Source of the DNA: Natrinema hispanicum
GTDB taxonomy: Archaea; Halobacteriota; Halobacteria; Halobacteriales; Natrialbaceae
DNA length: 64,000 nt
Direction of reading: 5' to 3'
Assembly (NCBI RefSeq): GCF_900111485.1
Contig: NZ_FOIC01000003.1
Coordinates: forward strand, 1 to 64,000
Below, in pieces: positions 1 to 64,000 of the stretch. Below the pieces are notes generated by a model that was not told where the DNA came from, made no database searches, and worked only from the letters and a program-made list of their open reading frames with translations. How positions within the stretch are numbered: position 1 is the stretch's first letter; the number at the start of each line of letters is the position of its first letter. The position numbers and the translations under genes are program-made.

Positions 1-135
1 CACTCCCGATCTTTTGGTTTTGTCGATGGTGAACAGGAGTGGAGTCGCCCGCGTATATGATAGAACCGGTCAACTGGATTCTTGGACAGGCTCTCTAGCC
101 GGAACTATTAAGTTGAAGTAATACATTTGGTAACA

Positions 136-384
136 ATGAACATGGCAGCCAGTGAACCCCGCCGCCGATCAGTACAACTCGAACGTGTCGACGTCCGACT
201 CGAGCGTGTCGAATCGGTCGCGCCGGATGCAACCGTTCGCCACGTCGACCAACTCGATTCGGACACGCTGGAGGCCGTGTACGCGGCTCTGTCGGCGGAT
301 CGATCCGTTCCGGCTGCGGGGACTGCGCTCGAGCCCGGCGAGGTGATCGTTTTCACGGACTACTTCCGCGTCGAGCGCGCCTGA
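136..384 (+). CDS. Small conserved haloarchaeal protein of unknown function
   Basis: The ORF encodes 82 residues from the ATG at 136; ATG 142 and an upstream TTG at 127 are also possible. I chose 136 because a TATA-like stretch (ctattaagt, about 105-113) lies about 26 bases before it, which fits a leaderless transcript. The protein is charged and soluble, with an Arg-rich start and a C-terminal FTDYFRVE block that looks conserved among small haloarchaeal proteins. No catalytic motif, membrane segment or signal peptide is visible. It stands alone, with about 200 non-coding bases after it. I do not recognise a function. Confidence 0.7.
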   Translation: MNMAASEPRRRSVQLERVDVRLERVESVAPDATVRHVDQLDSDTLEAVYAALSADRSVPAAGTALEPGEVIVFTDYFRVERA

Positions 385-589
385 TACTGCCGGACAGAAC
401 TATTTGAAGATCGCTCGTTCATATTCGGCCGTCACCGCCGGCAACAGGCGGTTTTCGCGAGCGCCTTCTCACTGACTGCTGTCCGACAGTATGAACGGCG
501 CTGGGAGACCGTGCGATGAGAGCGCCAGCATCTCGGTGTGAGTGTGCGGTATCGAAGTCGTTTTCCCACGTGCGCGCGTTCGGTGGCAC

Positions 590-1000
590 ATGAACGGCGA
601 TAGCGACATGACGCTGGCGTTCGAACTCGAGGCGCTGAAGGCACTCGCCTCGCCCGAGCGCGTATTCGAAGACGCCAGAGGGTGGACCGAGTACATCGGC
701 GTCGTCTCGGAGAAGCCGACCTACGTCGTGACGAACTTCACGCGGAAGAACCGCGTCCGACAGGACTTCTTCTCCGGCCCCCGCGGGAAAGAAGAGAGCC
801 TCGAGGGTGTCAAAGACCAGTTCGACACCGATCGGTACGTCTACATCGGTGCCAGCGAGGAAGACGAGGCACTCGCCGATGCGGTCGACTGGGAGTATCT
901 TGCCGTCGAGGACGCCGCCGAAGCAGCCGACTGGATCCTGGCGACCCACGCCGACGAGGAGGGAGACGAGGACGAGCAGGTTCGCGATGACTGGCCCTAA
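590..1000 (+). CDS. Conserved haloarchaeal protein (probably the DUF7124 type)
   Basis: The product has 136 residues from ATG 590. A GTG at 542 in the same frame would add 16 residues unlike the rest, so I prefer 590. The body is an acidic single domain with a basic patch (FTRKNRVRQDFF) in the middle and a Glu/Asp-rich tail ending QVRDDWP. The motif KDQFDTDRYVYIG followed by an acidic helix and a DWEYLAVEDAAEA block resembles an uncharacterised family widespread in halophilic archaea. There are no membrane segments or metal-binding cysteines. Function is unknown. The family number is from memory and should be checked. Confidence 0.75.
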   Translation: MNGDSDMTLAFELEALKALASPERVFEDARGWTEYIGVVSEKPTYVVTNFTRKNRVRQDFFSGPRGKEESLEGVKDQFDTDRYVYIGASEEDEALADAVDWEYLAVEDAAEAADWILATHADEEGDEDEQVRDDWP

Positions 1001-1097
1001 GTAGTCGACGAGCACGCAGGGCCGGCCATCGATCACGTTGTGGACTGTTATCTCGAGGTGTACTCACTGTTTGTCGCCGCAATAGACTTCCCCAGCT

Positions 1098-1190
1098 ATG
1101 ACTGCCGGAGACGAGATGCGCATCGATCAGGACGTCATTGACGGGATTAGTACACTCGGCAACCGAACGCGCCTCGATCCTCGTTCGTAA
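1098..1190 (+). pseudogene. Truncated ArsR/winged-helix regulator fragment, 30 codons
   Basis: An ATG at 1098 opens a 30-residue frame containing DVIDGISTLGNRTRL before a stop at 1188. That stretch resembles the first helix of haloarchaeal ArsR-type winged-helix regulators, whose usual text is close to 'ALGNETRLRIL'. Immediately after TRL the similarity ends and a stop codon follows, so only the N-terminal tip of such a regulator remains. It sits just before the ABC exporter genes, where haloarchaea often place such a regulator. It could instead be a genuine microprotein or chance. Confidence 0.4.
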
Positions 1191-1194
1191 GCTG

Positions 1195-1228
1195 TTGTCA
1201 ATATGTAATAATTACGACAATACTTATG
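1195..1228 (+). promoter_or_regulatory. AT-rich inverted repeat and TATA before the ABC exporter
   Basis: In an otherwise GC-rich region the sequence holds GTAAT-A-ATTAC (1205-1215) nested inside TTGTC (1195-1199) and GACAA (1216-1220). A TATA-like aatacttatg at 1219-1228 follows. The position, before the exporter start at 1307, suits an operator overlapping a promoter. The leader would be about 55-60 bases, and a Shine-Dalgarno GGAGGA lies at 1295-1300. Which protein binds is unknown. Confidence 0.45.
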
Positions 1229-1306
1229 CCGTTTGTGGAGTACGAGTGAGTATGCAGACCGTCTCATTGACAGTGTGTGACGCGACGCCGACTCGGAGGA
1301 TCGAGC

Positions 1307-2220
<914 letters not shown>

Positions 2221-2224
<4 letters not shown>

Positions 2225-3093
2225 CCTGGACCGCCGTTGCGAAGAAGGACTTCCGCGACGCCGTTCAGTCGCGGGCGCTGTGGGCGCTCGTCGGCGTCTT
2301 CGTGGTGCTGTCAGTCCTCTCGACGTACGCGTACGTCGAGGCTCCCGCACTGCTGGGCGCTGCAACGGAGGCGACGTTCGGTGGACTGATCTTCTTCACC
2401 ATCGGCTTGGTCGGACTGTTCGTCCCGCTGTCTGCGATCGTCGTCTGTTACAAATCACTCGCGGGCGAGCGCGAACTCGGGAGCATCAAGCTGTTGCTCT
2501 CCTTGCCGACCACGCGCGGACAGGTCTTCGTCGGCAAAGTCGTCGGGCGGGCTACCGTCCTCGCCTTTGGCCTCGGCGTTGGTCTCGTCGTCGGCCTCGG
2601 CGTGGGTGCCGCGTTGATCGGCGATCTCGAGGCCGTCGCGCTCGTCGTCTTCGTCCTCGCCACGCTTTCGTTCGTGGCCGTCTACGCGACGATCGTGGTG
2701 GGGCTCTCGGCGACGACAGGGTCGACATCGCGCGCGACGACGCTCGCGCTTGGCTTTTTCGTCGTCTTCGAACTGCTCTGGGACGCGATCCCGATGGGGA
2801 TCCTCTACGTCCTCGAGGGATTTTCGATCCCGTCAACGATGCCCGACTGGCTGTACCCCCTGTTACAGCTGTCGCCCTCTGCGGCGTACTTCTCGTCCGT
2901 CGTTGCGCTCTTGCCCAACCTCGCGGACGCGGCCAATGCTGAGTCGGGCCAGTCAGGGGCCGGCGCGCAGGCGGCAGCCGACGCGGCCGACCCCTTCTAT
3001 ACGAGTCCCGAGATCGGCATCGCCATCTTGCTCCTGTGGCTGCTCGTGCCGCTGGCCGTCGGTTACTACCGGTTCGACGCGTCCGATCTCTGA
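2221..3093 (+). CDS. ABC-2 type transporter permease
   Basis: This is a 290-residue integral membrane protein with about six hydrophobic segments: near residues 20-40, 60-85, 108-132, 138-160, 175-200 and 262-284. Between segments two and three is the SLAGERELGSIKLLLSLP stretch typical of ABC-2 permeases (the coupling region facing the ATPase). A loop rich in Ala, Gln and Asp lies before the last segment and is probably extracellular. The gene starts inside the stop codon of the ATPase gene, so the two form one exporter. The nearest described relatives are NosY-like and copper or drug exporters, but the substrate is not indicated. Confidence 0.9.
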
Positions 3094-3195
3094 GACCGGC
3101 TGCCGTTCACTGAGTCCCGGCGCACGCCGACGATATCGCGTCGTTCGACGCCCCGAGTCGTCGCCCTTATCCCCTGTCCATCCGAAAAACGAGCA

Positions 3196-3732
3196 ATGAC
3201 ACCACCCCCCGTTCCGGGTTCCGACGGTAGCGACGACCTCGAGCTTCCCTGCGGGGAGACCGTCGACCCTCACGCGATCGACTTGGGCATGCGCGAGTAC
3301 CACTGTTCCTGTGGTGACGTCCACGCCGTCGTGACCGACGTGCATCCGCCCTCGCGCTTTTTCCCGGAGTCACTCGTGGCTATCCTCCAGGAGACGATCG
3401 ACACCGACGACGAGTTCGAGGAGTTCGGCACGCCACACCTGATGGGCGTCGTCCTCGAGGAGTTCCCCGAGGACATCGCGGTCCACGACGCGGCCGACGA
3501 CGGGGCCGTCGGCTACACCCTGCTGTGGATCGCCGACTTCGAGGCCCGGCGACTCCACGAGATCATCGTCGAGCTCGTCGTCGAACTCATGGAACACGCG
3601 ATCAGCCACGCCGACGACGACGCCGCGATCACCGACTTCGAGTCCCAGATGCTCGAGTTCGACGTTGCCGAGTTCGTCGACCAGTACCGAACGCAACGCG
3701 AGTTCGAAAGCGAGTACGACCAGCCGATCTGA
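3196..3732 (+). CDS. Conserved haloarchaeal protein, DUF5815-like
   Basis: This is an acidic soluble protein of 178 residues. Near residue 33 it has a small EYHCSCGDVH motif (CxC with neighbouring His), which could bind a metal. The rest looks alpha-helical with many Glu and Asp, and a long helix around residues 110-140 (HEIIVELVVELMEH). A TATA-like cgcccttatcc lies about 28 bases before the ATG, pointing to a leaderless transcript. It precedes carB but a 252-base gap with its own promoter separates them. I believe it belongs to the uncharacterised DUF5815 family, from memory. No function is proposed. Confidence 0.75.
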   Translation: MTPPPVPGSDGSDDLELPCGETVDPHAIDLGMREYHCSCGDVHAVVTDVHPPSRFFPESLVAILQETIDTDDEFEEFGTPHLMGVVLEEFPEDIAVHDAADDGAVGYTLLWIADFEARRLHEIIVELVVELMEHAISHADDDAAITDFESQMLEFDVAEFVDQYRTQREFESEYDQPI

Positions 3733-3984
3733 TCGGCTTGGAGCCACGACGCGACGAGCGAGAACGGATTGTGTGTCGCCGATGGTCCGTCACGACGAGC
3801 CTCGAGTAGCGCTCAATAGTGTGTATGTGGATTACACTCTATCGATAGAACCGGCCGCTGGTTGGACACTCGGTACGTTTCGGGATTGGCGTTCTCTCGA
3901 GTTCGAATTTCGAAAAGCCATTTCGAGATTCGTACTGTATCGTGGGGCTTATTACGATGTACGAACTTCGATTCGACAGGACAA

Positions 3985-7161
<3,177 letters not shown>

Positions 7162-7242
7162 GCGCATCGAGCTGGCCGTCCGCCCGCTCGAGTCTCAGCA
7201 GTTCTTTCTTGCCCGTCACGGGGTCAGGGAGTCACTAGCATC

Positions 7243-7896
7243 TTAGCGACCAAACCGAATATCGACGGTCGTCCCGTCGGTTTCCGTTTCTTCGATCCGT
7301 ACCGTCGGGAGGAGTGTGCGCACCTGCGTCGGCACGAGGTTGCCGAGTCCCGTGCTGATCGCCGCGAGCCGCTTCCGACACAGCGTGTAGAGTCCTGCGA
7401 GCGCGACCAGCCAGAACAGGGTGACATCGGCGGCTGCCGGTGTCACGGCCGACGAGACCGCGACGGTCGCAAACGCCAGACAAACGAGGAAATCCTCCGG
7501 CGCGCCCGAGTAGCGGACGTATCGCCGCGGTCGGTGCCAGCGGCCGAGAACGTGGTTATAGACGCCGGTGTCCATAGTGGGGTTCCAGGGCTCGCGCTCG
7601 GCGCTGCCACCGAGCACGTCGGAAACGGCGTGCAGTGCTGCGGCCCCTACGGCGACCGTCAGGAGCAAGAGCGCCGACCACCCGGTGAGGGAGAACGCGG
7701 CGAACAGCAAGAGTGCGACGGCCGAAAAGCCGACCGGATAGTGAAGCGTCTTCCGATGGCTCGCAAGCAGGTCTGCGTCCGGTGCGAGGCCGCCGAGAAA
7801 CGCCGCGAGCAAAAGCGGGCCACCGACGTGGTCGCCGATGACCGGAAGGACGACCACAGCCACCGCGAGACTCGCAAAGCCGTGCGTAAGCGCCAT
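7243..7896 (-). CDS. YdjM-like membrane-bound metal-dependent hydrolase
   Basis: The 217-residue membrane protein starts MALTHG and carries the PDAD...HR..LHYP pattern of the YdjM/LexA-binding inner-membrane hydrolase family (His near residue 4, Asp near 41-43, His pair near 47-53). About five hydrophobic segments follow, and the C-terminus is soluble. A longer frame reaches 7953, but its extra 19 residues lack family resemblance. Two ATGs abut at 7896 and 7899; I chose the one giving MALTHG. A TATA-like tttatcagta lies upstream near 7935. The family is predicted to hydrolyse membrane-associated substrates using a metal, but no substrate is known. Confidence 0.85.
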   Translation of the reverse strand: MALTHGFASLAVAVVVLPVIGDHVGGPLLLAAFLGGLAPDADLLASHRKTLHYPVGFSAVALLLFAAFSLTGWSALLLLTVAVGAAALHAVSDVLGGSAEREPWNPTMDTGVYNHVLGRWHRPRRYVRYSGAPEDFLVCLAFATVAVSSAVTPAAADVTLFWLVALAGLYTLCRKRLAAISTGLGNLVPTQVRTLLPTVRIEETETDGTTVDIRFGR

Positions 7897-8085
7897 CATA
7901 GCGATACTGATCAGTATGTAGTTCTCAATACTGATAAACTGACGGCTTGTCACACAGGTTCACTCTGGAACTCGCTCTGAGTCGTCGAGCAAGAACGGGT
8001 CGCGATTCGGTTTAGGAACGCCGGCCACGAGCGCGACCGGGTGCGAGCCAGCCGGTCCTGCCACGCAGGTCCCTTCGATGGCGGC

Positions 8086-8790
8086 TCAGAGCAACGACGG
8101 TGTCTTTCGTTTTGCGTTCCCGATAACTTTGGTCAGGTACTGCCAGGTCGTCGTGCGCCGTCCGACGGCTGCAGTCCGACCGGCGCGCATCGACTCGAGG
8201 ATCGCGTCAGCCGTCGGGGTGGCGGCTGCGGGAAGCCGGACTTCGGTGACGGCACGACCGACGTTTCCGGGTCGGTGAGCGTCGCTGCCACCGAACTGGG
8301 GATAGTCATGGCCCGTCGCGAACCGCTCTGCCTGTCGGTTACGGACGTTCGTGACGGCGTGGGCGTTGTAGACTTCGACGCCGTCGACATCGTCGATCGC
8401 TGCCCCGCGGGCCCCGTGTCGAGACCGCTGGAAGGGGTGGGGGACGACCGCGACGCCGCCAGCTGCCCGGACGGTGCGTGCCGTCTCGGCGAGAGGGCGG
8501 CCGGGGGCTGGAGCAGCGTCGACACCTATCGCGAGCAGATGGCCGTCGGCTGTCGAGACTTCGCATCCGACGATGACAGTGAGATCACGATCGGCTGCGA
8601 GTTCCGCGACGCGGACGGCTCCGTCGACCGTATCGTGATCCGTGACGACGACGCCGTCGAGTCCGACGGCTCGTGCCTGTTCGAGCAGCTCTTCGGGGGC
8701 CGTCACGCCGTCGTAGGACGCCGACGTATGAACGTGTGGGTCAATGCGGAGCGTTAGCGGTTGTCGGTCGCCGACAGCGTGGCCCGTCAT
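8086..8790 (-). CDS. PHP-domain metal-dependent phosphoesterase
   Basis: The 234-residue protein has the PHP metal-site motifs: DPHVHTSASYDG near residue 17, VVTDHDT near 49, a cEvs Glu near 76, an HPF motif near 117, and GGSDAH near 168. These His and Asp residues coordinate two or three metals in phosphoesterases of this superfamily. Its start overlaps the stop of the CDP-alcohol phosphatidyltransferase gene (ATGA, 8787-8790), so the two are translated from one message. The pairing suggests a role in polar-lipid or inositol-phosphate metabolism, for instance removing a phosphate from the transferase product, but this is inference. PHP proteins also include histidinol phosphatases and RNases. 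Confidence 0.9.
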   Translation of the reverse strand: MTGHAVGDRQPLTLRIDPHVHTSASYDGVTAPEELLEQARAVGLDGVVVTDHDTVDGAVRVAELAADRDLTVIVGCEVSTADGHLLAIGVDAAPAPGRPLAETARTVRAAGGVAVVPHPFQRSRHGARGAAIDDVDGVEVYNAHAVTNVRNRQAERFATGHDYPQFGGSDAHRPGNVGRAVTEVRLPAAATPTADAILESMRAGRTAAVGRRTTTWQYLTKVIGNAKRKTPSLL

Positions 8791-9485
8791 AGGTAGCCGA
8801 ACTCGAGGGCGAGCGCGAGTCCGGCAGCGACGACCGCGGCGAGGCCGGCCAGTGCGTGGCTGACATCGGTCTTGTAGGCCTTGTAGTCCGAGACCATCAG
8901 CGGGCAGGCGGCACAGATCAGCAGGCCTGCCAGCCAGCCGTTCCAGCCACCGACGAAGGTCGCGACGAAGTAGTTCGCGACGACGACGAGGTTCGTGTGG
9001 ACGACGGTCGTTCCGTGATAGTAGCTGGCACCATCGTCGGAGCCAAACCCGTCGTTATTGTGTCGAACCAGCCGGAGCCCCCCAAAGGCGAGGACGAGAA
9101 AGCCCACGATGAGGCTAGCGAACACGCTCGGTGCGAGGACGAAGTGATACAGCAGTACCGCAGGAACGAGATACGCGAAAATATCGATAAACGAATCCAC
9201 CTGTCGACCGAACGGCGACGACGTTCCCGTCCGACGGGCATACCAGCCGTCAGCTTTGTCGAGACAGAACGCGCCGAACATAGCCAGTAACGCCCAGTTT
9301 GGCTCCCCGCGAACGAACAACAGCGCGCTCGCCCACCCGACGAACAGCGCGCCGAGACTGATGTAGTCCGCACCCGTGAGCTGTCTGAATACGTTCGTTC
9401 TGTCGGTGGTGTTGACGACCCGCCGATCGGCGAGTTTGACCCGGTCTCGAACCCCTCGGATTGCCTCGCGAAGTTCACTCGTCAT
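8787..9485 (-). CDS. CDP-alcohol phosphatidyltransferase family protein
   Basis: This enzyme class joins a CDP-activated lipid (in archaea, CDP-archaeol) to an alcohol such as serine, glycerol phosphate or inositol phosphate. The 232-residue protein shows the signature from about residue 76: DKADGWYAR, eight residues, then GRQVDSFID, matching DxxDGxxAR-x8-GxxxDxxxD. Around it are about six membrane segments. A TATA-like atttatact at 9514-9522 (reading leftwards) lies about 28 bases before the ATG. The gene is followed with a 4-base overlap by the PHP phosphoesterase. The acceptor alcohol is not determined by the sequence. Confidence 0.92.
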   Translation of the reverse strand: MTSELREAIRGVRDRVKLADRRVVNTTDRTNVFRQLTGADYISLGALFVGWASALLFVRGEPNWALLAMFGAFCLDKADGWYARRTGTSSPFGRQVDSFIDIFAYLVPAVLLYHFVLAPSVFASLIVGFLVLAFGGLRLVRHNNDGFGSDDGASYYHGTTVVHTNLVVVANYFVATFVGGWNGWLAGLLICAACPLMVSDYKAYKTDVSHALAGLAAVVAAGLALALEFGYL

Positions 9486-9642
9486 CCGTTCGGCTGGAGA
9501 CAGTGCAGCAATCAGTATAAATCTGCCCCGTGAACTATTTACTTAGAAGTATTCTATATAGCTATTGTCGGCTACGTTCTCCTTGGTAGCGGTCGGCAGG
9601 CAGTGGAAGACTGCGTCCCCAGCGCGTTCGATCAGCCGAAAA

Positions 9643-10305
9643 CTACACCGCTCGAGCCGCTCGATGCGAGAGCGGGCCGACCCTGACGTAGCGCCGACGC
9701 CGCCGTGTTTCGAAGCCGTGGCGTTCGAATAGCGCACGCGATGGACTGTTATCGAGAGCGACGAGTGCGGTGGCACGGCTGGCACCCTCTGCCCGTGCGT
9801 GTCGGCAGGCCTCGGCGACGATCGCCGTCGCGATACCGCGATTTCGGTGGTTGGGGTCGACGAAGACGCGTCTGATGTAGGCCCCCTCAAACGCCAGCGT
9901 CCGCTCTAGCGGCTTGATCTCGTGGGCGGCATCGAGCGATACAAAACAGTACCCGAGAGGGCGGCCGTCCTCGAGCGCCGCGACGATCCGTTCGTCGGGG
10001 CCCAGTTCGTCGACAGGTGCGTCGAGCGACGCTACCTGCGCTGGCAGACAGGTTTCGACCGTATACGAGCCGTCGCTGGTCGCATCGAACGCGGTTTCCT
10101 CCTCGAGCCTTGTGACGTATTCGTCCATCACCGTCGCCGTAATCCCGGCCCGTACGAGCGCGTCGTAGGCGGCGCGGCCGTACCGGTTGCGTGTCAGCCG
10201 CCACAGTTGTGGCATCGGTCGGCGGGTTTCGCCGCTGACGAAATAAAGGATCGGGTCGGTAGAGTCGCGTGACTCGAGCGGGACGGCGTCCGGACGTCGC
10301 CTCAT
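9643..10305 (-). CDS. GNAT-family N-acetyltransferase
   Basis: The C-terminal half of this 220-residue protein is a GNAT fold. Strand beta-4 (YIRRVFVDPNHR) leads into the acetyl-CoA loop NRGIATAI (pattern Q/RxxGxG/A) near residue 158, followed by ALFERHGFETRRRRR near 195. The N-terminal 90 residues include PQLWRLTRNRYGRAAYDAL and are not part of the core fold. I used the first ATG (10305); an internal ATG at 10215 would remove 30 residues. The sequence catctatatagatt just upstream is AT-rich. Substrate is unknown; it could acetylate a protein N-terminus or a small amine. Confidence 0.85.
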   Translation of the reverse strand: MRRRPDAVPLESRDSTDPILYFVSGETRRPMPQLWRLTRNRYGRAAYDALVRAGITATVMDEYVTRLEEETAFDATSDGSYTVETCLPAQVASLDAPVDELGPDERIVAALEDGRPLGYCFVSLDAAHEIKPLERTLAFEGAYIRRVFVDPNHRNRGIATAIVAEACRHARAEGASRATALVALDNSPSRALFERHGFETRRRRRYVRVGPLSHRAARAV

Positions 10306-10406
10306 CTATATAGATTCTCCCTCGACTCCTGTTCGGTCGAGCATCCGACGGTGCGTGATCACGCTGCTGGAGCAGTGGACCAGGTATGCCCGACCTGACA
10401 GCCGAT

Positions 10407-12068
10407 TCACTCGAAGTCGTACCAGTCGAATCGCTCGACGGCGTACAGATAGGAGACGATCGGCGCGATCAGGCCGCCGATCAGGACGGTCCAGGCACCG
10501 ATCGTGATCGTGTGGGCGGAAATCGAGATTGACGGCAGTGGCGACCACGCAGACACCGATGCGATCAAGCCGGCGATCAACTCGGGGGCCTCGAGATAGA
10601 GGACGGCGGCGGCACCCGACGGCAGTGCGATTGCGAGCGTATAGATGAAAAAGGCGGTCTTGCTCGGCATCACCGCCTCGCGGTTGTTGGTGACGTTGAC
10701 GCTCCCAAAGCGAGGAAACGCCGAGCCGATCCCGGTTGCGAGCGCCGGCGTCGCAATTGCTCCGGCGACGGTCGTGACGGTCAGGGCGGCGCTTTGCTCG
10801 AGCTCGAGCGGGCTCGCGATCCCAAAGCCAAGCGAGACGATGAACGCGAGCGGGACGCCGACGAGCGCGCCGGCAAGTATCCGGCCGCGAATCGCCTGCC
10901 TGCCAGTCAGCGTCGACGTGACGACGGCGGGCAGGGCCGGCCCGAGATCGCCCAGCGGATTGAGCGTAAAGAGGACGCCAGCAGCCCAGACGGCGTACAG
11001 ACAGAAGAGGACGGCCAGAAACGCCGGTACCGTCCCGAGTTCGACGATCTGCTGGATGAACCCGAGCGCGCCCAACAGCGGGTAGCCGGCGTAGGCCAAC
11101 CGGATCGGGGCGCGTTTCGTCCGGCGGATCGCCGTCACCGTCACGGTTCGAACCGGCCGCGAGACGCGCCCTGCGAGGAGCGCAGTGAGCCGATCGGACG
11201 ACGATCCCTCGTCGACCGGGTCGTCGTCGGTACGAGCCGGATCCGCGAACCAGTGGCGGTCTGCGGCGGGGACGGCGGCCGCAAGGGCGACGCTCGTAAG
11301 ACAGACAGTGCCGACGATGGCCCCAGCGATCGCGGGTAGTGAAGGCTCGAGGCCGGGGATTCCGATCACCAGCAGGTGACCGGGCCAGCCCAGCGGGCTT
11401 GCCTGTAACGCGGTAAACAGCGTCCCCATGACCGCGTTGAGGCCACCGGTCGCGATCGCACCGAAGTAGGCGAGCCAGAACGCGGCGAACAGCAGCGTTC
11501 GATAGCGGGCGATCGGCTCGTAGACGGTGATCAGGTGCCGTACCCAGATGCCAACGAGGAAGCCGACCGGAACGGCGGTGACGACGACGAGCGCAACCGA
11601 GAGCGTCGCGGTGACGACGGGAATCGGCGTTCCCGCACCGGCCGCGAACGCGCCGGCGAAGAGTGCAGTGAGCGGGAGCACGACGACAGCGTAGCGCGCG
11701 ACTTCGGCGGCGACGATGCCGACGACAGCGTTGCGAACTGCCGTCGACAACAGGAGGAACGCGGGCTCGTCGACGGCAGCGACTGCCGTGACGGTTCGCA
11801 TGACCGTCATCACGGCCAGGAGCACCCACAGCACCGCGATCCCGCCTGTCACGTACTCGAGTACCGTCGTGGCGGTGTCGGTCGTGAGCGAGGCGGTGAC
11901 GGCCTGCTCGCCCAGCGTCGGCAAGAGGGACACACCGAGGACCGTGATCGGGCCGAGCGCGACCACTGCGACTACGGCCATCAGGAGTAACTTCGTCCGG
12001 TCACCGGCGATCGAGCGAACGGTCCGGCGGAAATCGAGATCAGCGACAGTCAGCACAGCGTGTGCCAT
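10407..12068 (-). CDS. Large ABC transporter permease
   Basis: This 553-residue membrane protein has about 12 hydrophobic stretches in two halves, separated by a charged cytoplasmic region near residues 285-335. The half-and-half arrangement resembles haloarchaeal ABC-2-like permeases. I start at ATG 12068, preceded by GAGGTG; the same frame runs back to 12182 but those 38 residues are not hydrophobic and lack a ribosome site. It is divergent from the ABC ATPase at 12220, with a shared 151-base promoter region, so the two proteins probably form one transporter. Substrate unknown. It has no extracellular binding protein nearby, which favours export. Confidence 0.85.
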   Translation of the reverse strand: MAHAVLTVADLDFRRTVRSIAGDRTKLLLMAVVAVVALGPITVLGVSLLPTLGEQAVTASLTTDTATTVLEYVTGGIAVLWVLLAVMTVMRTVTAVAAVDEPAFLLLSTAVRNAVVGIVAAEVARYAVVVLPLTALFAGAFAAGAGTPIPVVTATLSVALVVVTAVPVGFLVGIWVRHLITVYEPIARYRTLLFAAFWLAYFGAIATGGLNAVMGTLFTALQASPLGWPGHLLVIGIPGLEPSLPAIAGAIVGTVCLTSVALAAAVPAADRHWFADPARTDDDPVDEGSSSDRLTALLAGRVSRPVRTVTVTAIRRTKRAPIRLAYAGYPLLGALGFIQQIVELGTVPAFLAVLFCLYAVWAAGVLFTLNPLGDLGPALPAVVTSTLTGRQAIRGRILAGALVGVPLAFIVSLGFGIASPLELEQSAALTVTTVAGAIATPALATGIGSAFPRFGSVNVTNNREAVMPSKTAFFIYTLAIALPSGAAAVLYLEAPELIAGLIASVSAWSPLPSISISAHTITIGAWTVLIGGLIAPIVSYLYAVERFDWYDFE

Positions 12069-12188
12069 CACGAAACACCTCGAGTCGGTCGGCAGGAGGA
12101 GAGCAATTCCGGGCTCATAGTCGTGTTCGGGGTGTGCTGGCAGTAAACCCTTTGGATATCTGTCATTCGACCGCCCAAACATGACACA

Positions 12189-12199
12189 CTTTTAATTAG
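12189..12199 (+). promoter_or_regulatory. TATA box of the ABC ATPase in the divergent promoter
   Basis: The AT-rich cttttaattag is centred about 26 bases before ATG 12220, so the ATPase transcript is probably leaderless. The same 151-base region must also drive the permease on the other strand, whose message would keep a leader with GAGGTG. Confidence 0.6.
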
Positions 12200-12219
12200 A
12201 CACCGTCAAACGAACGCGT

Positions 12220-13002
12220 ATGCGCCCTGCCGATGCCCCCGCAATCGAAACCGACGGACTGACGAAGCGGTACGGCGAGACGACCGCCGTCTCGGAGCTG
12301 ACGATGACCGTCGAACGCGGTACCGTCTATGGGTTTCTCGGACCCAACGGGGCGGGGAAGACGACCACGATGCGGATACTGACGACGCTGACGAGACCGA
12401 CCGCAGGGACGGCCCGCGTCGCCGGCCATTCGATCACGGATCGCGAGTCGATTACCCCACACATCGGTTATCTGCCAGAAGAGCCGCCAGTCTACGACGA
12501 ACTCACTGGCCGGGAACAACTCGAGTACGCTGCCGGCCTCCGAGACATCCCCGAGACCGAGGCAAGCGAGCGCATCGACGCGTTGCTCGAGCGCTTCGAC
12601 CTGCTCGAGGACGCCCACAAGCGCATCGAGGATTACTCGAAGGGAATGCGCCAGAAGGTCGGCGTCATCCAGGCAGTCCTGCACGAACCGGCCGTGGCCT
12701 TCCTCGACGAACCGACCAGCGGGCTCGATCCCCGCGCGGCCCGGACGATGCGCGAGACCATCGCCGACCTCGCCGACCACGAAATGACGATCTTCCTCTC
12801 GACGCACATCCTCCCAGTCGTCGACGAACTGGCCGACGAGATCGGCGTCCTCCACAACGGGACGCTCGTCGCTGAGGACGACCCCGAACGGCTCAAGACC
12901 CGCGCCGAGACCGGCGACGCACGCAGTCTCGAGGACGTATTCCTCGAGATCACTCGCGAGCCGACGGACGAAGGACACACACGGGAGCACACGTTGGACT
13001 GA
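12220..13002 (+). CDS. ABC transporter ATP-binding protein
   Basis: The 260-residue ATPase has Walker A GPNGAGKTT at about residues 41-49, signature YSKGMRQK at about 139-146, Walker B AFLDEPTSGLDP at about 159-170 and an H-loop STHI near 191. It lacks the long C-terminal extension of the ATPase at 1307, so the two are different exporter types. It is transcribed away from the permease at 10407-12068 and very probably energises it. The acidic, Glu-Thr-His-rich C-terminal tail is not part of the fold. No substrate can be assigned. Confidence 0.92.
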   Translation: MRPADAPAIETDGLTKRYGETTAVSELTMTVERGTVYGFLGPNGAGKTTTMRILTTLTRPTAGTARVAGHSITDRESITPHIGYLPEEPPVYDELTGREQLEYAAGLRDIPETEASERIDALLERFDLLEDAHKRIEDYSKGMRQKVGVIQAVLHEPAVAFLDEPTSGLDPRAARTMRETIADLADHEMTIFLSTHILPVVDELADEIGVLHNGTLVAEDDPERLKTRAETGDARSLEDVFLEITREPTDEGHTREHTLD

Positions 13003-13112
13003 CTTCTCGGCGACAGAGAGCCACTTAAATGGCGTCTCGTCCCCTCTCGAGGAGTTATGTCCACTACGTTTTAGTGGCAAGACATCGTACAGTCGTACGG
13101 AGGTGAGAATCG

Positions 13113-13355
13113 ATGGTGACGAGAGACATCACTGGTATCGTCGACCGCTCTCGAATCGATGATCAGCCGTTGACGATCGACCGGTACGATCTCCTGTTGG
13201 GACTGATCCCGACAGCGTTCGTGGTTGCGTTTCTCGCTAGTCGATTACTCAGTCTTCCCTTCGAAGCGGCCGTTCTCGGCGGCGCAGCTATCGCGGCGCT
13301 CGCGCTGTTCGATGGCGTTTTCTTCCGGCCGCCAACGGGGCTTCGAGGGACGTGA
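13113..13355 (+). CDS. Small two-helix membrane protein, unknown function
   Basis: The 80-residue product has a polar N-terminus of about 27 residues and two hydrophobic segments: about residues 28-46 (LLLGLIPTAFVVAFLASRL) and 50-68. A strong Shine-Dalgarno GGAGGTGA sits 13-6 bases before the ATG, so this transcript has a leader. A short inverted repeat, CCACTA (13061-13066) and TAGTGG (13072-13077), lies in that leader. It ends about 100 bases before the folate fusion gene, which has its own TATA. Such two-helix proteins are common in haloarchaea; no role can be inferred. Confidence 0.75.
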   Translation: MVTRDITGIVDRSRIDDQPLTIDRYDLLLGLIPTAFVVAFLASRLLSLPFEAAVLGGAAIAALALFDGVFFRPPTGLRGT

Positions 13356-13456
13356 CACCGTCGCCTGTGGCTCGACAGCCGACGTTTGTGATCGACGGGA
13401 CACCGCCCCTTGTCCGGTCCGACAGTATCAAAAACGACCGGGCTCTCGGTCACTGT

Positions 13457-15988
13457 ATGGAGTATTACGAGGCGGCGGATTTCTTATTCGATCTCCGACG
13501 GTTCCGCCCGAAGCCGGGCACCGAGTCGACGGCCCGGTTGCTGTCTCACCTTGAGCACCCTCATGCCGACGTCGATTTCGTGCAGATCGCCGGCTCCAAC
13601 GGGAAAGGGAGCACGGCCCGCATGCTCGAGCGAACCTTGCGGGAGGCTGGCTACTCCGTCGGCCTTTACACCTCGCCACATCTCGAGGACCTCCGCGAGC
13701 GGGTCCGCGTCGACGGCCGGAAGATTCCCCGGTCGGCCGTCTGTGAGTACGTTGAAGCGATCCGCGAGTACGTTACAACGCAGGCCGCCGACGGCGAGTC
13801 GCCCACCTTCTTCGAGGCGATGACGGCGATGGCGCTGTGGCAGTTCGGCCGCGAGGACGTCGACGTCGCCATCCTCGAGGTCGGCATCGGCGGCAAATAC
13901 GACGCGACGAGCGTCGTCGATCCCGTCGCCAGTGCAGTGACGAGTGTCACGTTAGAGCATACGGGCATCCTCGGCGACACCGAAGCGGAGATCGCCCGCG
14001 ACAAGGCCCACGTCGCACCCGCCGACGCGCCGCTGGTCACGGGCGTGACCGGCGAGCCACTCGAGGCGGTTCGTGACGTCGCCGGTGACGTGGTGACTGT
14101 CGGAACGGACACACAGCCCGACGTCTGCGTCACCTACGAGGGGCGGGCAAACCACATCGAAGCAACCGTCTCGATCGACGGCGACGACTGGGACCTCGAG
14201 ACGCGGATCCCGCTGCTGGGCGAACATCAGGCGGTCAACGCCGGAATCGCGACAGTTCTCGCTCGGCAGTTCGCAGACGTCTCAGCGTCGGCCCTCGCCC
14301 GCGGGCTGCGAAGTGCCCACTGGCCGGGTCGGTTCGAAGTGATCGACACCGAGCCGCTGACCGTCCTCGACGGGGCGCACAATCCCGGTGCCTGCGAGCG
14401 ACTCGGCGAGACGCTCACGACCTACGACTACGACGACCTCCACATCGTCTTCGGTGCGATGCACGAGAAAGAACACCGTGCGATGGCCGCCGCGTTGCCG
14501 ACGCCCGAGCGTGTCGTGACGACCGAGCCGACGCTCGATCGCGCCGAAGATCCTGCCGTCCTCGCCGAGGCGTTCGCCGACACTGGTGTTGACACGGTCC
14601 GGACTGAAGCCACCGTTCAAGACGGGCTCGCACGCGCACTCGAGGCGGCCGACGGCGACGACTGCGTGCTCGTCACTGGCTCGCTGTTCGTCGTCGCGGA
14701 GGCACGCTCTCGCTGGACCCGAACTGACGTTCCAAAGCGTGTCCGCGACCTCGCCGATGCCCGCGACACACTCGAGGGGGCAAACGTCGCCGCAGGCGAC
14801 ATCGAGCGGCTGGACGGCGACGCCGTCCACCGGGTCGTCAGGACGGCGCTGCGGGACCGACAGGCGAGCGTCCTGAAAGAAGAGTTGCTGCGAGTGGGCG
14901 GGGAATGTGCCCTGTCGGGCATCGAGCGCGACGACGAGGCCGTCGACGCCGTATTGATGGGCACGCTCACCCAGTTCGAGTCGCTCGTCGAGGCGCTCGA
15001 GAGCCGATCGCGTCCCCACGGAGTGGCAGATGTCGCCCGGGAACTGCGAGATACCCTCGCGCTCGGGGCCGGCGCTGACGCCGCGGATCGACCGACACCG
15101 GCAGCGGGTCACACCGCGGGACGGTCCCGGTCGGCGTCCCCTTCTGCAGACGAGCCGCCCAGATCGGACACTCCCTGGATGGATCAGACGGCCGTCATGG
15201 GCATCTTGAACGTCACGCCCGACAGCTTCCACGACGGCGGCCAATACAACGCACTCGAGGACGCGGTAGCCCGCGCCGAAGCGATGGTCGACGCCGGGGC
15301 CGACGTGATCGACGTCGGTGGCGAATCTACTCGGCCAGGCTCCGATCCTGTCTCAGTCGACGAAGAACTGGATCGGGTCCTGCCCGTGATCGAGGAGCTC
15401 GCCGATCTCGACGCCATGCTCTCGGTCGACACCCGCCGAGCCGCCGTCGCCGACGCGACGCTCGCGGCCGGCGCGGACATCATCAACGACGTCTCGGGGC
15501 TCGAGGATCCCGAGATGCGCTTTGTCGTCGCCGACCACGACGCGAACTTGGTTGTGATGCATAGCATCGACGCGCCGGTCGTCCCCGACCGCGACGTCGC
15601 GTACGACGATGTCGTCGCGGACGTCCTCGATCAGCTCTCCGAACGCGTGTTACTCGCAGAGAAGGCTGGCCTCGATCGCGAGCAGATCATCGTCGACCCC
15701 GGTATCGGCTTCGGCAAGACCGCAGCGGAGAACTTCGAACTCCTCGAGCGGATCGACGAGTTCCACGCACTCGGCTGTCCCGTCCTGTTTGGCCACTCCC
15801 ACAAGTCCATGTTCGAACACGTCGGTCGCGAGCCGGGCGACCGCCTCGAGGCAACCGTCGCTGCGACGGCACTTGCGGCCGATCGCGGGGCCGACATCGT
15901 GCGTATCCACGACGTCGCAGAGAACGTCGCCGCGGTTCGGACGGCGCTTGCAGCGCGCGATCCAACGCGGTTTCACTGGCAGTCGTAA
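13457..15988 (+). CDS. folCP: Bifunctional folylpolyglutamate synthase / dihydropteroate synthase
   Basis: This is one 843-residue protein with two folate-pathway enzymes. The N-terminal part is FolC (adds glutamate to dihydropteroate or folates): P-loop GSNGKGST at 46-53, TSPHLEDLRER, and VLDGAHNPGA near 296. The C-terminal part is dihydropteroate synthase from about residue 575: NVTPDSFHDGG, GGESTRPG, SVDTRR, DPGIGFGKT near 748, and a final VRIHDV. Between them, about residues 480-540 (VLKEELLRVGGE, LMGTLTQFESLV) resemble the N-terminal extension of some bacterial FolP proteins. A TATA-like tatcaaaaac at about 13427 supports ATG 13457. Fused FolCP is known in haloarchaea. One motif is unusual: GHSHKS where most DHPS have SRKS. 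Confidence 0.95.
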   Translation: MEYYEAADFLFDLRRFRPKPGTESTARLLSHLEHPHADVDFVQIAGSNGKGSTARMLERTLREAGYSVGLYTSPHLEDLRERVRVDGRKIPRSAVCEYVEAIREYVTTQAADGESPTFFEAMTAMALWQFGREDVDVAILEVGIGGKYDATSVVDPVASAVTSVTLEHTGILGDTEAEIARDKAHVAPADAPLVTGVTGEPLEAVRDVAGDVVTVGTDTQPDVCVTYEGRANHIEATVSIDGDDWDLETRIPLLGEHQAVNAGIATVLARQFADVSASALARGLRSAHWPGRFEVIDTEPLTVLDGAHNPGACERLGETLTTYDYDDLHIVFGAMHEKEHRAMAAALPTPERVVTTEPTLDRAEDPAVLAEAFADTGVDTVRTEATVQDGLARALEAADGDDCVLVTGSLFVVAEARSRWTRTDVPKRVRDLADARDTLEGANVAAGDIERLDGDAVHRVVRTALRDRQASVLKEELLRVGGECALSGIERDDEAVDAVLMGTLTQFESLVEALESRSRPHGVADVARELRDTLALGAGADAADRPTPAAGHTAGRSRSASPSADEPPRSDTPWMDQTAVMGILNVTPDSFHDGGQYNALEDAVARAEAMVDAGADVIDVGGESTRPGSDPVSVDEELDRVLPVIEELADLDAMLSVDTRRAAVADATLAAGADIINDVSGLEDPEMRFVVADHDANLVVMHSIDAPVVPDRDVAYDDVVADVLDQLSERVLLAEKAGLDREQIIVDPGIGFGKTAAENFELLERIDEFHALGCPVLFGHSHKSMFEHVGREPGDRLEATVAATALAADRGADIVRIHDVAENVAAVRTALAARDPTRFHWQS

Positions 15989-16111
15989 TCCACCGCTTCC
16001 CTGTCCGGTTCCCCTCCGTTCGAACGGCCGTTCTCGTCAGTAATAGCCACTCGCAACACGTATTGGTTATCATATAGGTTTAGTGTCTCGGTTCCTTACC
16101 ACGACACGAGG

Positions 16112-16255
16112 ATGAGGAAGCTATCCGACAACTGTAGAGAACACCTCGAGCAAGCGTTACAAACCGACGATCCGAGCGAGAAGGATTTTCACATTCGGCA
16201 GGTGATGCAGGTGTGCGGTGTCGATCACCTTCCGGACGAGTCCGACGCGGAGTAA
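16112..16255 (+). CDS. 47-residue conserved small protein
   Basis: The ORF reads MRKLSDNCREHLEQAL, an acidic middle, then FHIRQVMQVCGVDHLPD and stops at 16253-16255. The regular helix spacing, acidic composition and plausible TATA (ttatcatatagg, about 16067-16079) speak for a real gene. The helix-HIRQ-helix arrangement resembles small haloarchaeal proteins I have seen annotated as hypothetical. It sits between the convergent folate fusion gene and the helicase operon. Function is unknown; two Cys residues (8 and 35) are too far apart and too few for an obvious metal site. Confidence 0.7.
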   Translation: MRKLSDNCREHLEQALQTDDPSEKDFHIRQVMQVCGVDHLPDESDAE

Positions 16256-16297
16256 CGAACCGTTCTCGATCCGTCGAGCCAAATCGATAGCTGCTGC

Positions 16298-19200
16298 TCA
16301 GTCGATCGTCTCCGCACGACCGGGAGCGTGCTCGTCCGGCCCGCAGCCAAGCGACCGATGCGGACAGCGTCGGCAGTGCTCGCCCGGTGTCGTCTCGTGA
16401 AACGACGGCTCGTCGACTGCCGCGAGCGTCTCGCGGACCGCGTCCCACGACGGGAGCGCGTCGCGCTCGAACAGGTCGACACGAGGGCCGTCGACGTCAC
16501 CGACGTAGACGTAGCCGGCTGCCGAGATCGGGTCGTCGAACCGGTCCGCACAGGCACGTAGGTAGAGCGCAATCTGGACGGCGTCGTCGGGCGCGATCCG
16601 TTCTGTGGTCGCCTTGTAGTCGAGGAGCGCCAGCCCACCGTCGGGACGTCGCCGGATCGAGTCGACGTACCCGACCACGTCCCCCGTCACGCCGACGACA
16701 TCCTCGAGCGAGAAAGGAAGCTCAGCAGCCAGTGGCTCCCAGTCGGCGACCGGGCGATCGATATCGGGTGCGCTCGCCTCGAAGTAGCGGTCGATACAGG
16801 CGAGGACGGCCTCGCGGTGAGTGAGCAAATCGCGTGCGGTGAGTTGTCGAATCGCGGCCTCGCGCCACGCCTCGCGAGTGTGGTACTCGCGATGGAAGGC
16901 CTCTTCGGCGACGTCGTGGAAGACGGTGCCGACGATTCGTGACGCTGGGTCGTCGGTCGCTGGGACCGGTCCGCCGTTCGTCTCGGTCACTTCGCTGCCG
17001 GCCGCCGATGTGGGATGTGGATCGTCGATCGCCCGAACGACGTGATCCAGGTAGTGTTTCCGCGGACAGGTCTCATGGGTGTCGATCGCGGAGTAGCTGT
17101 GGCGCATCGCGACCGGGAGTTCCGTCGTGGACGCGAGCGTCTCGACCGGGAAGCGGACGGTCTCGGTCGTCAACGCAGAGAGTTGCCGGCTGCCCGGAAC
17201 CTGAATCTCGCCCCCCGGACCAGCACTGTCGCGGCCGTCCACGGGCCGACCGTAGCTCGCCGCGTCGGCCGCCGGCAACAACTGTCCGTCCCGGAGCAAT
17301 CGTCCCAGCCGGTGGACGGTCTCGATCGCCTCGCGCGTCTCGAGGGGTTCGACGGGCCGGTCACCGTAGTCAGCATAGTAGGTGATCGTCCCCGGACTCT
17401 CACTGGCCGAGGCGGCGATCTCGTCGGTTCGATCGACGACCGTCTCGGGGTAGATCTCCCGCACTCGCTCGAAGCTCTCGGTCAGCGACGCCCACAGATC
17501 CATCCGCCGGCCGGCCACCGACCACTCGATGTCGCTTGCCAGACAGGCGTCGGCAGTCGACACCGCGAGTTCGGTCTCGTCGCCGTCGTAGGCATACTCC
17601 GAGCCGAACAGGAACAGGTGGTTCTCGGCGCGGGTAAGCGCGACGTGGAGCACCCGCCACTCCTCACCGACCGTCTCGGCTGCCAGATCCGCACAGAGCG
17701 GGGAGTCAACGTCGTCATCGAGCGCGGCGGTCAACAGCCGGTGGCGGGCCCGCTCGACGTAATCGCCGTCGACACACCACTCCTCATCCGAGAGGTACGG
17801 AACCAAGACCGTATCGAACTCGAGACCCTTGGCCTGATGGACCGTCATCACGTCGACGCTGTCGGCGGATTGCGTTCCGCGGGTTCGATCGCTGTCGCCG
17901 CCCTGAAGTGTCTCGGCAAGCGCGTCGACGAATTCAGTCGATAGCGACTGGATGACCCCGTCGGTGTCGTAGACCTCGACGAACCGCTCGATGCGATCGA
18001 ACTCGGCTCGCTCCTCGCTCGTACAGAACCACTCGATTCGGGTCAGATCACGGAACCGGCGCAGAAAGCCCGCCAGCGGGTAGACGTCCCGAAATCGCTC
18101 GAGTTGCTCAAGATGATCGCGAACCCGCTCGAGCCGATCGGGCTGTGTGAGCCGCTCGGCGTCGATGGCCATCACGGCGTCGTGCAGCGATCCCGGCTGT
18201 CCGTGCAGCGTCGCAAGATCGTCTTCCGTGAACCGGTAGCGGGCGAGCAACACGCGCCGGAGGTGGGCATCGGCATCCAGGTCGACGAGGACCCGGAGAT
18301 ACGACAGCACCGTTTGCAGTCCGGGCGAAACGTCGCCACGGGGCGAGCCGGAGATTTCGTAGGGGAGCTGTTGGTCACGGAGGGCGTCCGCGATCGCCTG
18401 GGCGTGGCGATTCGTCCGGACGATAACCGCGATATCGCCCAGCTCGCGCTGTGGGACGTTCGCGGCCGCACCATTGAGCAGCCGCGAGACCGTCGTCGCG
18501 ACCCCCGCAGCCGTCGATCCTGGGATCGCGTCGCTTTCGACCTTGACGACGCGGTCCGGCGGATCAGCTTCGGCGTAGGTGCCTCGCGTTCGGCCGTCCT
18601 CGCGCAGCGTCTTCGATGACTGCGGCCCATAGTCACAGGCGTTCGTCAGATCGAGTATCTCCTGTCGCGATCGGAAGTTACGCTCGAGCTCGATCGCCTC
18701 GTGGTCGTCGTAAGCGTCAGCCAGTCGATCGAGTCCCTCGCGGTCGGTGCCACGCCAGCCGTAGATCGCCTGGTCCTTGTCGCCGATCGCGAGCAGGTCC
18801 GGCCGATCGGGGCCGTCCGTGAGTGCAGTGAGCAGGGAAAACTGCGTCTCGTCGGTGTCCTGAAACTCGTCGCAGTAGACCTGCGTCCACTGGTCCGTGA
18901 TCTCGTCCGTGATCGCCGTGTCATCGAGCAGGCAAGTTGCCGTCCGAACGAGCTCGTCGAAATCGAGCGCGTCCTCTGCGTCGAGAGCGTCGTGGTAGTC
19001 CGCATAGACATCGGTATAGTGACGAGCCAGCCGAAGGAACTCGACGTAGTGTTTCAGCCGCCCGAACGGCGTCTGTTCGATTCGACTCGTCGCTGTCCCC
19101 CAGATCTGGTTGCCGAACAACGCCCGCGGCAGGTGTTTCGTAGTGGGGTCGTCGAGCGAGAGCGTCTCGATCGCGTTCGTCACGCACTGCTGGAGCACCC

Positions 19201-20002
19201 GGAGATACCGATCGACATCACGAACCAGCTCGGCCTCGCGGAAGGCCGCCGGCGCTTCCGCGATCTTCTCGCGACAGTACGAGACGAGTTTCCCGTAGTC
19301 GATCAGCGACTCGCGGGCCTGCTCGACGTGTTCCTCCCGGTTGAAATACCGCAGCGCTTCGTTGTCGAACGACAGGGTCTCGTCGGCGCGCCGCTCGAGC
19401 CAAAGGACGAACTCGTGACAGAGCTCGAGGGTCCGCACCGGCGGCAGCGCCGCCTGCAGCGCATCGGGCGTGACGTTCTCCTGACTCATCGTCCCGATGA
19501 ACTGGTCGACCGCAGCCGTGAGATCGGCCGGTGAACCGTCGTGTTTCGACGCAGCTGCGAAGCCGTAGTCGTTGTCCGCAAGCAGGCGGCCAACGAGCCG
19601 TCGCCGTTTGCGCTCGGTGACGACCTCGAACTCGGGCGAGTAGCCCAGATAGTAGGCGTACTCTCGGACGAGCCGATAACAGAACGAGTGGTAGGTGTAG
19701 ACGTCGATCGCCGCCGCTGCGTCGGGGTCGAGCCGTTCGGCGACCGCCGCGCGGATGCTCGCAGCGGCCTCGTTCGCGAAGGTCAACACGAGCACGTCGT
19801 CGGGCTCGACGTCACCTCGCTCGATGGCGCGCTCGAGCCGAACGAGCATCGTCGTCGTCTTCCCGGTTCCGGCACCGGCGTCGACGGACGTACAGGCTGT
19901 GCGGCTCTCGATGACTGCGTTCTGGTTGCCCTTCGGCTCGATCTCGTCCGCGGGTGCGAGCGTGTCGCGCTCGCGGTCGGTTCGGCGCGGTCTCTCAGCC
20001 AT
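16298..20002 (-). CDS. AddA-like UvrD-family helicase fused to a PD-(D/E)XK nuclease
   Basis: This 1234-residue protein is a superfamily 1 helicase with a C-terminal RecB-type nuclease. Helicase motifs in order are Walker A DAGAGTGKTT (41-50), the DEFQDTDE Walker B, GDKDQAIYGWRG, LERNFRS, VMTVHQAKGLEFD and HVALTRAENHLF. The nuclease has GTVFHDVAEEAFH, then GYVDSIRRR and LALLDYKATT (the D...DxK core). Cysteines flank it: one in HETCPRKHY and three in HCRRCPHRSLGC, as in AddB and Cas4 Fe-S nucleases. The predicted role is DNA-end resection in recombination repair. ATG 20002 is preferred over the TTG at 20005. It overlaps the previous gene by 8 bases. Confidence 0.92.
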   Translation of the reverse strand: MAERPRRTDRERDTLAPADEIEPKGNQNAVIESRTACTSVDAGAGTGKTTTMLVRLERAIERGDVEPDDVLVLTFANEAAASIRAAVAERLDPDAAAAIDVYTYHSFCYRLVREYAYYLGYSPEFEVVTERKRRRLVGRLLADNDYGFAAASKHDGSPADLTAAVDQFIGTMSQENVTPDALQAALPPVRTLELCHEFVLWLERRADETLSFDNEALRYFNREEHVEQARESLIDYGKLVSYCREKIAEAPAAFREAELVRDVDRYLRVLQQCVTNAIETLSLDDPTTKHLPRALFGNQIWGTATSRIEQTPFGRLKHYVEFLRLARHYTDVYADYHDALDAEDALDFDELVRTATCLLDDTAITDEITDQWTQVYCDEFQDTDETQFSLLTALTDGPDRPDLLAIGDKDQAIYGWRGTDREGLDRLADAYDDHEAIELERNFRSRQEILDLTNACDYGPQSSKTLREDGRTRGTYAEADPPDRVVKVESDAIPGSTAAGVATTVSRLLNGAAANVPQRELGDIAVIVRTNRHAQAIADALRDQQLPYEISGSPRGDVSPGLQTVLSYLRVLVDLDADAHLRRVLLARYRFTEDDLATLHGQPGSLHDAVMAIDAERLTQPDRLERVRDHLEQLERFRDVYPLAGFLRRFRDLTRIEWFCTSEERAEFDRIERFVEVYDTDGVIQSLSTEFVDALAETLQGGDSDRTRGTQSADSVDVMTVHQAKGLEFDTVLVPYLSDEEWCVDGDYVERARHRLLTAALDDDVDSPLCADLAAETVGEEWRVLHVALTRAENHLFLFGSEYAYDGDETELAVSTADACLASDIEWSVAGRRMDLWASLTESFERVREIYPETVVDRTDEIAASASESPGTITYYADYGDRPVEPLETREAIETVHRLGRLLRDGQLLPAADAASYGRPVDGRDSAGPGGEIQVPGSRQLSALTTETVRFPVETLASTTELPVAMRHSYSAIDTHETCPRKHYLDHVVRAIDDPHPTSAAGSEVTETNGGPVPATDDPASRIVGTVFHDVAEEAFHREYHTREAWREAAIRQLTARDLLTHREAVLACIDRYFEASAPDIDRPVADWEPLAAELPFSLEDVVGVTGDVVGYVDSIRRRPDGGLALLDYKATTERIAPDDAVQIALYLRACADRFDDPISAAGYVYVGDVDGPRVDLFERDALPSWDAVRETLAAVDEPSFHETTPGEHCRRCPHRSLGCGPDEHAPGRAETID

Positions 20003-21035
20003 CAAAGCTCACCTCCGTTGCGATGTGGTCCTGACAGCAGACCGTATACTCACAGTCAGGACAGGCGTGCTCTGCGATCCGATCCCAGCTGTCGGCTGGA
20101 TCGAACGATCCCGAACACAGGTCCGCAACGACCGCCGCCAGCCGGCTATCGACCGTCTCGTTTCGGTGCTCGTGGGTCATGCCGAACGTGTGGTGGTCGA
20201 CGTAGACCTCGGTCAGATCGGCGACCTCGAGACCCGTCTCGACCGCGTCCCGAACCCAGTTGACCGTCAGTCCCGACCTGTCGGCAAGCGGGATCTGGAG
20301 GTATCGACAGGTTCGATCCTCGAGTCCGAGCCGATCACGAAGCCCGCGAAGGCCGTCAAGGACGACGGCAGTCTCGAGGAGCGCACCGACGGGACCGGGC
20401 TCGAACACGTCCGACTCGTCGTCGAAGTGGTCGGTAAAGCGGTCGGCAACGTCGCCCTCCCAGTCGGATCGATAGCGAAGCCAGCCAAGCGACGCAAGCG
20501 TCGGGACGAACCGGACGCCGACGAGCGACGAGCCGTCGCCGGAGACGTAGTCGACCGTCGCATCGATCGTTACCGCGTCCGCATCGCCTGCAGCGTTCAG
20601 TTCCGGAAGCGAAACCGTCCTCGAGAGCGCCAATTCAGGCCCGATCAGTTCGTCGCGGGCCGCCGTGGCGTCGAGCTGTGAGATCCCCGCGGCGTGGTCC
20701 GTTCCAACCTTCGTGACGTAGGCAGCGAGCGTCGCCTCAAGGACCCGCCGTTCGTGGCGGCGCTGGGCGACAGAGTGAAAGCGCTCGTCGTACTCGTCCC
20801 AGCGCGTCGCAAGCCGGTCACGGGCGACCTGCTCGAGTGCGTCAGGGTCTGTCTCCCCATGTCGGAGCGCATCACAGATCGCGGCTCTGAGGAGCGCGAT
20901 CCGGTCGCCGACCGTGTCATCGTCGCCCATCTCGAGGTCGTGGCGGTGGGCGAACTCGTACCGGCGCGGACAGTGAAGATAGGTTCGGAGACCGTCGACG
21001 GTGAGCGAATCGCCTCGGGTCGCCGTGTCAGTCAT
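19995..21035 (-). CDS. Cas4/RecB-like protein with Fe-S cysteines but a degenerate nuclease core
   Basis: The 346-residue middle gene of the helicase operon begins with LRTYLHCPRRYEFAH (Cys22) and ends with ACPDCEYTVCCQD (Cys325, 328 and 333/334). That is the cysteine layout of Fe-S-containing PD-(D/E)XK nucleases. Where the catalytic strand pair should read G-x-x-D ... (D/E)xK, this protein has DATVDYVSG then LVGVRFVPTL, so the second acidic residue and the lysine appear to be missing. It may therefore bind DNA or hold the complex together rather than cut. It overlaps both neighbours by 8 bases, so all three should be made in fixed ratio. The start ATG 21035 removes an unlikely 85-residue extension. 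Confidence 0.85.
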   Translation of the reverse strand: MTDTATRGDSLTVDGLRTYLHCPRRYEFAHRHDLEMGDDDTVGDRIALLRAAICDALRHGETDPDALEQVARDRLATRWDEYDERFHSVAQRRHERRVLEATLAAYVTKVGTDHAAGISQLDATAARDELIGPELALSRTVSLPELNAAGDADAVTIDATVDYVSGDGSSLVGVRFVPTLASLGWLRYRSDWEGDVADRFTDHFDDESDVFEPGPVGALLETAVVLDGLRGLRDRLGLEDRTCRYLQIPLADRSGLTVNWVRDAVETGLEVADLTEVYVDHHTFGMTHEHRNETVDSRLAAVVADLCSGSFDPADSWDRIAEHACPDCEYTVCCQDHIATEVSFDG

Positions 21036-23256
21036 CGCGGACCACCTCACCCGCGGCGAACTCGAACTGCGACCGGACCGCATCAGCGAGGTCGGCGTCG
21101 ACATCACCCTCCTCGAGGACGACCGCGATCTCCTCGAACAGCGCTTCTGTCTCGCCGAGATCGGCCTCGCCGCCGGTACTGGCCTTCCGGAGCACCCGCT
21201 CGAGTTCGCCCCGTGGCTGGGCGAGCAGTGCCTCGAGGGCGTTCGTCTCACCGTGGATCGCCACACCGGCGCTCGCGTCGACGTCCGCAAGCGTGAGTCC
21301 GGGCGTCGCGTCGATCAGTTGCAGATAGCGGGATTCGTCGTAGCTCCGGCGCAGACCACCGGCACCGCGTTCGTAGGAACAACAGTAGAGGGCCCGCTCG
21401 GCAGCGCGGGCACCGAGTGCAAGCTGGCGGCGGGAGCGCTGGGCATGGTACGTCTCGAAGGGGTCGCCGACATCGGCGGTGTCGACTGTCGCGAAGGTGT
21501 CGGTGATCGCCTCGAGGGAGGGATCGGTGACAGCCGGATAGGCAGTCATCTGCCGAAGCCACGCCTGCGGGAACAGTTGCGTAAGAAACTGCTCGCCAGG
21601 ATAGGTCTCGTCGATCAGATCGAGCAGGAACACCGCGTTCCGTGAGTCGTATTTCAGGTCGTCGATGGCACAGACGGTGACGCCACCGGTCGGCGGCCGC
21701 GTCTCGACTGCGTGGACGTAGGGTGCGTCGTACCGGATCGTCCGTCGAAGCATCCGGCGCAATCCCTGCCAGTCCGGCCCGACGAGGTCGGTCTCCTCGA
21801 CGAAGTCGGCGATTTCGAGTACCCGACGGATGCCCTCGTACTGCTCGCGGGCGTCGACCCATTCCTCCTCGCGGGCGATCCGGTCTTTCAGGTCGGTGCG
21901 GCGGATCCAGCGCTCGAGCGAGCGCCGAACGCTCGCGCCGGCAGTGTCCGCGAGCAGGGCGGGCGAAAAGTCGGGGACACGAGCCCGAAGGCGGTCGATC
22001 GACGCGGCTCGCGGATCGCTCGCGCCTTGCGTCGTGGCAGATGCGAGTCGCTCGAGGGAGTCTCCGTCACGGTCCCGTTCGCACTGGCACGTGACGACAG
22101 CGTAGAGTTCGTTTACAGCGGGGTCTTCGGCCAGTGAGGGGGTCCCGATCGTGGCGGTCGGAACGCCGGCGTCACGGAGTCGCCGTCTGATCTCGGGAAC
22201 TCGTTCGATCCGCGGGGCGGCGACGGCGAACGCGTCGTAGGACCAGCCGTGGCGGTCGCGAAGCGACTGGATCTCGGTGGCGACCGCCCGGACCTGTTCG
22301 CGGGCGGTTTCGGTGCGGATGCGTCGTGCACATCCCCTTGGATCGCTGTCGGCGGTTGTGGGTTGCTCCGGCGGCTCACCGGTCGCCAGAAACCGCACGA
22401 TCGACTGGTGTGGCGGCCTGGCATCCGTTGTGCGCACTGTCTCGGGCTCGAGCGACTCGACTGTAAGCCCCGCGGCAGCTGCGATTTCGTCGACCGAACC
22501 GGGTTCGACGCGCGTCCGCTCGACGCTGACGTGGCGTTCGCCGAGACAGACCAGCTCGGCGTCGCGCGTGAGCGCAGCGAGGTACCGGCGGTCGAGCTGA
22601 CGGTATTCCTCGAACTCGACGGCGAGGATGGCATCGAAGGAGGCTGTCACGCGCGTCCGAAGGCCATCGGCGTCAGCCTCGAGCAAGTCGACTGCCTGCG
22701 GGATCACGTCTGCCCGCTCGACGTAGCCCCGATCGTCGAGTTCCGCGTGGAAGCGGTCGTTCATCGCGTACAGAAAGGCCAGGCAGTCGTGGGGATCGTC
22801 GAGGTCGTCGAGGCGGAGCCGTTGACGGGTCGCCGCGAGCAGCAGTTGCCCCACGTCGCGCGTAAAGCTCTCGTGGGCGGCCGCCCGCTCGAGATAGTCC
22901 GGAACCGAACGGCTCGCCCCGTCGATCACAAGCGAAATGAGTTCGATCCGTTCCTCGTACTCGAGGCGGTCCAGCGTTGGATCGTACTCCTCGATTGTCT
23001 TCGAGGCGTGTTCCGGCAGCGACTCGATACGGGGCGAGCGAGGCCCCCCGTCGGCCCGCGCGAGATCAGCGTCGGCCAGCGCCTCGGTCAGCGACTCGAG
23101 GCCCGTCGGGTGCCGTTTCAAGACTAACACGTTGCGCGGGCCATACTCGTCGGCGAGCGCAGCGTACTCGGAAGCGACGGCCGCGAAGACGTCGCTCCCG
23201 GGTGCAGGCGCGGGGAGGAGCTTGCAGGTACCTTCGAGCGTGGGCGGCATAGTCAT
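21028..23256 (-). CDS. AddB-like inactivated helicase subunit
   Basis: This is a 742-residue protein at the head of the three-gene operon. It has no Walker A or DExQ box. Two regions nonetheless look like the UvrD scaffold kept in AddB: an EQVRAVATEIQSLRDRHG ... DAFAVAAPR block near residue 330, and a motif V-like VTVCAIDDLKYD ... FLLDLIDETYPGEQFL near 580. In bacteria AddB is the partner of AddA in end resection, so I infer the same partnership. A TATA (tatttaaa, 23289-23295) lies upstream of ATG 23256; ATG 23250 is equally possible. The assignment rests on context and weak similarity. A structure comparison would settle it. Confidence 0.75.
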   Translation of the reverse strand: MTMPPTLEGTCKLLPAPAPGSDVFAAVASEYAALADEYGPRNVLVLKRHPTGLESLTEALADADLARADGGPRSPRIESLPEHASKTIEEYDPTLDRLEYEERIELISLVIDGASRSVPDYLERAAAHESFTRDVGQLLLAATRQRLRLDDLDDPHDCLAFLYAMNDRFHAELDDRGYVERADVIPQAVDLLEADADGLRTRVTASFDAILAVEFEEYRQLDRRYLAALTRDAELVCLGERHVSVERTRVEPGSVDEIAAAAGLTVESLEPETVRTTDARPPHQSIVRFLATGEPPEQPTTADSDPRGCARRIRTETAREQVRAVATEIQSLRDRHGWSYDAFAVAAPRIERVPEIRRRLRDAGVPTATIGTPSLAEDPAVNELYAVVTCQCERDRDGDSLERLASATTQGASDPRAASIDRLRARVPDFSPALLADTAGASVRRSLERWIRRTDLKDRIAREEEWVDAREQYEGIRRVLEIADFVEETDLVGPDWQGLRRMLRRTIRYDAPYVHAVETRPPTGGVTVCAIDDLKYDSRNAVFLLDLIDETYPGEQFLTQLFPQAWLRQMTAYPAVTDPSLEAITDTFATVDTADVGDPFETYHAQRSRRQLALGARAAERALYCCSYERGAGGLRRSYDESRYLQLIDATPGLTLADVDASAGVAIHGETNALEALLAQPRGELERVLRKASTGGEADLGETEALFEEIAVVLEEGDVDADLADAVRSQFEFAAGEVVRDD

Positions 23257-23288
23257 CGATCGTACGTCACCGAGTATGACCGATTTCC

Positions 23289-23295
23289 TATTTAA
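23289..23295 (-). promoter_or_regulatory. TATA box for the helicase-nuclease operon
   Basis: tatttaaa in a GC-rich setting lies about 33-38 bases before the first ATG of the AddB-like gene. It is the only clear promoter for the three overlapping genes. Confidence 0.55.
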
Positions 23296-23320
23296 ATGTA
23301 GGCACACTCGAGTACTGGTG

Positions 23321-23404
23321 CTATAGTAGCCACTGAAAGTCAATGCACACCCGATCGCACGACTGCTGTGCGATCGGTGTAAATCGTTTCAGTTGTTACT
23401 ATAG
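23321..23404. repeat. 84-bp near-perfect palindromic element (repeat H)
   Basis: The left arm 23321-23360 begins CTATAGTAGCCACTGAAA and ends CCCGATCGCAC. The right arm 23368-23404 is its reverse complement with a few mismatches and small gaps, ending CAGTTGTTACTATAG. The loop is 7 bases. It lies between the divergent starts/ends of the helicase operon and the thiamine-diphosphate enzyme, and its right arm encodes the last three residues (Ser-Asn-Asn) and the stop codon of that enzyme. It shares the layout and some sequence (aaatcgtt-cag in the right arm) with the repeats at 38-61 kb. Confidence 0.85.
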
Positions 23405-25047
23405 TCGCGCATCCAATCGCTCGCCTGTGGCTCGTGTGGGTCCGTCGGCACCGCGAGCACCACCGGTTCGTCGGCGTCGATCGCGGCTGCGAGCCGCGAC
23501 TGAATCTCGGCGGGTGTTGCCGCACGTTCAGCGCGCAGCCCGAGGCTTTCGGCGAGCGCCACGAAATCGATCGGGGCGTCCGGCCAGCCATATTCGCCTG
23601 CTTCGAGGCCGTAATTCCGGTCGGCATCGTCGCTGATAATCGCATAATCCTCGTTGACGAAGACGACGACGGTTAGGGGCACGTCCTCGGCGACAGCAGT
23701 GTGAAGTTCGTGGACACACATCATGAGCCCACCATCGCCGGTGAGCACGACCACGTCGTCGTCGGGGTTGGCAAACTGCGCGCCGATGCCCGACGGCAGG
23801 CCGGTCCCCATCGTCGCCCACGACCCCGGATTGACGTAAGAGCGTGGCCCCGCCGCCTCGAAGACGGTGAGTCCCCAGACGCGAAAGCCGCCGGCGTCGA
23901 CGGTGACGATCGCCTCTCGTGGCACTGCCTCGCGGACGGCCTCGAGCGCGCTGACTGAGGGAAGCGGCGGCGAGGACGTGCGCAACTCCGCGACCCGATC
24001 ACTGGTTGCCTGCCGAACCGCGCTCGCGCGCTCCACGGCATCGTCACCGGCCGCGACCGCGCGGTCGTCGAGGGCTGTCTCGAGGGCAGACAGTGCCACG
24101 GTGGCGTCGGCGACGATCCCGACGGTCGGCTCGTAGCCGGTCCCGAGGTCGTCAGGCTCGAGTGTGACGTGGACCAGCGAGTCGGGAACATCGACCGACC
24201 AGTCGCGGGTGGCGACTGCGTCGAAATCCGTCCCGACGGCCAGCGCCGCATCGGCGTCCGCGAGGCACGCGAGCAACTCGGGGGCGGCACTGCCGGCAAG
24301 CGTTCCGGCGACGTAACCGTCGGGACCGTCCGGAAGCACTCCTTTGCCTTTGTAGGTGGTGACGGCGGGCGCACCGAGTCGGTCGGCGATGCGGCGCAGT
24401 TCGTCGCTCGCGGCGGCGGCGCGAACACCGCCACCGGCGACGATCACTGGCTGTTCGGCGGCAGCCAGAACCTCGGCGGCGGCCGTGACATCGGCGTCGG
24501 CAACGCCTACGACGGACTCGCGGCTGTACGTCGCCGGCGTCGCAAGGGGGACGTCCATCGTCAAGAAATTCTTCGGGATGCCGACTCTGACCGGCCCCTT
24601 CGGCGGCGTCTCGGCGGTCGCAATAGCTTCCTCGAGGACGACAGCCGTGCTTTCAGGACGCTCGACGAGGACGTTTGTTTTGACGACGGTGTCGTAGGTA
24701 TCGGGTGGCGTCTCGTGGATACCGTCGCCGCCGCGGATCTCGGGCTCGGTCTCGACTGCGAGGTGGAGTAGCGGCGTGCAGTCGTTGAACGCGTTCTTCA
24801 GCCCGTTCATCGCGTTCATGTCGCCCGGACCGGGCACGACGACTGTCGCCGCAGGCCGCCCGCTGGTTTCCGCATATCCCCACGCCTGATGGGTGACAGC
24901 CGTCTCGTGGCGGGCCATGACGAACCGGATGTCGTCCCGCGTCTCGATGGCCTCGTTCAGCGGTAGCGTCTGTGTGCCAGGCACGCCGAAGACGGTATCG
25001 ACCTCGTTTTCGACCAGCCGTTCGATGACTCCTCGGCTGACGTCCAT
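23389..25047 (-). CDS. Thiamine-diphosphate enzyme, acetolactate synthase large-subunit-like
   Basis: The 552-residue protein has the three TPP-enzyme domains: the pyrimidine-binding domain with the activating Glu48 in ARHETAV, a central domain with IVAGGGV, and the pyrophosphate-binding domain with LTGDGGLMM ... VFVNEDYAI near residue 430 (GDG-x-N motif). It resembles IlvB-like synthases but no small regulatory subunit is nearby, so it may be a decarboxylase, benzaldehyde-lyase-like or sulfolactate-type enzyme. I start at ATG 25047; a longer frame to 25071 adds eight residues. A TATA-like gataagtgt sits about 26 bases upstream. The last three codons and stop lie in repeat H. Confidence 0.88.
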   Translation of the reverse strand: MDVSRGVIERLVENEVDTVFGVPGTQTLPLNEAIETRDDIRFVMARHETAVTHQAWGYAETSGRPAATVVVPGPGDMNAMNGLKNAFNDCTPLLHLAVETEPEIRGGDGIHETPPDTYDTVVKTNVLVERPESTAVVLEEAIATAETPPKGPVRVGIPKNFLTMDVPLATPATYSRESVVGVADADVTAAAEVLAAAEQPVIVAGGGVRAAAASDELRRIADRLGAPAVTTYKGKGVLPDGPDGYVAGTLAGSAAPELLACLADADAALAVGTDFDAVATRDWSVDVPDSLVHVTLEPDDLGTGYEPTVGIVADATVALSALETALDDRAVAAGDDAVERASAVRQATSDRVAELRTSSPPLPSVSALEAVREAVPREAIVTVDAGGFRVWGLTVFEAAGPRSYVNPGSWATMGTGLPSGIGAQFANPDDDVVVLTGDGGLMMCVHELHTAVAEDVPLTVVVFVNEDYAIISDDADRNYGLEAGEYGWPDAPIDFVALAESLGLRAERAATPAEIQSRLAAAIDADEPVVLAVPTDPHEPQASDWMRDYSNN

Positions 25048-25220
25048 ACGGTCATCTCGTCGACCGGACACTTATCTCCACACCCGACCGGGGGCGCGGG
25101 CAGTCGATTCGATCAGGCTCGAGCGCCGCCACAGAGAGACGCTATCGATCTCGTCGCGAGCAGTGCGACAGCGACCCGAGACGTCCATATCCGTCTTCGA
25201 GAAGGACATTCACCAACAAT

Positions 25221-25230
25221 CATTATAATG
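25221..25230 (+). promoter_or_regulatory. TATA box of the CBS-domain gene
   Basis: cattataatg lies 21-30 bases before ATG 25251, the spacing expected for a leaderless archaeal transcript, and it fixes the choice of start. Confidence 0.65.
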
Positions 25231-25250
25231 TGGGGCGTGTATCGGACAGT

Positions 25251-25658
25251 ATGGAAGACATTTTCGTCGCCAGGGTGATGTCCACGTCGATACACACGGT
25301 CACGCCGGACACGCTCGTCGAAGACGCCGCACAGGAGATGCTCGAGAACGGAATCGGGTCGGTCATCGTCGTCGACGAGGAGAACCATCTCGAGGGTATC
25401 CTGACGACGACGGACTTCGTCGAGATCGTCGCCGAACAGAAGCCGAAAGACCAGACGCCGGTCTCGAAGTACATGACGACGGCTGTCGTCACGACCACGG
25501 CCCAGGAGAGCATCCGCGACGTGGCGGACGCCATGATCGAACACGGCTTCCACCACACCCCAGTCGTCGACGAGGACGAGGGTGTAATCGGGATGATCAC
25601 GACCTCGGATCTGGCAGGCTACATCTCGCGCGTGCAATCGCCAAGCCCCGCCGAATAA
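25251..25658 (+). CDS. CBS-domain pair protein
   Basis: The 135-residue protein is a single Bateman module. The first CBS motif is VMSTSIHTVTPDTLVEDAA ... GSVIVVDEENHLEGILTTTD, and the second is YMTTAVVTTTAQESIRD ... HHTPVVDEDEGVIGMITTSD. Such stand-alone pairs bind adenosine nucleotides or NAD and usually act as energy-sensing regulators of partner enzymes or channels. There is no attached enzyme domain. The upstream frame to 25230 adds seven residues and is not needed given the TATA position. Its partner is not evident; the gene stands alone. Confidence 0.93.
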   Translation: MEDIFVARVMSTSIHTVTPDTLVEDAAQEMLENGIGSVIVVDEENHLEGILTTTDFVEIVAEQKPKDQTPVSKYMTTAVVTTTAQESIRDVADAMIEHGFHHTPVVDEDEGVIGMITTSDLAGYISRVQSPSPAE

Positions 25659-25721
25659 GCACGAGCGATCGGATCGCCACGCCGTTTTGGGTGACGGGTC
25701 ATCTATCTGCGCCCGCGTTAG

Positions 25722-26069
25722 TCAGCGGTCGGCGTCGTCGTCATCTTCGGTCATCCAGCGCACCGTTTCGTCGAGATACTCCCGAAGCATGCGGGCCTCT
25801 GCTGGCGTCAACGCGATATCGGCGTGGCCCGTCCCGTGATCACCGACCATCGCGTCGATGCTCACGATCACGCGGTGGTCCGTCTCCGACTCCGGTCGAA
25901 CCGAGACGTCGGCCCGATCGGGATAGTCACGCGGCGGGCCGATCTCGAGGTCGGTTTCACCCCGTGTCACGCCGATCTCGACGCGCTCGGATAACTCGAG
26001 ATCGAACGAATCCGTCCGTTTTTCCTCGATCGGCGTCGGCTCTTCGTCGCGAGTGTCATCATCTGCCAT
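25722..26069 (-). CDS. Acidic conserved haloarchaeal protein, unknown function
   Basis: The 115-residue product is strongly acidic at both ends (MADDDTRDEEP and TEDDDDADR). The central part alternates hydrophobic and charged residues as in beta strands (DLELSERVEIGVTRGETDLEIG, RVIVSIDAMVG), then a helix ALTPAEARMLREYLDETV. No membrane segment or motif is visible. It follows the CBS gene convergently and precedes a small membrane protein on the same strand with its own gap. I do not recognise it. Confidence 0.65.
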   Translation of the reverse strand: MADDDTRDEEPTPIEEKRTDSFDLELSERVEIGVTRGETDLEIGPPRDYPDRADVSVRPESETDHRVIVSIDAMVGDHGTGHADIALTPAEARMLREYLDETVRWMTEDDDDADR

Positions 26070-26156
26070 ACATAGTGATTGGCCGGCAACGGCCTTGGCT
26101 GTACTGCCGATTGCGTGTTCAGAGGACTCGAGTGACGCCCACCAAGCATCACGGCC

Positions 26157-26570
26157 TCACTCGACGGCGAACATCGCATCGTCGAGGTGCCAGCCGCCGC
26201 GCCAGCACTCGAGGGCGAACCAGGCGAGATAGCCAAGCACGAACAGTGTCACGAAGCCAGTGAGCAGCCACATCGTGCTCCCGACGGCGAACTGGCCCAG
26301 TCTCGAGAGCCCGAACGCACTCGAGCCGATAGCGAGGACACTGATACCGATCGCGGCAACGCGGGGCCAGCCGAGGGTTCGGCCGCCGACGGTGAGGTGC
26401 TCCCGGCGGCCGGCCAGCAGCAACGACAGGCCGACGACGGCGAGCCAGCCAGCCAACAGCAGTGTCGTCGGCTCCGTTCCGCTACCGACAGCAAAGAGAG
26501 CGGCCAGCAGCAGCGTCGCGGCCCCGCCGCCGGCGAATCCACGGCGAACGACGGTCTTCAGTCCGGTCAT
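26157..26570 (-). CDS. Four-helix membrane protein, unknown function
   Basis: The 137-residue protein has four hydrophobic segments: about residues 15-33, 37-53, 68-86 and 96-118. It begins with a positive MTGLKTVVRRGF stretch that should stay inside. Its C-terminal ALECWRGGWHLDDAMFAVE is short and soluble. The gene ends close to a 87-base gap before the acidic protein and starts 53 bases downstream of uvrA on the same strand, so it may be read through from uvrA. No family motif is apparent. Confidence 0.7.
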   Translation of the reverse strand: MTGLKTVVRRGFAGGGAATLLLAALFAVGSGTEPTTLLLAGWLAVVGLSLLLAGRREHLTVGGRTLGWPRVAAIGISVLAIGSSAFGLSRLGQFAVGSTMWLLTGFVTLFVLGYLAWFALECWRGGWHLDDAMFAVE

Positions 26571-26623
26571 CTGGCAGCGGGTTGGTCGGGTTCGCAGTTA
26601 GCCGTTCTGATACGGTCACCCGA

Positions 26624-29587
26624 TCAATCGTCGTCCGTCGGTGCCGTCACGGGCTCGACCCGTTCGCCACGCGGCCCCTCGAGATCGACCTTCGGCAGCA
26701 GATCGCGCAGGTAGCGGCCGGTGTGAGAATCCTCGCGGCGCGCGACCGTCTCCGGCGTGCCGGTGGCAACGACCTCACCGCCGTGCTCGCCGCCCTCGGG
26801 GCCGAGGTCGATGATGTGGTCGGCGTTTTTCACGAGGTCGAGTTCGTGTTCGATGACGACGACGGTGTTGCCGTTGTCGGTCAGCCGGTGGAGCACGTCG
26901 ATGAGTTTGCGCTCGTCGGCCGAGTGCAGGCCCGTGGTGGGCTCGTCGAGCAGGTAGAGCGTCTCGCCCGAATCCTTCTTGCCCAGTTCCTCGGCGAGTT
27001 TGATCCGCTGGGCCTCACCGCCCGAGAGCGTCGTCGAGGGCTGGCCGAGTTTCATGTAATCGAGGCCGACGTCTTTCAGCAACTGGAGTCGGCGACGGAT
27101 CTGGCTCGAGGACTCGAAGAAGTCGTACGCCTCCTCGACGGACATCTCGAGGACATCGGCGATGGTCTTGCTCTTGTAGGTGACATCGAGCGTGGCGTCG
27201 TTGTAGCGAGCGCCGCCACACTCCTCACAGGGGACGTACACGTCGGAGAGGAAGTTCATGTCGATCTTGACGGTCCCCTGGCCACCGCACTCCTCACAGC
27301 GCCCGCCCTTGACGTTAAACGAGAAGCGCCCCTTCTCGTAGCCGCGCTGTTTCGCGAGTTTGGTCTCGGCGAACAGTTCGCGGACGTAGTCGAAGACGTT
27401 GGTGTAGGTCGCGGGGTTTGACCGGGGCGTGCGGCCGATCGGCGACTGGTCGATCAGGCGGACGGTTTCGATCTCCGCGAGTCCCTCGAGATCGTCGTGG
27501 TCGCCCGGGATCACGCTCGTGTTGTCGTTCATCTCACGAGCGAGGCCCTTGTAGAGCACTTCGTGCATGAGGGTGGATTTCCCGGAGCCCGAGACACCCG
27601 TAATGGCGGTAAAGCAGCCAAGCGGGATGTCCACGTTGAGATCAGCCAGGTTGTGCTGGCGCGCGCCGCGGATCGTCAGCGCGCCGTCGGGATCGCGCCG
27701 TTCGTCAGGGACGGGAATCTGCTTGCGCCCGGAGAGGTAGTCACCGGTGATCGACTCCTCGGTTGCCTTGACCTCCTCGACGGGGCCGTTGGCGACGACC
27801 TCGCCGCCGCGCTTGCCCGGACCGGGCCCCATGTCGATGACGTTGTCCGCGCGGCGCATCGTCTCCTCGTCGTGTTCGACGACCAGCAGGGTATTCCCGA
27901 GGTCGCGCAGTTCACAGAGCGTATCGAGCAGGCGGTCGTTATCCCGCTGGTGGAGCCCGATCGAGGGCTCGTCGAGCACATAGAGGACGCCGACCAGCCC
28001 GGAGCCGATCTGGGTCGCGAGCCGGATGCGCTGGCTCTCGCCACCAGAGAGCGTCGAGGCCTCGCGATCGAGCGTGAGGTACTCGAGGCCGACCTCGGTC
28101 ATGAAACCGAGTCGCGCGCGGATCTCTTTCAGGATCTCCTCGGCGATCACCTTCTCGCGCTCGGTAAGGTCGGCTTCCATCGCTTCGAAGTGCGCCAAGG
28201 CGTCGCCGATGCTCATCGCGTTGATCTCCGTGATCGCCGTGTCGTCGACCAGCACCGCCCGACTCGCGGGTTTCAGGCGCGTGCCGTCACAGGCCGGACA
28301 CTCCGTGACCGACATGTAGCCCTCGATGTGTTCGCGCGTCGAGTCCGAGTCAGTCTCGATGTACCGGCGCTCCAAGTTCGGAATAACGCCCTCGAAGCGC
28401 TTTTTCTTCCGGCGGGTCCCGTTTTTCGTCTGTCGCTTGAACAGCACCTGCTCGTCGGTGCCGTAGAGAAATGCCTGCTGAATCTCGTCGTCGAGTTCCG
28501 CAAAGGGCGTCTCGAGCGAGACATCGAAGTGTGCGGCGACGGCGTCAAGCCGAGTCCGATAGTACGACCGGTTGTAGCTCCACGGCTCGAAGACGTGTTT
28601 CAGGGGCTTGGACTCGTCTTGGATGACGAGGTCCTCGTCGACTTCCTTGGTCTCACCCAGTCCTTCACACTCGGGACAGGCACCGTGGGGCGAGTTAAAA
28701 GAGAACGAGCGGGTCTCGATCTCGGGTACGTCGATCCCGCAGTGGGTACAGGCGAGATCCTTCGAGAACTCGACGACGAAGCGGTCGTCTTCCTCGACCT
28801 CGTCCCCGAGCGCGCCCGTCCGGCGGGCTTCTGCGCCGAGATCTTCGGCGACTTCCTCGGAAGCATCAGGAAGAATGACCTTCAAGACGCCGTCGGCCTC
28901 GTCGAGTGCCGTCTCGACGCTGTCGATGATCCGCGGGCGATCCTCGACCGAGACCTTCACGCGGTCGACGATCACGTCGATCGTGTGATCGAAGTTCTCG
29001 TCCAAATCCGGGTCCTCGAGCGTCAGATCGTGTTCCTCGCCGTCGATCTCGACGCGGGCATATCCTTCTGAGACGAGTTCCGCGAACAGGTCCTCGAAGG
29101 CTCCTTTCTGGTCGCGGACCACGGGTGCCGCGAGTTTGGCCTTGGTTCCCTCGGGGAGCTCGAGGATGCGCTCGACCATGTTCTGGGCCGATTGCTCGCC
29201 GACCTCGCGACCACACTCGGGGCAGTGGGGTGTGCCGACGCGAGCGTAGAGCAAGCGCAGGTAGTCGTGCAGTTCGGTGACCGTCCCGACGGTCGAGCGG
29301 GGATTGTTCGCGGCGTTTTTCTGGTCGATCGAGATCGCCGGCGAGAGGCCCTCGACAGTCTCGACCTGCGGTTTGTCCATCTGTCCGAGGAAGTTCCGCG
29401 CATACGCCGAGAGGCTCTCGATGTACCGGCGCTGCCCTTCGGCATAGACCGTCTCGAACGCCAGCGAGGACTTGCCCGACCCCGAGAGGCCAGTGACGAC
29501 AGTGAACTCCTCGCGTGGGATCGTCACGTCGATGTCCTTGAGGTTGTGTTCCTCCGCCCCGCGAACGTCGATGGTGTCCTTGCTCAT
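26624..29587 (-). CDS. uvrA: Excinuclease ABC subunit A
   Basis: UvrA finds bulky DNA damage and loads UvrB in nucleotide excision repair. The 987-residue protein has both ATPase sites: Walker A GLSGSGKS at 33-40 and GVSGSGKST near 660. The two signature regions are [14 protein letters not shown] and [14 protein letters not shown], and the two Walker B sites are LYVLDEPS and [11 protein letters not shown]. Zinc-binding pairs CPEC, CTHC...CPEC and CEEC...CEEC are present. The length is normal. uvrB and uvrC are not in the window. A 524-codon frame on the opposite strand is a composition shadow. Confidence 0.97.
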
Positions 29588-29722
29588 CGTTCGCTCACGA
29601 TCGTAGACTGTCTCTCGTGTCGATACGGGTCCAGATTCATTGTATCCGAATCAGTGGCCGGACGGACTTAACGAGTCTGAAAGGCAAATAGCGTGGCCCG
29701 TGTTGGCAACTAGCGCTCGAGT

Positions 29723-30373
29723 TCAGCCATCTAGCAGCTGCTCGTGTGGCTCCGACTCGGAGGGGTCGGCGGTTCGTCCCTGCCACCACTGACCGATGAT
29801 CGCGCCGGTTGCGAGGGCGACGACGAAGACGGCGATGGCGAGATTGAGCAGCGGCACCAGATACAGGATCTGGACGGCGAGTGCCCCGACGACGAGCGCG
29901 AGCCACGGGTTCGGCTCCGGCTCGTCACGGAGTCGGCGGAGCACGATCAGGCCAGCCACGATCATCCCGATCGTGTTGATGACGGTCAGTCCGACGGAGA
30001 TACCGATCCCCACGAGTGTGGGGACAGCCTCGAGGGCTGCAGGCGCGCCGGCGTCGACGAGCAGCGCCACGACGGCTCCCAGAGCGGCGAACACGACGAA
30101 CCCACCAACGAGCACGCCCAGTCCGATCACACCCACACTCACCGGATCATCGCTGAGCCGCGCTTCGATCGACCGCACGTACGAGCGATCGATGGTCAGG
30201 ACGATCGCACCGATGACGAGCGTGGCGGCGACGTAGACGCCGAACGCGAGCGCTATTTCCTCGGGAGTTGTGGGACTCGCGAGGGTGTCTCTGAAACCGC
30301 GCTGTGCGGCGGCCGGCATGGGAACGAACGCCAGGAGAGCGATCGCTGCTGCAAGCGCATGACGACGGATCAT
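29723..30373 (-). CDS. Membrane protein with signal peptide, unknown function
   Basis: The 216-residue protein opens with MIRRHALAAAIALLAFVPMPAAAQ, a likely signal peptide with a cleavage-like AAAQ. About five hydrophobic segments follow (near 42-62, 84-108, 122-150, 156-178 and 185-200) and then an acidic tail. I start at ATG 30373 because a TATA-like gtattaggaat lies about 26 bases upstream; the frame extends to 30472 but that part is not membrane-like. No motif tells the function. It is divergent from the coiled-coil gene at 30481. Confidence 0.7.
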   Translation of the reverse strand: MIRRHALAAAIALLAFVPMPAAAQRGFRDTLASPTTPEEIALAFGVYVAATLVIGAIVLTIDRSYVRSIEARLSDDPVSVGVIGLGVLVGGFVVFAALGAVVALLVDAGAPAALEAVPTLVGIGISVGLTVINTIGMIVAGLIVLRRLRDEPEPNPWLALVVGALAVQILYLVPLLNLAIAVFVVALATGAIIGQWWQGRTADPSESEPHEQLLDG

Positions 30374-30480
30374 GGGGACATCTCGTGCGTGCCCATTCCT
30401 AATACTGCCGGACACCAGTCCGTGACCAGCCGCTCGCGGCCGGACCAAAGTGACTTCGGCCGGCAGTCCCAAGGGACCCT

Positions 30481-30978
30481 ATGAGCGACGACGCCGCGGA
30501 CACATTCGCGGTCGACGAGGTTATCGAGTACTGCCGGACACAGGCTGGCTTGCTTTCGGGCCGCGTCGAACAGATGGGTGCAGAGGCCGACGAGCTCTTA
30601 GACGAAATCGACCAGGAGATGGCCGAACTCCGATCACGCCTCGAGGCACTGCCCGACGAGGTACCCGGGACCGAAACCCCCTCGACTGCGGAGCTCCCGG
30701 CCACCAGCGAGAGCGACGTTGCGGCGATCGAGGAGCGACAAGAAACGCTCGAGGAGAAGCAACTCCTCGTCGAGGCGAAACAGGCCCGAATGCAGGCCTT
30801 TCAGGAGTTAGCCGCCGACTACACCGACCTCGCAGAAGACCTCGCGGCGGAGACAGAAGACGGACAGGAAGCATTGACTCAGGTCCTCGAGTTCGAGGCC
30901 GACGCCGACGCGCCGGCGTACTTCGACGAGCGCGAGACACTGCTCGAAACGGCAGTTGCGTCGACGGAGACCGAGTAA
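30481..30978 (+). CDS. Coiled-coil protein, unknown function
   Basis: The 165-residue protein is almost wholly predicted helix and acidic. Heptad-like segments lie around residues 25-60 (VEQMGAEADELLDEIDQEMAELRSRL has this character) and 75-135. They are separated by a Pro/Thr/Ser-rich hinge (PGTETPSTAELPATSE). It has no membrane segment. It could be a structural or prefoldin-like chaperone component, but there is no specific signature. It lies 66 bases before a membrane protein that has its own TATA. Confidence 0.75.
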   Translation: MSDDAADTFAVDEVIEYCRTQAGLLSGRVEQMGAEADELLDEIDQEMAELRSRLEALPDEVPGTETPSTAELPATSESDVAAIEERQETLEEKQLLVEAKQARMQAFQELAADYTDLAEDLAAETEDGQEALTQVLEFEADADAPAYFDERETLLETAVASTETE

Positions 30979-31044
30979 GCGGACTTCCCGACCGGCTGCA
31001 ACAGGGGTGTATACTTATCCGGGCCCGGCGGCCACGCTCCACCT

Positions 31045-31836
31045 ATGGTGCTCGCTCCGAGTTCGTCGATCACGTTCGATGCCAGTGATCCGGCCACGAC
31101 GGTCGCGATCGGGCGGCTGTTCGCGTACCTCGCGATGGGCGTTGCAGCAGTCGTCTTGCTCTATTATGCGCTCATCTATCTCCGTGAGGTCCTCGCGATC
31201 GAGGCAACGACCGAGCAGTGGTACCTGCTGGCCGGGATCGGCGCGGCGATCGTCTACGCCGTCGCCGGCGTCGCCTCGATACTGCTCGAGCCAGCCTGGA
31301 TCGGCCGGTTCGTCGACGGCGCGATCCTCTTTTTCATCCTCTTTCTCGCGCTGTCGATCCGCGCGGTGTACTACGACCAGCCGGCCGCGGGCGATCGCTC
31401 CCCGTTGCTGCCCGCGTGGGCCGACTTCGTCGTCATCGGCAGTTTCGTCGCCGCGTGGTGGGGTTCGTTCCTGATCGAGACCGCTGCGACGCGGCTGGTC
31501 GTCGCGGTCGGCTGGGTTGTCACCTCCGCGTGGGCGGTGCTCTACGGCGTTCGCGCCGTCCGCGTCCACGAGGGGACGACCTTCGCCGCGCTGACCCGCC
31601 ACCTGCTACCGGCGATCGTCTGTGTTACTGCCGTCGTGTTCGTCGACCTGCTGACGAACGTCCTGCCCGGCTACGAGGCACTCGCCGACGCCATCTGGCT
31701 CGTCGGGACGACGCTCGTCGCCGCGTTCCTCTTTACTACCGCCGTGGCGATCCGCCAGCAGGGGGGCGAACTCGAGCGCCTCTACGACTGGACGACCTGG
31801 CGCGAACAGTCGTTCGAGGAGGGGTCGCTCGAGTAG
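31045..31836 (+). CDS. Seven-helix membrane protein, unknown function
   Basis: The 263-residue protein has about seven hydrophobic segments: near residues 22-46, 60-78, 88-108, 125-143, 150-168, 186-206 and 216-236. It ends with an acidic, Trp-containing tail (YDWTTWREQSFEEGSLE) that should be cytoplasmic. A TATA-like gtatacttat at about 31008 is about 30 bases before the ATG, so the message has at most a short leader. No transporter or sensor motif is visible. I do not recognise the family. Confidence 0.75.
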   Translation: MVLAPSSSITFDASDPATTVAIGRLFAYLAMGVAAVVLLYYALIYLREVLAIEATTEQWYLLAGIGAAIVYAVAGVASILLEPAWIGRFVDGAILFFILFLALSIRAVYYDQPAAGDRSPLLPAWADFVVIGSFVAAWWGSFLIETAATRLVVAVGWVVTSAWAVLYGVRAVRVHEGTTFAALTRHLLPAIVCVTAVVFVDLLTNVLPGYEALADAIWLVGTTLVAAFLFTTAVAIRQQGGELERLYDWTTWREQSFEEGSLE

Positions 31837-31945
31837 CCGACCGCGTGCACGTGCCACCCGCCAACGGCTATGTGTGTGGCCCCCGTCTATTTGGCGACGG
31901 ACACCGATACGTTGACCGACGCGGGTACACCGCGGCCGATAATCC

Positions 31946-32095
31946 ATGACACAGACACTCGAGATCAGCGACGACCTGATGGATCGACTCGAAAGCCACT
32001 GTGAGGAGGGTGAGACACCCGAAGAACTCGTCGAGGAACTCGTCGCGATGTACGAGACCGAAGGTGCGTTCCTGCAAGAAGGCTACTCCGAATAG
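31946..32095 (+). CDS. 49-residue helical protein next to the isomerase gene
   Basis: The ORF reads MTQTLEISDDLMDRLESHC, an EEGETPEELVEELVAMYETE middle, and ends FLQEGYSE. The layout (beta strand TLEI, then two helices) resembles ribbon-helix-helix or antitoxin-like small proteins that haloarchaea place singly or before other genes. It stops at 32093-32095, only 4 bases before the next ATG (32100), so it is co-transcribed with the triosephosphate-isomerase-like gene. Its stop and the next start are close enough for translational coupling. Role unknown; a DNA-binding function is a guess. Confidence 0.75.
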   Translation: MTQTLEISDDLMDRLESHCEEGETPEELVEELVAMYETEGAFLQEGYSE

Positions 32096-32099
32096 ACGG

Positions 32100-32813
32100 A
32101 TGGGGATCGCAGATCCCATCTTCCTCGTCAACTACAAGACCTACGCCGGGACGAGCGGCGACGCCGCGCTCGCGTTCGCGGAGACCATCGAGCGGGTCCG
32201 CGACGAAACCGGCAGTCGCTTCGCCGTCGCCCCTCAGTTGCCCGACCTCCGACTCGTCGCCGAGCGGACGGCCCTGCCGATCGTCGCACAGACAGGCGTC
32301 CCACGAGCCGAAAGCGGGATGGGCGATGTCACCCTCGAGGCGGTCGCAAACGCTGGTGCTGACGCAGTCTTCGTCTCGCATCCCGAACACGAAGCGGCAC
32401 TGACTGCCGTCGATCGGGCCGTCGACCGGTGTGCTGAACTCGGCCTCGAGTCGATCGTCGCCGTCGAGAGCCTGACGACGGCCCGGATGGCGCTGGCCGC
32501 CGGCCCGGATTGGCTGCTCTTCGAGCGACCGGCCGATATCGCCACCGAGGAGGGGATGGTCCGAACGCATCCCGAGCGCATCGAGGCGTTCGTCGAAGCG
32601 GTTGCCAACGAGGCTCCGGAGACGCGGACGTTCGTCGGCGGTGGTGTCCGAACCGCCGACGACGTCACCCGCGCGTTCGACTGTGGCGTCGACGCGACGG
32701 GGGCGGCCTCCGCGGCCGTCGAGGCAGACGACCGCGAGGCGTGGCTCCGGTCGATCGCGACCGCCGTCCCGTCGGCCGACTCGAGTCGCTGCGGATCGGA
32801 TGTGAATGGCTGA
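32100..32813 (+). CDS. Diverged triosephosphate isomerase paralogue
   Basis: The 237-residue TIM barrel keeps the three catalytic positions: Lys in LVNYKTY near residue 13, His in FVSHPEHE near 95, and Glu in LLFERPADI near 142. The surrounding motifs are unusual. Archaeal enzymes have NHSE, VEPP-LIGTG and C-GAG-V; here they read SHPE, FERPADIATEEG and FVGGGVRTADD, and the phosphate-binding glycine loop is changed to TGAASAAVE. I therefore call it a paralogue rather than tpiA itself. It may act on another triose or phospho-sugar. ATG 32100 lies four bases after the small helical ORF. Confidence 0.8.
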   Translation: MGIADPIFLVNYKTYAGTSGDAALAFAETIERVRDETGSRFAVAPQLPDLRLVAERTALPIVAQTGVPRAESGMGDVTLEAVANAGADAVFVSHPEHEAALTAVDRAVDRCAELGLESIVAVESLTTARMALAAGPDWLLFERPADIATEEGMVRTHPERIEAFVEAVANEAPETRTFVGGGVRTADDVTRAFDCGVDATGAASAAVEADDREAWLRSIATAVPSADSSRCGSDVNG

Positions 32814-32845
32814 CACTCAAGTAACTGGTCCTCGTACGAATCAGT

Positions 32846-33262
32846 ATGCACTTACTAGTCGCCCTCGAGGACTCGGACCCGGGGTGGGCGGCACTCGAGT
32901 TCGCGTGTGCGGAACACGCCGACGACGACATGACGGCCCTCCACGCCATCGACCCGACGAACAGCAGCTACGGCGAAGTCGCACACCTCGGGCCGTCGGA
33001 ACTGCTCGAGCACAGACGCGAGGATGCAGAAGAACTGCTCGCCGATGCCGAAGCCAGAGCAGCGGATGAGGGGTGTTCGATCGAGACGGCAGTGGCCGTC
33101 GGCCAGCCGGCGGACGCCATCGTCGACTACGCGACAGAAAACGCGATCGATCTAATCGTCGTGGGCAGCCACGGTCGATCGGGATTCTCGCGGGTCTTAC
33201 TTGGCAGCGTCGCCGAACGGGTGGCTCGACAGGCACCCGTGCCAGTGACGATCGTACGGTAA
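32846..33262 (+). CDS. Universal stress protein (UspA family)
   Basis: The 138-residue single-domain protein starts MHLLVALEDSD and ends with the nucleotide-binding loop GSHGRSGFSRVLLGSVAERV (pattern G-2x-G-9x-G-S). This indicates an ATP-binding type. UspA proteins help cells survive stress by unknown mechanisms. It stands alone between the isomerase paralogue and the lipid reductase gene. The initial MHLLVALE (instead of the usual ILVPTDGS) is atypical but frequent in haloarchaeal copies. Confidence 0.93.
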   Translation: MHLLVALEDSDPGWAALEFACAEHADDDMTALHAIDPTNSSYGEVAHLGPSELLEHRREDAEELLADAEARAADEGCSIETAVAVGQPADAIVDYATENAIDLIVVGSHGRSGFSRVLLGSVAERVARQAPVPVTIVR

Positions 33263-33330
33263 CGGGCCACACAGTCGGCCGGTCGGCGCAACAGGACAAA
33301 CTCATTAGGGACCACCACAGTCCCGATTAC

Positions 33331-34581
33331 ATGAACGACCGCTACGACGTAGTCATCGCCGGTGCCGGTCCCGCCGGCGCGCAATGTGCCCGCGATCTCG
33401 CCGCCCGAGGGTACGACGTCGTCGTCCTCGAGACCGAGTCTGAATCGGAGTTCCCCCGCCAGAGCAACAAGTCGACTGCGGGGACGTTCCACTCCATGAT
33501 GGCCGCGTTTGGCATCCCCGACGACGTGGTGATGCAGTATACCGACAGCGTCGTCCTCGAGTCCCCCAGAGAACACTACGTCCGCGATCAGACCGGCGCA
33601 GTGCTCGAATTTGCGGATTTCAAACGCTTCCTCGTCAGCGATAGCCACGAAAAGGGTGCCGAATACCGGTTCGACGCCCGCGTCACCGCCCCGATCATGG
33701 AGGGCGGCGAAATCGTCGGTGTCACGTACAACGGCGACGAGGAGGTCTACGGCGACATCGTCATCGATGCGACGGGACCGGCCGCACCGCTCGCAAAGAA
33801 ACTCGGCATCGTCGACCTCAAACGCGAGAACCACGCCATCGGGATCGAATACGAGTTCGAAGGGATCGACATCGACCGCCCTGGCTTTGCGGACCTCCAC
33901 GACGCCATGATGTTGCGACTCGACCACGAAATCGCACCCGGCGGCTACTCCTGGATCTTCCACACGGGAGAAGACACCGCAAAGGTCGGTCTCTGTTACA
34001 TCCAGAACGACAGCCACGAGCGCTACAACCGGAGCAATTTCACTATCGACGACTACCTCGACCACTGGCTCGAGACGGACCCGCGATTCCGGGACGCCAC
34101 GCGACTCGAGGGCAAACAGCACCGCGGCTCGGCCCACATTCAGTCACCAGGAACGATGCACACCGATCGGTTCATGGCGATCGGCGACACCGTTCCGAGC
34201 CTCGATCCGCTCTGGGGCGAAGGCATCAACAAGTGTATGCAGTCCGGTCGCGCGGCCGCCGCCACTGCCGACAGTTGTCTCAAACACGACGGCGTCGAGC
34301 CGACTGCCGAGAACCTCGAAGTCTACGAGACTCTCTGGCATCGCGACGTCGCGCCGAGCGCGAAAACGCGGTTGCTGATGACGCAACTCCTCTATCTCGC
34401 ACCGAACGAGCGCTATGACAAGCTCATGCGGGACCTTCAGCGACTCGACAGCGATACGCTGGCCAAGGCAAACAGTGGCAGTCCCGTTGCCATCGCGCAA
34501 TTGCTCGATGTCGATGACGCACCGTTGCTCGCCCGGTTCGCGAAACAGCAGTTGAATCTCGATCTCAGCTCCCTTCTGTAG
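33331..34581 (+). CDS. Geranylgeranyl reductase family FAD protein (archaeal lipid saturation type)
   Basis: The 416-residue flavoprotein opens with a dinucleotide fold YDVVIAGAGPAGAQCA, then an acidic VVLETES segment. It has a mid-chain IVIDATGPAAPLA and a C-terminal FMAIGDTVPSLDPLWGEGI motif, as in digeranylgeranylglycerophospholipid reductases. Such enzymes saturate isoprenoid chains of archaeal membrane lipids. ATG 33331 is chosen because an archaeal-like cattaggg lies about 26 bases before; the frame extends to 33073 but that part overlaps the UspA gene. Which of several haloarchaeal GGR paralogues this is cannot be told. Confidence 0.88.
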   Translation: MNDRYDVVIAGAGPAGAQCARDLAARGYDVVVLETESESEFPRQSNKSTAGTFHSMMAAFGIPDDVVMQYTDSVVLESPREHYVRDQTGAVLEFADFKRFLVSDSHEKGAEYRFDARVTAPIMEGGEIVGVTYNGDEEVYGDIVIDATGPAAPLAKKLGIVDLKRENHAIGIEYEFEGIDIDRPGFADLHDAMMLRLDHEIAPGGYSWIFHTGEDTAKVGLCYIQNDSHERYNRSNFTIDDYLDHWLETDPRFRDATRLEGKQHRGSAHIQSPGTMHTDRFMAIGDTVPSLDPLWGEGINKCMQSGRAAAATADSCLKHDGVEPTAENLEVYETLWHRDVAPSAKTRLLMTQLLYLAPNERYDKLMRDLQRLDSDTLAKANSGSPVAIAQLLDVDDAPLLARFAKQQLNLDLSSLL

Positions 34582-34604
34582 GCCGTCGACGCTGTCGGTC
34601 TCGT

Positions 34605-36251
34605 TCACGCGAGAAACTGCGCTTCGAATGATCGAACGCTGTCATCCGTTCCCGCGAGGATCACCTCGTCGTCGGCGTCGAAGACGAACCCTGCCGGATC
34701 GAACTCGGTGATCGTTTCATCGTCTCTGCGTACGGCGAGGACGGTACAGCCCGTCCGGGTCCGAACAGCCGCGTCGACGAGCGTCTGCCCCGCTAGCCGG
34801 CCAACGGGAAGCTTCACAACATCGATCTGCCTGTCGACGGCCAGGACCTCCTCGTCTTCGAACACGGTCGAAGCGAGCATCCGGCCGCTGACCGTCGCCA
34901 GCGACTGGACGTAGTCGGCACCGGCACGGTACAACTTCTGGACGTTCTCCGTGTCGTTCGCTCGAACGACGATCGTGACCGACGGGTTCATGTCCCGCGC
35001 GACGAGCGTCGCGAAGATAGCGGTCGTATCGTCGTCGAGGGTCACGATTATCGTCGACGCGTTGTCGATCCCCGCCTCGCGGACCGTCGTCGGGTCGCGA
35101 GCGTCGCCAACCACGTCGACCCCCTCCATCTCGTCGATATCGAGGACGGTCACGTTCGTGTTCGTCGCCGCGAGTGCAGCACCCGCTGCCGCCCCGGACT
35201 CGCCATAGCCGGCGATGATGGCGCGTTTGACTGCGAACGGCAGCACCGTCGACGTCGCCTCCGCCCGGAGTTCGTCGATCCGCTCGGGTTCCCCCGCGAC
35301 GAGCAATCGCGTCTCGGTGTCGAGTTCCCGGTCGTTCGGGATCGGACTCTCGAAGGTCCCGTCGAACCACGCTCCGATCCCGTCCACACCGAACTGTTCT
35401 CGAAGCCTGATCTCGCCAGCAGTCTGTCCAGCCAGCTCGCTCCCCTCGGCGATCGACAGCTCGACCAGTTCCAGATCGTTCCCGATCTCGACCCCATCGT
35501 CGACCGCAGTCGTCACCGCCGTCGGCACCCGATGGGCGAGACTCTCACCGAGCATCTGACGGGGCGAGAGCACTTCATCTGCGCCAGCAATCCGATGATA
35601 CTCGCCGAGACGCTGCTCTTCGACCAGCGTCACGATCCGCACGTCGGGATTTGCCTCCCGTGCCGAGAGAACGATACTCGCGTTCGTGTCGTCGGCCGAA
35701 TCGGCTACGACCGCCGTCGCTCGCTCGATACCCGCGTTCTCGAGCACCGCCGTCGACTCCGGGTCGCCGTGGACGACCCGGTGATCGCTCTCGTGGAGTT
35801 CCGTCGCCGTCTCCTCGTCGGGTTCGACGACGACGTACTCCCGCCCGCGTGACTCGAGCTCTTCGATGAACGCCTCACCGCGAGGCGTGTACTCACAGAT
35901 GATGACGTGGTCCTCGACGTCGGGGGCAGTCGTCGGAGCCGTCGTCTCGAGCGCGCGTCGGAGCCACGGGACGGCAAAGATATCGACACCGGTGAGGATC
36001 AGCCCGATTCCGGTGAGCTGGAGCACGATCACCAGCAGGTTCATCTGGAGTGTCTCCCACCCTGCGTCCTCGCCGTAGCCGGTCGTCGTGTACGTCTGGA
36101 AGACGACCTCGAGCGACCGGTACAGCGGTTGTGGACGGTTCTCGAGCGTCGCCATCCCGTAGTTGTAGAGCAGCGTGGCGACGACGGTTGTCACGGCTAC
36201 CAGCAGGATGTAGTAGCCGGTTCGACGTGAGCGCCACAGTGACATACACAT
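34605..36251 (-). CDS. Potassium channel with two TrkA-type RCK domains
   Basis: The 548-residue protein has two membrane helices (about residues 12-32 and 66-90) around a pore loop with filter TTTGYGEDAGW. Two RCK modules follow. The first begins DHVIICEYTPRGEAF, where the usual GxGxxG is lost; the second begins RAIIAGYGESGAAAG, which keeps it. Each is followed by a TrkA-C-like strand pair (ELVELSIAEGSELAG, DVVKLPVGRLAGQTL). It should gate K+ or Na+ flow by binding a nucleotide or ion. Starts at 36251 and 36245 (MSLWRS) are both plausible. An upstream frame to 36317 is unlikely. Confidence 0.88.
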   Translation of the reverse strand: MCMSLWRSRRTGYYILLVAVTTVVATLLYNYGMATLENRPQPLYRSLEVVFQTYTTTGYGEDAGWETLQMNLLVIVLQLTGIGLILTGVDIFAVPWLRRALETTAPTTAPDVEDHVIICEYTPRGEAFIEELESRGREYVVVEPDEETATELHESDHRVVHGDPESTAVLENAGIERATAVVADSADDTNASIVLSAREANPDVRIVTLVEEQRLGEYHRIAGADEVLSPRQMLGESLAHRVPTAVTTAVDDGVEIGNDLELVELSIAEGSELAGQTAGEIRLREQFGVDGIGAWFDGTFESPIPNDRELDTETRLLVAGEPERIDELRAEATSTVLPFAVKRAIIAGYGESGAAAGAALAATNTNVTVLDIDEMEGVDVVGDARDPTTVREAGIDNASTIIVTLDDDTTAIFATLVARDMNPSVTIVVRANDTENVQKLYRAGADYVQSLATVSGRMLASTVFEDEEVLAVDRQIDVVKLPVGRLAGQTLVDAAVRTRTGCTVLAVRRDDETITEFDPAGFVFDADDEVILAGTDDSVRSFEAQFLA

Positions 36252-36376
36252 CCATTCGACGGCTGGCTGTTGATGGTATCGGTCGCCGACGGGTTGGCTG
36301 GAGCCGATGGCTGGCACTCGCGGCCCCGTCGCTGGATTCGTTCAGCGAGCCCGACACGAACGCCGCGACCGCCGTC

Positions 36377-36386
36377 GATTTATACG
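36377..36386 (+). promoter_or_regulatory. TATA box of the ZIP transporter gene
   Basis: gatttatacg is centred about 26 bases before ATG 36408, predicting a leaderless message and excluding the longer upstream frame. Confidence 0.65.
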
Positions 36387-36407
36387 TTGGCACTAATCGT
36401 TTGGCAG

Positions 36408-37205
36408 ATGCCACTGCTGGAGAACCTCGTGTTCGTCTTCGTTGCCGGCTTCATCACGGCGTTGGCGACCGGGCTCGGCGCACTCCCGTTTTTCTTCTTC
36501 GACGACATCAGCGACCGATACAACGTGGTTCTCTGGGGTGTCTCCTCTGGGATCATGCTCTCGGCGTCGACGTTCGGGCTCATCGATGAGGGGCTGGCCG
36601 AAGGGACGCCCCTCGAGATCGGGATCGGCATGGTCGCCGGCGTCGCGCTGGTCGTCGTCGCCCACGACGTCCTGATGGACGCCGAGATCGACCCGCGACA
36701 GTACGAGGAGGCCGACTTCAAGAAGCTCGTGCTCATCCTCGGGGTGTTGACCGTCCACAGCTTCCCCGAAGGCATCGCCGTCGGCGTCTCCTTTGCCGAC
36801 CTCGGACTCGAGGGCGGAGCCGAGGTCCTCGGGTTTACCGTGCCACTTTTGGCGGTGTTCATGACGATCGCGATTTCGATCCACAACATCCCGGAGGGAA
36901 CGGCGATTTCGATCCCGCTCCAGTCGATGAACGTCTCCGAGTGGAAGATGGTCTGGTGGGCCGTCTTCTCGAGTCTCCCTCAGCCGCTCGGGGCCGTCAT
37001 CGCGTTCGGCTTCGTCAGCTACGCTCGCGAGTTCCTTCCCTACGGGTTTGGTTTCGCCGCCGGCGCGATGATCTACCTCGTTCTCACGGAGTTCATCCCG
37101 GAGGCGCTCGATATCGGTGCGCGGCTTCCAAGCGGCGGCAAGCCGGAACTCGCCGGCGGCATCGTCGTCGGCGTTCTCGTTATGGTGCCGCTGGCGTTCA
37201 TCTGA
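36408..37205 (+). CDS. ZIP-family metal transporter
   Basis: The 265-residue membrane protein has about eight hydrophobic segments. Its paired metal-site motifs are HSFPEGIAVG near residue 119 and HNIPEGTAIS near 163, which define the ZIP family (zinc, iron or manganese import). A charged loop (residues about 90-105, including DAEIDPRQYEEADFKK) lies between helices three and four. No metal-binding protein or repressor is adjacent. ATG 36408 is set by the TATA box at 36377-36386. Metal specificity is not determined from sequence. Confidence 0.93.
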   Translation: MPLLENLVFVFVAGFITALATGLGALPFFFFDDISDRYNVVLWGVSSGIMLSASTFGLIDEGLAEGTPLEIGIGMVAGVALVVVAHDVLMDAEIDPRQYEEADFKKLVLILGVLTVHSFPEGIAVGVSFADLGLEGGAEVLGFTVPLLAVFMTIAISIHNIPEGTAISIPLQSMNVSEWKMVWWAVFSSLPQPLGAVIAFGFVSYAREFLPYGFGFAAGAMIYLVLTEFIPEALDIGARLPSGGKPELAGGIVVGVLVMVPLAFI

Positions 37206-37310
37206 GCGCTCACGACTCGCCAGGCTCGTCAGTCGTGCTGAACGAATCGGTTCGTCCGATAGTCTCCCGTTCCGGCAGGAATTTTACGCGTCTCGCCGTA
37301 TGGATGGGTA

Positions 37311-37772
37311 GTGTTCGAGACGATTCTGATTCCGACCGACGGCAGCGACCACGCCGAGGCCGCCGCCGAGACCGGTATCGAACTCGCGACCGTCCACGAC
37401 GCGACGGTCCACGTTGCCTGCGTCGCCGACACCGGCCCGCTTGGTGACCTTCGGCTCCCCGGTGACGCCACAAGTGCCGAGGACGCGATGCGCAGCCGGG
37501 CCCAAGAGCACGTCGACGCGATCGTCGACCGCGCCGAGTCGGCCGGGCTCGCGGTCACTGGCACGGTCCTCGAGGGCCCGCCGGAGGACGAACTACTCGA
37601 GTACGCCCGGGAGATCGACGCCGACGTGATCGTCATGGGCACACGCGGTCGTGGCGGCGTCCACCGGCTGGCGATGGGCAGCGTCACCGATCACGTCGTT
37701 CGGTTCGGCGAGATCCCGGTGCTGGTGGCGAACTCGGGATCGGAAGGGCATCCCGACGAGGACGCGCCGTAA
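37311..37772 (+). CDS. Universal stress protein (UspA family), GTG start
   Basis: The 153-residue protein starts ETILIPTDGSDHAEAAAE after its first Met and Phe, and ends with the loop GTRGRGGVHRLAMGSVTDHVV (G-2x-G-9x-G-S). The start codon is GTG at 37311, about 30 bases after an attttacg TATA-like element at 37281-37288. Its C-terminus carries an extra acidic tail (SEGHPDEDAP). It is followed convergently by a small membrane protein gene. Confidence 0.92.
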   Translation: MFETILIPTDGSDHAEAAAETGIELATVHDATVHVACVADTGPLGDLRLPGDATSAEDAMRSRAQEHVDAIVDRAESAGLAVTGTVLEGPPEDELLEYAREIDADVIVMGTRGRGGVHRLAMGSVTDHVVRFGEIPVLVANSGSEGHPDEDAP

Positions 37773-37791
37773 GCGGTGTGTCCGACCGGCC

Positions 37792-38202
37792 CTACCGGGC
37801 GATCTCGTTGATCGCTTCCGTTCGGCGGCCGATCGACCAGCCGATCAGCGCGAGGCCGACGTAGATGCCGAGCGCGGGCAGGGCGTAGACACTGACGAGT
37901 CCCTCGAGCGGGACGCCGACCGCGTCGAAGGCCAACAAGAGCAGCAGCGAGACGAGCAGGACCGCGATTCCGAGGTCCGCAAAGCGCATATTGGGAAACT
38001 CCTGTCCGGCGGGCACAGCGACCACCCGTCCGAGTGCGTAGAACACGAGCGTGTACGTTGCCCAGCCAGCGCCGAGCGTCAGCACGGTCAACAGCACGTC
38101 ATCGGGCAGATAGCGCGGCACGAACGACAGGTGGAGAACACCCGTCACGAGCACCGCGCTGCCCAGCAACACGACCAACAGCGGCCTGCGATCGTTACTC
38201 AT
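37792..38202 (-). CDS. Four-helix membrane protein, unknown function
   Basis: The 136-residue protein has four hydrophobic segments: about residues 8-26, 36-58, 72-92 and 100-123. It starts MSNDRRP, a short positively charged cytoplasmic tail. Its second segment includes LLTVLTLGAGWATYTLVFYALG. The region upstream holds tttatataatg next to the start and repeat A further away, so a promoter within 38203-38245 is likely. No family motif is visible. Confidence 0.72.
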   Translation of the reverse strand: MSNDRRPLLVVLLGSAVLVTGVLHLSFVPRYLPDDVLLTVLTLGAGWATYTLVFYALGRVVAVPAGQEFPNMRFADLGIAVLLVSLLLLLAFDAVGVPLEGLVSVYALPALGIYVGLALIGWSIGRRTEAINEIAR

Positions 38203-38242
38203 TATATAAAACGACAGTCTCCCGATCCATTACTATTGTGTC

Positions 38243-38321
38243 ATACAGCCTGCTGTACCGGGTCTCCGGTGGGACCGCAGGCCGGTGGCGGTTGCACGGA
38301 ACTGACTCCAGTAGTCCGTAT
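38243..38321. repeat. Palindromic element, copy A
   Basis: The 79-bp sequence begins ATACAGCCTGCTGT and ends AGTAGTCCGTAT. Its inner part has CCGGTGGGACCGC and a matching but imperfect right arm around GCGGTTGCACGG. It lies between the starts of the small membrane protein gene (37792) and the end of the CoaD gene (38356), both on the minus strand. Confidence 0.8.
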
Positions 38322-38355
38322 CACAGACGGGACAGGCAGCGATTCCGACGGGACC

Positions 38356-38823
38356 TTACTCGAGTACCCGCCCGTGTTCGTCGATTTCGCCGTTGACGAT
38401 CCGCGTCGAGGAAATCCGTTCACCGTCGTCGGCGTAGACGTAGGGCGCGACGATCCCCGACAGCGGCTCGAGGCCGTGCGCACGCCGCTGGTCGTTGATG
38501 TCCTCGAGTTCGGGGGCCGTCTCGGGGGAGACAACCAGCGCGTCGATCGCAGGATCGGTGGCCGCGATCCCGGGTTCGGTCTCGAGTCGTCGGATTTCGA
38601 CGTCGCGATCCCACTTGTCGAGGTCGCTGATCGCGTCCGTCACGGCAGCCACTCGCTCGTCGAACGATGGGATCGGTCGTGGTTCGTGGCGCGTCTCGGT
38701 CGCGAGATCGTCGCTGGTCAGCGCGACGACGACACCGTCCGCGCCGAACCGAAGCGCGTGTTCGAACAGGAACCGGTGGCCGTCGTGGAGCGGCCCGAAC
38801 GTGCCGGCGACGACGACTCGCAT
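38356..38823 (-). CDS. coaD: Phosphopantetheine adenylyltransferase, archaeal type
   Basis: The 155-residue protein makes dephospho-CoA from 4'-phosphopantetheine and ATP, the fourth step of CoA synthesis. The nucleotidyltransferase motif is TFGPLHDGHRFL (T/HxGH form) near residue 9, and the second motif ISSTRI near 140 corresponds to ISSTKI of other members. I start at ATG 38823, giving MRVVVAGTFG; the frame extends to 39123 but overlaps the next gene and has no family resemblance. It is the archaeal family, unlike bacterial CoaD. Confidence 0.93.
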   Translation of the reverse strand: MRVVVAGTFGPLHDGHRFLFEHALRFGADGVVVALTSDDLATETRHEPRPIPSFDERVAAVTDAISDLDKWDRDVEIRRLETEPGIAATDPAIDALVVSPETAPELEDINDQRRAHGLEPLSGIVAPYVYADDGERISSTRIVNGEIDEHGRVLE

Positions 38824-38899
38824 ACAGGGTTCTGCCACGAGCAGATCCATAAGCGCACTGCGACCTGCGGATCGATAGCGGTGGATCGCGATCGACAGA

Positions 38900-39472
38900 T
38901 CAGGACTCGAGGAGCGCGGCGGTCGTCGCGATCTCAGCGAACTCGCCTGCGAGCTGGGCGAGCGCGGTGCGGTGGACCGTCTCCGCATCGAAGGTTTCGC
39001 CGTCGAGTGAGCGCTCGAATGTCGCGGTCGCGTCGCGAACGACAACGGGATCGAACCCGAGGTTCTCGGCCATCCGGGTGCTCGTCGAGACGCAATGGTC
39101 CGTCGTGAGCCCGGCAATGACAACCGTCTCGAGGCCCTGCTCGCACAGCCAGGCTTCGAGGTCCGTCCCGATGAAGGCGCTGTTGACCGATTTCGCCATC
39201 GTCGGCTCGCCCTCGATGGGAGCCGTCTCGGGTTTGAACGCGAAGCCAGGCCGGTCGCCCCGAAGCGGCGAGTCGGGTTCCGTCGAGTCGTGGCGGACGT
39301 GGACGATTGGTCGGTCAGTCTCGCGCCAGTGCTCGAGGAGCCGCGCCGCGTTCGTTTCTGCGTCGGGGTTGTTGCGCTCCCCCCAGACGGGGTCGTCGAA
39401 GCCCTGCTGGAGGTCGATCAGGACGAGGGCGGCGTTTGCGAGTCCGTCGGCCCCGCCCTCATCGTCGGTCAT
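38900..39472 (-). CDS. Isochorismatase-family cysteine hydrolase
   Basis: The 190-residue protein has the family's catalytic Asp in [11 protein letters not shown] near residue 20, Lys in MAKSVNSAF near 94, and nucleophile Cys in [13 protein letters not shown] near 127. This set defines amide-hydrolysing members such as nicotinamidases and ureidoacrylate-type hydrolases. The start ATG 39472 overlaps the stop of the YqcI-like gene (39469-39472), so the two are coupled. An upstream frame to 39571 adds 33 residues that overlap that gene. The natural substrate is unknown. Confidence 0.92.
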
Positions 39473-40266
39473 GGTAACTTCGCACCGGGTTTCGGATGCG
39501 TGCGGGTAATCGTGATCGGACACGTCGACGGTGCTTGCTCCTCGTCCTCCGAGAGCATATACTGGGGCCACTCGCGGTCGCCTTCGACACCCCAGTCACC
39601 GAGATCGGCGTGAGGACAGACTCCATCGTAGCCCTCGAGGCGATCCTGAATCACGTCGCGAGCGTGCTGGCCGGCCTCGGTGTCGGCTGTCACGTCGAGG
39701 TTCTCGAACAGCGCGCGGGGCTGGAACGTGATCTCGAGGCCGATCGGACAGTACCGGCTCTTGCGTGTCTCATAGAATGGGGCCCGACAGGTCGGGAACA
39801 TGGGCTCACCGCCGAGACAGAACTCCCAGTAGGGATCGTCGGGATCAGTTGGGATGTCCTCGGGCCACGGCTCAGGATCGTGGCAGTGCAGCGTCTGGAG
39901 GATGTGCCACAGCGTCTCGTGATACTCCGCCTCCGAGAGCGGTTCTTCGGGCGGTTTGAAGAAGGTAACCAGCGAGGCGCGCTCCGAGTGATCCTCGAAG
40001 ATCTCGAGGTACTCGAGGATGCGATCGCGCAGGCCCAAGAGCGCATCCGCGTCGCTCATCGAGGGGACCGCAGTGTAGATCGGCTCGCCGTTCTGGACGG
40101 ATTCAGCGCCGAAAAAGCAGGGGAACGGCGTCTCGTTTCGCTCGCCGAGCAGTCCGTCGCGAAACGAGTGCCAGTGATCAGCGACCCACTCCGGCGTTTC
40201 TCCGGCCTGCACGCGCTGATCGAGCGTTTCCTGGTCCATCAGCGACTGGATGCCCGGTTCGTTCAT
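39469..40266 (-). CDS. YqcI/YcgG family protein
   Basis: The 265-residue protein starts [15 protein letters not shown]. The features [11 protein letters not shown] near residue 52, [16 protein letters not shown] near 128, [12 protein letters not shown] near 158 and [15 protein letters not shown] near 179 match the YqcI/YcgG family, whose members are of unknown function and often sit with small-molecule metabolism genes. A GAGGTCGAAG leader lies before the ATG. A much longer frame reaching 40704 is not supported. It is coupled by a 4-base overlap to the isochorismatase-like hydrolase, so both probably act on the same compound. Confidence 0.88.
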
Positions 40267-40550
40267 CGTGTCTCTCTCTTCGACCTCACGAAAATGTAGT
40301 TTCTGCTTCCGCCGGTCGGAGTAGCAACGAATACTTCTGATTTCCCGTTCTCGCAGCTCGGAACACGATGTCTTTTCTCCGATTAGACGCGGGGAAACGG
40401 GACAAATAGCGACCGTCATGGTGCTTGTTCGCTCGCGCGCGCTACGACGAGCTTGTGGTCGTCTCCTTCGACGCGCCGGTTGCAAGCGTGCTCCGTCGCG
40501 CCGCGGCCGGAACGCACCGGCGTCGGGAACCGTCGATTCGACGACGGGTA

Positions 40551-41039
40551 TCAGCGCTGGGTCGTTCCACGCCGGGCGACACGCTCGATACTGTCGCCCT
40601 CCGTCACGACGCCGTCCTCGAGGAGCCGCGCTCGAAGCCCACCCCGATGAACCAGCGCCTCGCGGATCCCCTCTTTTTCGAGGTGGCGCTCGAGGTACGA
40701 ACACGGCTCGCAGAGTTCGATCCCTTCGCAGACAACCTCGCCGACCCGAAACCGCTCGCCGACCAGATGGTTGAGAGCGATCCCCGCAGTTGTGAGATTC
40801 CGACGATGAACGCCGGACTCGAGGTCGATCCCGTAGTCGCGTTCGACCGCCGCGAGCGCTTCAGCCTCGATGAGCGTGAGGTCGCTGCCCTCGCGGTCGG
40901 CGAACGTCCCCTCGGTGGCGTAGTAGCGATCGCCCTCGAGCCCTCGCTGGGCAACTGCAGTCACTTGCTCGACGCGTTCCATCGGTGCGCCCTGTTCCGA
41001 CGCGATGTGGATCGCCCGGATCGTTCCCGTCGCTGTCAT
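40551..41039 (-). CDS. MOSC domain protein
   Basis: The 162-residue protein has the MOSC fold found in molybdenum-cofactor sulfurases and YiiM. Conserved parts are GLEGDRYY near residue 34, DLTLIEAEAL near 53, HRRNLTTAGI near 79 and the Cys-containing CEGIELCEPCSYL near 105. The last one holds candidate sulfur-carrying cysteines. The whole gene is one domain. Its stop is not close to other genes, and repeat B lies before its start (41096-41177). Substrate and role are not evident. Related small MOSC proteins detoxify N-hydroxylated bases. Confidence 0.92.
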   Translation of the reverse strand: MTATGTIRAIHIASEQGAPMERVEQVTAVAQRGLEGDRYYATEGTFADREGSDLTLIEAEALAAVERDYGIDLESGVHRRNLTTAGIALNHLVGERFRVGEVVCEGIELCEPCSYLERHLEKEGIREALVHRGGLRARLLEDGVVTEGDSIERVARRGTTQR

Positions 41040-41095
41040 GGGTTGGACGAGGGCCGCGACCGAGGAATATCGATCGCTCTCCTGTCGCCCGGTTC

Positions 41096-41177
41096 ATACG
41101 GACTCCTGTCAGTCAGTGCCGGTGGGCCCGCGACCCGCACTGCGGGCCCACCGGGACATCGGGACAGCAGACCGTCT
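41096..41177. repeat. Palindromic element, copy B
   Basis: The 82-bp element begins ATACGGACTCCTGTCAGTCA and ends GGGACAGCAGACCGTCT. Its inner arms CCGGTGGGCCCGC and GCGGGCCCACCGG are perfectly complementary. The base after it, with the last T, gives TCA, which reads as the TGA stop of the DUF2071 gene on the minus strand (41177-41179). Confidence 0.9.
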
Positions 41178-41869
41178 CACTCCCAGCGACGATTTCGCGA
41201 CGAGGTGATGTCGACGCCACGACTGTAGTAACAGACTGGCGAGCCGGCGGGCCGGTCGAACCCGTTGGCCGCGAACAGCGTGTTCGTCTCGATGGAGACC
41301 GTCGCCGGCCGCAGCGTCCACGGCTCGTGGTCGATGTCGGCGTAGCGAAGGGTGCCGTCTCGAGCCGTCGTGTAGTATCGGTAGTGTTCGGTGAGAAACG
41401 CCGCCAGCGAGCCGGGTTCGGGGACGAACGAGTCACCGACCGGCTCGTAGGTGCCCGCGAACGTCGCCGGCGAAGCGCCCGGATGGCGTCGCTCGCTCGT
41501 AAACGCGATGCCACGGTCGGTCCCCGCCAACTCGATGTCAGCGTAGTAGTAGGGCAGCCGGTGAAAGAGACGGGCGGCGACGACGCCGAGAGCACCCTCC
41601 GCGTCGAGACTGAAGAAGTAGACGCCGGGCTCGCCGTCCCGGCTGACGTAGGTCCGGAGATTGAGTTCGGGAAGAGCGACGCCCGCCGCTGCGGGAAGCC
41701 CGCGCGGGCGAACGTCGACGTTCAGATACGGCACGACCGACAGCCACGCCCGGCCGTCGTAGGTTTCGACATCGAGGCCATCCGGAAGCTGAGCCGCGAC
41801 GATGTCGGGATCGACCGGCCAGTTAGCAAAGAGCAGGTGTCGCCAGCCCATCGCGATCGGGAGACTCAT
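41177..41869 (-). CDS. DUF2071 (YqjF-like) protein
   Basis: The 230-residue protein starts MSLPIAMGWRHLLFANWPVDPD. Motifs GMGWRHLLFANWPV-like text, TYDGRAWLSVVPY near residue 45, LPELNLRTYV near 72 and GVYFFSLDAEG near 88 match the YqjF/DUF2071 family. A second half (residues about 170-230) has the acetoacetate decarboxylase-like fold seen in relatives. An upstream frame reaching 42187 is unlikely. The stop codon TGA is shared with the right end of repeat B, so the element sits exactly at the gene end. Function is unknown. Confidence 0.85.
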   Translation of the reverse strand: MSLPIAMGWRHLLFANWPVDPDIVAAQLPDGLDVETYDGRAWLSVVPYLNVDVRPRGLPAAAGVALPELNLRTYVSRDGEPGVYFFSLDAEGALGVVAARLFHRLPYYYADIELAGTDRGIAFTSERRHPGASPATFAGTYEPVGDSFVPEPGSLAAFLTEHYRYYTTARDGTLRYADIDHEPWTLRPATVSIETNTLFAANGFDRPAGSPVCYYSRGVDITSSRNRRWE

Positions 41870-41975
41870 ACTGAAATTCGGTGGCACTGGGATGAAAAGC
41901 TGTAGCCAAACGTCGTCAAACGACTGTCCCCGCGTGGACGATCGGACGCTGTCGGCCGTCGATCGCTCGACCGTC

Positions 41976-42380
41976 TTAGGTTGTGTCAGTGGCGTCCGCT
42001 GAATCGGTCTCGTCGGCCGTCCTGATCCGACTCCAGCCGCCAGCACCGAGCAACACGACGACGAGGATGTATCCATAGAGGAGGAGATGCACTGGACTCT
42101 CCGGCGACATACTGAGACTGATAAGCGCCATTCCGACCGCGTACGCCACGAGACCACCGATAGCAAGGTTCGACGGTCGAATGCCACTGAGCGCCGTCGC
42201 TGCGATTCCGACAGCCCCCGCCAGAACCGTCAGCAGGACGAGCACGAGTGATTCGGTCTGTGCGGCCTCCGGAAGTACCGTCCACCACTGCCAGAACAGC
42301 TCGTCAGGTGGCCAGAGAACGAAGCCGGCAGCGAACACCACGATCGCACCGATACCGATTTCGCGCAGCCGACTACTCAT
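41976..42380 (-). CDS. Four-helix membrane protein, unknown function
   Basis: The 134-residue protein starts MSSRLREIGIGAIVVFAAGF. It has four hydrophobic segments: about residues 8-25, 40-62, 68-86 and 92-112, with an acidic tail TADETDSADATDTT. A WPPDELFWQWWTVLP loop lies between the first two and is Trp-rich. The frame extends to 42485 but that part is Arg-rich and not membrane-like. It is near the DUF2071 gene on the same strand with a 106-base gap. No family recognised. Confidence 0.72.
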   Translation of the reverse strand: MSSRLREIGIGAIVVFAAGFVLWPPDELFWQWWTVLPEAAQTESLVLVLLTVLAGAVGIAATALSGIRPSNLAIGGLVAYAVGMALISLSMSPESPVHLLLYGYILVVVLLGAGGWSRIRTADETDSADATDTT

Positions 42381-42433
42381 ACCGCCAATAATTCGCCGAT
42401 GGCACAAAAGCGTCGGGACCCGTCCGGTACCCG

Positions 42434-42470
42434 TTACACATACTCGGGCACCCAGCCTCCGTCGACCTCG
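42434..42470 (-). pseudogene. 3' relic of a duplicated SDR gene
   Basis: On the minus strand the bases encode EVDGGWVPEYV followed by a stop. That is nearly the same as the C-terminus EVDGGWLPETV of the intact SDR gene that ends at 42587, about 120 bases away. At the DNA level the two share cagcc(t/g)ccgtcgacctcg. Only this end of the second copy is recognisable, so it is a leftover of a tandem copy after deletion, or of a recombination event. Confidence 0.7.
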
Positions 42471-42534
42471 CTGTTCTCTACCCACCTTTTTACTTCGTCG
42501 GGGGCTCTCGCTGTGCTCGAGCCCCGCTTCTCAC

Positions 42535-42552
42535 AAAAATCCGGCCCAAAAA
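42535..42552 (-). terminator. Oligo-T terminator after the SDR gene
   Basis: On the minus strand two runs of five T (42548-42552 and 42535-42539) lie 35-52 bases after the SDR stop, the typical archaeal termination signal. A GGGGCTC/GAGCCCC hairpin (42501-42507 and 42519-42525) follows. Confidence 0.5.
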
Positions 42553-42586
42553 CGTCCCGCGACACACAGCGCCGCGGTCCGATCGC

Positions 42587-43327
42587 TTACACAGTCTCAG
42601 GCAACCAGCCGCCGTCGACCTCGATATTTTCCCCGCTGACGTACGCACTGTCCGGATCGAGGAAGAAATACAACGGCGCGATCAGATCCTCGAAGCTTGC
42701 GGGCCGATCGCGTGGCAACTCGTCAGGGAACTCGTCGGAGTTCTCAACGACGTACGGCGAGATGGCGTTGACCGTGATCCCGTCGTCCTGGGTGTCCGCC
42801 GCGAGCATACGCGTAAACATCAACACGCCCTTCTTCGCGACAAAGTAGGGGAAGTTCTTCGGGCTGACAAGTCCCTGCTCGCTCGAGGCGTAGCCGATGT
42901 TTACGATTCGGCCAGCCCCGGCCTCGCGCATCCCGGGTAGCGCCCGCTTCGAGCAGAGATAGGTACCAGTGAGGTTCGTCTCGAGGACGCGGGTCCACTC
43001 CTCGAACGCGAGGTCGTCCCAGCGGGCAGGTGCGAAGTCGCCGACGTTGTTGACCAACACGTCGACGTCGCCGAGGTCGGCCTCGATAGCTGCGAAGAGG
43101 CCGTCGACGCTGTCGGGATCGGTAACATCGGCTTGGACCGTCATCGCCGCTGATGCGCCACGCTCGCGGGCCTGATCGGCCACCTCGCGGGCCGCATCGG
43201 CGCTGGTGTGGTAGTGGACCGCCGTCGCCGCGCCGCAGTCGGCCGTCGCCAACAGCAGTTCGCGACCGACGCCCCGTCCACTACCCGTCACGAGTACCGT
43301 TTTCCCGTCGAGATCGGGTCCGTCCAT
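42587..43327 (-). CDS. Short-chain dehydrogenase/reductase
   Basis: The 246-residue SDR has the cofactor motif TGSGRGVGREL near residue 15, NNVGD near 92, a Ser in NIGYASSEQ near 142, and YFVAKKG (catalytic Tyr-x-x-x-Lys) near 158. The C-terminal EVDGGWLPETV is the usual end of FabG-type enzymes. It is an oxidoreductase acting on an alcohol or ketone with NAD(P). The start ATG 43327 is chosen over a frame reaching 43714 that overlaps the UspA gene. The 3' end of a related gene copy survives downstream at 42434-42470. Confidence 0.93.
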   Translation of the reverse strand: MDGPDLDGKTVLVTGSGRGVGRELLLATADCGAATAVHYHTSADAAREVADQARERGASAAMTVQADVTDPDSVDGLFAAIEADLGDVDVLVNNVGDFAPARWDDLAFEEWTRVLETNLTGTYLCSKRALPGMREAGAGRIVNIGYASSEQGLVSPKNFPYFVAKKGVLMFTRMLAADTQDDGITVNAISPYVVENSDEFPDELPRDRPASFEDLIAPLYFFLDPDSAYVSGENIEVDGGWLPETV

Positions 43328-43457
43328 GCGTCGATACTCGGCGACAGCGCTGAAAACGATGACGGCGTGGGAGTGCCGGCTGTCCGGGGTTCCGTCGACA
43401 ATGATCCCGTCGCCATCCTGCCGCGGCTTTACGATGCTGTGGATCGATTCACTACCC

Positions 43458-43925
43458 ATGTTAGACACGGTGTTACTCGCGGTCGGTCCCGGCGACGAAG
43501 ACCGCAGCGAGCGACTGGCCGAGGCAGTCCTCGCGGTCGCACAGCCCGCCGACGCCACCGTCGTCCTCGTCCACGTCTTTACGAGCACCGAGTACGACGA
43601 GGTCCTCGAGCGCCTCGAGTTCGACCGCACCCTCGAGGAGATCGATCCCGACGTGGTCGCAACACGCCACTCGACGATTCGCGAGTTACAAACCATCTTC
43701 GACGAGCACGACATCGACTACGAGATCCGTGGCGTTGTCGGGGATCACGGCCAGTCGATCGTCGACCTCGCAGCGAGTACCGATGCCGACCGCGTCGTCG
43801 TCGGCGGGCGGCGGCGATCGCCGACCGGGAAAGCCGTCTTCGGCTCGACGGCACAGGAAGTGCTCCTGTCGGCACCGTGTCCCGTCACCTTCGTCCGCAG
43901 TGATGACTCGACTCCTGGCCGCTAG
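43458..43925 (+). CDS. Universal stress protein (UspA family), paralogue 1 of a tandem pair
   Basis: The 155-residue protein starts MLDTVLLAVGPGDEDRSE. Its C-terminal motif GGRRRSPTGKAVFGSTAQEVLLSA keeps the glycines and the G-S of the nucleotide loop in altered form, and SAPCPVTFVR ends the domain. A TATA-like gctttacg lies about 25 bases before the ATG. It is clearly related to the gene at 44054: both begin DTVLLAVGP, both have GGRRRSP. Other frames extending to 43326 are not needed. Confidence 0.9.
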   Translation: MLDTVLLAVGPGDEDRSERLAEAVLAVAQPADATVVLVHVFTSTEYDEVLERLEFDRTLEEIDPDVVATRHSTIRELQTIFDEHDIDYEIRGVVGDHGQSIVDLAASTDADRVVVGGRRRSPTGKAVFGSTAQEVLLSAPCPVTFVRSDDSTPGR

Positions 43926-44053
43926 CTATCAAACCAGTGTCAGGATGGCGACGGCACAGGCCCAGCACTGGCACCAGTAAAACGGTTGCGGTCAGTGCTA
44001 GACCCCTCCACCGACGAGAATACTTATGCAGGTGGCCCAACCACTGTGGGGAC

Positions 44054-44518
44054 ATGGCAATCGATACGGTACTCCTTGCAGTCGGACCGATGGACACAGT
44101 ACGCGCGCCGGAACTCGCCGAGACCGTGCTCGAGATCGCCGAGCCACTCGACGCGAAAGTCGTGATCGGACACGCGTTCACTGAAGACGAGTACGAGGAC
44201 ATCCACGAGGATATCGGCTTCGATGCCCGCGCCGACGATGTCGATCCCGACGAGGTCGCCGCCGAGCGCGCGCCGGTGCCGGAACTCGCCGAACGGTTCG
44301 AGGAGGCAGGTGTCGAGTACGAGATCAAAGGTGCACTCGGCGAAGTCAGTACCAAAGTCGTCGACATGGCAGTCGATGTCGACGCCGATCGGATGGTCGT
44401 CGGCGGCCGCCGCCGCTCCCCAGCCGAAAAGGCCGTTCTCGGCTCCGTCTCGCAAGAGATCATCCTCTCGGCTCCCTGTCCGGTCACCTACTTCCGCGAC
44501 CTCGACGTCATGGAGTAA
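44054..44518 (+). CDS. Universal stress protein (UspA family), paralogue 2 of a tandem pair
   Basis: The 154-residue protein begins MAIDTVLLAVGPMDTVRAPE and has the C-terminal loop GGRRRSPAEKAVLGSVSQEIILSAPCPV. It shares blocks with the preceding UspA gene (VLLAVGP, GGRRRSP, SAPCPVT) and is probably its tandem duplicate. A TATA-like aatacttatg at about 44020-44029 is about 27 bases upstream, so each copy has its own promoter. It is convergent with the gene at 44732, and repeat C lies between. Confidence 0.92.
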   Translation: MAIDTVLLAVGPMDTVRAPELAETVLEIAEPLDAKVVIGHAFTEDEYEDIHEDIGFDARADDVDPDEVAAERAPVPELAERFEEAGVEYEIKGALGEVSTKVVDMAVDVDADRMVVGGRRRSPAEKAVLGSVSQEIILSAPCPVTYFRDLDVME

Positions 44519-44652
44519 CGCGACGGACCTGACGCTGTCGGACGGATCGATCCCGCTTTTCGCCCTCTCTTTGTAGTCCACCAGACGCCGGTCCCGGCTC
44601 CGTTCGACGACGATGTCGGCTGGCAGTGCGCACTGATGATCGACTTCGGCTC

Positions 44653-44732
44653 ATACGGCCTGCTGTCACGATTTCCCGGTGGGACCGCAGGGCGGTCGCA
44701 GCCGGCCGGCACTGACTGACGGGCGTCCGTAT
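44653..44732. repeat. Palindromic element, copy C
   Basis: The 80-bp element begins ATACGGCCTGCTGTCACG and ends GACGGGCGTCCGTAT. Inner arms carry CCCGGTGGGACCGCAGG and a less exact right side GCAGCCGGCCGGC. The following bases make TCA (44732-44734), the TGA stop of the minus-strand gene ending there. It lies between two convergent genes. Confidence 0.8.
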
Positions 44733-45166
44733 CAGTGGTCGCTCCCTGCCTGTCGTTTCCACTCCCGTTCCTGTCTCCGCTCGCGGACGTGGCGCTTCCC
44801 GTCGGCCAGTTCCCGTCGGACCCGCTGCTCGAGTGCTCGCGTTTCGGCCAGCAGGCTCTCCTGGAAGTGCTCGAGGATGTCGTAGGACCAGCGGTCCTCG
44901 TCGACGACGCCGTGGGGAAGGAGGTCATCCCGAATCGCGTCGGCAAGGTCGTCGTGGCCGGCCGCTCTGAGCTGTGCTTCAGCCCGACAGAGGTGATCCA
45001 TCCCGTGGCCCGTCGCGTGGTGGAACTCGAGCAGACAGCCCTGGGCGCGCTGAGCCCACTCGAGGCCCAGTTCGACCTCGTGGAGGGCCTCGAGTTCCGT
45101 CTCGGACAGCGCCGTCGCCGGCTCTGACTCGGCGTCCGTATCAGCGCGTGAGTCATCGGTGGCCAT
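44732..45166 (-). CDS. Helical His/Glu-rich protein, unknown function
   Basis: The 144-residue protein has an acidic N-terminus (about residues 1-22) and then a long helical region. Conserved-looking blocks are ELGLEWAQRAQGCLLEFHHATGHGMDHL (residues about 32-59, described here by its His cluster), DDLLPHGVVDEDRWSYDILEHFQ near 84, and a basic C-terminal helix. The several Glu and His spaced along helices would suit a four-helix-bundle metal site, but no hemerythrin or ferritin signature is exact. Its stop codon lies in repeat C. Upstream palindromes (45171-45201) suggest specific repression. Confidence 0.7.
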   Translation of the reverse strand: MATDDSRADTDAESEPATALSETELEALHEVELGLEWAQRAQGCLLEFHHATGHGMDHLCRAEAQLRAAGHDDLADAIRDDLLPHGVVDEDRWSYDILEHFQESLLAETRALEQRVRRELADGKRHVRERRQEREWKRQAGSDH

Positions 45167-45170
45167 ACAA

Positions 45171-45201
45171 TACGTATGCTACGTAGTGACATACATATGT
45201 C
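45171..45201 (-). promoter_or_regulatory. Two palindromes over the promoter of the 44732-45166 gene
   Basis: TACGTATGCTACGTA (45171-45185) lies just before the start codon, and GACATA-CA-TATGTC (45188-45201), a perfect inverted repeat, overlaps the likely TATA (catatgtatg on the minus strand, about 26 bases before ATG 45166). The placement is that of repressor-binding sites between TATA and start. Confidence 0.5.
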
Positions 45202-45319
45202 GCCGGCCACCCGAGACGACGGGAGGCTACCTTGTCTGCCTCGAACGTATCGAAATCGATACTCGTCGTCGAGTACAATCTGGGTAGTTAAGTACGGTCG
45301 CGGTCGTCTCTAGAGTAGC

Positions 45320-46297
45320 ATGGTCTACTATGCGGGCGTCGATCTCGGCGCGACCAACGTCCGGGCTGTCGTCGCCGAGGCGGACGGGACGAGGATCGGT
45401 GTGAGCCGCCGATCGACGCCGCGTGGGCCGACGGGTATCGACGTGACGGAAGGAGTCTTGCGAACGCTTCGCAATGCCTGTGACGAGGCCGGGGTCGATC
45501 CCAAACGAATCACTGCCGCTGGGATCGGCTCGATCGGACCGTTCGACCTCGCTGAAGGGGCGGTGATCGATCCCGCGAACCTGCCCGACTCGATCGACCG
45601 CATCCCGCTGACCGGCCCGATCTCGAAGCTGATCGACAGCGACGACGTCTACCTCCACAACGATACGACCGCAGGCGTCATCGGCGAGCGATTTCACGCC
45701 GCCAGCAACCCCGACGACATGGTCTACATCACCATCTCCTCGGGGATCGGTGCCGGCGTCTGCTCCGACGGCCGCATCGTCAGTGGCTGGGACGGCAACG
45801 CCGGCGAGGTCGGCCACTACGTCGTCGACCCCCATGGCCGGCTGACCTGTGGCTGCGGCCACGACGGCCACTGGGAGGCCTACTGTTCGGGCAACGCCAT
45901 TCCCGATTTCGCCCGACTGCTTGCTGACGACGACCCGACGATTGCGACCGACCTCCCGCTCGAGGGACCGGAGTTCACGGCGAAGGATGTCTTCGATCTC
46001 GCCGGCGAGGACGAACTGGCTGACTACGTCATCGACCAACTCGCCCACTGGAACGCGATCGGCGTTACGAACGTGATCCACGCATTCGCGCCGATCGTCG
46101 TCTCCTTCGGCGGCGCAGTCGCATTGCACAACGAGGAACTGGTCGTCGATCCCATCCGCGAGCGCGTCTCGGAGATGGTGATGACGAACGTGCCGGAGAT
46201 TCACGTCACCGAACTGGGCGACGACGTCGTCGTCGAAGGAGCACTCGCCAGCGCGCTGACCGAGGGAACCGGGGATCGGCGTCGGCTCCGCGGCTGA
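45320..46297 (+). CDS. ROK-family sugar kinase (glucokinase-like)
   Basis: The 325-residue kinase has the ATP motif GVDLGATNVRA near residue 6, a phosphate loop SSGIGAGV near 137, and the ROK zinc signature GHYVVDPHGRLTCGCG followed by GHWEAYCSG near residue 171-195. The family phosphorylates glucose or related sugars, or acts as repressors. No N-terminal DNA-binding domain is present, so this is an enzyme. The gene stands alone, with an AT-rich tagttaagtac at about 45286 as a possible TATA. Haloarchaeal relatives are glucokinases, and I lean that way. Confidence 0.92.
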   Translation: MVYYAGVDLGATNVRAVVAEADGTRIGVSRRSTPRGPTGIDVTEGVLRTLRNACDEAGVDPKRITAAGIGSIGPFDLAEGAVIDPANLPDSIDRIPLTGPISKLIDSDDVYLHNDTTAGVIGERFHAASNPDDMVYITISSGIGAGVCSDGRIVSGWDGNAGEVGHYVVDPHGRLTCGCGHDGHWEAYCSGNAIPDFARLLADDDPTIATDLPLEGPEFTAKDVFDLAGEDELADYVIDQLAHWNAIGVTNVIHAFAPIVVSFGGAVALHNEELVVDPIRERVSEMVMTNVPEIHVTELGDDVVVEGALASALTEGTGDRRRLRG

Positions 46298-46374
46298 CTC
46301 GTTCGCACGGCTCGGTCGCGGTGTCCGTCGCCGAGTCCACCGCCTTCTATGTAGCTGTGTCCGCTGTTCTAACT

Positions 46375-47814
46375 ATGAAGCGGAGAGCGTTCCTCACGAA
46401 AGGCGGTGTCGCTGGGCTCGGTCTGTCCCTGCCGTCTGCGGCCGTGACATCCCGATCGACTGCCGCGAGATCCCAGCAACAGGAACCATACGAGCCGCTT
46501 GGACAGACCGCTCTCACCGGCGCTGCCGAAGCCGTCGTCGGCGACAACGAGCTCGTGTACGTCGCCGCAACCACCGGATTCGAAATCGTCGATGTGAGCG
46601 ATCCCGCCGAGCCGACGGTCCTCACCGAGGAGCGCGACATCGAGATCGACGACGCGCCGCTGACGCAGATCCTCGATCTGACCGTCGACGGCGACCGGCT
46701 GATCGTCGCCGGCCCGGCCGAAACCGCCGGCGCAAGCGACCTGTTTCTTGGCTTTCGGCGGTACGACGTGAGCGATCCTGCCGAGCCTGCCCCGACCGGT
46801 GCCTTCGAAACAGGATTCCACATTCACAACTGCTTTCTTGAGGGTGACCGGCTGTTCGTCGTCGAGAACATGCGCAATGAAAACCGACTCGTGATCTTCG
46901 ACGTCGGCGGCGACGAGATCACACGGCTTGGAGACTGGTCGCTGCTGGACCACGAGCCTGGCTGGCGCGATATCCACTGGCTCGGGCGCTATCTCCACGA
47001 CGTCTACGTCCAAGATGAGACGGCCTACCTCCCCTGCTGGAACGCCGGAACCTACCTCCTCGACGTCAGCGAGTCGGCCGATCCCTCGGTTATCTCCCAC
47101 GTCGCGGACACGACACTCGAGGCCCAACGCGAGCTCGATGGCTTTCGAGATGGCGTCTACGGGTTGCCTGGGAACGATCACTACGCGGCGGTCGACGACG
47201 ACGGCGACCTGATGGCGGTCGGCCGGGAGGCGTGGGCGACTGGCGGGGCCGAACCCGACCATCCAGGCGGGATTGACCTCTACGACGTAAGCGATCCGAC
47301 CGAGCCAGTCCACCGGGGATCGATCGACGCCCCGCGGACGGCCGACGAATCCTATCGCGGCGGGACCTGGACGACCTCGCACAACTTCGAGCTACGCGGC
47401 GGCCGACTCTACTCGGCATGGTACCGCGCCGGTGTCCAAATCCACGACGTGTCCGATCCCACTGCCCCCGAGCGGCTCGCCTGGTGGCGCAACCCGGCCG
47501 AAACGGGGTTCTGGACCGCACAGGTCGTCGAACCGGGCGAGACGTTCATCGCCTCGAGCACGGCGGCGATTCCGAACACGTCGCTCGAGGGTGCACTCTA
47601 CACCTTCCCGGCCGAGGCCGGGACGCAGGCCGATCCGCCGTCACTGCAACCACCCGCCGAGTGGCTTGGGGACAACGACGCGAACGAAACGAGCGGAAAC
47701 GAATCTGACGATGACACTGATTCGAGCCCGGGTTTCACCGGCGTCGCCGGGGTCGTCGGTGGCAGCGTTGCACTCGAGTGGCTGCGCCGACGCCACGGAA
47801 ACGTTCAGGATTAA
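46375..47814 (+). CDS. Tat-exported LVIVD beta-propeller protein with PGF-CTERM
   Basis: The 479-residue protein starts MKRRAFLTKGGVAGLG, a twin-arginine signal (RRxFL). Repeats around FEIVDVSDPAEP (near residue 70), YDVSDPAEP, LLDVSESADPS, LYDVSDPTEP and IHDVSDPTAPE are the LVIVD motif, which builds a beta-propeller in surface proteins. The C-terminus has an Asn/Thr/Asp-rich linker, then SPGFTGVAGVVGG and an Arg-rich tail (RRRHG): the PGF-CTERM sorting signal that archaeosortase ArtA cleaves for lipid attachment. So the protein is probably folded inside, exported by Tat, and lipid-anchored outside. The ATG at 46375 gives the signal directly. Its binding partner is unknown. Confidence 0.9.
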   Translation: MKRRAFLTKGGVAGLGLSLPSAAVTSRSTAARSQQQEPYEPLGQTALTGAAEAVVGDNELVYVAATTGFEIVDVSDPAEPTVLTEERDIEIDDAPLTQILDLTVDGDRLIVAGPAETAGASDLFLGFRRYDVSDPAEPAPTGAFETGFHIHNCFLEGDRLFVVENMRNENRLVIFDVGGDEITRLGDWSLLDHEPGWRDIHWLGRYLHDVYVQDETAYLPCWNAGTYLLDVSESADPSVISHVADTTLEAQRELDGFRDGVYGLPGNDHYAAVDDDGDLMAVGREAWATGGAEPDHPGGIDLYDVSDPTEPVHRGSIDAPRTADESYRGGTWTTSHNFELRGGRLYSAWYRAGVQIHDVSDPTAPERLAWWRNPAETGFWTAQVVEPGETFIASSTAAIPNTSLEGALYTFPAEAGTQADPPSLQPPAEWLGDNDANETSGNESDDDTDSSPGFTGVAGVVGGSVALEWLRRRHGNVQD

Positions 47815-47874
47815 TTCGCGTGATTTCGGCCGCGTGACCGAACTTATTCCCCGTTCGAGCACTTAGGCTGAGCC

Positions 47875-48240
47875 ATGAGTGACTCCGAGACCGAGCCGTC
47901 GCTGCGAGAGCGTGTCGAAAAGTGGCTGACACGCGAGATGCCGATCATTCAGATGCACGGCGGGACCAGCGCGGTGCGTGCAGCCGATCCGGAGACCGGC
48001 GAGGTCATCATCGAACTCGGTGGCGGCTGCAAGGGCTGTTCGGTCAGCAACGTGACGACGGGCAACATCGAGGCCGAACTGCTCACCTGGCCCGAGATCG
48101 ACGAGGTGACGGTTCGCGTCCCCGACGCCCGCGACAGCCTCGGTGGCCCCGACCAGCCCGAGTCGATCATGGGGATCGACAGAACCGAAGGCGGCCGCGG
48201 CGACTGGGGGTCATCGAACCCAGGAAAGGACCATCTCTAA
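47875..48240 (+). CDS. NifU C-terminal domain protein (Fe-S scaffold)
   Basis: The 121-residue protein is a NifU/NfuA-like domain with cluster-binding CKGC in GGGCKGCSVSNVTTG near residue 51. It should assemble or deliver 4Fe-4S clusters. The sequence before it, REMPIIQMHGGTSAV, also matches the family. The C-terminal GGPDQPESIMGIDRTEGG part is a haloarchaeal extension. A TATA-like gaacttattcc lies about 30 bases before the ATG. No suf or isc genes are next to it. Confidence 0.92.
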   Translation: MSDSETEPSLRERVEKWLTREMPIIQMHGGTSAVRAADPETGEVIIELGGGCKGCSVSNVTTGNIEAELLTWPEIDEVTVRVPDARDSLGGPDQPESIMGIDRTEGGRGDWGSSNPGKDHL

Positions 48241-48335
48241 GCGCGCACTTTTCGATGCCGGTGATCGTTGACCGGTGATCTCGAGCGGGTGGCGGCCCCT
48301 CGAAGAGGACGAGTTATCCCCGGTGACGAGGCCTG

Positions 48336-48417
48336 ATACGGACTACTGGAAGTCATTTCCGGCGTACCCGCGATCCGTCCTGCGGATACGCCGGTAAATC
48401 GTTACAGCAGACCGGAT
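48336..48417. repeat. Palindromic element, copy E
   Basis: The 82-bp element begins ATACGGACTACTGGAAGTCA and ends GTTACAGCAGACCGGAT. Inner arms CCGGCGTACCCGC and GCGGATACGCCGG pair with one mismatch. Confidence 0.85.
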
Positions 48418-48427
48418 GACACCCGTG

Positions 48428-48494
48428 ATGTGCCTGCTGTCACTGCGTCCTGGGATCGGGGCTGCGCCGGAAACAACTGTCAGTAGCCCGTACA
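48428..48494. repeat. Diverged palindromic element, copy E2
   Basis: Eleven bases after copy E, ATGTGCCTGCTGTCACTG at the left and CTGTCAGTAGCCCGTAC at the right match the ends of the family. The interior is shorter and only partly paired, so this is a decayed copy in tandem with E. Confidence 0.6.
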
Positions 48495-48511
48495 AGCGAC
48501 AATCGAGAGTG

Positions 48512-48529
48512 CCAGCCGTATACGGCTGG
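48512..48529. repeat. 18-bp perfect palindrome
   Basis: CCAGCCGTATACGGCTGG reads the same on both strands. It could be a protein-binding site or a hairpin in RNA. It is not part of the 82-bp repeat family. Confidence 0.6.
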
Positions 48530-48765
48530 ATTCGTGGCGGTACGTGGGCTGCGCGCGAGCGAGTTTTGTCATAGATAGAGGCAAATATCACCTAGCTGAG
48601 CGCGGGCCTCAGCGACGATAAGTTATAGAAATCCCATGCGACGTGATAATGAACCCATGCGTATTCTATCTTGCGCGATCTCCACAAGGCTATTAAACCA
48701 GGATCGGATGAGACGTCGCTATCGATGCAACCGACACGCGACTGCGATAGCAGAGTGATCGAACA

Positions 48766-48915
48766 ATGATGGGGCTCGAATCGATGGGCGCGACTGGACA
48801 GGCCATCACAGGCGTCGGTGCTGTCCTCGTCGAAGCAATGGTGCTGTACGTCGTGTATGGTGCGCTCACGACGGCGCTGAGTGAGCCGCTCAAAAGCGCT
48901 CTCGGGGGGAACTAA
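48766..48915 (+). CDS. Small membrane protein preceding the TauE exporter (DUF7512-like)
   Basis: The 49-residue ORF starts MMGLESMGATG and has one hydrophobic segment (about residues 15-37). It ends LKSALGGN. It stops at 48913-48915, and the exporter ATG is at 48918, so the genes are adjacent and co-transcribed. Small proteins of this kind before TauE/SafE genes recur in haloarchaea, probably as a partner or small subunit. The family name is from memory. Two ATGs (48766 and 48769) are alternatives. Confidence 0.8.
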   Translation: MMGLESMGATGQAITGVGAVLVEAMVLYVVYGALTTALSEPLKSALGGN

Positions 48916-48917
48916 TC

Positions 48918-49922
48918 ATGGCAATGGAACTGTTCGGGATCGCAGCAGGGCAACTCGGCCTGTTCGTCACTTTCGGGCTGCTCATCGGAACCCTGTTCGG
49001 GTTCTTCGGGATGGGCGGGTCGTTCCTAGTCACGCCCGCACTGCTTGTGATGGGGTACGATTCGACGACTGCGGTCGGGAGCGGCCTCGCGTTCGTCTTC
49101 GGGACCTCGGTGATCGCGGCGCTTCGCCACCGCGACCACGGACAGGTCGACTACAAGCTCGGCCTGATGTTCATCGTGGGGATGACCGCCGGCATCGAAG
49201 TCGGAAAGGGGGTCGTCTACTACCTGAAAGCACTCGGCTTCGCTGACCTCGTGGTGAGTATTTCGTATATCGGCTTGCTGGCGATCGTCGGGCTGCTCAT
49301 GTTGCGAGACGCCCGCACGGAGAGCTCGGACGACGACGACGAGGAGTCCGCCCTCGCCGAGAAATTCCAGTCGATCGAGATTCCGCCGATGATCTCGATC
49401 AAAGGCGGAACCAAAGTGTCGCTGTGGGTGACGCTCGCGATGGCGTTTGCCATCGGCATCCTCTCGGGCTTCCTCGGCGTCGGCGGCGGCTTCCTGCTGA
49501 TGCCCGCGATGATGTACGGACTGGGCGTTCCCGCTGCGGTCGCAGTCGGGACCGACGTGTTCCAGATCACGGCCTCCGGTGCGTTCGGCGCGTTCACCTA
49601 CGCCCAGTCCGGTGCGCTTGACCTGACGATCGTCCTGCCCCTGCTTGCGGGGAGTGCGATGGGCGCTCGCATCGGTGCTGGCGCAACGGCGCTCGTTGAC
49701 GAAGACGACATCACCGAGTACTTCGCCGCGATGTTGCTCGCGGGATCGGCCGCGGTGGCCAGCCGGAACCTCGGAAACGCCTACGACATGGGGATTTTCA
49801 ACCAGTTGAGTCAGGTGCTCATCTTCGGCTCGGCCCTGCTGGTCAGCGGCGCGGTCATCTGGGCGAGTATCCAGAGTATCCGCGAAGACGAACCTGCCGA
49901 ATCGGTCCACGCTGCAGACTGA
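48918..49922 (+). CDS. TauE/SafE-family sulfite or organosulfonate exporter
   Basis: The 334-residue membrane protein has two repeated halves with the family motif: GTLFGFFGMGGSFLVTPAL near residue 24 and GILSGFLGVGGGFLLMPAM near 180. About eight hydrophobic segments surround them. A charged loop of about residues 130-165 (SSDDDDEESALAEKF) is cytoplasmic. The family moves anions such as sulfite, sulfoacetate or thiosulfate. It follows a small membrane protein by two bases. The stop TGA (49920-49922) lies at the left end of the partial repeat G. Confidence 0.9.
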   Translation: MAMELFGIAAGQLGLFVTFGLLIGTLFGFFGMGGSFLVTPALLVMGYDSTTAVGSGLAFVFGTSVIAALRHRDHGQVDYKLGLMFIVGMTAGIEVGKGVVYYLKALGFADLVVSISYIGLLAIVGLLMLRDARTESSDDDDEESALAEKFQSIEIPPMISIKGGTKVSLWVTLAMAFAIGILSGFLGVGGGFLLMPAMMYGLGVPAAVAVGTDVFQITASGAFGAFTYAQSGALDLTIVLPLLAGSAMGARIGAGATALVDEDDITEYFAAMLLAGSAAVASRNLGNAYDMGIFNQLSQVLIFGSALLVSGAVIWASIQSIREDEPAESVHAAD

Positions 49923-49970
49923 GACGGGCTGCTGTCAGTGGGTTCCGGTGTCCCGGAAACTCGTGACGCA
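49920..49970. repeat. Degenerate palindromic element, copy G
   Basis: The text TGAGACGGGCTGCTGTCAGT at 49920-49939 matches the left end of the family; the right side (GGAAACTCGTGACGC) is only partly recognisable. Its first three bases are the stop codon of the TauE-like gene. Confidence 0.55.
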
Positions 49971-50040
49971 ATCCGTCCGAGCGCGGGAGCAGGCTATGTC
50001 CCTCGTTGACAGGCGGTGAGCGTTGGGAAGTCCTATATCC

Positions 50041-50047
50041 TTTTATG
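50041..50047 (+). promoter_or_regulatory. TATA box before the ACT-hom operon
   Basis: ttttatg in the context ctatatccttttatgcg lies about 27 bases before the ATG at 50071, so transcription should start at or next to that codon. Confidence 0.6.
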
Positions 50048-50070
50048 CGCCCGTTACGGACTCGTACACC

Positions 50071-50115
50071 ATGATGAGTAACCGTCCGCAGGTAGGAGGT
50101 GACGACGATGGGTAA
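50071..50115 (+). CDS. Leaderless 14-codon upstream ORF of the ACT-hom operon
   Basis: The bases encode MMSNRPQVGGDDDG and a stop at 50113-50115. The TATA at 50041 predicts a transcript starting at this ATG, so ribosomes would begin here without a leader. The ORF runs over the AGGAGGTGA ribosome site (about 50094-50102) and past the real ACT start at 50108 in another frame. Translation of the leader could therefore control entry at the Shine-Dalgarno site. Nothing in the peptide hints at an amino-acid sensor apart from the two initial Met codons. This is a prediction from layout. Confidence 0.45.
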   Translation: MMSNRPQVGGDDDG

Positions 50116-50680
50116 CGTACCCGCGTCCGGCGACGAGGACGACCCCGACGCCGAGACCGACGGTGGCGTCCGCGCCTATACCGTCCGGCTCGAGCTCGTC
50201 GACGAACCCGGCGAGTTACTGAGCGCGCTCGCCCCAATCGCCGACAACGGCGGCAATCTGCTGAGTATCCACCACGAACGCGGCAACATCACGCCTCGCG
50301 GCCACATCCCCGTCGAGGTCGACATGGAGTGTCCCCCCGACCGGTTCGACGGCATCGTCGAGGCGCTTCGTGATGCCGGTATCAACGTCATTCAGGCCGG
50401 CGAAGAACACTACGGCGAGGAAATCAGTGTCGTGCTCATCGGCCACTTAGTCGAGACCGACCTCTCGAATACGCTCTCGCGAATCGAAGACGAGGCCGAT
50501 GCCATCGTGCAAGATCTCTCGCTGACATCGCCCGAGGGAACCGACGGCGTCGCGAGCGCCCGCGCGCGACTCGCGATCAATTCCGGGCGCTCCACGGAGG
50601 CACTGGAGACCATCCGCGCGATCGGGACGGACAAAGAGCTGACTGTCGTCGAACCACTGCTCGCAGGTGATGCTGCATGA
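50108..50680 (+). CDS. ACT-domain regulator of homoserine dehydrogenase
   Basis: The 190-residue protein starts MGNVPASGDEDD and has an ACT fold: VRLELVDEPGELLSALAPIADNG near residue 27, then SIHHERG and VPVEVDMECP-like strands. A second region (EISVVLIGHLVETDLSNTLSRIED) is characteristic of the haloarchaeal regulator paired with homoserine dehydrogenase. It should bind an amino acid (threonine or methionine pathway) and adjust the enzyme. AGGAGGTGA lies just before ATG 50108; a GTG at 50099 is inside it. The stop overlaps the next start (ATGA, 50677-50680). Confidence 0.9.
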   Translation: MGNVPASGDEDDPDAETDGGVRAYTVRLELVDEPGELLSALAPIADNGGNLLSIHHERGNITPRGHIPVEVDMECPPDRFDGIVEALRDAGINVIQAGEEHYGEEISVVLIGHLVETDLSNTLSRIEDEADAIVQDLSLTSPEGTDGVASARARLAINSGRSTEALETIRAIGTDKELTVVEPLLAGDAA

Positions 50681-51624
50681 AACTCGCCATTCTCGGTGCC
50701 GGTGACGTCGGCCGCTCGGTCGCCGATCTCGCCGGCGAATACGGCCACGATGTCGTCGCGCTCGCCGACTCGAGTCACGCCGCGGTCGATCCGGACGGGA
50801 TCGCCGTCGAATCTGCACTCGAGCGCAAGGTCGGCGGCGAAGCCGTCGGCACTGCCGATCCCGAGGACGTCTTCGACACTGACTACGACGTGCTGGTCGA
50901 GGCGACCCCGACGACGCTCGGCGACGCCGAACCCGGCTTCTCCCACGTCCAGCGTGCACTCGAGGCCGACCGCCACGCCGTGCTCGCGAACAAGGGGCCG
51001 GTCGCCGAACGCTACGAGGAACTGCGCGCGCTCGAGGCCGAGAGCGCAGGGTCGATTCGGTTCGAGGCGACCGTCGGCGGTGCGATTCCGATCCTCTCGA
51101 CGATCGAAGACAGTACGCCGGAAGCCGTCACCGCGGTTCGAGGCGTCTTGAACGGGACCGCGAACTTCATCCTCACGCGGATGGCCGCCGAGGGGCTCGA
51201 CTACGAGCACGTCCTCGCCGAAGCTCAGGATCTCGGCGTCGCCGAGGCCGACCCCACCTTCGACGTCGACGGCACCGACGCCGCCCTGAAGTTCGTCATC
51301 CTCGCGAACGTGCTCTCCGACGGCGGCTTTTCGCTCGAGGATGCGACGGTCGAGGGCATTCAGAACATTCCGGGCAGCGCACTCGATCTCGCCGCCGAGG
51401 ACGGCCGCACGATCCGGCTCATCGGCGAGGCGACCCGCGACGGCGTCCGCGTCGGCCCGCGGCTCGTCCCCGAAAACGGTGCGCTCGCAGTGACGGGAAC
51501 GCGAAACATCGTCCAGATCGAGACGCGACACGCCGGCTCGCTCCACACGAGCGGTCGCGGGGCTGGCGGCCCGGAGACGGCGACGGCGGTGCTCTCCGAC
51601 GTCGGTCGACTCCCACCGCTGTAA
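50677..51624 (+). CDS. hom: Homoserine dehydrogenase
   Basis: This enzyme reduces aspartate semialdehyde to homoserine, for threonine and methionine synthesis. The 315-residue protein has the dinucleotide fold LAILGAGDVGRSVADLAG near residue 3, a VEATP motif near 74, and NKGPVAERYEEL near 103. The catalytic stretch VRGVLNGTANFILTRM and ADPTFDVDGTDAALKF (the GTDAA and K) lie between residues about 155 and 205. The usual C-terminal ACT domain is absent and supplied as a separate protein by the gene upstream. The 4-base overlap couples the two. Confidence 0.95.
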   Translation: MKLAILGAGDVGRSVADLAGEYGHDVVALADSSHAAVDPDGIAVESALERKVGGEAVGTADPEDVFDTDYDVLVEATPTTLGDAEPGFSHVQRALEADRHAVLANKGPVAERYEELRALEAESAGSIRFEATVGGAIPILSTIEDSTPEAVTAVRGVLNGTANFILTRMAAEGLDYEHVLAEAQDLGVAEADPTFDVDGTDAALKFVILANVLSDGGFSLEDATVEGIQNIPGSALDLAAEDGRTIRLIGEATRDGVRVGPRLVPENGALAVTGTRNIVQIETRHAGSLHTSGRGAGGPETATAVLSDVGRLPPL

Positions 51625-51745
51625 CGCGGTCACGACGTACCCTTTCTGCTGGTGGCTCCCTCGCTTCACTACCAGTTGTTACCAGTCGGATGAGACGCGT
51701 TGTGCCGATCGCACGACAGCCCTGTATCGGTGTGGCACGCGTTTC

Positions 51746-51827
51746 ATACGGACGCCTGTCAGTCAGTGCCGGCGCACCCGCGACCCGTCATGCGGGTGTG
51801 CCGGGACAGCGGGACAGCAGACCGTCT
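51746..51827. repeat. Palindromic element, copy D
   Basis: The 82-bp element begins ATACGGACGCCTGTCAGTCA and ends CGGGACAGCAGACCGTCT. Inner arms CCGGCGCACCCGC and GCGGGTGTGCCGG pair with one mismatch. Both ends are nearly identical to copy B, so B and D are the most recently copied pair in the window. Confidence 0.9.
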
Positions 51828-51967
51828 CAGTCGGGACGATAGCGACACCCTGTCGTCGACGATCGAACGTTCAGTGGCGTGTGAATGCTAGCCAAACCGC
51901 AAGACGGCGGCGGGATCGGCTGAATACGCTTTCGAAATGGTTTTAACCGCAACGGGCGAAAGAGACC

Positions 51968-51975
51968 GATATAAG
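51968..51975 (+). promoter_or_regulatory. TATA box of the EF-1alpha/S10 operon
   Basis: gatataag lies 25-32 bases before ATG 52000, so the transcript is close to leaderless. Confidence 0.7.
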
Positions 51976-51999
51976 CGCCTCTGCGCGTGAGCTACAACA

Positions 52000-53262
52000 A
52001 TGAGCGAACAACACCAGAATCTGGCTATCATCGGCCACGTTGACCACGGGAAGAGTACGCTCGTGGGACGACTCCTCTACGAGACGGGGAGCGTACCAGA
52101 GCACGTCATCGAACAGCACCGCGAAGAAGCAGAAGAGAAGGGCAAAGGTGGCTTCGAGTTCGCCTACGTCATGGACAACCTCGCTGAGGAGCGAGAGCGT
52201 GGTGTCACCATCGACATCGCACACCAGGAGTTCTCGACGGACGCCTACGACTTCACCATCGTCGACTGTCCCGGCCACCGTGACTTCGTGAAGAACATGA
52301 TCACGGGCGCATCCCAGGCGGACAACGCCGTCCTCGTCGTCGCCGCTGACGACGGTGTCGCGCCCCAGACCCAGGAGCACGTCTTCCTGGCTCGTACCCT
52401 CGGTATCGACGAACTCATCATCGGCATCAACAAGATGGACGTCGTCGACTACAAAGAGTCGACCTACGACGATGTCGTCGACGAAGTCAACCAGCTGCTC
52501 AAGCAGGTCCAGTTCAACACCGAGGACGCCTCGTTCATCCCGATCTCGGCGTTCGAGGGCGACAACATCGCCGAGGAGTCCGACAACACGCCGTGGTACG
52601 ACGGCGAAATCCTCCTCGAGGCACTCAACGACCTGCCAGAGCCGGAGCCACCGACAGACGCGCCGCTCCGACTCCCCATCCAGGACGTTTACACGATCTC
52701 CGGTATCGGTACCGTCCCAGTCGGACGTATCGAGACCGGTATCATGAACGTCGGCGACAACGTCTCCTTCCAGCCCTCTGACGTGGGCGGCGAAGTGAAG
52801 ACGATCGAGATGCACCACGAAGAGGTGCCCAAGGCCGAACCCGGTGACAACGTTGGATTCAACGTCCGCGGCATCGGCAAGGACGACATCCGCCGTGGTG
52901 ACGTCTGTGGTCCTGCAGACGAGCCGCCAAGCGTCGCCGAGACGTTCCAGGCACAGGTCGTCGTCATGCAGCACCCCTCGGTCATCACCGCCGGCTACAC
53001 GCCGGTCTTCCACGCCCACACCGCACAGGTCGCGTGTACGATCGAGTCCATCGACAAGAAAATGGACCCCTCGAGCGGCGAGGTCGCCGAGGAGAACCCC
53101 GACTTCATCCAGGCGGGTGACGCTGCTGTGGTCACCATCCGACCGCAAAAGCCCCTCAGCATCGAGCCGTCCAGCGAGATCCCAGAACTCGGGAGCTTCG
53201 CCATCCGCGACATGGGTCAGACCATCGCGGCCGGCAAGGTCCTCGACGTCAACGAGAAATAA
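52000..53262 (+). CDS. tuf: Translation elongation factor 1-alpha
   Basis: The GTPase brings aminoacyl-tRNA to the ribosome. The 420-residue protein has G1 GHVDHGKST (residues 10-18), G3 DCPGHRD near 89, and G4 NKMD near 144. Switch I contains [13 protein letters not shown]. Domains II and III follow with [12 protein letters not shown] and a C-terminal [18 protein letters not shown]. Length and sequence are normal for archaea. The stop is directly followed by rpsJ (53263), the usual archaeal order. A long opposite-strand frame is a shadow. Confidence 0.98.
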
Positions 53263-53571
53263 ATGCAGCAGGCACGCGTTCGACTCGCGGGCACGAGTCC
53301 AGACGACCTCGATGATATCTGTGACGACGTCCGCGAGATCGCGAACAACACCGGCGTCAACCTGAGCGGACCCATCCCGCTGCCGACGAAAACGCTCGAG
53401 GTGCCGACCCGGAAATCGCCTGATGGCGAAGGCACTGCGACGTGGGAGCACTGGGAGATGCGCGTCCACAAGCGCCTGATCGATCTGGACGCCGACGAAC
53501 GCGCACTCCGCCAGCTCATGCGCATTCAGGTGCCAAACGACGTCTCGATCGAGATCGTCCTCGAAGACTAA
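53263..53571 (+). CDS. rpsJ: Ribosomal protein uS10
   Basis: The 102-residue 30S protein matches archaeal S10: [19 protein letters not shown] at the start, [22 protein letters not shown] in the middle (including the conserved IPLPTK), and an [13 protein letters not shown] segment. It begins without a gap after EF-1alpha. Downstream, a GAGT-containing inverted repeat (ACTCGA-GT-TCGAGT, 53584-53597) and a run of five T form a terminator. No tRNA gene follows here, unlike in some relatives. Confidence 0.97.
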
Positions 53572-53583
53572 GGACCGATCGCG

Positions 53584-53610
53584 ACTCGAGTTCGAGTGCT
53601 TTCCGTTTTT
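53584..53610 (+). terminator. Terminator of the EF-1alpha/S10 operon
   Basis: ACTCGA-GT-TCGAGT (53584-53597) can fold, and five T follow at 53606-53610, 35 bases after the rpsJ stop. Confidence 0.55.
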
Positions 53611-53792
53611 GCGGTGTCAGCTGCTTGTTGATCACCAGTTCGGCGGTCGTTCCATAGTACGTCGTATCCTGATCACATGTCCATCGGGACCGAATCAGCA
53701 GTTATAATCGAATCCCTCGACGTGGACTGGCAGAAGAAACCAATCATCGTTACTACCAACAGTCAAGTCCGTTCCGTGCGTATCGGTGACTG

Positions 53793-54896
53793 ATGGCACA
53801 TGCCGTCGAATCACCGGCCGATACCGACCTCGAGTTTACAACGAGCGAACTTACGGGTGCGCTAGGTGATTCGGTTACGGTACTGCCGCTGTTGGTTGCA
53901 CTGGGAGCGACGACCAACGTCTCGCTTCCCCACGTTTTGATCGGCTTCGGTCTCTTCCAGATCGTCTGGGGAGTCTACTACGGCCTGCCGCTTTCCGTCG
54001 AGCCGATGAAAGCACTGATCGGGCTGGCGATCGTCGGGACGCTCACTTACGCCGAACTCGCCGCCGCCGGATTACTCGCCGGCGGCGTCTTATTCACCGT
54101 GGGACAGTTCGGGCTCGTCGGTCGACTCCAACAGGTCGTCGGCGAGCCCGTCATCCGCGGCGTCCAACTCGCCGTGGCCCTGCTCTTGCTCGAGGCGGCC
54201 GTCGACCTCTCGCTTGGTAACCTGCCGGTCGCGGCGGCCGGGCTGGTCGTCATTGGCCTCCTCGCGCTCGTGGGCTACCGTGAAGCGAGCGTGCTGGTCG
54301 TCCTCGGAATCGGCGGCGTCGTCGCCGTCGCGACGGCCGGCGTTCCGACGCCGACAGTGCCGACGCTCGCCGTCTTTCCCGCCGGCCCGCCGTCGATCAG
54401 TGCGGCCGCACTCGAGGGAACCGTCGCGCAACTCGGCATGACGATCGGCAACGCCGCGATCGCGACGGCCCTGCTCTGTGGCGACCTCTACGACCGGGAG
54501 ATTTCAGCGGATACGCTTTCGACGAGTATGGGCATTACCTGCCTTGCGGCGGTTCCGTTCGGCGGCGTCCCGATGTGTCACGGCAGCGGCGGACTCGCCG
54601 GCAAGTACGCCTTCGGCGCGCGAACCGGCGGCGCGAACGTCCTGTTGGGGGTCGGCTATCTCGCGCTCGCGCTCGTCGCCGCCGGGGCCGTCCTCGCCGC
54701 GTTCCCGATGGCGATTCTGGGCGTATTGCTCGTCGTCGTGGCCCTCGAGCTCGCTCGCGCGGCGTTCAAGCCTGTTTCCGACGCCCAATCGCTCGCAGTC
54801 GTTGTGGCAGTCGGCGTCGTCGGCCTGCTGGTGAACGTCGGCGTCGCGTTCGCCCTCGGAACCGCCGTGTTCTGGCTGCTCTCGCGACGGTCATAG
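53793..54896 (+). CDS. Molybdate/sulfate transporter of the MOT1 type
   Basis: The 367-residue membrane protein has about ten hydrophobic segments. Two motifs of the MOT1/putative sulfate-molybdate transporter family are visible: YYGLPLSVEPMKALIG near residue 63 (PxxxxPMKAI form), and FGGVPMCHGSGGLAGKYAFGARTGG near 254 (PMCHGSGGLxxxY). The C-terminal stretch FKPVSDAQSLAVVVAVG also fits. The protein should take up molybdate or sulfate by a secondary mechanism. There is no STAS domain, so it is not a full SulP protein. It ends 48 bases before a hairpin and the small gene. Confidence 0.88.
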   Translation: MAHAVESPADTDLEFTTSELTGALGDSVTVLPLLVALGATTNVSLPHVLIGFGLFQIVWGVYYGLPLSVEPMKALIGLAIVGTLTYAELAAAGLLAGGVLFTVGQFGLVGRLQQVVGEPVIRGVQLAVALLLLEAAVDLSLGNLPVAAAGLVVIGLLALVGYREASVLVVLGIGGVVAVATAGVPTPTVPTLAVFPAGPPSISAAALEGTVAQLGMTIGNAAIATALLCGDLYDREISADTLSTSMGITCLAAVPFGGVPMCHGSGGLAGKYAFGARTGGANVLLGVGYLALALVAAGAVLAAFPMAILGVLLVVVALELARAAFKPVSDAQSLAVVVAVGVVGLLVNVGVAFALGTAVFWLLSRRS

Positions 54897-54904
54897 GCGA
54901 TCAA

Positions 54905-54930
54905 AGCCGGAGAGCTTTCAGCCTCCGGCT
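54905..54930. repeat. Hairpin after the molybdate/sulfate transporter gene
   Basis: AGCCGGAG (54905-54912) and CTCCGGCT (54923-54930) are exact reverse complements with a 10-base loop. It could be a terminator or a control hairpin for the next small operon. Confidence 0.5.
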
Positions 54931-54943
54931 CCAATCGCCGCTG

Positions 54944-55051
54944 ATGTCATCGAGCTGGGCCGAGCTGTTCGATCGCGGGGCGGAGTACGACGGCGACCTC
55001 GAGGCCGTACGAGCTGAACTCGAGACGCTGCGGGAGGACGAGGATGTCTGA
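54944..55051 (+). CDS. 35-residue protein overlapping the PIN-like gene
   Basis: The ORF reads MSSSWAELFDRGAEYDG then DLEAVRAELETLREDEDV. It is acidic with two predicted helices, and its stop overlaps the next start by 8 bases (55044-55051). In that position it could be an antitoxin-like partner or a translation-coupling leader for the PIN-like protein. The pattern SWAELFDRGAEYD resembles small haloarchaeal proteins found with such genes. Its small size means a real function must be shown. Confidence 0.6.
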   Translation: MSSSWAELFDRGAEYDGDLEAVRAELETLREDEDV

Positions 55052-55517
55052 GCAGCCGAACCCGGCCCGCATCGTCGCGGACGCCGACGTGCTCGCAGCG
55101 GATCTGCTCGTCGGCGGCGACGCCCGCGAGGCGCTGGATCACGTCCGCCGTCATTCGTGGGTCGAACTGGTCGCGAGCGATCCGCTGCTCGACCAGACCG
55201 AACGCCTCGTCACGCAGCTGGCCGACGCCGACCTCGCAGCCGATCACCGCGAACGGCTCGAGGCCGAACGCGTTGCGGTCGACCAGCCCGACGGCGACCA
55301 TCCCGGGCTGGCGTCGGCCTATCAGGGGAACGCGGCACATCTCCTCTCGTACGACGAGCGGCTTCGATCGGCGAAAGCAGGACTGACTCTCCAGCCCCGT
55401 ATTTCTGTCAGCGTCCGACCACCGGACGCGTTCGCACGACTATTCGACCCCGAGAGCCTCTACGACGTCGTCGAAGGTGGCGTGTATCCGGGCCCCGATC
55501 GGGATCCGCGAGCGTAG
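55044..55517 (+). CDS. PIN-like domain protein (DUF7384-like)
   Basis: The 157-residue protein starts MSEQPNPARIVADADVLAADLLVGGDARE, where VADADVLAADLL resembles the first PIN strand with its acidic residues. Mid-chain it has VELVASDPLLDQTERL, and near residue 95 HLLSYDERLRSA like the last PIN motif with Asp. It may thus be an RNA-processing nuclease, although one or two catalytic acids are not certain. Its start is inside the end of the small ORF before it. The family number is from memory. Confidence 0.75.
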   Translation: MSEQPNPARIVADADVLAADLLVGGDAREALDHVRRHSWVELVASDPLLDQTERLVTQLADADLAADHRERLEAERVAVDQPDGDHPGLASAYQGNAAHLLSYDERLRSAKAGLTLQPRISVSVRPPDAFARLFDPESLYDVVEGGVYPGPDRDPRA

Positions 55518-55605
55518 TCGCAGTTCCGGGCGAGAAACGGCAGTCGCATCCCTTGAGAAACCGGCGAGACCCTTATGCGACAGGACCCCTAATCCGGAGG
55601 GGGTC

Positions 55606-56736
55606 ATGAACGATCTTCGCACCGGGTTGAGTTACGGTGACGTGCTTCTCGTCCCGAAGCGCTCGCCAGTCGAGAGTCGCCGCGACGTGGATCTCTCGAC
55701 GTCGTTTACGTCAAGTATCGAACTCGAGACGCCGCTGATTTCTGCTGCGATGGACACCGTCACGGAAGCCGAGCTGGCGATTGCCCTCTCGCGTGCCGGC
55801 GGCCTCGGCGTCCTCCATCGCTTTCTCACGCCGGACGAACAGGCCAGTCAGGTCGAGCAGGTGGTCAACGCTGGCGAACGCGTCGCCGCAGCCGTCGGTA
55901 TCAACGAGGACTACGTCGCACGGAGCGACGCTCTCGTCACGGCCGGCGTCGACGCGCTCGTGGTCGACGTTGCACACGGCCACCTCGAGGGCGCACTCGA
56001 GGCCGTCGAACGGCTTCGGTCGGCATTTCCGGAGACCGATCTCGTCGCTGGCAACGTCGCGACGCCGGAGGGTGTCGAAGACCTTGCAGCGGTGGGAGCC
56101 GACTGCGTGAAAGTCGGCATCGGGCCGGGCTCGCACTGTACCACCCGAAAGGTTGCCGGTGCGGGCGTCCCACAACTGACTGCCGTCGACGACTGTGCAG
56201 ACGCGGCCGAGGAGCTCGGCGTGACGATCTGTGCCGACGGCGGGATCCGTACCTCCGGCGATGCGGTGAAGGCCCTGATGGCGGGAGCCGACACCGTGAT
56301 GGTCGGCAGTCTCCTCGCCGGCACCGAGGAATCGCCCGGCGCAGTCGTCGAGGTCGACGGCACACGATACAAGCGCTCGCGGGGGATGGCAACGACAATT
56401 GCTGCCGAAAAGCGCGACGACAAAGACGTCGACGTGCGCGCCGACGAAGGTGTCGAAGCACTGACGCCGTACAAGGGACCGCTCGAGGACGTCATCACGG
56501 AGTTTCGTGCCGGCATTCAGTCGGGGCTTTCCTACTGTGGTGGGGCAACGATCCCTGCGGCCCGGGAGAACGCGGAGTTCATCCGTGTTGCCCCGAGCGC
56601 GAAAGCACGCGAGGGCTATCACGCAGATCACGACTGGGAGGGCGTCAGCGTCGACAGCATGGGTCGGGCCGTCGACAGCGAGACGACCGAGTCAGAGGGG
56701 GCAGCCGTTGCTGACGCATCGGCGGAAGACGACTGA
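55606..56736 (+). CDS. IMP dehydrogenase / GMP reductase-like protein without CBS domains
   Basis: The 376-residue barrel starts MNDLRTGLSYGDVLLVPKRS, as IMP dehydrogenases and GMP reductases do. It has PLISAAMDTV near residue 46, ADGGIRTSGDAVKAL near 208, the catalytic cysteine loop GIGPGSHCTTRKV near 170, and TPYKGPLEDV near 290. The usual CBS pair is absent. The flap that normally carries Arg-Tyr (RYF in IMP dehydrogenases) instead reads AAEKRDDKDVDVRADEG. It could be a GMP reductase or a divergent IMP dehydrogenase. The start is fixed by the CCGGAGGGGG site before ATG 55606. Confidence 0.88.
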   Translation: MNDLRTGLSYGDVLLVPKRSPVESRRDVDLSTSFTSSIELETPLISAAMDTVTEAELAIALSRAGGLGVLHRFLTPDEQASQVEQVVNAGERVAAAVGINEDYVARSDALVTAGVDALVVDVAHGHLEGALEAVERLRSAFPETDLVAGNVATPEGVEDLAAVGADCVKVGIGPGSHCTTRKVAGAGVPQLTAVDDCADAAEELGVTICADGGIRTSGDAVKALMAGADTVMVGSLLAGTEESPGAVVEVDGTRYKRSRGMATTIAAEKRDDKDVDVRADEGVEALTPYKGPLEDVITEFRAGIQSGLSYCGGATIPAARENAEFIRVAPSAKAREGYHADHDWEGVSVDSMGRAVDSETTESEGAAVADASAEDD

Positions 56737-56841
56737 GACTGGCAAAGCGAAAAGCGGTGAGACACCGACACAGTGCCGTCGCCTTCCCATCACGGGGCGG
56801 AATCCTCAAGCGATTTGCCGTTGGCGTCCGACGGATCACGT

Positions 56842-57294
56842 ATGACAACGACAGTTCTGGTTGCGTTCGACGAATCACCACAAGCGACCGCCGCACTACA
56901 TCACGCGCTCTCGAATGCCGATGACGCAGAGATCCACGTTCTCCACGTCAACGATCCACGGGAGTGGGCCGGCTCTGCCGGCGTCGATGGGGTCTTCTAC
57001 GCGGACGACGCCTTCGAGCGATCGAAGGACGCTGCCGAAGCCGTCCTCGAGAAGGCAGCGGAGATCGCCAGCGAGTATGACACCGAGATCACGACGGTGA
57101 CCGAAGTCGGGATCGTCTCCGATACGGTCGTCTCCTACGCGGAGGATCACGACGTCGATCAGATCGTCCTCGGGAGCCACGGACGACGTGGTCTCTCGCG
57201 GTTCCTGCTTGGTAGCGTCGCCGAACGGGTCGTTCGCCGTGCCCCCGGGACGGTGACGGTCGTTCGCGACGAGCGTCCGACGGACGACTCGTAA
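56842..57294 (+). CDS. Universal stress protein (UspA family)
   Basis: The 150-residue protein starts MTTTVLVAFDESPQATAAL and has the loop GSHGRRGLSRFLLGSVAERVV with intact glycines and G-S. The first 23 codons of an upstream frame from 56773 are not needed. It sits convergently with the tandem UspA gene at 57304 with only nine bases between the two stops, which is close for two convergent genes. Confidence 0.92.
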   Translation: MTTTVLVAFDESPQATAALHHALSNADDAEIHVLHVNDPREWAGSAGVDGVFYADDAFERSKDAAEAVLEKAAEIASEYDTEITTVTEVGIVSDTVVSYAEDHDVDQIVLGSHGRRGLSRFLLGSVAERVVRRAPGTVTVVRDERPTDDS

Positions 57295-57303
57295 GCGGAC
57301 GTT

Positions 57304-58185
57304 TCAAGAGCGCGTCACGATCAACATTGGCACGTCGACCGACCGGAGCACGGCCGAAGAGACGCTCCCGAGCAGTTGTCGCCGGAGGTTCGACCGGCCA
57401 TGCGATCCCATAACGACGAGATCGATGTCGTGGGCCCCGATGTACTCACGGATTTCGGCCGCAACGCCATCGAGCGACGTTTTGGTGACGGCAGTCTCGA
57501 CCTCGACGTCGCCCGCCGCGTCGATTTCGGCCGCGAGTTCGTCGACGATCGTCTCGCCTTCGTCTTCGAGGCGGTCGACAAGCGATTTCTCGAGGCCGCC
57601 CGCGCTAAACGCACCGCCGGCAGCCTGCAAGTCGATGACGCTCAGGACGTTCGCGGTCGCCCCGCACTGCCGTGCGACGGCACGGGCGTGGGGGGCAGCA
57701 CGGGTAGCGTTTTCGCTCCCGTCGGTCGGCACGAGCAATCGGTCGTAGTCAAACGAGTCGCCGGTCGATCGGTCGCCGGTCGGCACGACGAGGACGGGCA
57801 CGTCGCTCCGATGGAGAACCCCCTCAGTGACGCCGCCGAGAAGCCGTTTTCCCAGGCCCGTGATCCCCTGTCGCCCGATAACGATCAGTCCCGTCTCGTA
57901 ATCGGCCGCGAGTCTGGCGATCCGTGCCGCGGGCGAGCCGTCGGTTACCGTCGTCGTCACAGGCTGATCGAGGTCCGCGGCAAGGGACTCGATTTCAGCG
58001 ACGATTTCTTCCCCGCGCTCTCGGAGCTGTGCCTGCTCGTCGCTCGTCCGGGTGCTCGAGCGCCGGTCGATGACGTGGAGGATGTCGACAGCCGCGTCGA
58101 ACCGCCGGGCGAGATCGAGGCCGCGGCGTGCGGCCCGTGTGGCCTCGTCGCTGCCGTCGACGGGGATCAGAATGCGGTCGTACAT
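57304..58185 (-). CDS. Tandem-domain universal stress protein
   Basis: The 293-residue protein has two UspA domains. The first starts MYDRILIPVDGSDEATRA and has GRQGITGLGKRLLGGVTEGVL near residue 103, where a Gly replaces the usual Ser of the G-S pair. The second starts YDRLLVPTDGSENATRA near residue 148 and has GSHGRSNLRRQLLGSVSSAVL near 260. Such double UspA proteins form a pseudo-dimer. The stop is nine bases from the convergent UspA gene at 56842. Confidence 0.92.
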   Translation of the reverse strand: MYDRILIPVDGSDEATRAARRGLDLARRFDAAVDILHVIDRRSSTRTSDEQAQLRERGEEIVAEIESLAADLDQPVTTTVTDGSPAARIARLAADYETGLIVIGRQGITGLGKRLLGGVTEGVLHRSDVPVLVVPTGDRSTGDSFDYDRLLVPTDGSENATRAAPHARAVARQCGATANVLSVIDLQAAGGAFSAGGLEKSLVDRLEDEGETIVDELAAEIDAAGDVEVETAVTKTSLDGVAAEIREYIGAHDIDLVVMGSHGRSNLRRQLLGSVSSAVLRSVDVPMLIVTRS

Positions 58186-58256
58186 TGGTTCGTCCTTCGA
58201 CGGACGGCTCCTTCAGTATACTGTCAGTTACCAGTCAGTGACCACAGCACTCCGCG

Positions 58257-58961
58257 TCAGCGGTCCTGCCCGACCGCTTCCGTACGGAGTTCGTCCTCGC
58301 TTTGCCACGTCCGGTTTCGCATCGCGACGAACACCGCGAGCAGATAGAACGCGACGACCGCCGCGGTGACCGCCAGCCCAGGAATGCTGCCGACGGCGGC
58401 GCTTTCGGGCCACGGCCGGGTGGAAAAGGCCGCGATTCGGATGACCCACGCACTCAGCGTGATCGAAAACAACACCAGATAGATCCGGCGCAATCGATGC
58501 GCGATCGCTTCCTCGAAGGAGATCTTGATCACTGGCTGTCGGTAATCCCGGCTCAACTGCTCGCGCCAGTTGGGATCCTCGAGCCCGACCGAGGGGTCGA
58601 GGCCGTACGCGAAGACGTTCTTCTGGAGCGTCCGGACGCGCCCGCGCCAGATGTCGTAGCCGCGGAAGCGACGCGCCTCGATCACCAGGAACGCGGTCAG
58701 CGCCGCCGTCCCCAGCAGCAGGATGTAGTGAGGGTTGTTCCGGCTCGAGAACGTCCACGTCAGGATGGCGCTCATGATGACGATCGCCCAGTAGGTCGTC
58801 TGATCGAGTCGCTCACGCCAGAACTTCATCCGGTGGATTTCGCCCCGGTAGAGGTGGGCCAGACTCGAGCTTGGCCCCATCTCCTCCTCTAGTAATCCGC
58901 GTCCGATCTCGCGGTGTTCGGCGTCGGTCGGATCGACGTCTTTTGTTGACTCACGGTCCAT
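58257..58961 (-). CDS. DUF2270 membrane protein
   Basis: The 234-residue protein starts MDRESTKDVDPTDAEHRE and has GLLEEEMGPSSSLAHLYRGEIHRMKFWRERLDQTTYWA near residues 22-60 (described by its SLAHLYRGEI-HR-KFWRERLD core) that is characteristic of the DUF2270 family. Four hydrophobic segments follow (about residues 61-78, 81-97, 155-175 and 192-212). A charged cytoplasmic region lies between the second and third. Function unknown. It is isolated between UspA genes. Confidence 0.88.
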   Translation of the reverse strand: MDRESTKDVDPTDAEHREIGRGLLEEEMGPSSSLAHLYRGEIHRMKFWRERLDQTTYWAIVIMSAILTWTFSSRNNPHYILLLGTAALTAFLVIEARRFRGYDIWRGRVRTLQKNVFAYGLDPSVGLEDPNWREQLSRDYRQPVIKISFEEAIAHRLRRIYLVLFSITLSAWVIRIAAFSTRPWPESAAVGSIPGLAVTAAVVAFYLLAVFVAMRNRTWQSEDELRTEAVGQDR

Positions 58962-59125
58962 CGTGGGAGACCGTACTCAATCGACAGCGAAAGAAGGCGT
59001 GGATTTCGTCATGCCGTGGGACTGCTACCCCGCGGTATGAATCGGCGACGCCGGCGCTCTCGGAATCAGGTCACTGCGTGTGAACAGGGGTTTATGGCCG
59101 TGATCGTGGTCGGATGGGAACGAGG

Positions 59126-59614
59126 ATGAACTTCGACGAGTTTACCGGCCAGATCCAGCACCGACTCGAACTCCCAGGCACTGGCGAGACCGTGCGGGCG
59201 ATCCGGGCGACGCTCATGACGCTCGGACAGCGCATTCCGGCGGGTGCAGCCGAGGATCTCGCCGCGTCGCTCCCGATGGAGATCCGCTGGTATATGACCG
59301 GTGCCGTCGCCGATCACGGCCAGCGATTCGACTGGAGCGAGTTCGTCTCGCGAGTCAGCGAGATCGAGGAGACCGATCCGTCGACCGCGGCCTATCACGC
59401 CCGCGTGATCGTTGATCTCGTCGAGACCCTGGTGGCACCCTCTGATTTCGAGCAGCTCCGAAATCAGCTCCCCGAGGACCAGCACGACGAGAACTGGGGG
59501 AAGCTATTCGAAGTGATCGACGCCGGTGGCTGGGGTGAGGCCGAGGAAGCACAGACCGGCGGCGGGCCGCAACCAGAACCGGAGGAAACCGGCGCGGACG
59601 AGCCGGACGCCTGA
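59126..59614 (+). CDS. DUF2267 protein
   Basis: The 162-residue protein starts MNFDEFTGQIQHRLELPGTGETVRA. The helices that follow, TLMTLGQRIPAGAAEDLAASLP and WYMTGAV, match DUF2267 proteins. The second half has DWSEFVSRVSEIEETDP and ARVIVDLVETLVAPSDFEQL. The C-terminus is a Gly/Pro/Glu-rich tail (about residues 140-162). ATG 59126 follows a GAACGAGG stretch; an ATG at 59114 is possible. Function unknown. Members are often near stress genes. Confidence 0.85.
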   Translation: MNFDEFTGQIQHRLELPGTGETVRAIRATLMTLGQRIPAGAAEDLAASLPMEIRWYMTGAVADHGQRFDWSEFVSRVSEIEETDPSTAAYHARVIVDLVETLVAPSDFEQLRNQLPEDQHDENWGKLFEVIDAGGWGEAEEAQTGGGPQPEPEETGADEPDA

Positions 59615-59660
59615 ACCGAACGCGCTCAGCCGGTCGGCCTTGTCGCTGCACAGCCCGCCA

Positions 59661-60299
59661 TCAGTCGGGACGGGACCAGTTGCCGGATTCCTCGATCCGA
59701 ACCTCGATTTCGTTGGTCCGCATAAACGGCGGCGTCCACGGATCGTTGTACTGGAGCACCACTGGCTGGCCACGCGTCTCGATCTCCCGTCGTTCGAGCG
59801 TCTCGAGCAACCGGTTCCGCTGGCGGTCGCTGCGGTCGGCCGTCGCATACCACGAGAACCGCCGGACAGCGACCGTTCGTTCCGGTTCGACGACGAGTCG
59901 AACGTCGGCGTCGGTTGGGATCGGTGCAGTCTCGGACGTGTACGTCTCCGGGAGATAGAACGCCATCGTTACGCCGCCGCCGTCGGCGTCGGTTCGGACG
60001 GGCGTAGTCATCGAAATCGATTCGCGCTGGGTCGCCACCGGTGTGGTCATCGCAACGTCTTCATCTCGTGCGTTCGCACCCGAAATGTAGCGAAAGAGCC
60101 GCCGGAACGCCGTTCGGTTGTTCGGCGCTGTCGTTTCGACAAGCACCGATCGCGGATACCGCCGAATCTCGACGCCGTCGAATCGAGCCAGCGTCTCCGA
60201 GGAGATGCGTTCGGTCGTCCGGCTGACGTAGACGCCCCAGCCGACCCACGCGGCGAGCAGACCGCCAAGCGCGAGCACGAGCCGCCGTATCGATCGCAT
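59661..60299 (-). CDS. SOUL heme-binding family protein with membrane anchor
   Basis: The 212-residue protein starts MRSIRRLVLALGGLLAAWVGWGVYV, an N-terminal membrane anchor or uncleaved signal. The rest is a SOUL domain: EIRRYPRSVLVETTA near residue 44, LFRYISGAN near 68, AMTTPVATQ near 83, SMTTPVRTD near 95, and YNDPWTPPFMRTNEIEV near 183. These proteins bind heme or other porphyrins in eukaryotes and archaea. It would sit on the membrane. The next gene is divergent, with 129 bases between. Confidence 0.9.
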   Translation of the reverse strand: MRSIRRLVLALGGLLAAWVGWGVYVSRTTERISSETLARFDGVEIRRYPRSVLVETTAPNNRTAFRRLFRYISGANARDEDVAMTTPVATQRESISMTTPVRTDADGGGVTMAFYLPETYTSETAPIPTDADVRLVVEPERTVAVRRFSWYATADRSDRQRNRLLETLERREIETRGQPVVLQYNDPWTPPFMRTNEIEVRIEESGNWSRPD

Positions 60300-60428
60300 A
60301 CAGTGGCGACCACCACGCGTACACCGATAGTGCTAGTGACTGTTCTCAAGACGTGCTCGGAACCGGCCGGCCTCGAGAAGTGGGCACTGGCCCACAACGT
60401 TACTATCGTCCCCGCCATTGCTGTCGGT

Positions 60429-60929
60429 ATGACGTTCGTCGTCCCGTTCGATGGATCGGAACTGGCCGAAACGGCGCTTGCACGGGCCGTCGAGTACGGC
60501 CGTGCCCTCGAGGAGCCGGTCGCAGCCATCAGCGTCGTCCCAGAACGGAAAGGCTACGCACGCGAGAAGGGCTGGATCGGTCCCGACGAGGCGTTCGATG
60601 TCGACGCAGTCGTCGAGACCCTTCGCGAGCAGGTCGCGTCGATCGCGCCCGACGCCACGTTCGAGTACGAACGGATTCGCGAGTTTCCACCCGAACAGCG
60701 ACTGGCTGGCCGAATCGAGCGTCTGGCACAGCAGTACGATCCAACAGTCATGTTCCTCGGCAGCGACAACGTCGGCCGCGTCGTGACGCCGCTGGCGAGC
60801 GTCGGCGTCCACGTCGCCGCCGACAACACCTACGACGTCCACATCGTCCGCCAGACATCGCCGCCACGGCTCGCGGCCCTCGAGCCACATCCCGATTTCT
60901 ATCCTGACTCGGAATCAGAATCGGAGTAA
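60429..60929 (+). CDS. UspA-like protein with degenerate nucleotide loop
   Basis: The 166-residue protein starts MTFVVPFDGSELAETALARAVEYG, as UspA proteins do. Its C-terminal region MFLGSDNVGRVVTPLASVGVHVAADNTYDVHIVR lacks the G-2x-G-9x-G-S/T pattern, so it probably does not bind ATP in the standard way. An extra tail (PPRLAALEPHPDFYPDSESESE) follows. A TATA-like gttactatc at about 60397 is about 30 bases upstream. The same frame upstream to 59526 runs opposite the SOUL gene and is not used. Repeat F begins nine bases after its stop. Confidence 0.85.
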   Translation: MTFVVPFDGSELAETALARAVEYGRALEEPVAAISVVPERKGYAREKGWIGPDEAFDVDAVVETLREQVASIAPDATFEYERIREFPPEQRLAGRIERLAQQYDPTVMFLGSDNVGRVVTPLASVGVHVAADNTYDVHIVRQTSPPRLAALEPHPDFYPDSESESE

Positions 60930-60937
60930 CGTCGCTC

Positions 60938-61019
60938 ATACGGTCTGCTGTACCGATGTACCGGTGCAACCGCAGGACGGGTCTCGGTTGCACCGGAAAT
61001 GACTTACAGCAGACCGTAT
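60938..61019. repeat. Palindromic element, copy F
   Basis: This 82-bp copy has the best ends: ATACGGTCTGCTGT at the left, and ACAGCAGACCGTAT, its exact reverse complement, at the right. Inner arms CCGGTGCAACCG and CGGTTGCACCGG are perfectly complementary. It lies between two convergent UspA genes. Confidence 0.92.
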
Positions 61020-61075
61020 CAGGGCTCGAGCAATGACGATGGCTGTTCGAATGCTGCTGTGACGCGTATGTCACA

Positions 61076-61495
61076 TCAGGCAGTCAACACTGGTCGGTCG
61101 GCCGATCGGACGACGCGTTCGGCGACGCTCCCGATCTTGCCGCCACGAGAGTGACTCTGGCCCTGGTAGCCGATTACGATGAGGTCCGCGTCGACGGTAT
61201 CGGCCCGCGTGAGGATTTCCTCCCAGGGACGGCCATGGCAGAGACACGTCGAGACCTCTGCCCCGTAGTTGTCGGCGCGCTCGGCGAGTTCATTGAGCAG
61301 CGCCTGGCCGCGTTCCTCGAGGTCGTTGAGCACGATTTCGGCGCTGCTGAGTGCGGGTTCGCCGTATCGGTAGGTCTCGACGCAGTAGAGGGCGTCGACG
61401 TGCGAATCGTATTGTTCGGCCAGCGCCAGTGCGTGTTCGACGGCGCGGTTTGCCGGGTCGCTGCCGTCGGTTGGAACGAGGATCGTATCGTACAT
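61076..61495 (-). CDS. Universal stress protein (UspA family)
   Basis: The 139-residue protein starts MYDTILVPTDGSDPANRAVE and ends with GYQGQSHSRGGKIGSVAERVVRSADRPVLTA, where the glycine loop is G-2x-G-9x-G-S. Cys residues appear in YCVE and CLCHG. It is a tandem copy with the gene at 61572: both begin MYDTILVPTDGSD and end ADRPVLTA or GDRPVITA. A longer frame reaching 61537 adds 14 residues and is not needed. Confidence 0.93.
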   Translation of the reverse strand: MYDTILVPTDGSDPANRAVEHALALAEQYDSHVDALYCVETYRYGEPALSSAEIVLNDLEERGQALLNELAERADNYGAEVSTCLCHGRPWEEILTRADTVDADLIVIGYQGQSHSRGGKIGSVAERVVRSADRPVLTA

Positions 61496-61571
61496 CGTCG
61501 CAGTACGGTCCACGCGAAACCGGGAGAAATAGCTCACACGCAGTCGCGTGATACATCTTTGTAGCTGAGTG

Positions 61572-61985
61572 TCAGGCCGTAATGACCGGCCGATCCCCGT
61601 ACCGAACGACGCGTTCGGCGTTGCTCCCGATCGTCCCCCCGATGCCGCCGAGTCCGCGGTTGCCGAGGACGATCAGGTCGGCGTCGATCTCGTCTGCGTA
61701 CGCCATGATCTCCGACGAGGGGCGGCCGTCGATGATCTCGATCGTGGCCTGCACATGATCCGCGTCGGCCCGCTCTTCGAGTTCCGCGAGGACCTCACGG
61801 CCCCGTTCCTCGAGTTCCTCGAGGACGTCTTCGGTCCCGAGCGCTTGCTTGCCATAGCGCTGGGTATCCACGACGTAGAGTCCGTAGAGGTCGGCACCGA
61901 ACGTGTCAGCGAGGCTCACTGCATGTTCGGTCGCCCGGTTCGCCGCGTCGCTGCCGTCGGTCGGAACAAGGATCGTATCGTACAT
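61572..61985 (-). CDS. Universal stress protein (UspA family)
   Basis: The 137-residue protein starts MYDTILVPTDGSDAANRATE and has GNRGLGGIGGTIGSNAERVVRYGDRPVITA at the end, a good G-2x-G-9x-G-S loop. It is very similar in its ends to the neighbour at 61076, so the two arose by tandem duplication. The two genes are on the same strand with a 76-base gap. This is the last of the nine UspA genes in the window. Confidence 0.93.
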   Translation of the reverse strand: MYDTILVPTDGSDAANRATEHAVSLADTFGADLYGLYVVDTQRYGKQALGTEDVLEELEERGREVLAELEERADADHVQATIEIIDGRPSSEIMAYADEIDADLIVLGNRGLGGIGGTIGSNAERVVRYGDRPVITA

Positions 61986-62048
61986 GCCGGCGCGTCTCGT
62001 CTCACCACCGACTGACGCTTATAGGTTTCAGGCCAGCGGTTGGGTCGA

Positions 62049-62600
62049 TCACGCCTCACGGTCGGCATACCACTCTGCGAACGCCGCGAGCGCGCGCCCG
62101 CGGTGAGAGATTGCGTTCTTCTCCTCGGTACTCATCTCGGCCATCGTCTGCCCGTTGTACTCGAAGATTGGATCGTAGCCGAACCCGCCCTCGCCGCGGG
62201 GGGCGACGAGCGTGCCGGCGACCGAGCCCGAAAACGTCTCCGTCCCGTCGGCGTCCGCGTAGGCGAGGACAGTTCGGAAGCGTGCACGGCGGTTCTCCTC
62301 GGTCTTCGCCAGTCGCCACAGCCGCTCGACGCCGACGGTGTCCTCGACGTACGCCGAGTACGGCCCCGGAAAGCCCCCCAGCGCGTCGACGAACAGCCCG
62401 GCGTCGTCGACCAGTACTGGCTCGTCACTTCCCAACTCCTCGAACGCCTCGCGGGCCCCGTGAGCCGCGATTTCGGCGAGCGAGTCGCTTTGGACCTCGG
62501 TGTAGTCGTACTCGATCTGTTCGACGGGTTCGATCCCCTCGAGATACTCGCGTGCCTCGCGGACTTTCCCCTCGTTGCCGGTGACAAATTGAATGGCCAT
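62049..62600 (-). CDS. Non-canonical purine NTP pyrophosphatase (ITPase)
   Basis: The 183-residue enzyme hydrolyses ITP, XTP and similar nucleotides to the monophosphates, keeping them out of DNA and RNA. The family motifs are visible: IQFVTGNEGKVREA near residue 3, VLVDDAGLFVDALGGFPGPYS near 69 (shown by its DDAGL and GPYS), GFGYDPIF near 136, and SHRGRALAAF near 161. ATG 62600 gives MAIQFVTGN; a longer frame reaching 62657 is unlikely. The gene often sits next to the kae1-bud32 gene in haloarchaea, as it nearly does here. Confidence 0.93.
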   Translation of the reverse strand: MAIQFVTGNEGKVREAREYLEGIEPVEQIEYDYTEVQSDSLAEIAAHGAREAFEELGSDEPVLVDDAGLFVDALGGFPGPYSAYVEDTVGVERLWRLAKTEENRRARFRTVLAYADADGTETFSGSVAGTLVAPRGEGGFGYDPIFEYNGQTMAEMSTEEKNAISHRGRALAAFAEWYADREA

Positions 62601-62713
62601 ATGCGAGCGACGGTGCGTCGGCGGCAAAGCGTCATCGGTTGCGCGGCGGCTCCGCATACGGGCCGCTGTGTGGCGAGTCGCAAACGCGGTCGCGAGAAAG
62701 AACAGTCTCGCGC

Positions 62714-62998
62714 TCAGTCGTCGGTCTCGTCGACGATGACTTCGACTGGCTCGTCCGCTCGCTCCTCACTGTCGTCGCTCGAGCCCTGCTCCTGTTGCCA
62801 CAGGAGGCCGCCGGCGATGAGGACGACGATCCACGACCGCCAGTTAGCGAGATTCAGCGTGTAGCCGACGCCAAAGGGTTTCTCGACGAGCATGCCTTCG
62901 CCGGGCTGCCAGTACGCCGAGAGCATGCGGCCGATGCTCGGTCGTTCGAAATTGTACGGAATCCCAAGAATCTCACCGGAAGTCGGCTTGTCTGCCAT
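62714..62998 (-). CDS. DUF5808 small membrane protein
   Basis: The 94-residue protein starts MADKPTSGEILGIPYNFERPS. It then has the conserved GRMLSAYWQPGEGMLVEKPFG and GYTLNLANWRSW text of a haloarchaeal DUF5808 family, followed by one hydrophobic segment (VVLIAGGLLW) and an acidic tail. A TATA-like ctttatc at about 63022-63028 is 25-30 bases upstream on the minus strand. It lies between the kae1-bud32 gene and the ITPase gene, all on the same strand. Function unknown. Confidence 0.88.
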   Translation of the reverse strand: MADKPTSGEILGIPYNFERPSIGRMLSAYWQPGEGMLVEKPFGVGYTLNLANWRSWIVVLIAGGLLWQQEQGSSDDSEERADEPVEVIVDETDD

Positions 62999-63088
62999 GG
63001 ACGGTGATACGTCGTCCCCCGATAAAGATATTGTGTGCTGCGACGAGCGCTGCGAGTCGCCAACAGCAGTCCACCGATATGGGTCCGC

Positions 63089-64000
63089 TTATGTGTCTGA
63101 CTGATAGCGGCCACGTCCCTCTACGTCGTGTAGGCGCTCGAGCACCCGTTCGTCACCAACGTCGCGATACCCATCACGGGCCGCCTCACGAAGTGGCTCG
63201 GGGTCGTCGGCAGTGCCGACGAGGCTCTGATCGAAGACGTGTAGGTCCATCGCGTAGTCCTCGACGTGGTCGGTGTGGTAGCCGAGGCCGAAATCGATGA
63301 GATACGCCTTCTCGCCGTCAACACGAACATTTCGCGTCGTCGGGTCGCCGTGGACGAACCCGGCCTGGTGGAGTCGTGCGAGGTGGCGGCCGACGTCACG
63401 GACGCGGTCGGACGACAGCGCCGCTTGTAAGTCGCGCTCGCCAACGTACTCGAGTTCGAGTCGCGCCTCGGTCTGATCGACGTCCGACAGGACCGGCGTC
63501 GGAACCCCCTCACGGCGGGCCAGACTGGTCAGGCGGGCCTCGAGCGTCGTTCGCTCTTTACGGAGGCGCTCGTCGAGAGCGGGATGGCGGTAGGTCTTGG
63601 CCCGACGACGCTTCGTGACGCGGCCGCCAGTGGGCTCGAGATCGACCAGCGCCTCGGCCCCACGGACCTGACTGTCGTCGGCCGCATCCACGCCACGACC
63701 GGCCGCGAGCTCGGGCTCGGCGGCTCGCTCGCGGTTCCTCGCGTCACCGCTCGCGTTGTCGAGGTCCTCGCTTCGCTCGGACCTCCCACGCCACGTCACC
63801 GGCACCTGATCGGGCCGGAAATTGGGGTCGACATGTGACTCCTCGAGTGCGAGCGTATCGCCCGCGGCGTACATCTTCGCACCGAGTACGGCGATCATCC
63901 CGGCGTTGTCACCCAGGAATCGGGGTTCGGGCGCGTGGAACTCGGCCCCGCGCTGGGCACACATCTCGGCGAGCATCTCGCGCAGGCGGGCGTTGTGCCC
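63089..64000 (-). CDS. Kae1-Bud32 fusion of the KEOPS complex (5' end outside window)
   Basis: Only the last 304 codons are present; the gene continues past the right edge of the window. The first part is the end of Kae1 (the tRNA t6A synthesis enzyme): NARLREMLAEMCAQRG and the DNAGMIAVLGAKMY motif. A charged linker follows (RSERSEDLDNASGDARNRER). Then comes the kinase Bud32 from about window position 63600: HGDPTTRNVRVDG, IDFGLGYHTDHVEDYAMDLHV, and the ALDERLRKERT start. Both act in N6-threonylcarbamoyladenosine tRNA modification. Fused forms are common in haloarchaea. Confidence 0.93.
   Translation of the reverse strand, partial: GHNARLREMLAEMCAQRGAEFHAPEPRFLGDNAGMIAVLGAKMYAAGDTLALEESHVDPNFRPDQVPVTWRGRSERSEDLDNASGDARNRERAAEPELAAGRGVDAADDSQVRGAEALVDLEPTGGRVTKRRRAKTYRHPALDERLRKERTTLEARLTSLARREGVPTPVLSDVDQTEARLELEYVGERDLQAALSSDRVRDVGRHLARLHQAGFVHGDPTTRNVRVDGEKAYLIDFGLGYHTDHVEDYAMDLHVFDQSLVGTADDPEPLREAARDGYRDVGDERVLERLHDVEGRGRYQSDT

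What the first reader, a model, noticed from the sequence alone, without database searches (positions are those of the whole stretch)
16298..23256. Three-gene AddAB-like helicase-nuclease operon in an archaeon
An AddA-like helicase-nuclease, a Cas4/RecB-like Fe-S protein and a large AddB-like protein without ATPase motifs overlap by 8 bases each, with one promoter. Bacterial AddAB uses two subunits, each ending in a nuclease domain. Here the second nuclease-like domain seems to be a separate polypeptide. Archaea are usually described as using HerA-NurA with Mre11-Rad50 for end resection, so this would be an additional or alternative route, or a defence function. I know no experimental study of it, but my recall is limited.
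Basis: partly seen in the sequence, partly recalled or inferred. Interest (0 to 1): 0.75.

Follow-up and report, generated by a model that had tools for sequence, protein, structure and literature searches.

The report
Split AddAB-like helicase-nuclease in haloarchaea
A salt-loving archaeon carries a three-gene version of the bacterial DNA-end-chewing machine AddAB in which one subunit has been cut into two proteins and the second cutting domain has probably gone dead, while relatives that keep that domain intact often sit in one operon with an Argonaute defence gene.

Summary
Three genes (AddB-N 21028-23256, Fe-S protein 19995-21035, AddA 16298-20002, minus strand) overlap by exactly 8 nt behind one conserved promoter. 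The order holds in all 75 named relatives whose contig reaches gene 3, all haloarchaea.

The 742-aa protein is AddB-like: its best solved match, by profile and by fold, is B. subtilis AddB. Methanogen relatives carry a fused two-gene addB-addA form colinear with these three genes, so addB was split.

Two corrections. First, the separate 'nuclease' is probably inactive here: it keeps all four Fe-S cysteines and one Asp but has lost the rest of the PD-(D/E)XK site. None of 50 sequences in the window's lineage keep that site; all 26 in the sister lineage do. The only intact nuclease is on AddA, as in RecBCD. Second, NurA/HerA-like genes are also present, so this is an additional route.

Unexpectedly, the intact sister lineage is often in one operon with Argonaute and a PLD protein (APAP defence), while the window's lineage is chromosomal and stable in Natrialbaceae.

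Best reading: a diverged AddAB-type DNA-end processor converging on a one-nuclease, RecBCD-like design. Activity, polarity and role are untested.

The parts
21028..23256 (-). gene 1 (P0003, 742 aa): AddB N-terminal, helicase-like subunit without Walker A
   Evidence: profile best PDB hit AddB 3u44_B E 5.6e-9; AF2 pLDDT 82.5, pTM 0.82; Foldseek top AddB 4cei_B E 9.4e-22
19995..21035 (-). gene 2 (P0002, 346 aa): separate AddB C-terminal Fe-S nuclease-like subunit; C22, C325, C328, C334 and D162 kept, DYK replaced by R175-F176-V177, QxxxY replaced by E221...V225
   Evidence: PDDEXK_1 E 3.2e-6; alignment and motif table; AF2 pLDDT 86.6; dN/dS 0.24-0.32
16298..20002 (-). gene 3 (P0001, 1234 aa): AddA-like SF1A helicase with C-terminal PD-(D/E)XK nuclease; D1114, D1128, K1130, Q1143, Y1147 intact and four invariant Cys (979, 1210, 1213, 1220)
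   Evidence: Pfam, invariant columns in 24 relatives, PDB profile search, hhalign to methanogen AddA E 7e-54
21028..21035 (-). 8-nt start/stop overlap of genes 1 and 2 (ATGACTGA)
   Evidence: sequence; conserved in relatives
19995..20002 (-). 8-nt start/stop overlap of genes 2 and 3
   Evidence: sequence; conserved in relatives
23289..23296 (-). TATA-like promoter element TTTAAATA about 40 nt before gene 1
   Evidence: 37 of 44 relatives; 0 of 44 and 0 of 43 before genes 2 and 3

Best explanation
The operon encodes an AddAB-type multi-subunit helicase-nuclease for DNA ends whose addB gene has been split into a helicase-dead scaffold/scanner subunit (gene 1) and a small Fe-S subunit (gene 2), followed by addA (gene 3). 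Shown by sequence: the operon, its conservation, the AddB-like sequence and predicted fold of gene 1, the intact motor and nuclease motifs of gene 3, and the loss of catalytic residues with retention of the Fe-S cysteines in gene 2. Inferred: the three proteins form one complex; AddA unwinds from a double-strand end; the Fe-S subunit helps bind the end as AddB's Fe-S domain does; and a single nuclease (AddA's) does all cutting, as in RecBCD. Most likely role in this lineage: a chromosomal, vertically inherited genome-maintenance enzyme that processes or degrades linear DNA ends, additional to HerA-NurA-like proteins.
For: Conserved three-gene order and single promoter. AddB match by profile, fold and alignment to a fused methanogen AddB: gene 1 to AddB 17-340, E 3e-9; gene 2 to AddB 704-753, E 1e-6. 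AddA alignment. Active-site table: sister lineage HDDKQY 26/26, window lineage 0/50, lineages A+B one clade at SH-aLRT 99. Purifying selection on gene 2, dN/dS 0.24-0.32. 17 of 20 sampled genomes of the window's family carry the system, all but one with the window's own type. uvrA within 10 kb in 17 of 45 close relatives. Own genome lacks Piwi.
Against: No complex could be predicted and no activity is known. Foldseek for gene 2 gives only weak hits (best E 5e-3, RecE; then AddA nuclease and Cas4). AddA of this family carries its own Fe-S-type cysteines, unlike the two methanogen AddAs read here, so it is not a plain AddA. If AddAB geometry holds, AddA's nuclease cuts the 3'-terminated strand (PMC4824097), and loss of the AddB nuclease would not give a recombinogenic 3' overhang; that speaks for pure degradation or a changed geometry. 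The uvrA link holds in a minority of loci.
Confidence: 0.7

Rival explanations
1. The window's operon is itself a stand-alone anti-virus/anti-plasmid exonuclease, degrading linear foreign DNA rather than resecting breaks, retained from a defence-linked ancestor.
For: The sister lineage sits in Piwi-PLD operons with a strong pAgo match, is associated with Piwi across genomes (8 of 23 against 3 of 123, p 1.4e-5) and occurs on plasmids. Loss of the AddB-side nuclease removes the strand cut expected to leave a 3' overhang.
Against: Window lineage: chromosomal, stable across Natrialbaceae, no Piwi association (1 of 21 genomes, p 1), no defence genes among the neighbours scanned (folate synthesis, TPP enzyme, CBS, UvrA).
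Confidence: 0.3
2. Gene 2 is still an active nuclease that uses a rearranged metal site, so the enzyme keeps two nucleases like AddAB.
For: D162 and the Fe-S cysteines are invariant in all relatives and the protein is under purifying selection; PD-(D/E)XK enzymes are known to shift catalytic residues (established knowledge).
Against: Five of six motif positions are lost and the replacing residues vary (R, Q, K, N, S, G at the D position), while the sister lineage keeps all six in 26 of 26.
Confidence: 0.12
3. Unrelated neighbours: a UvrD helicase, a Cas4-like protein and an unrelated large protein that share an operon without forming an AddAB-type complex.
For: Public annotation of relatives calls them only 'DNA helicase UvrD', 'PD-(D/E)XK nuclease family protein' and 'ATP-dependent DNA helicase'.
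Against: Invariant order and overlaps, AddB-like fold of gene 1, colinearity with fused methanogen addB-addA.
Confidence: 0.04

Closest known systems
AddAB/RexAB (Bacillus subtilis AddA, AddB; PDB 3u44, 4cei)
   Same: UvrD-like motor with C-terminal nuclease paired with a helicase-dead partner; Fe-S nuclease-like domain belonging to the AddB side; AddB part encoded before AddA
   Different: addB split into two genes; AddB-side nuclease site lost in this lineage; extra cysteine cluster on AddA; archaeal
Methanogen AddAB (loci L169, L170, same phylum)
   Same: colinear genes; gene 1 aligns with AddB N-terminus and gene 2 with the start of AddB's nuclease domain
   Different: AddB fused (1026 and 1049 aa) with intact DYK motif; AddA without C-terminal Cys cluster
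RecBCD (E. coli)
   Same: one active nuclease, partner with inactivated nuclease-like domain (RecC; PMC1185551)
   Different: no RecD-like second motor in the operon; dead domain is a separate Fe-S protein; profile match to RecC not significant
APAP system (haloarchaeal long-A pAgo plus AgaP PLD protein; PMC11442185)
   Same: the intact-nuclease sister lineage lies directly downstream of Piwi-PLD genes in ten loci
   Different: window copy has no Piwi or PLD; the APAP paper notes only 'a helicase-encoding gene' near some operons and did not test it
HerA-NurA / Mre11-Rad50
   Same: proposed DNA-end processing role in archaea
   Different: unrelated proteins; NurA/HerA-like genes coexist in this genome

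Membership tests
AddAB | AddA: SF1A UvrD-like helicase with intact motor motifs and C-terminal RecB-type nuclease | tested here: met
AddAB | AddB: UvrD-like fold without functional motor motifs | tested here: met
   no Walker A in aligned N-termini of relatives; fold AddB-like; profile hit AddB
AddAB | AddB carries its nuclease domain on the same polypeptide | tested here: not met
   separate gene in every spanning relative
AddAB | two active nuclease domains | tested here: not met
   by motif only: window lineage 0/50, sister lineage 26/26
AddAB | Fe-S cluster cysteines in the AddB nuclease domain | tested here: met
   C22, C325, C328, C334 invariant
AddAB | Chi-regulated processing to a 3' overhang | not testable with these tools
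   needs biochemistry
RecBCD | RecD-like second helicase | tested here: not met
   no further gene in the conserved operon; the rest of the genome was not searched for RecD
RecBCD | single active nuclease with inactivated nuclease-like domain on the partner | tested here: met
   by sequence motifs only
Cas4 | RecB-like Fe-S nuclease with intact active site | tested here: not met
   active site lost in gene 2; no PADLOC match for window gene 2
APAP defence system | long-A pAgo plus PLD protein in the operon | tested here: not met
   window's genome has no Piwi; met only in the sister lineage

The most novel reading that the evidence does not exclude
Haloarchaea hold one split-AddAB family that followed two paths. 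The lineage with two active nucleases is a core part of a five-gene Argonaute-PLD-AddAB defence operon, where the helicase-nuclease opens or fragments invader DNA and may supply guides to Argonaute. The other lineage, the window's, lost the second nuclease and became a stable chromosomal DNA-end processor, an independent replay of the proposed AddAB-to-RecBCD transition.
Probability: 0.35. Interest if true: 0.82.

Novelty: new variant of a known kind. Interest (0 to 1): 0.62.

Why it matters
For Haloferax volcanii the processing of broken DNA ends is described mainly as the work of Mre11-Rad50 (PMC7776575). A widespread, unnamed AddAB-type enzyme in other haloarchaea is a new candidate. Rigden (PMC1185551) proposed that RecBCD passed through an AddAB-like stage before the RecC nuclease died; this family has living members on both sides of such a step, with the nuclease on its own gene, so the step can be tested by swapping one small subunit. 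The Argonaute-linked sister lineage offers an identity for the ancillary helicase suspected of helping haloarchaeal Argonaute immunity (PMC11442185).

Tried and rejected
Defence annotation of the window genes: PADLOC gives only generic UvrD matches (GajB, a DRT helicase) to AddA and none to genes 1 and 2. TIGR03676 (aRF1) and Herpes_US8A hits to gene 1 lie far below their cut-offs and were treated as noise. Phage records: no match to gene 1. A phylogeny against bacterial AddA/AddB could not be built because the genome tool takes no bacterial centre; the tree with methanogen and other outgroups has very long branches, so the root was not used beyond the supported split of lineages A+B and C. 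The L174 pair of the same genome was tested as a relative of gene 1 and rejected (hhalign probability 3). RecC as closest relative rejected (hhalign probability 1). Literature searches for haloarchaeal AddAB, Natrinema AddA and archaeal AddAB found no study of this operon, in an open-access library only.

Full report
OBSERVATION. The window lies in a haloarchaeon close to Natrinema hispanicum (96-97% protein identity). On the minus strand three genes run 23256-21028 (742 aa), 21035-19995 (346 aa) and 20002-16298 (1234 aa), overlapping by exactly 8 nt. A haloarchaeal TATA-like box TTTAAATA lies at 23289-23296. In 37 of 44 close relatives such a box sits in the same region before gene 1, and in none before genes 2 or 3. 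Of 146 sampled Halobacteriales genomes 42 have gene 1. Gene order is the same in the 40 relatives read from these genomes, mostly with -8 or -4 nt overlaps, and in 75 of 75 named loci whose contig reaches gene 3.

WHAT THE PARTS ARE. Gene 3 is a UvrD-type helicase with a C-terminal PDDEXK_1 nuclease. Walker and DEFQDTD residues, the nuclease residues and four C-terminal-domain cysteines are invariant in 24 relatives. Its profile aligns with B. subtilis AddA in one stretch, 21-820, and with a methanogen AddA at E 7e-54. Plain UvrD/PcrA chains score higher over the shared motor, so its exact place among UvrD, AddA and AdnAB is not settled. Gene 1 has no Pfam family. The profile of 64 relatives finds AddB first in the PDB, E 5.6e-9, and the AlphaFold model (pLDDT 82.5, pTM 0.82) finds AddB first, E 9e-22, then UvrD, AdnAB and RecB. 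TM-scores of 0.56-0.58 and high rmsd mean that domain folds rather than the whole arrangement are matched. Gene 2 has a weak PDDEXK_1 match and a confident model (pLDDT 86.6) whose weak best matches are RecE, AddA nuclease and Cas4.

SPLIT OF addB. Outside haloarchaea, in the same phylum, loci L169 and L170 hold a two-gene operon: a 1026- or 1049-aa AddB with C-terminal DYKT nuclease and cysteines, then AddA. Gene 1 aligns with residues 17-340 of that AddB and gene 2 with residues 704-753, the start of the nuclease domain; against L170 gene 2's match is not significant. The three haloarchaeal genes are therefore colinear with addB-addA, with addB cut in two. The direction (fission rather than fusion) is inferred from AddB being fused in bacteria and in these relatives.

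A DEAD SECOND NUCLEASE. Six motif positions (H; D; D and K of DYK; Q and Y of QxxxY) were read in 76 relatives plus the window. All 26 of the divergent lineage C keep HDDKQY. None of the 50 readable sequences of lineages A and B, the window included, keep it; they keep only the first Asp (D162 in the window). Lineages A and B form one clade (SH-aLRT 99) against C. The four cysteines are invariant in all and gene 2 evolves under constraint, dN/dS 0.24-0.32, against 0.10-0.22 for its partners. So gene 2 here is best read as a Fe-S, DNA-binding pseudo-nuclease. In B. subtilis AddAB, AddA cuts the 3'-terminated strand and AddB the 5'-terminated strand (PMC4824097). The window enzyme should therefore either use one nuclease for both strands, like RecBCD, or be mainly degradative.

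SURROUNDINGS AND RELATIVES. In Natrialbaceae the operon is chromosomal and near-constant (17 of 20 genomes, one of them, G071, with a type only 46% identical). Neighbours are ordinary genes (a Mur-ligase/pterin-binding fusion, TPP enzyme, CBS protein) and uvrA, which lies within 10 kb in 17 of 45 relatives. Lineage C is scattered over many families and is found on plasmids. In ten lineage C loci the three genes follow directly on Piwi and PLD genes with a divergent AAA-DUF4143 gene (L069, L073, L075, L076, L077, L140, L145, L149, L151, L155). The Piwi protein is a strong pAgo match. Across 146 genomes Piwi is found in 8 of 23 genomes with the divergent type and 3 of 123 others (Fisher p 1.4e-5), and shows no link with the window's type. 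Related genomes are counted separately, so p overstates independence, and the divergent set includes one locus (L059) with a degenerate gene 2. Piwi-PLD is the known APAP defence system; its authors mention only a neighbouring helicase gene (PMC11442185).

OTHER END-PROCESSING GENES. NurA (PF09376) is over the cut-off in 129 of 146 genomes and in Haloferax volcanii, though a review says HerA and NurA are absent there (PMC7776575). In the window's genome two NurA hits lie within about 4 kb of HerA-like hits (C40 and C60). The operon is thus an addition. Mre11-Rad50 was not searched here.

LIMITS. No complex could be modelled, no bacterial phylogeny built, no activity tested. Recall of literature is limited to an open-access library.

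Noticed in passing
L145:3162-16385 and L069, L073, L075, L076, L077, L140, L149, L151, L155: Five-gene run Piwi - PLD - AddB-N - Fe-S nuclease - AddA with a divergent AAA-DUF4143 gene: an Argonaute-linked version of this operon with an intact second nuclease.
   Followed up: partly
L174:3785-9246 (G000:C73:23784-29245): Same genome carries a second AddAB-like pair, not detectably related to gene 1: an 875-aa PDDEXK_1 protein and a 945-aa UvrD-PDDEXK protein overlapping by 4 nt on a 40-kb contig.
   Followed up: partly
G000:C60:119078-123889 and G000:C40:66756-69006: NurA-family genes near HerA-like (DUF87) genes; PF09376 also matches Haloferax volcanii over cut-off although a review says NurA/HerA are absent there.
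   Followed up: partly
L172:6595-9333 (G000:C54): 912-aa Dna2-like helicase-nuclease (Dna2, PDDEXK_1, AAA_11/AAA_12 domains): a further candidate end-processing enzyme in the same genome.
   Followed up: no
window 26624-29587: uvrA lies about 3 kb from the operon; it is within 10 kb in 17 of 45 close relatives.
   Followed up: partly
L054, L055, L056, L057, L058, L059: Intermediate lineages with differently degraded gene 2 active sites (for example DYR or VRL in place of DYK), which may record steps of nuclease loss.
   Followed up: no
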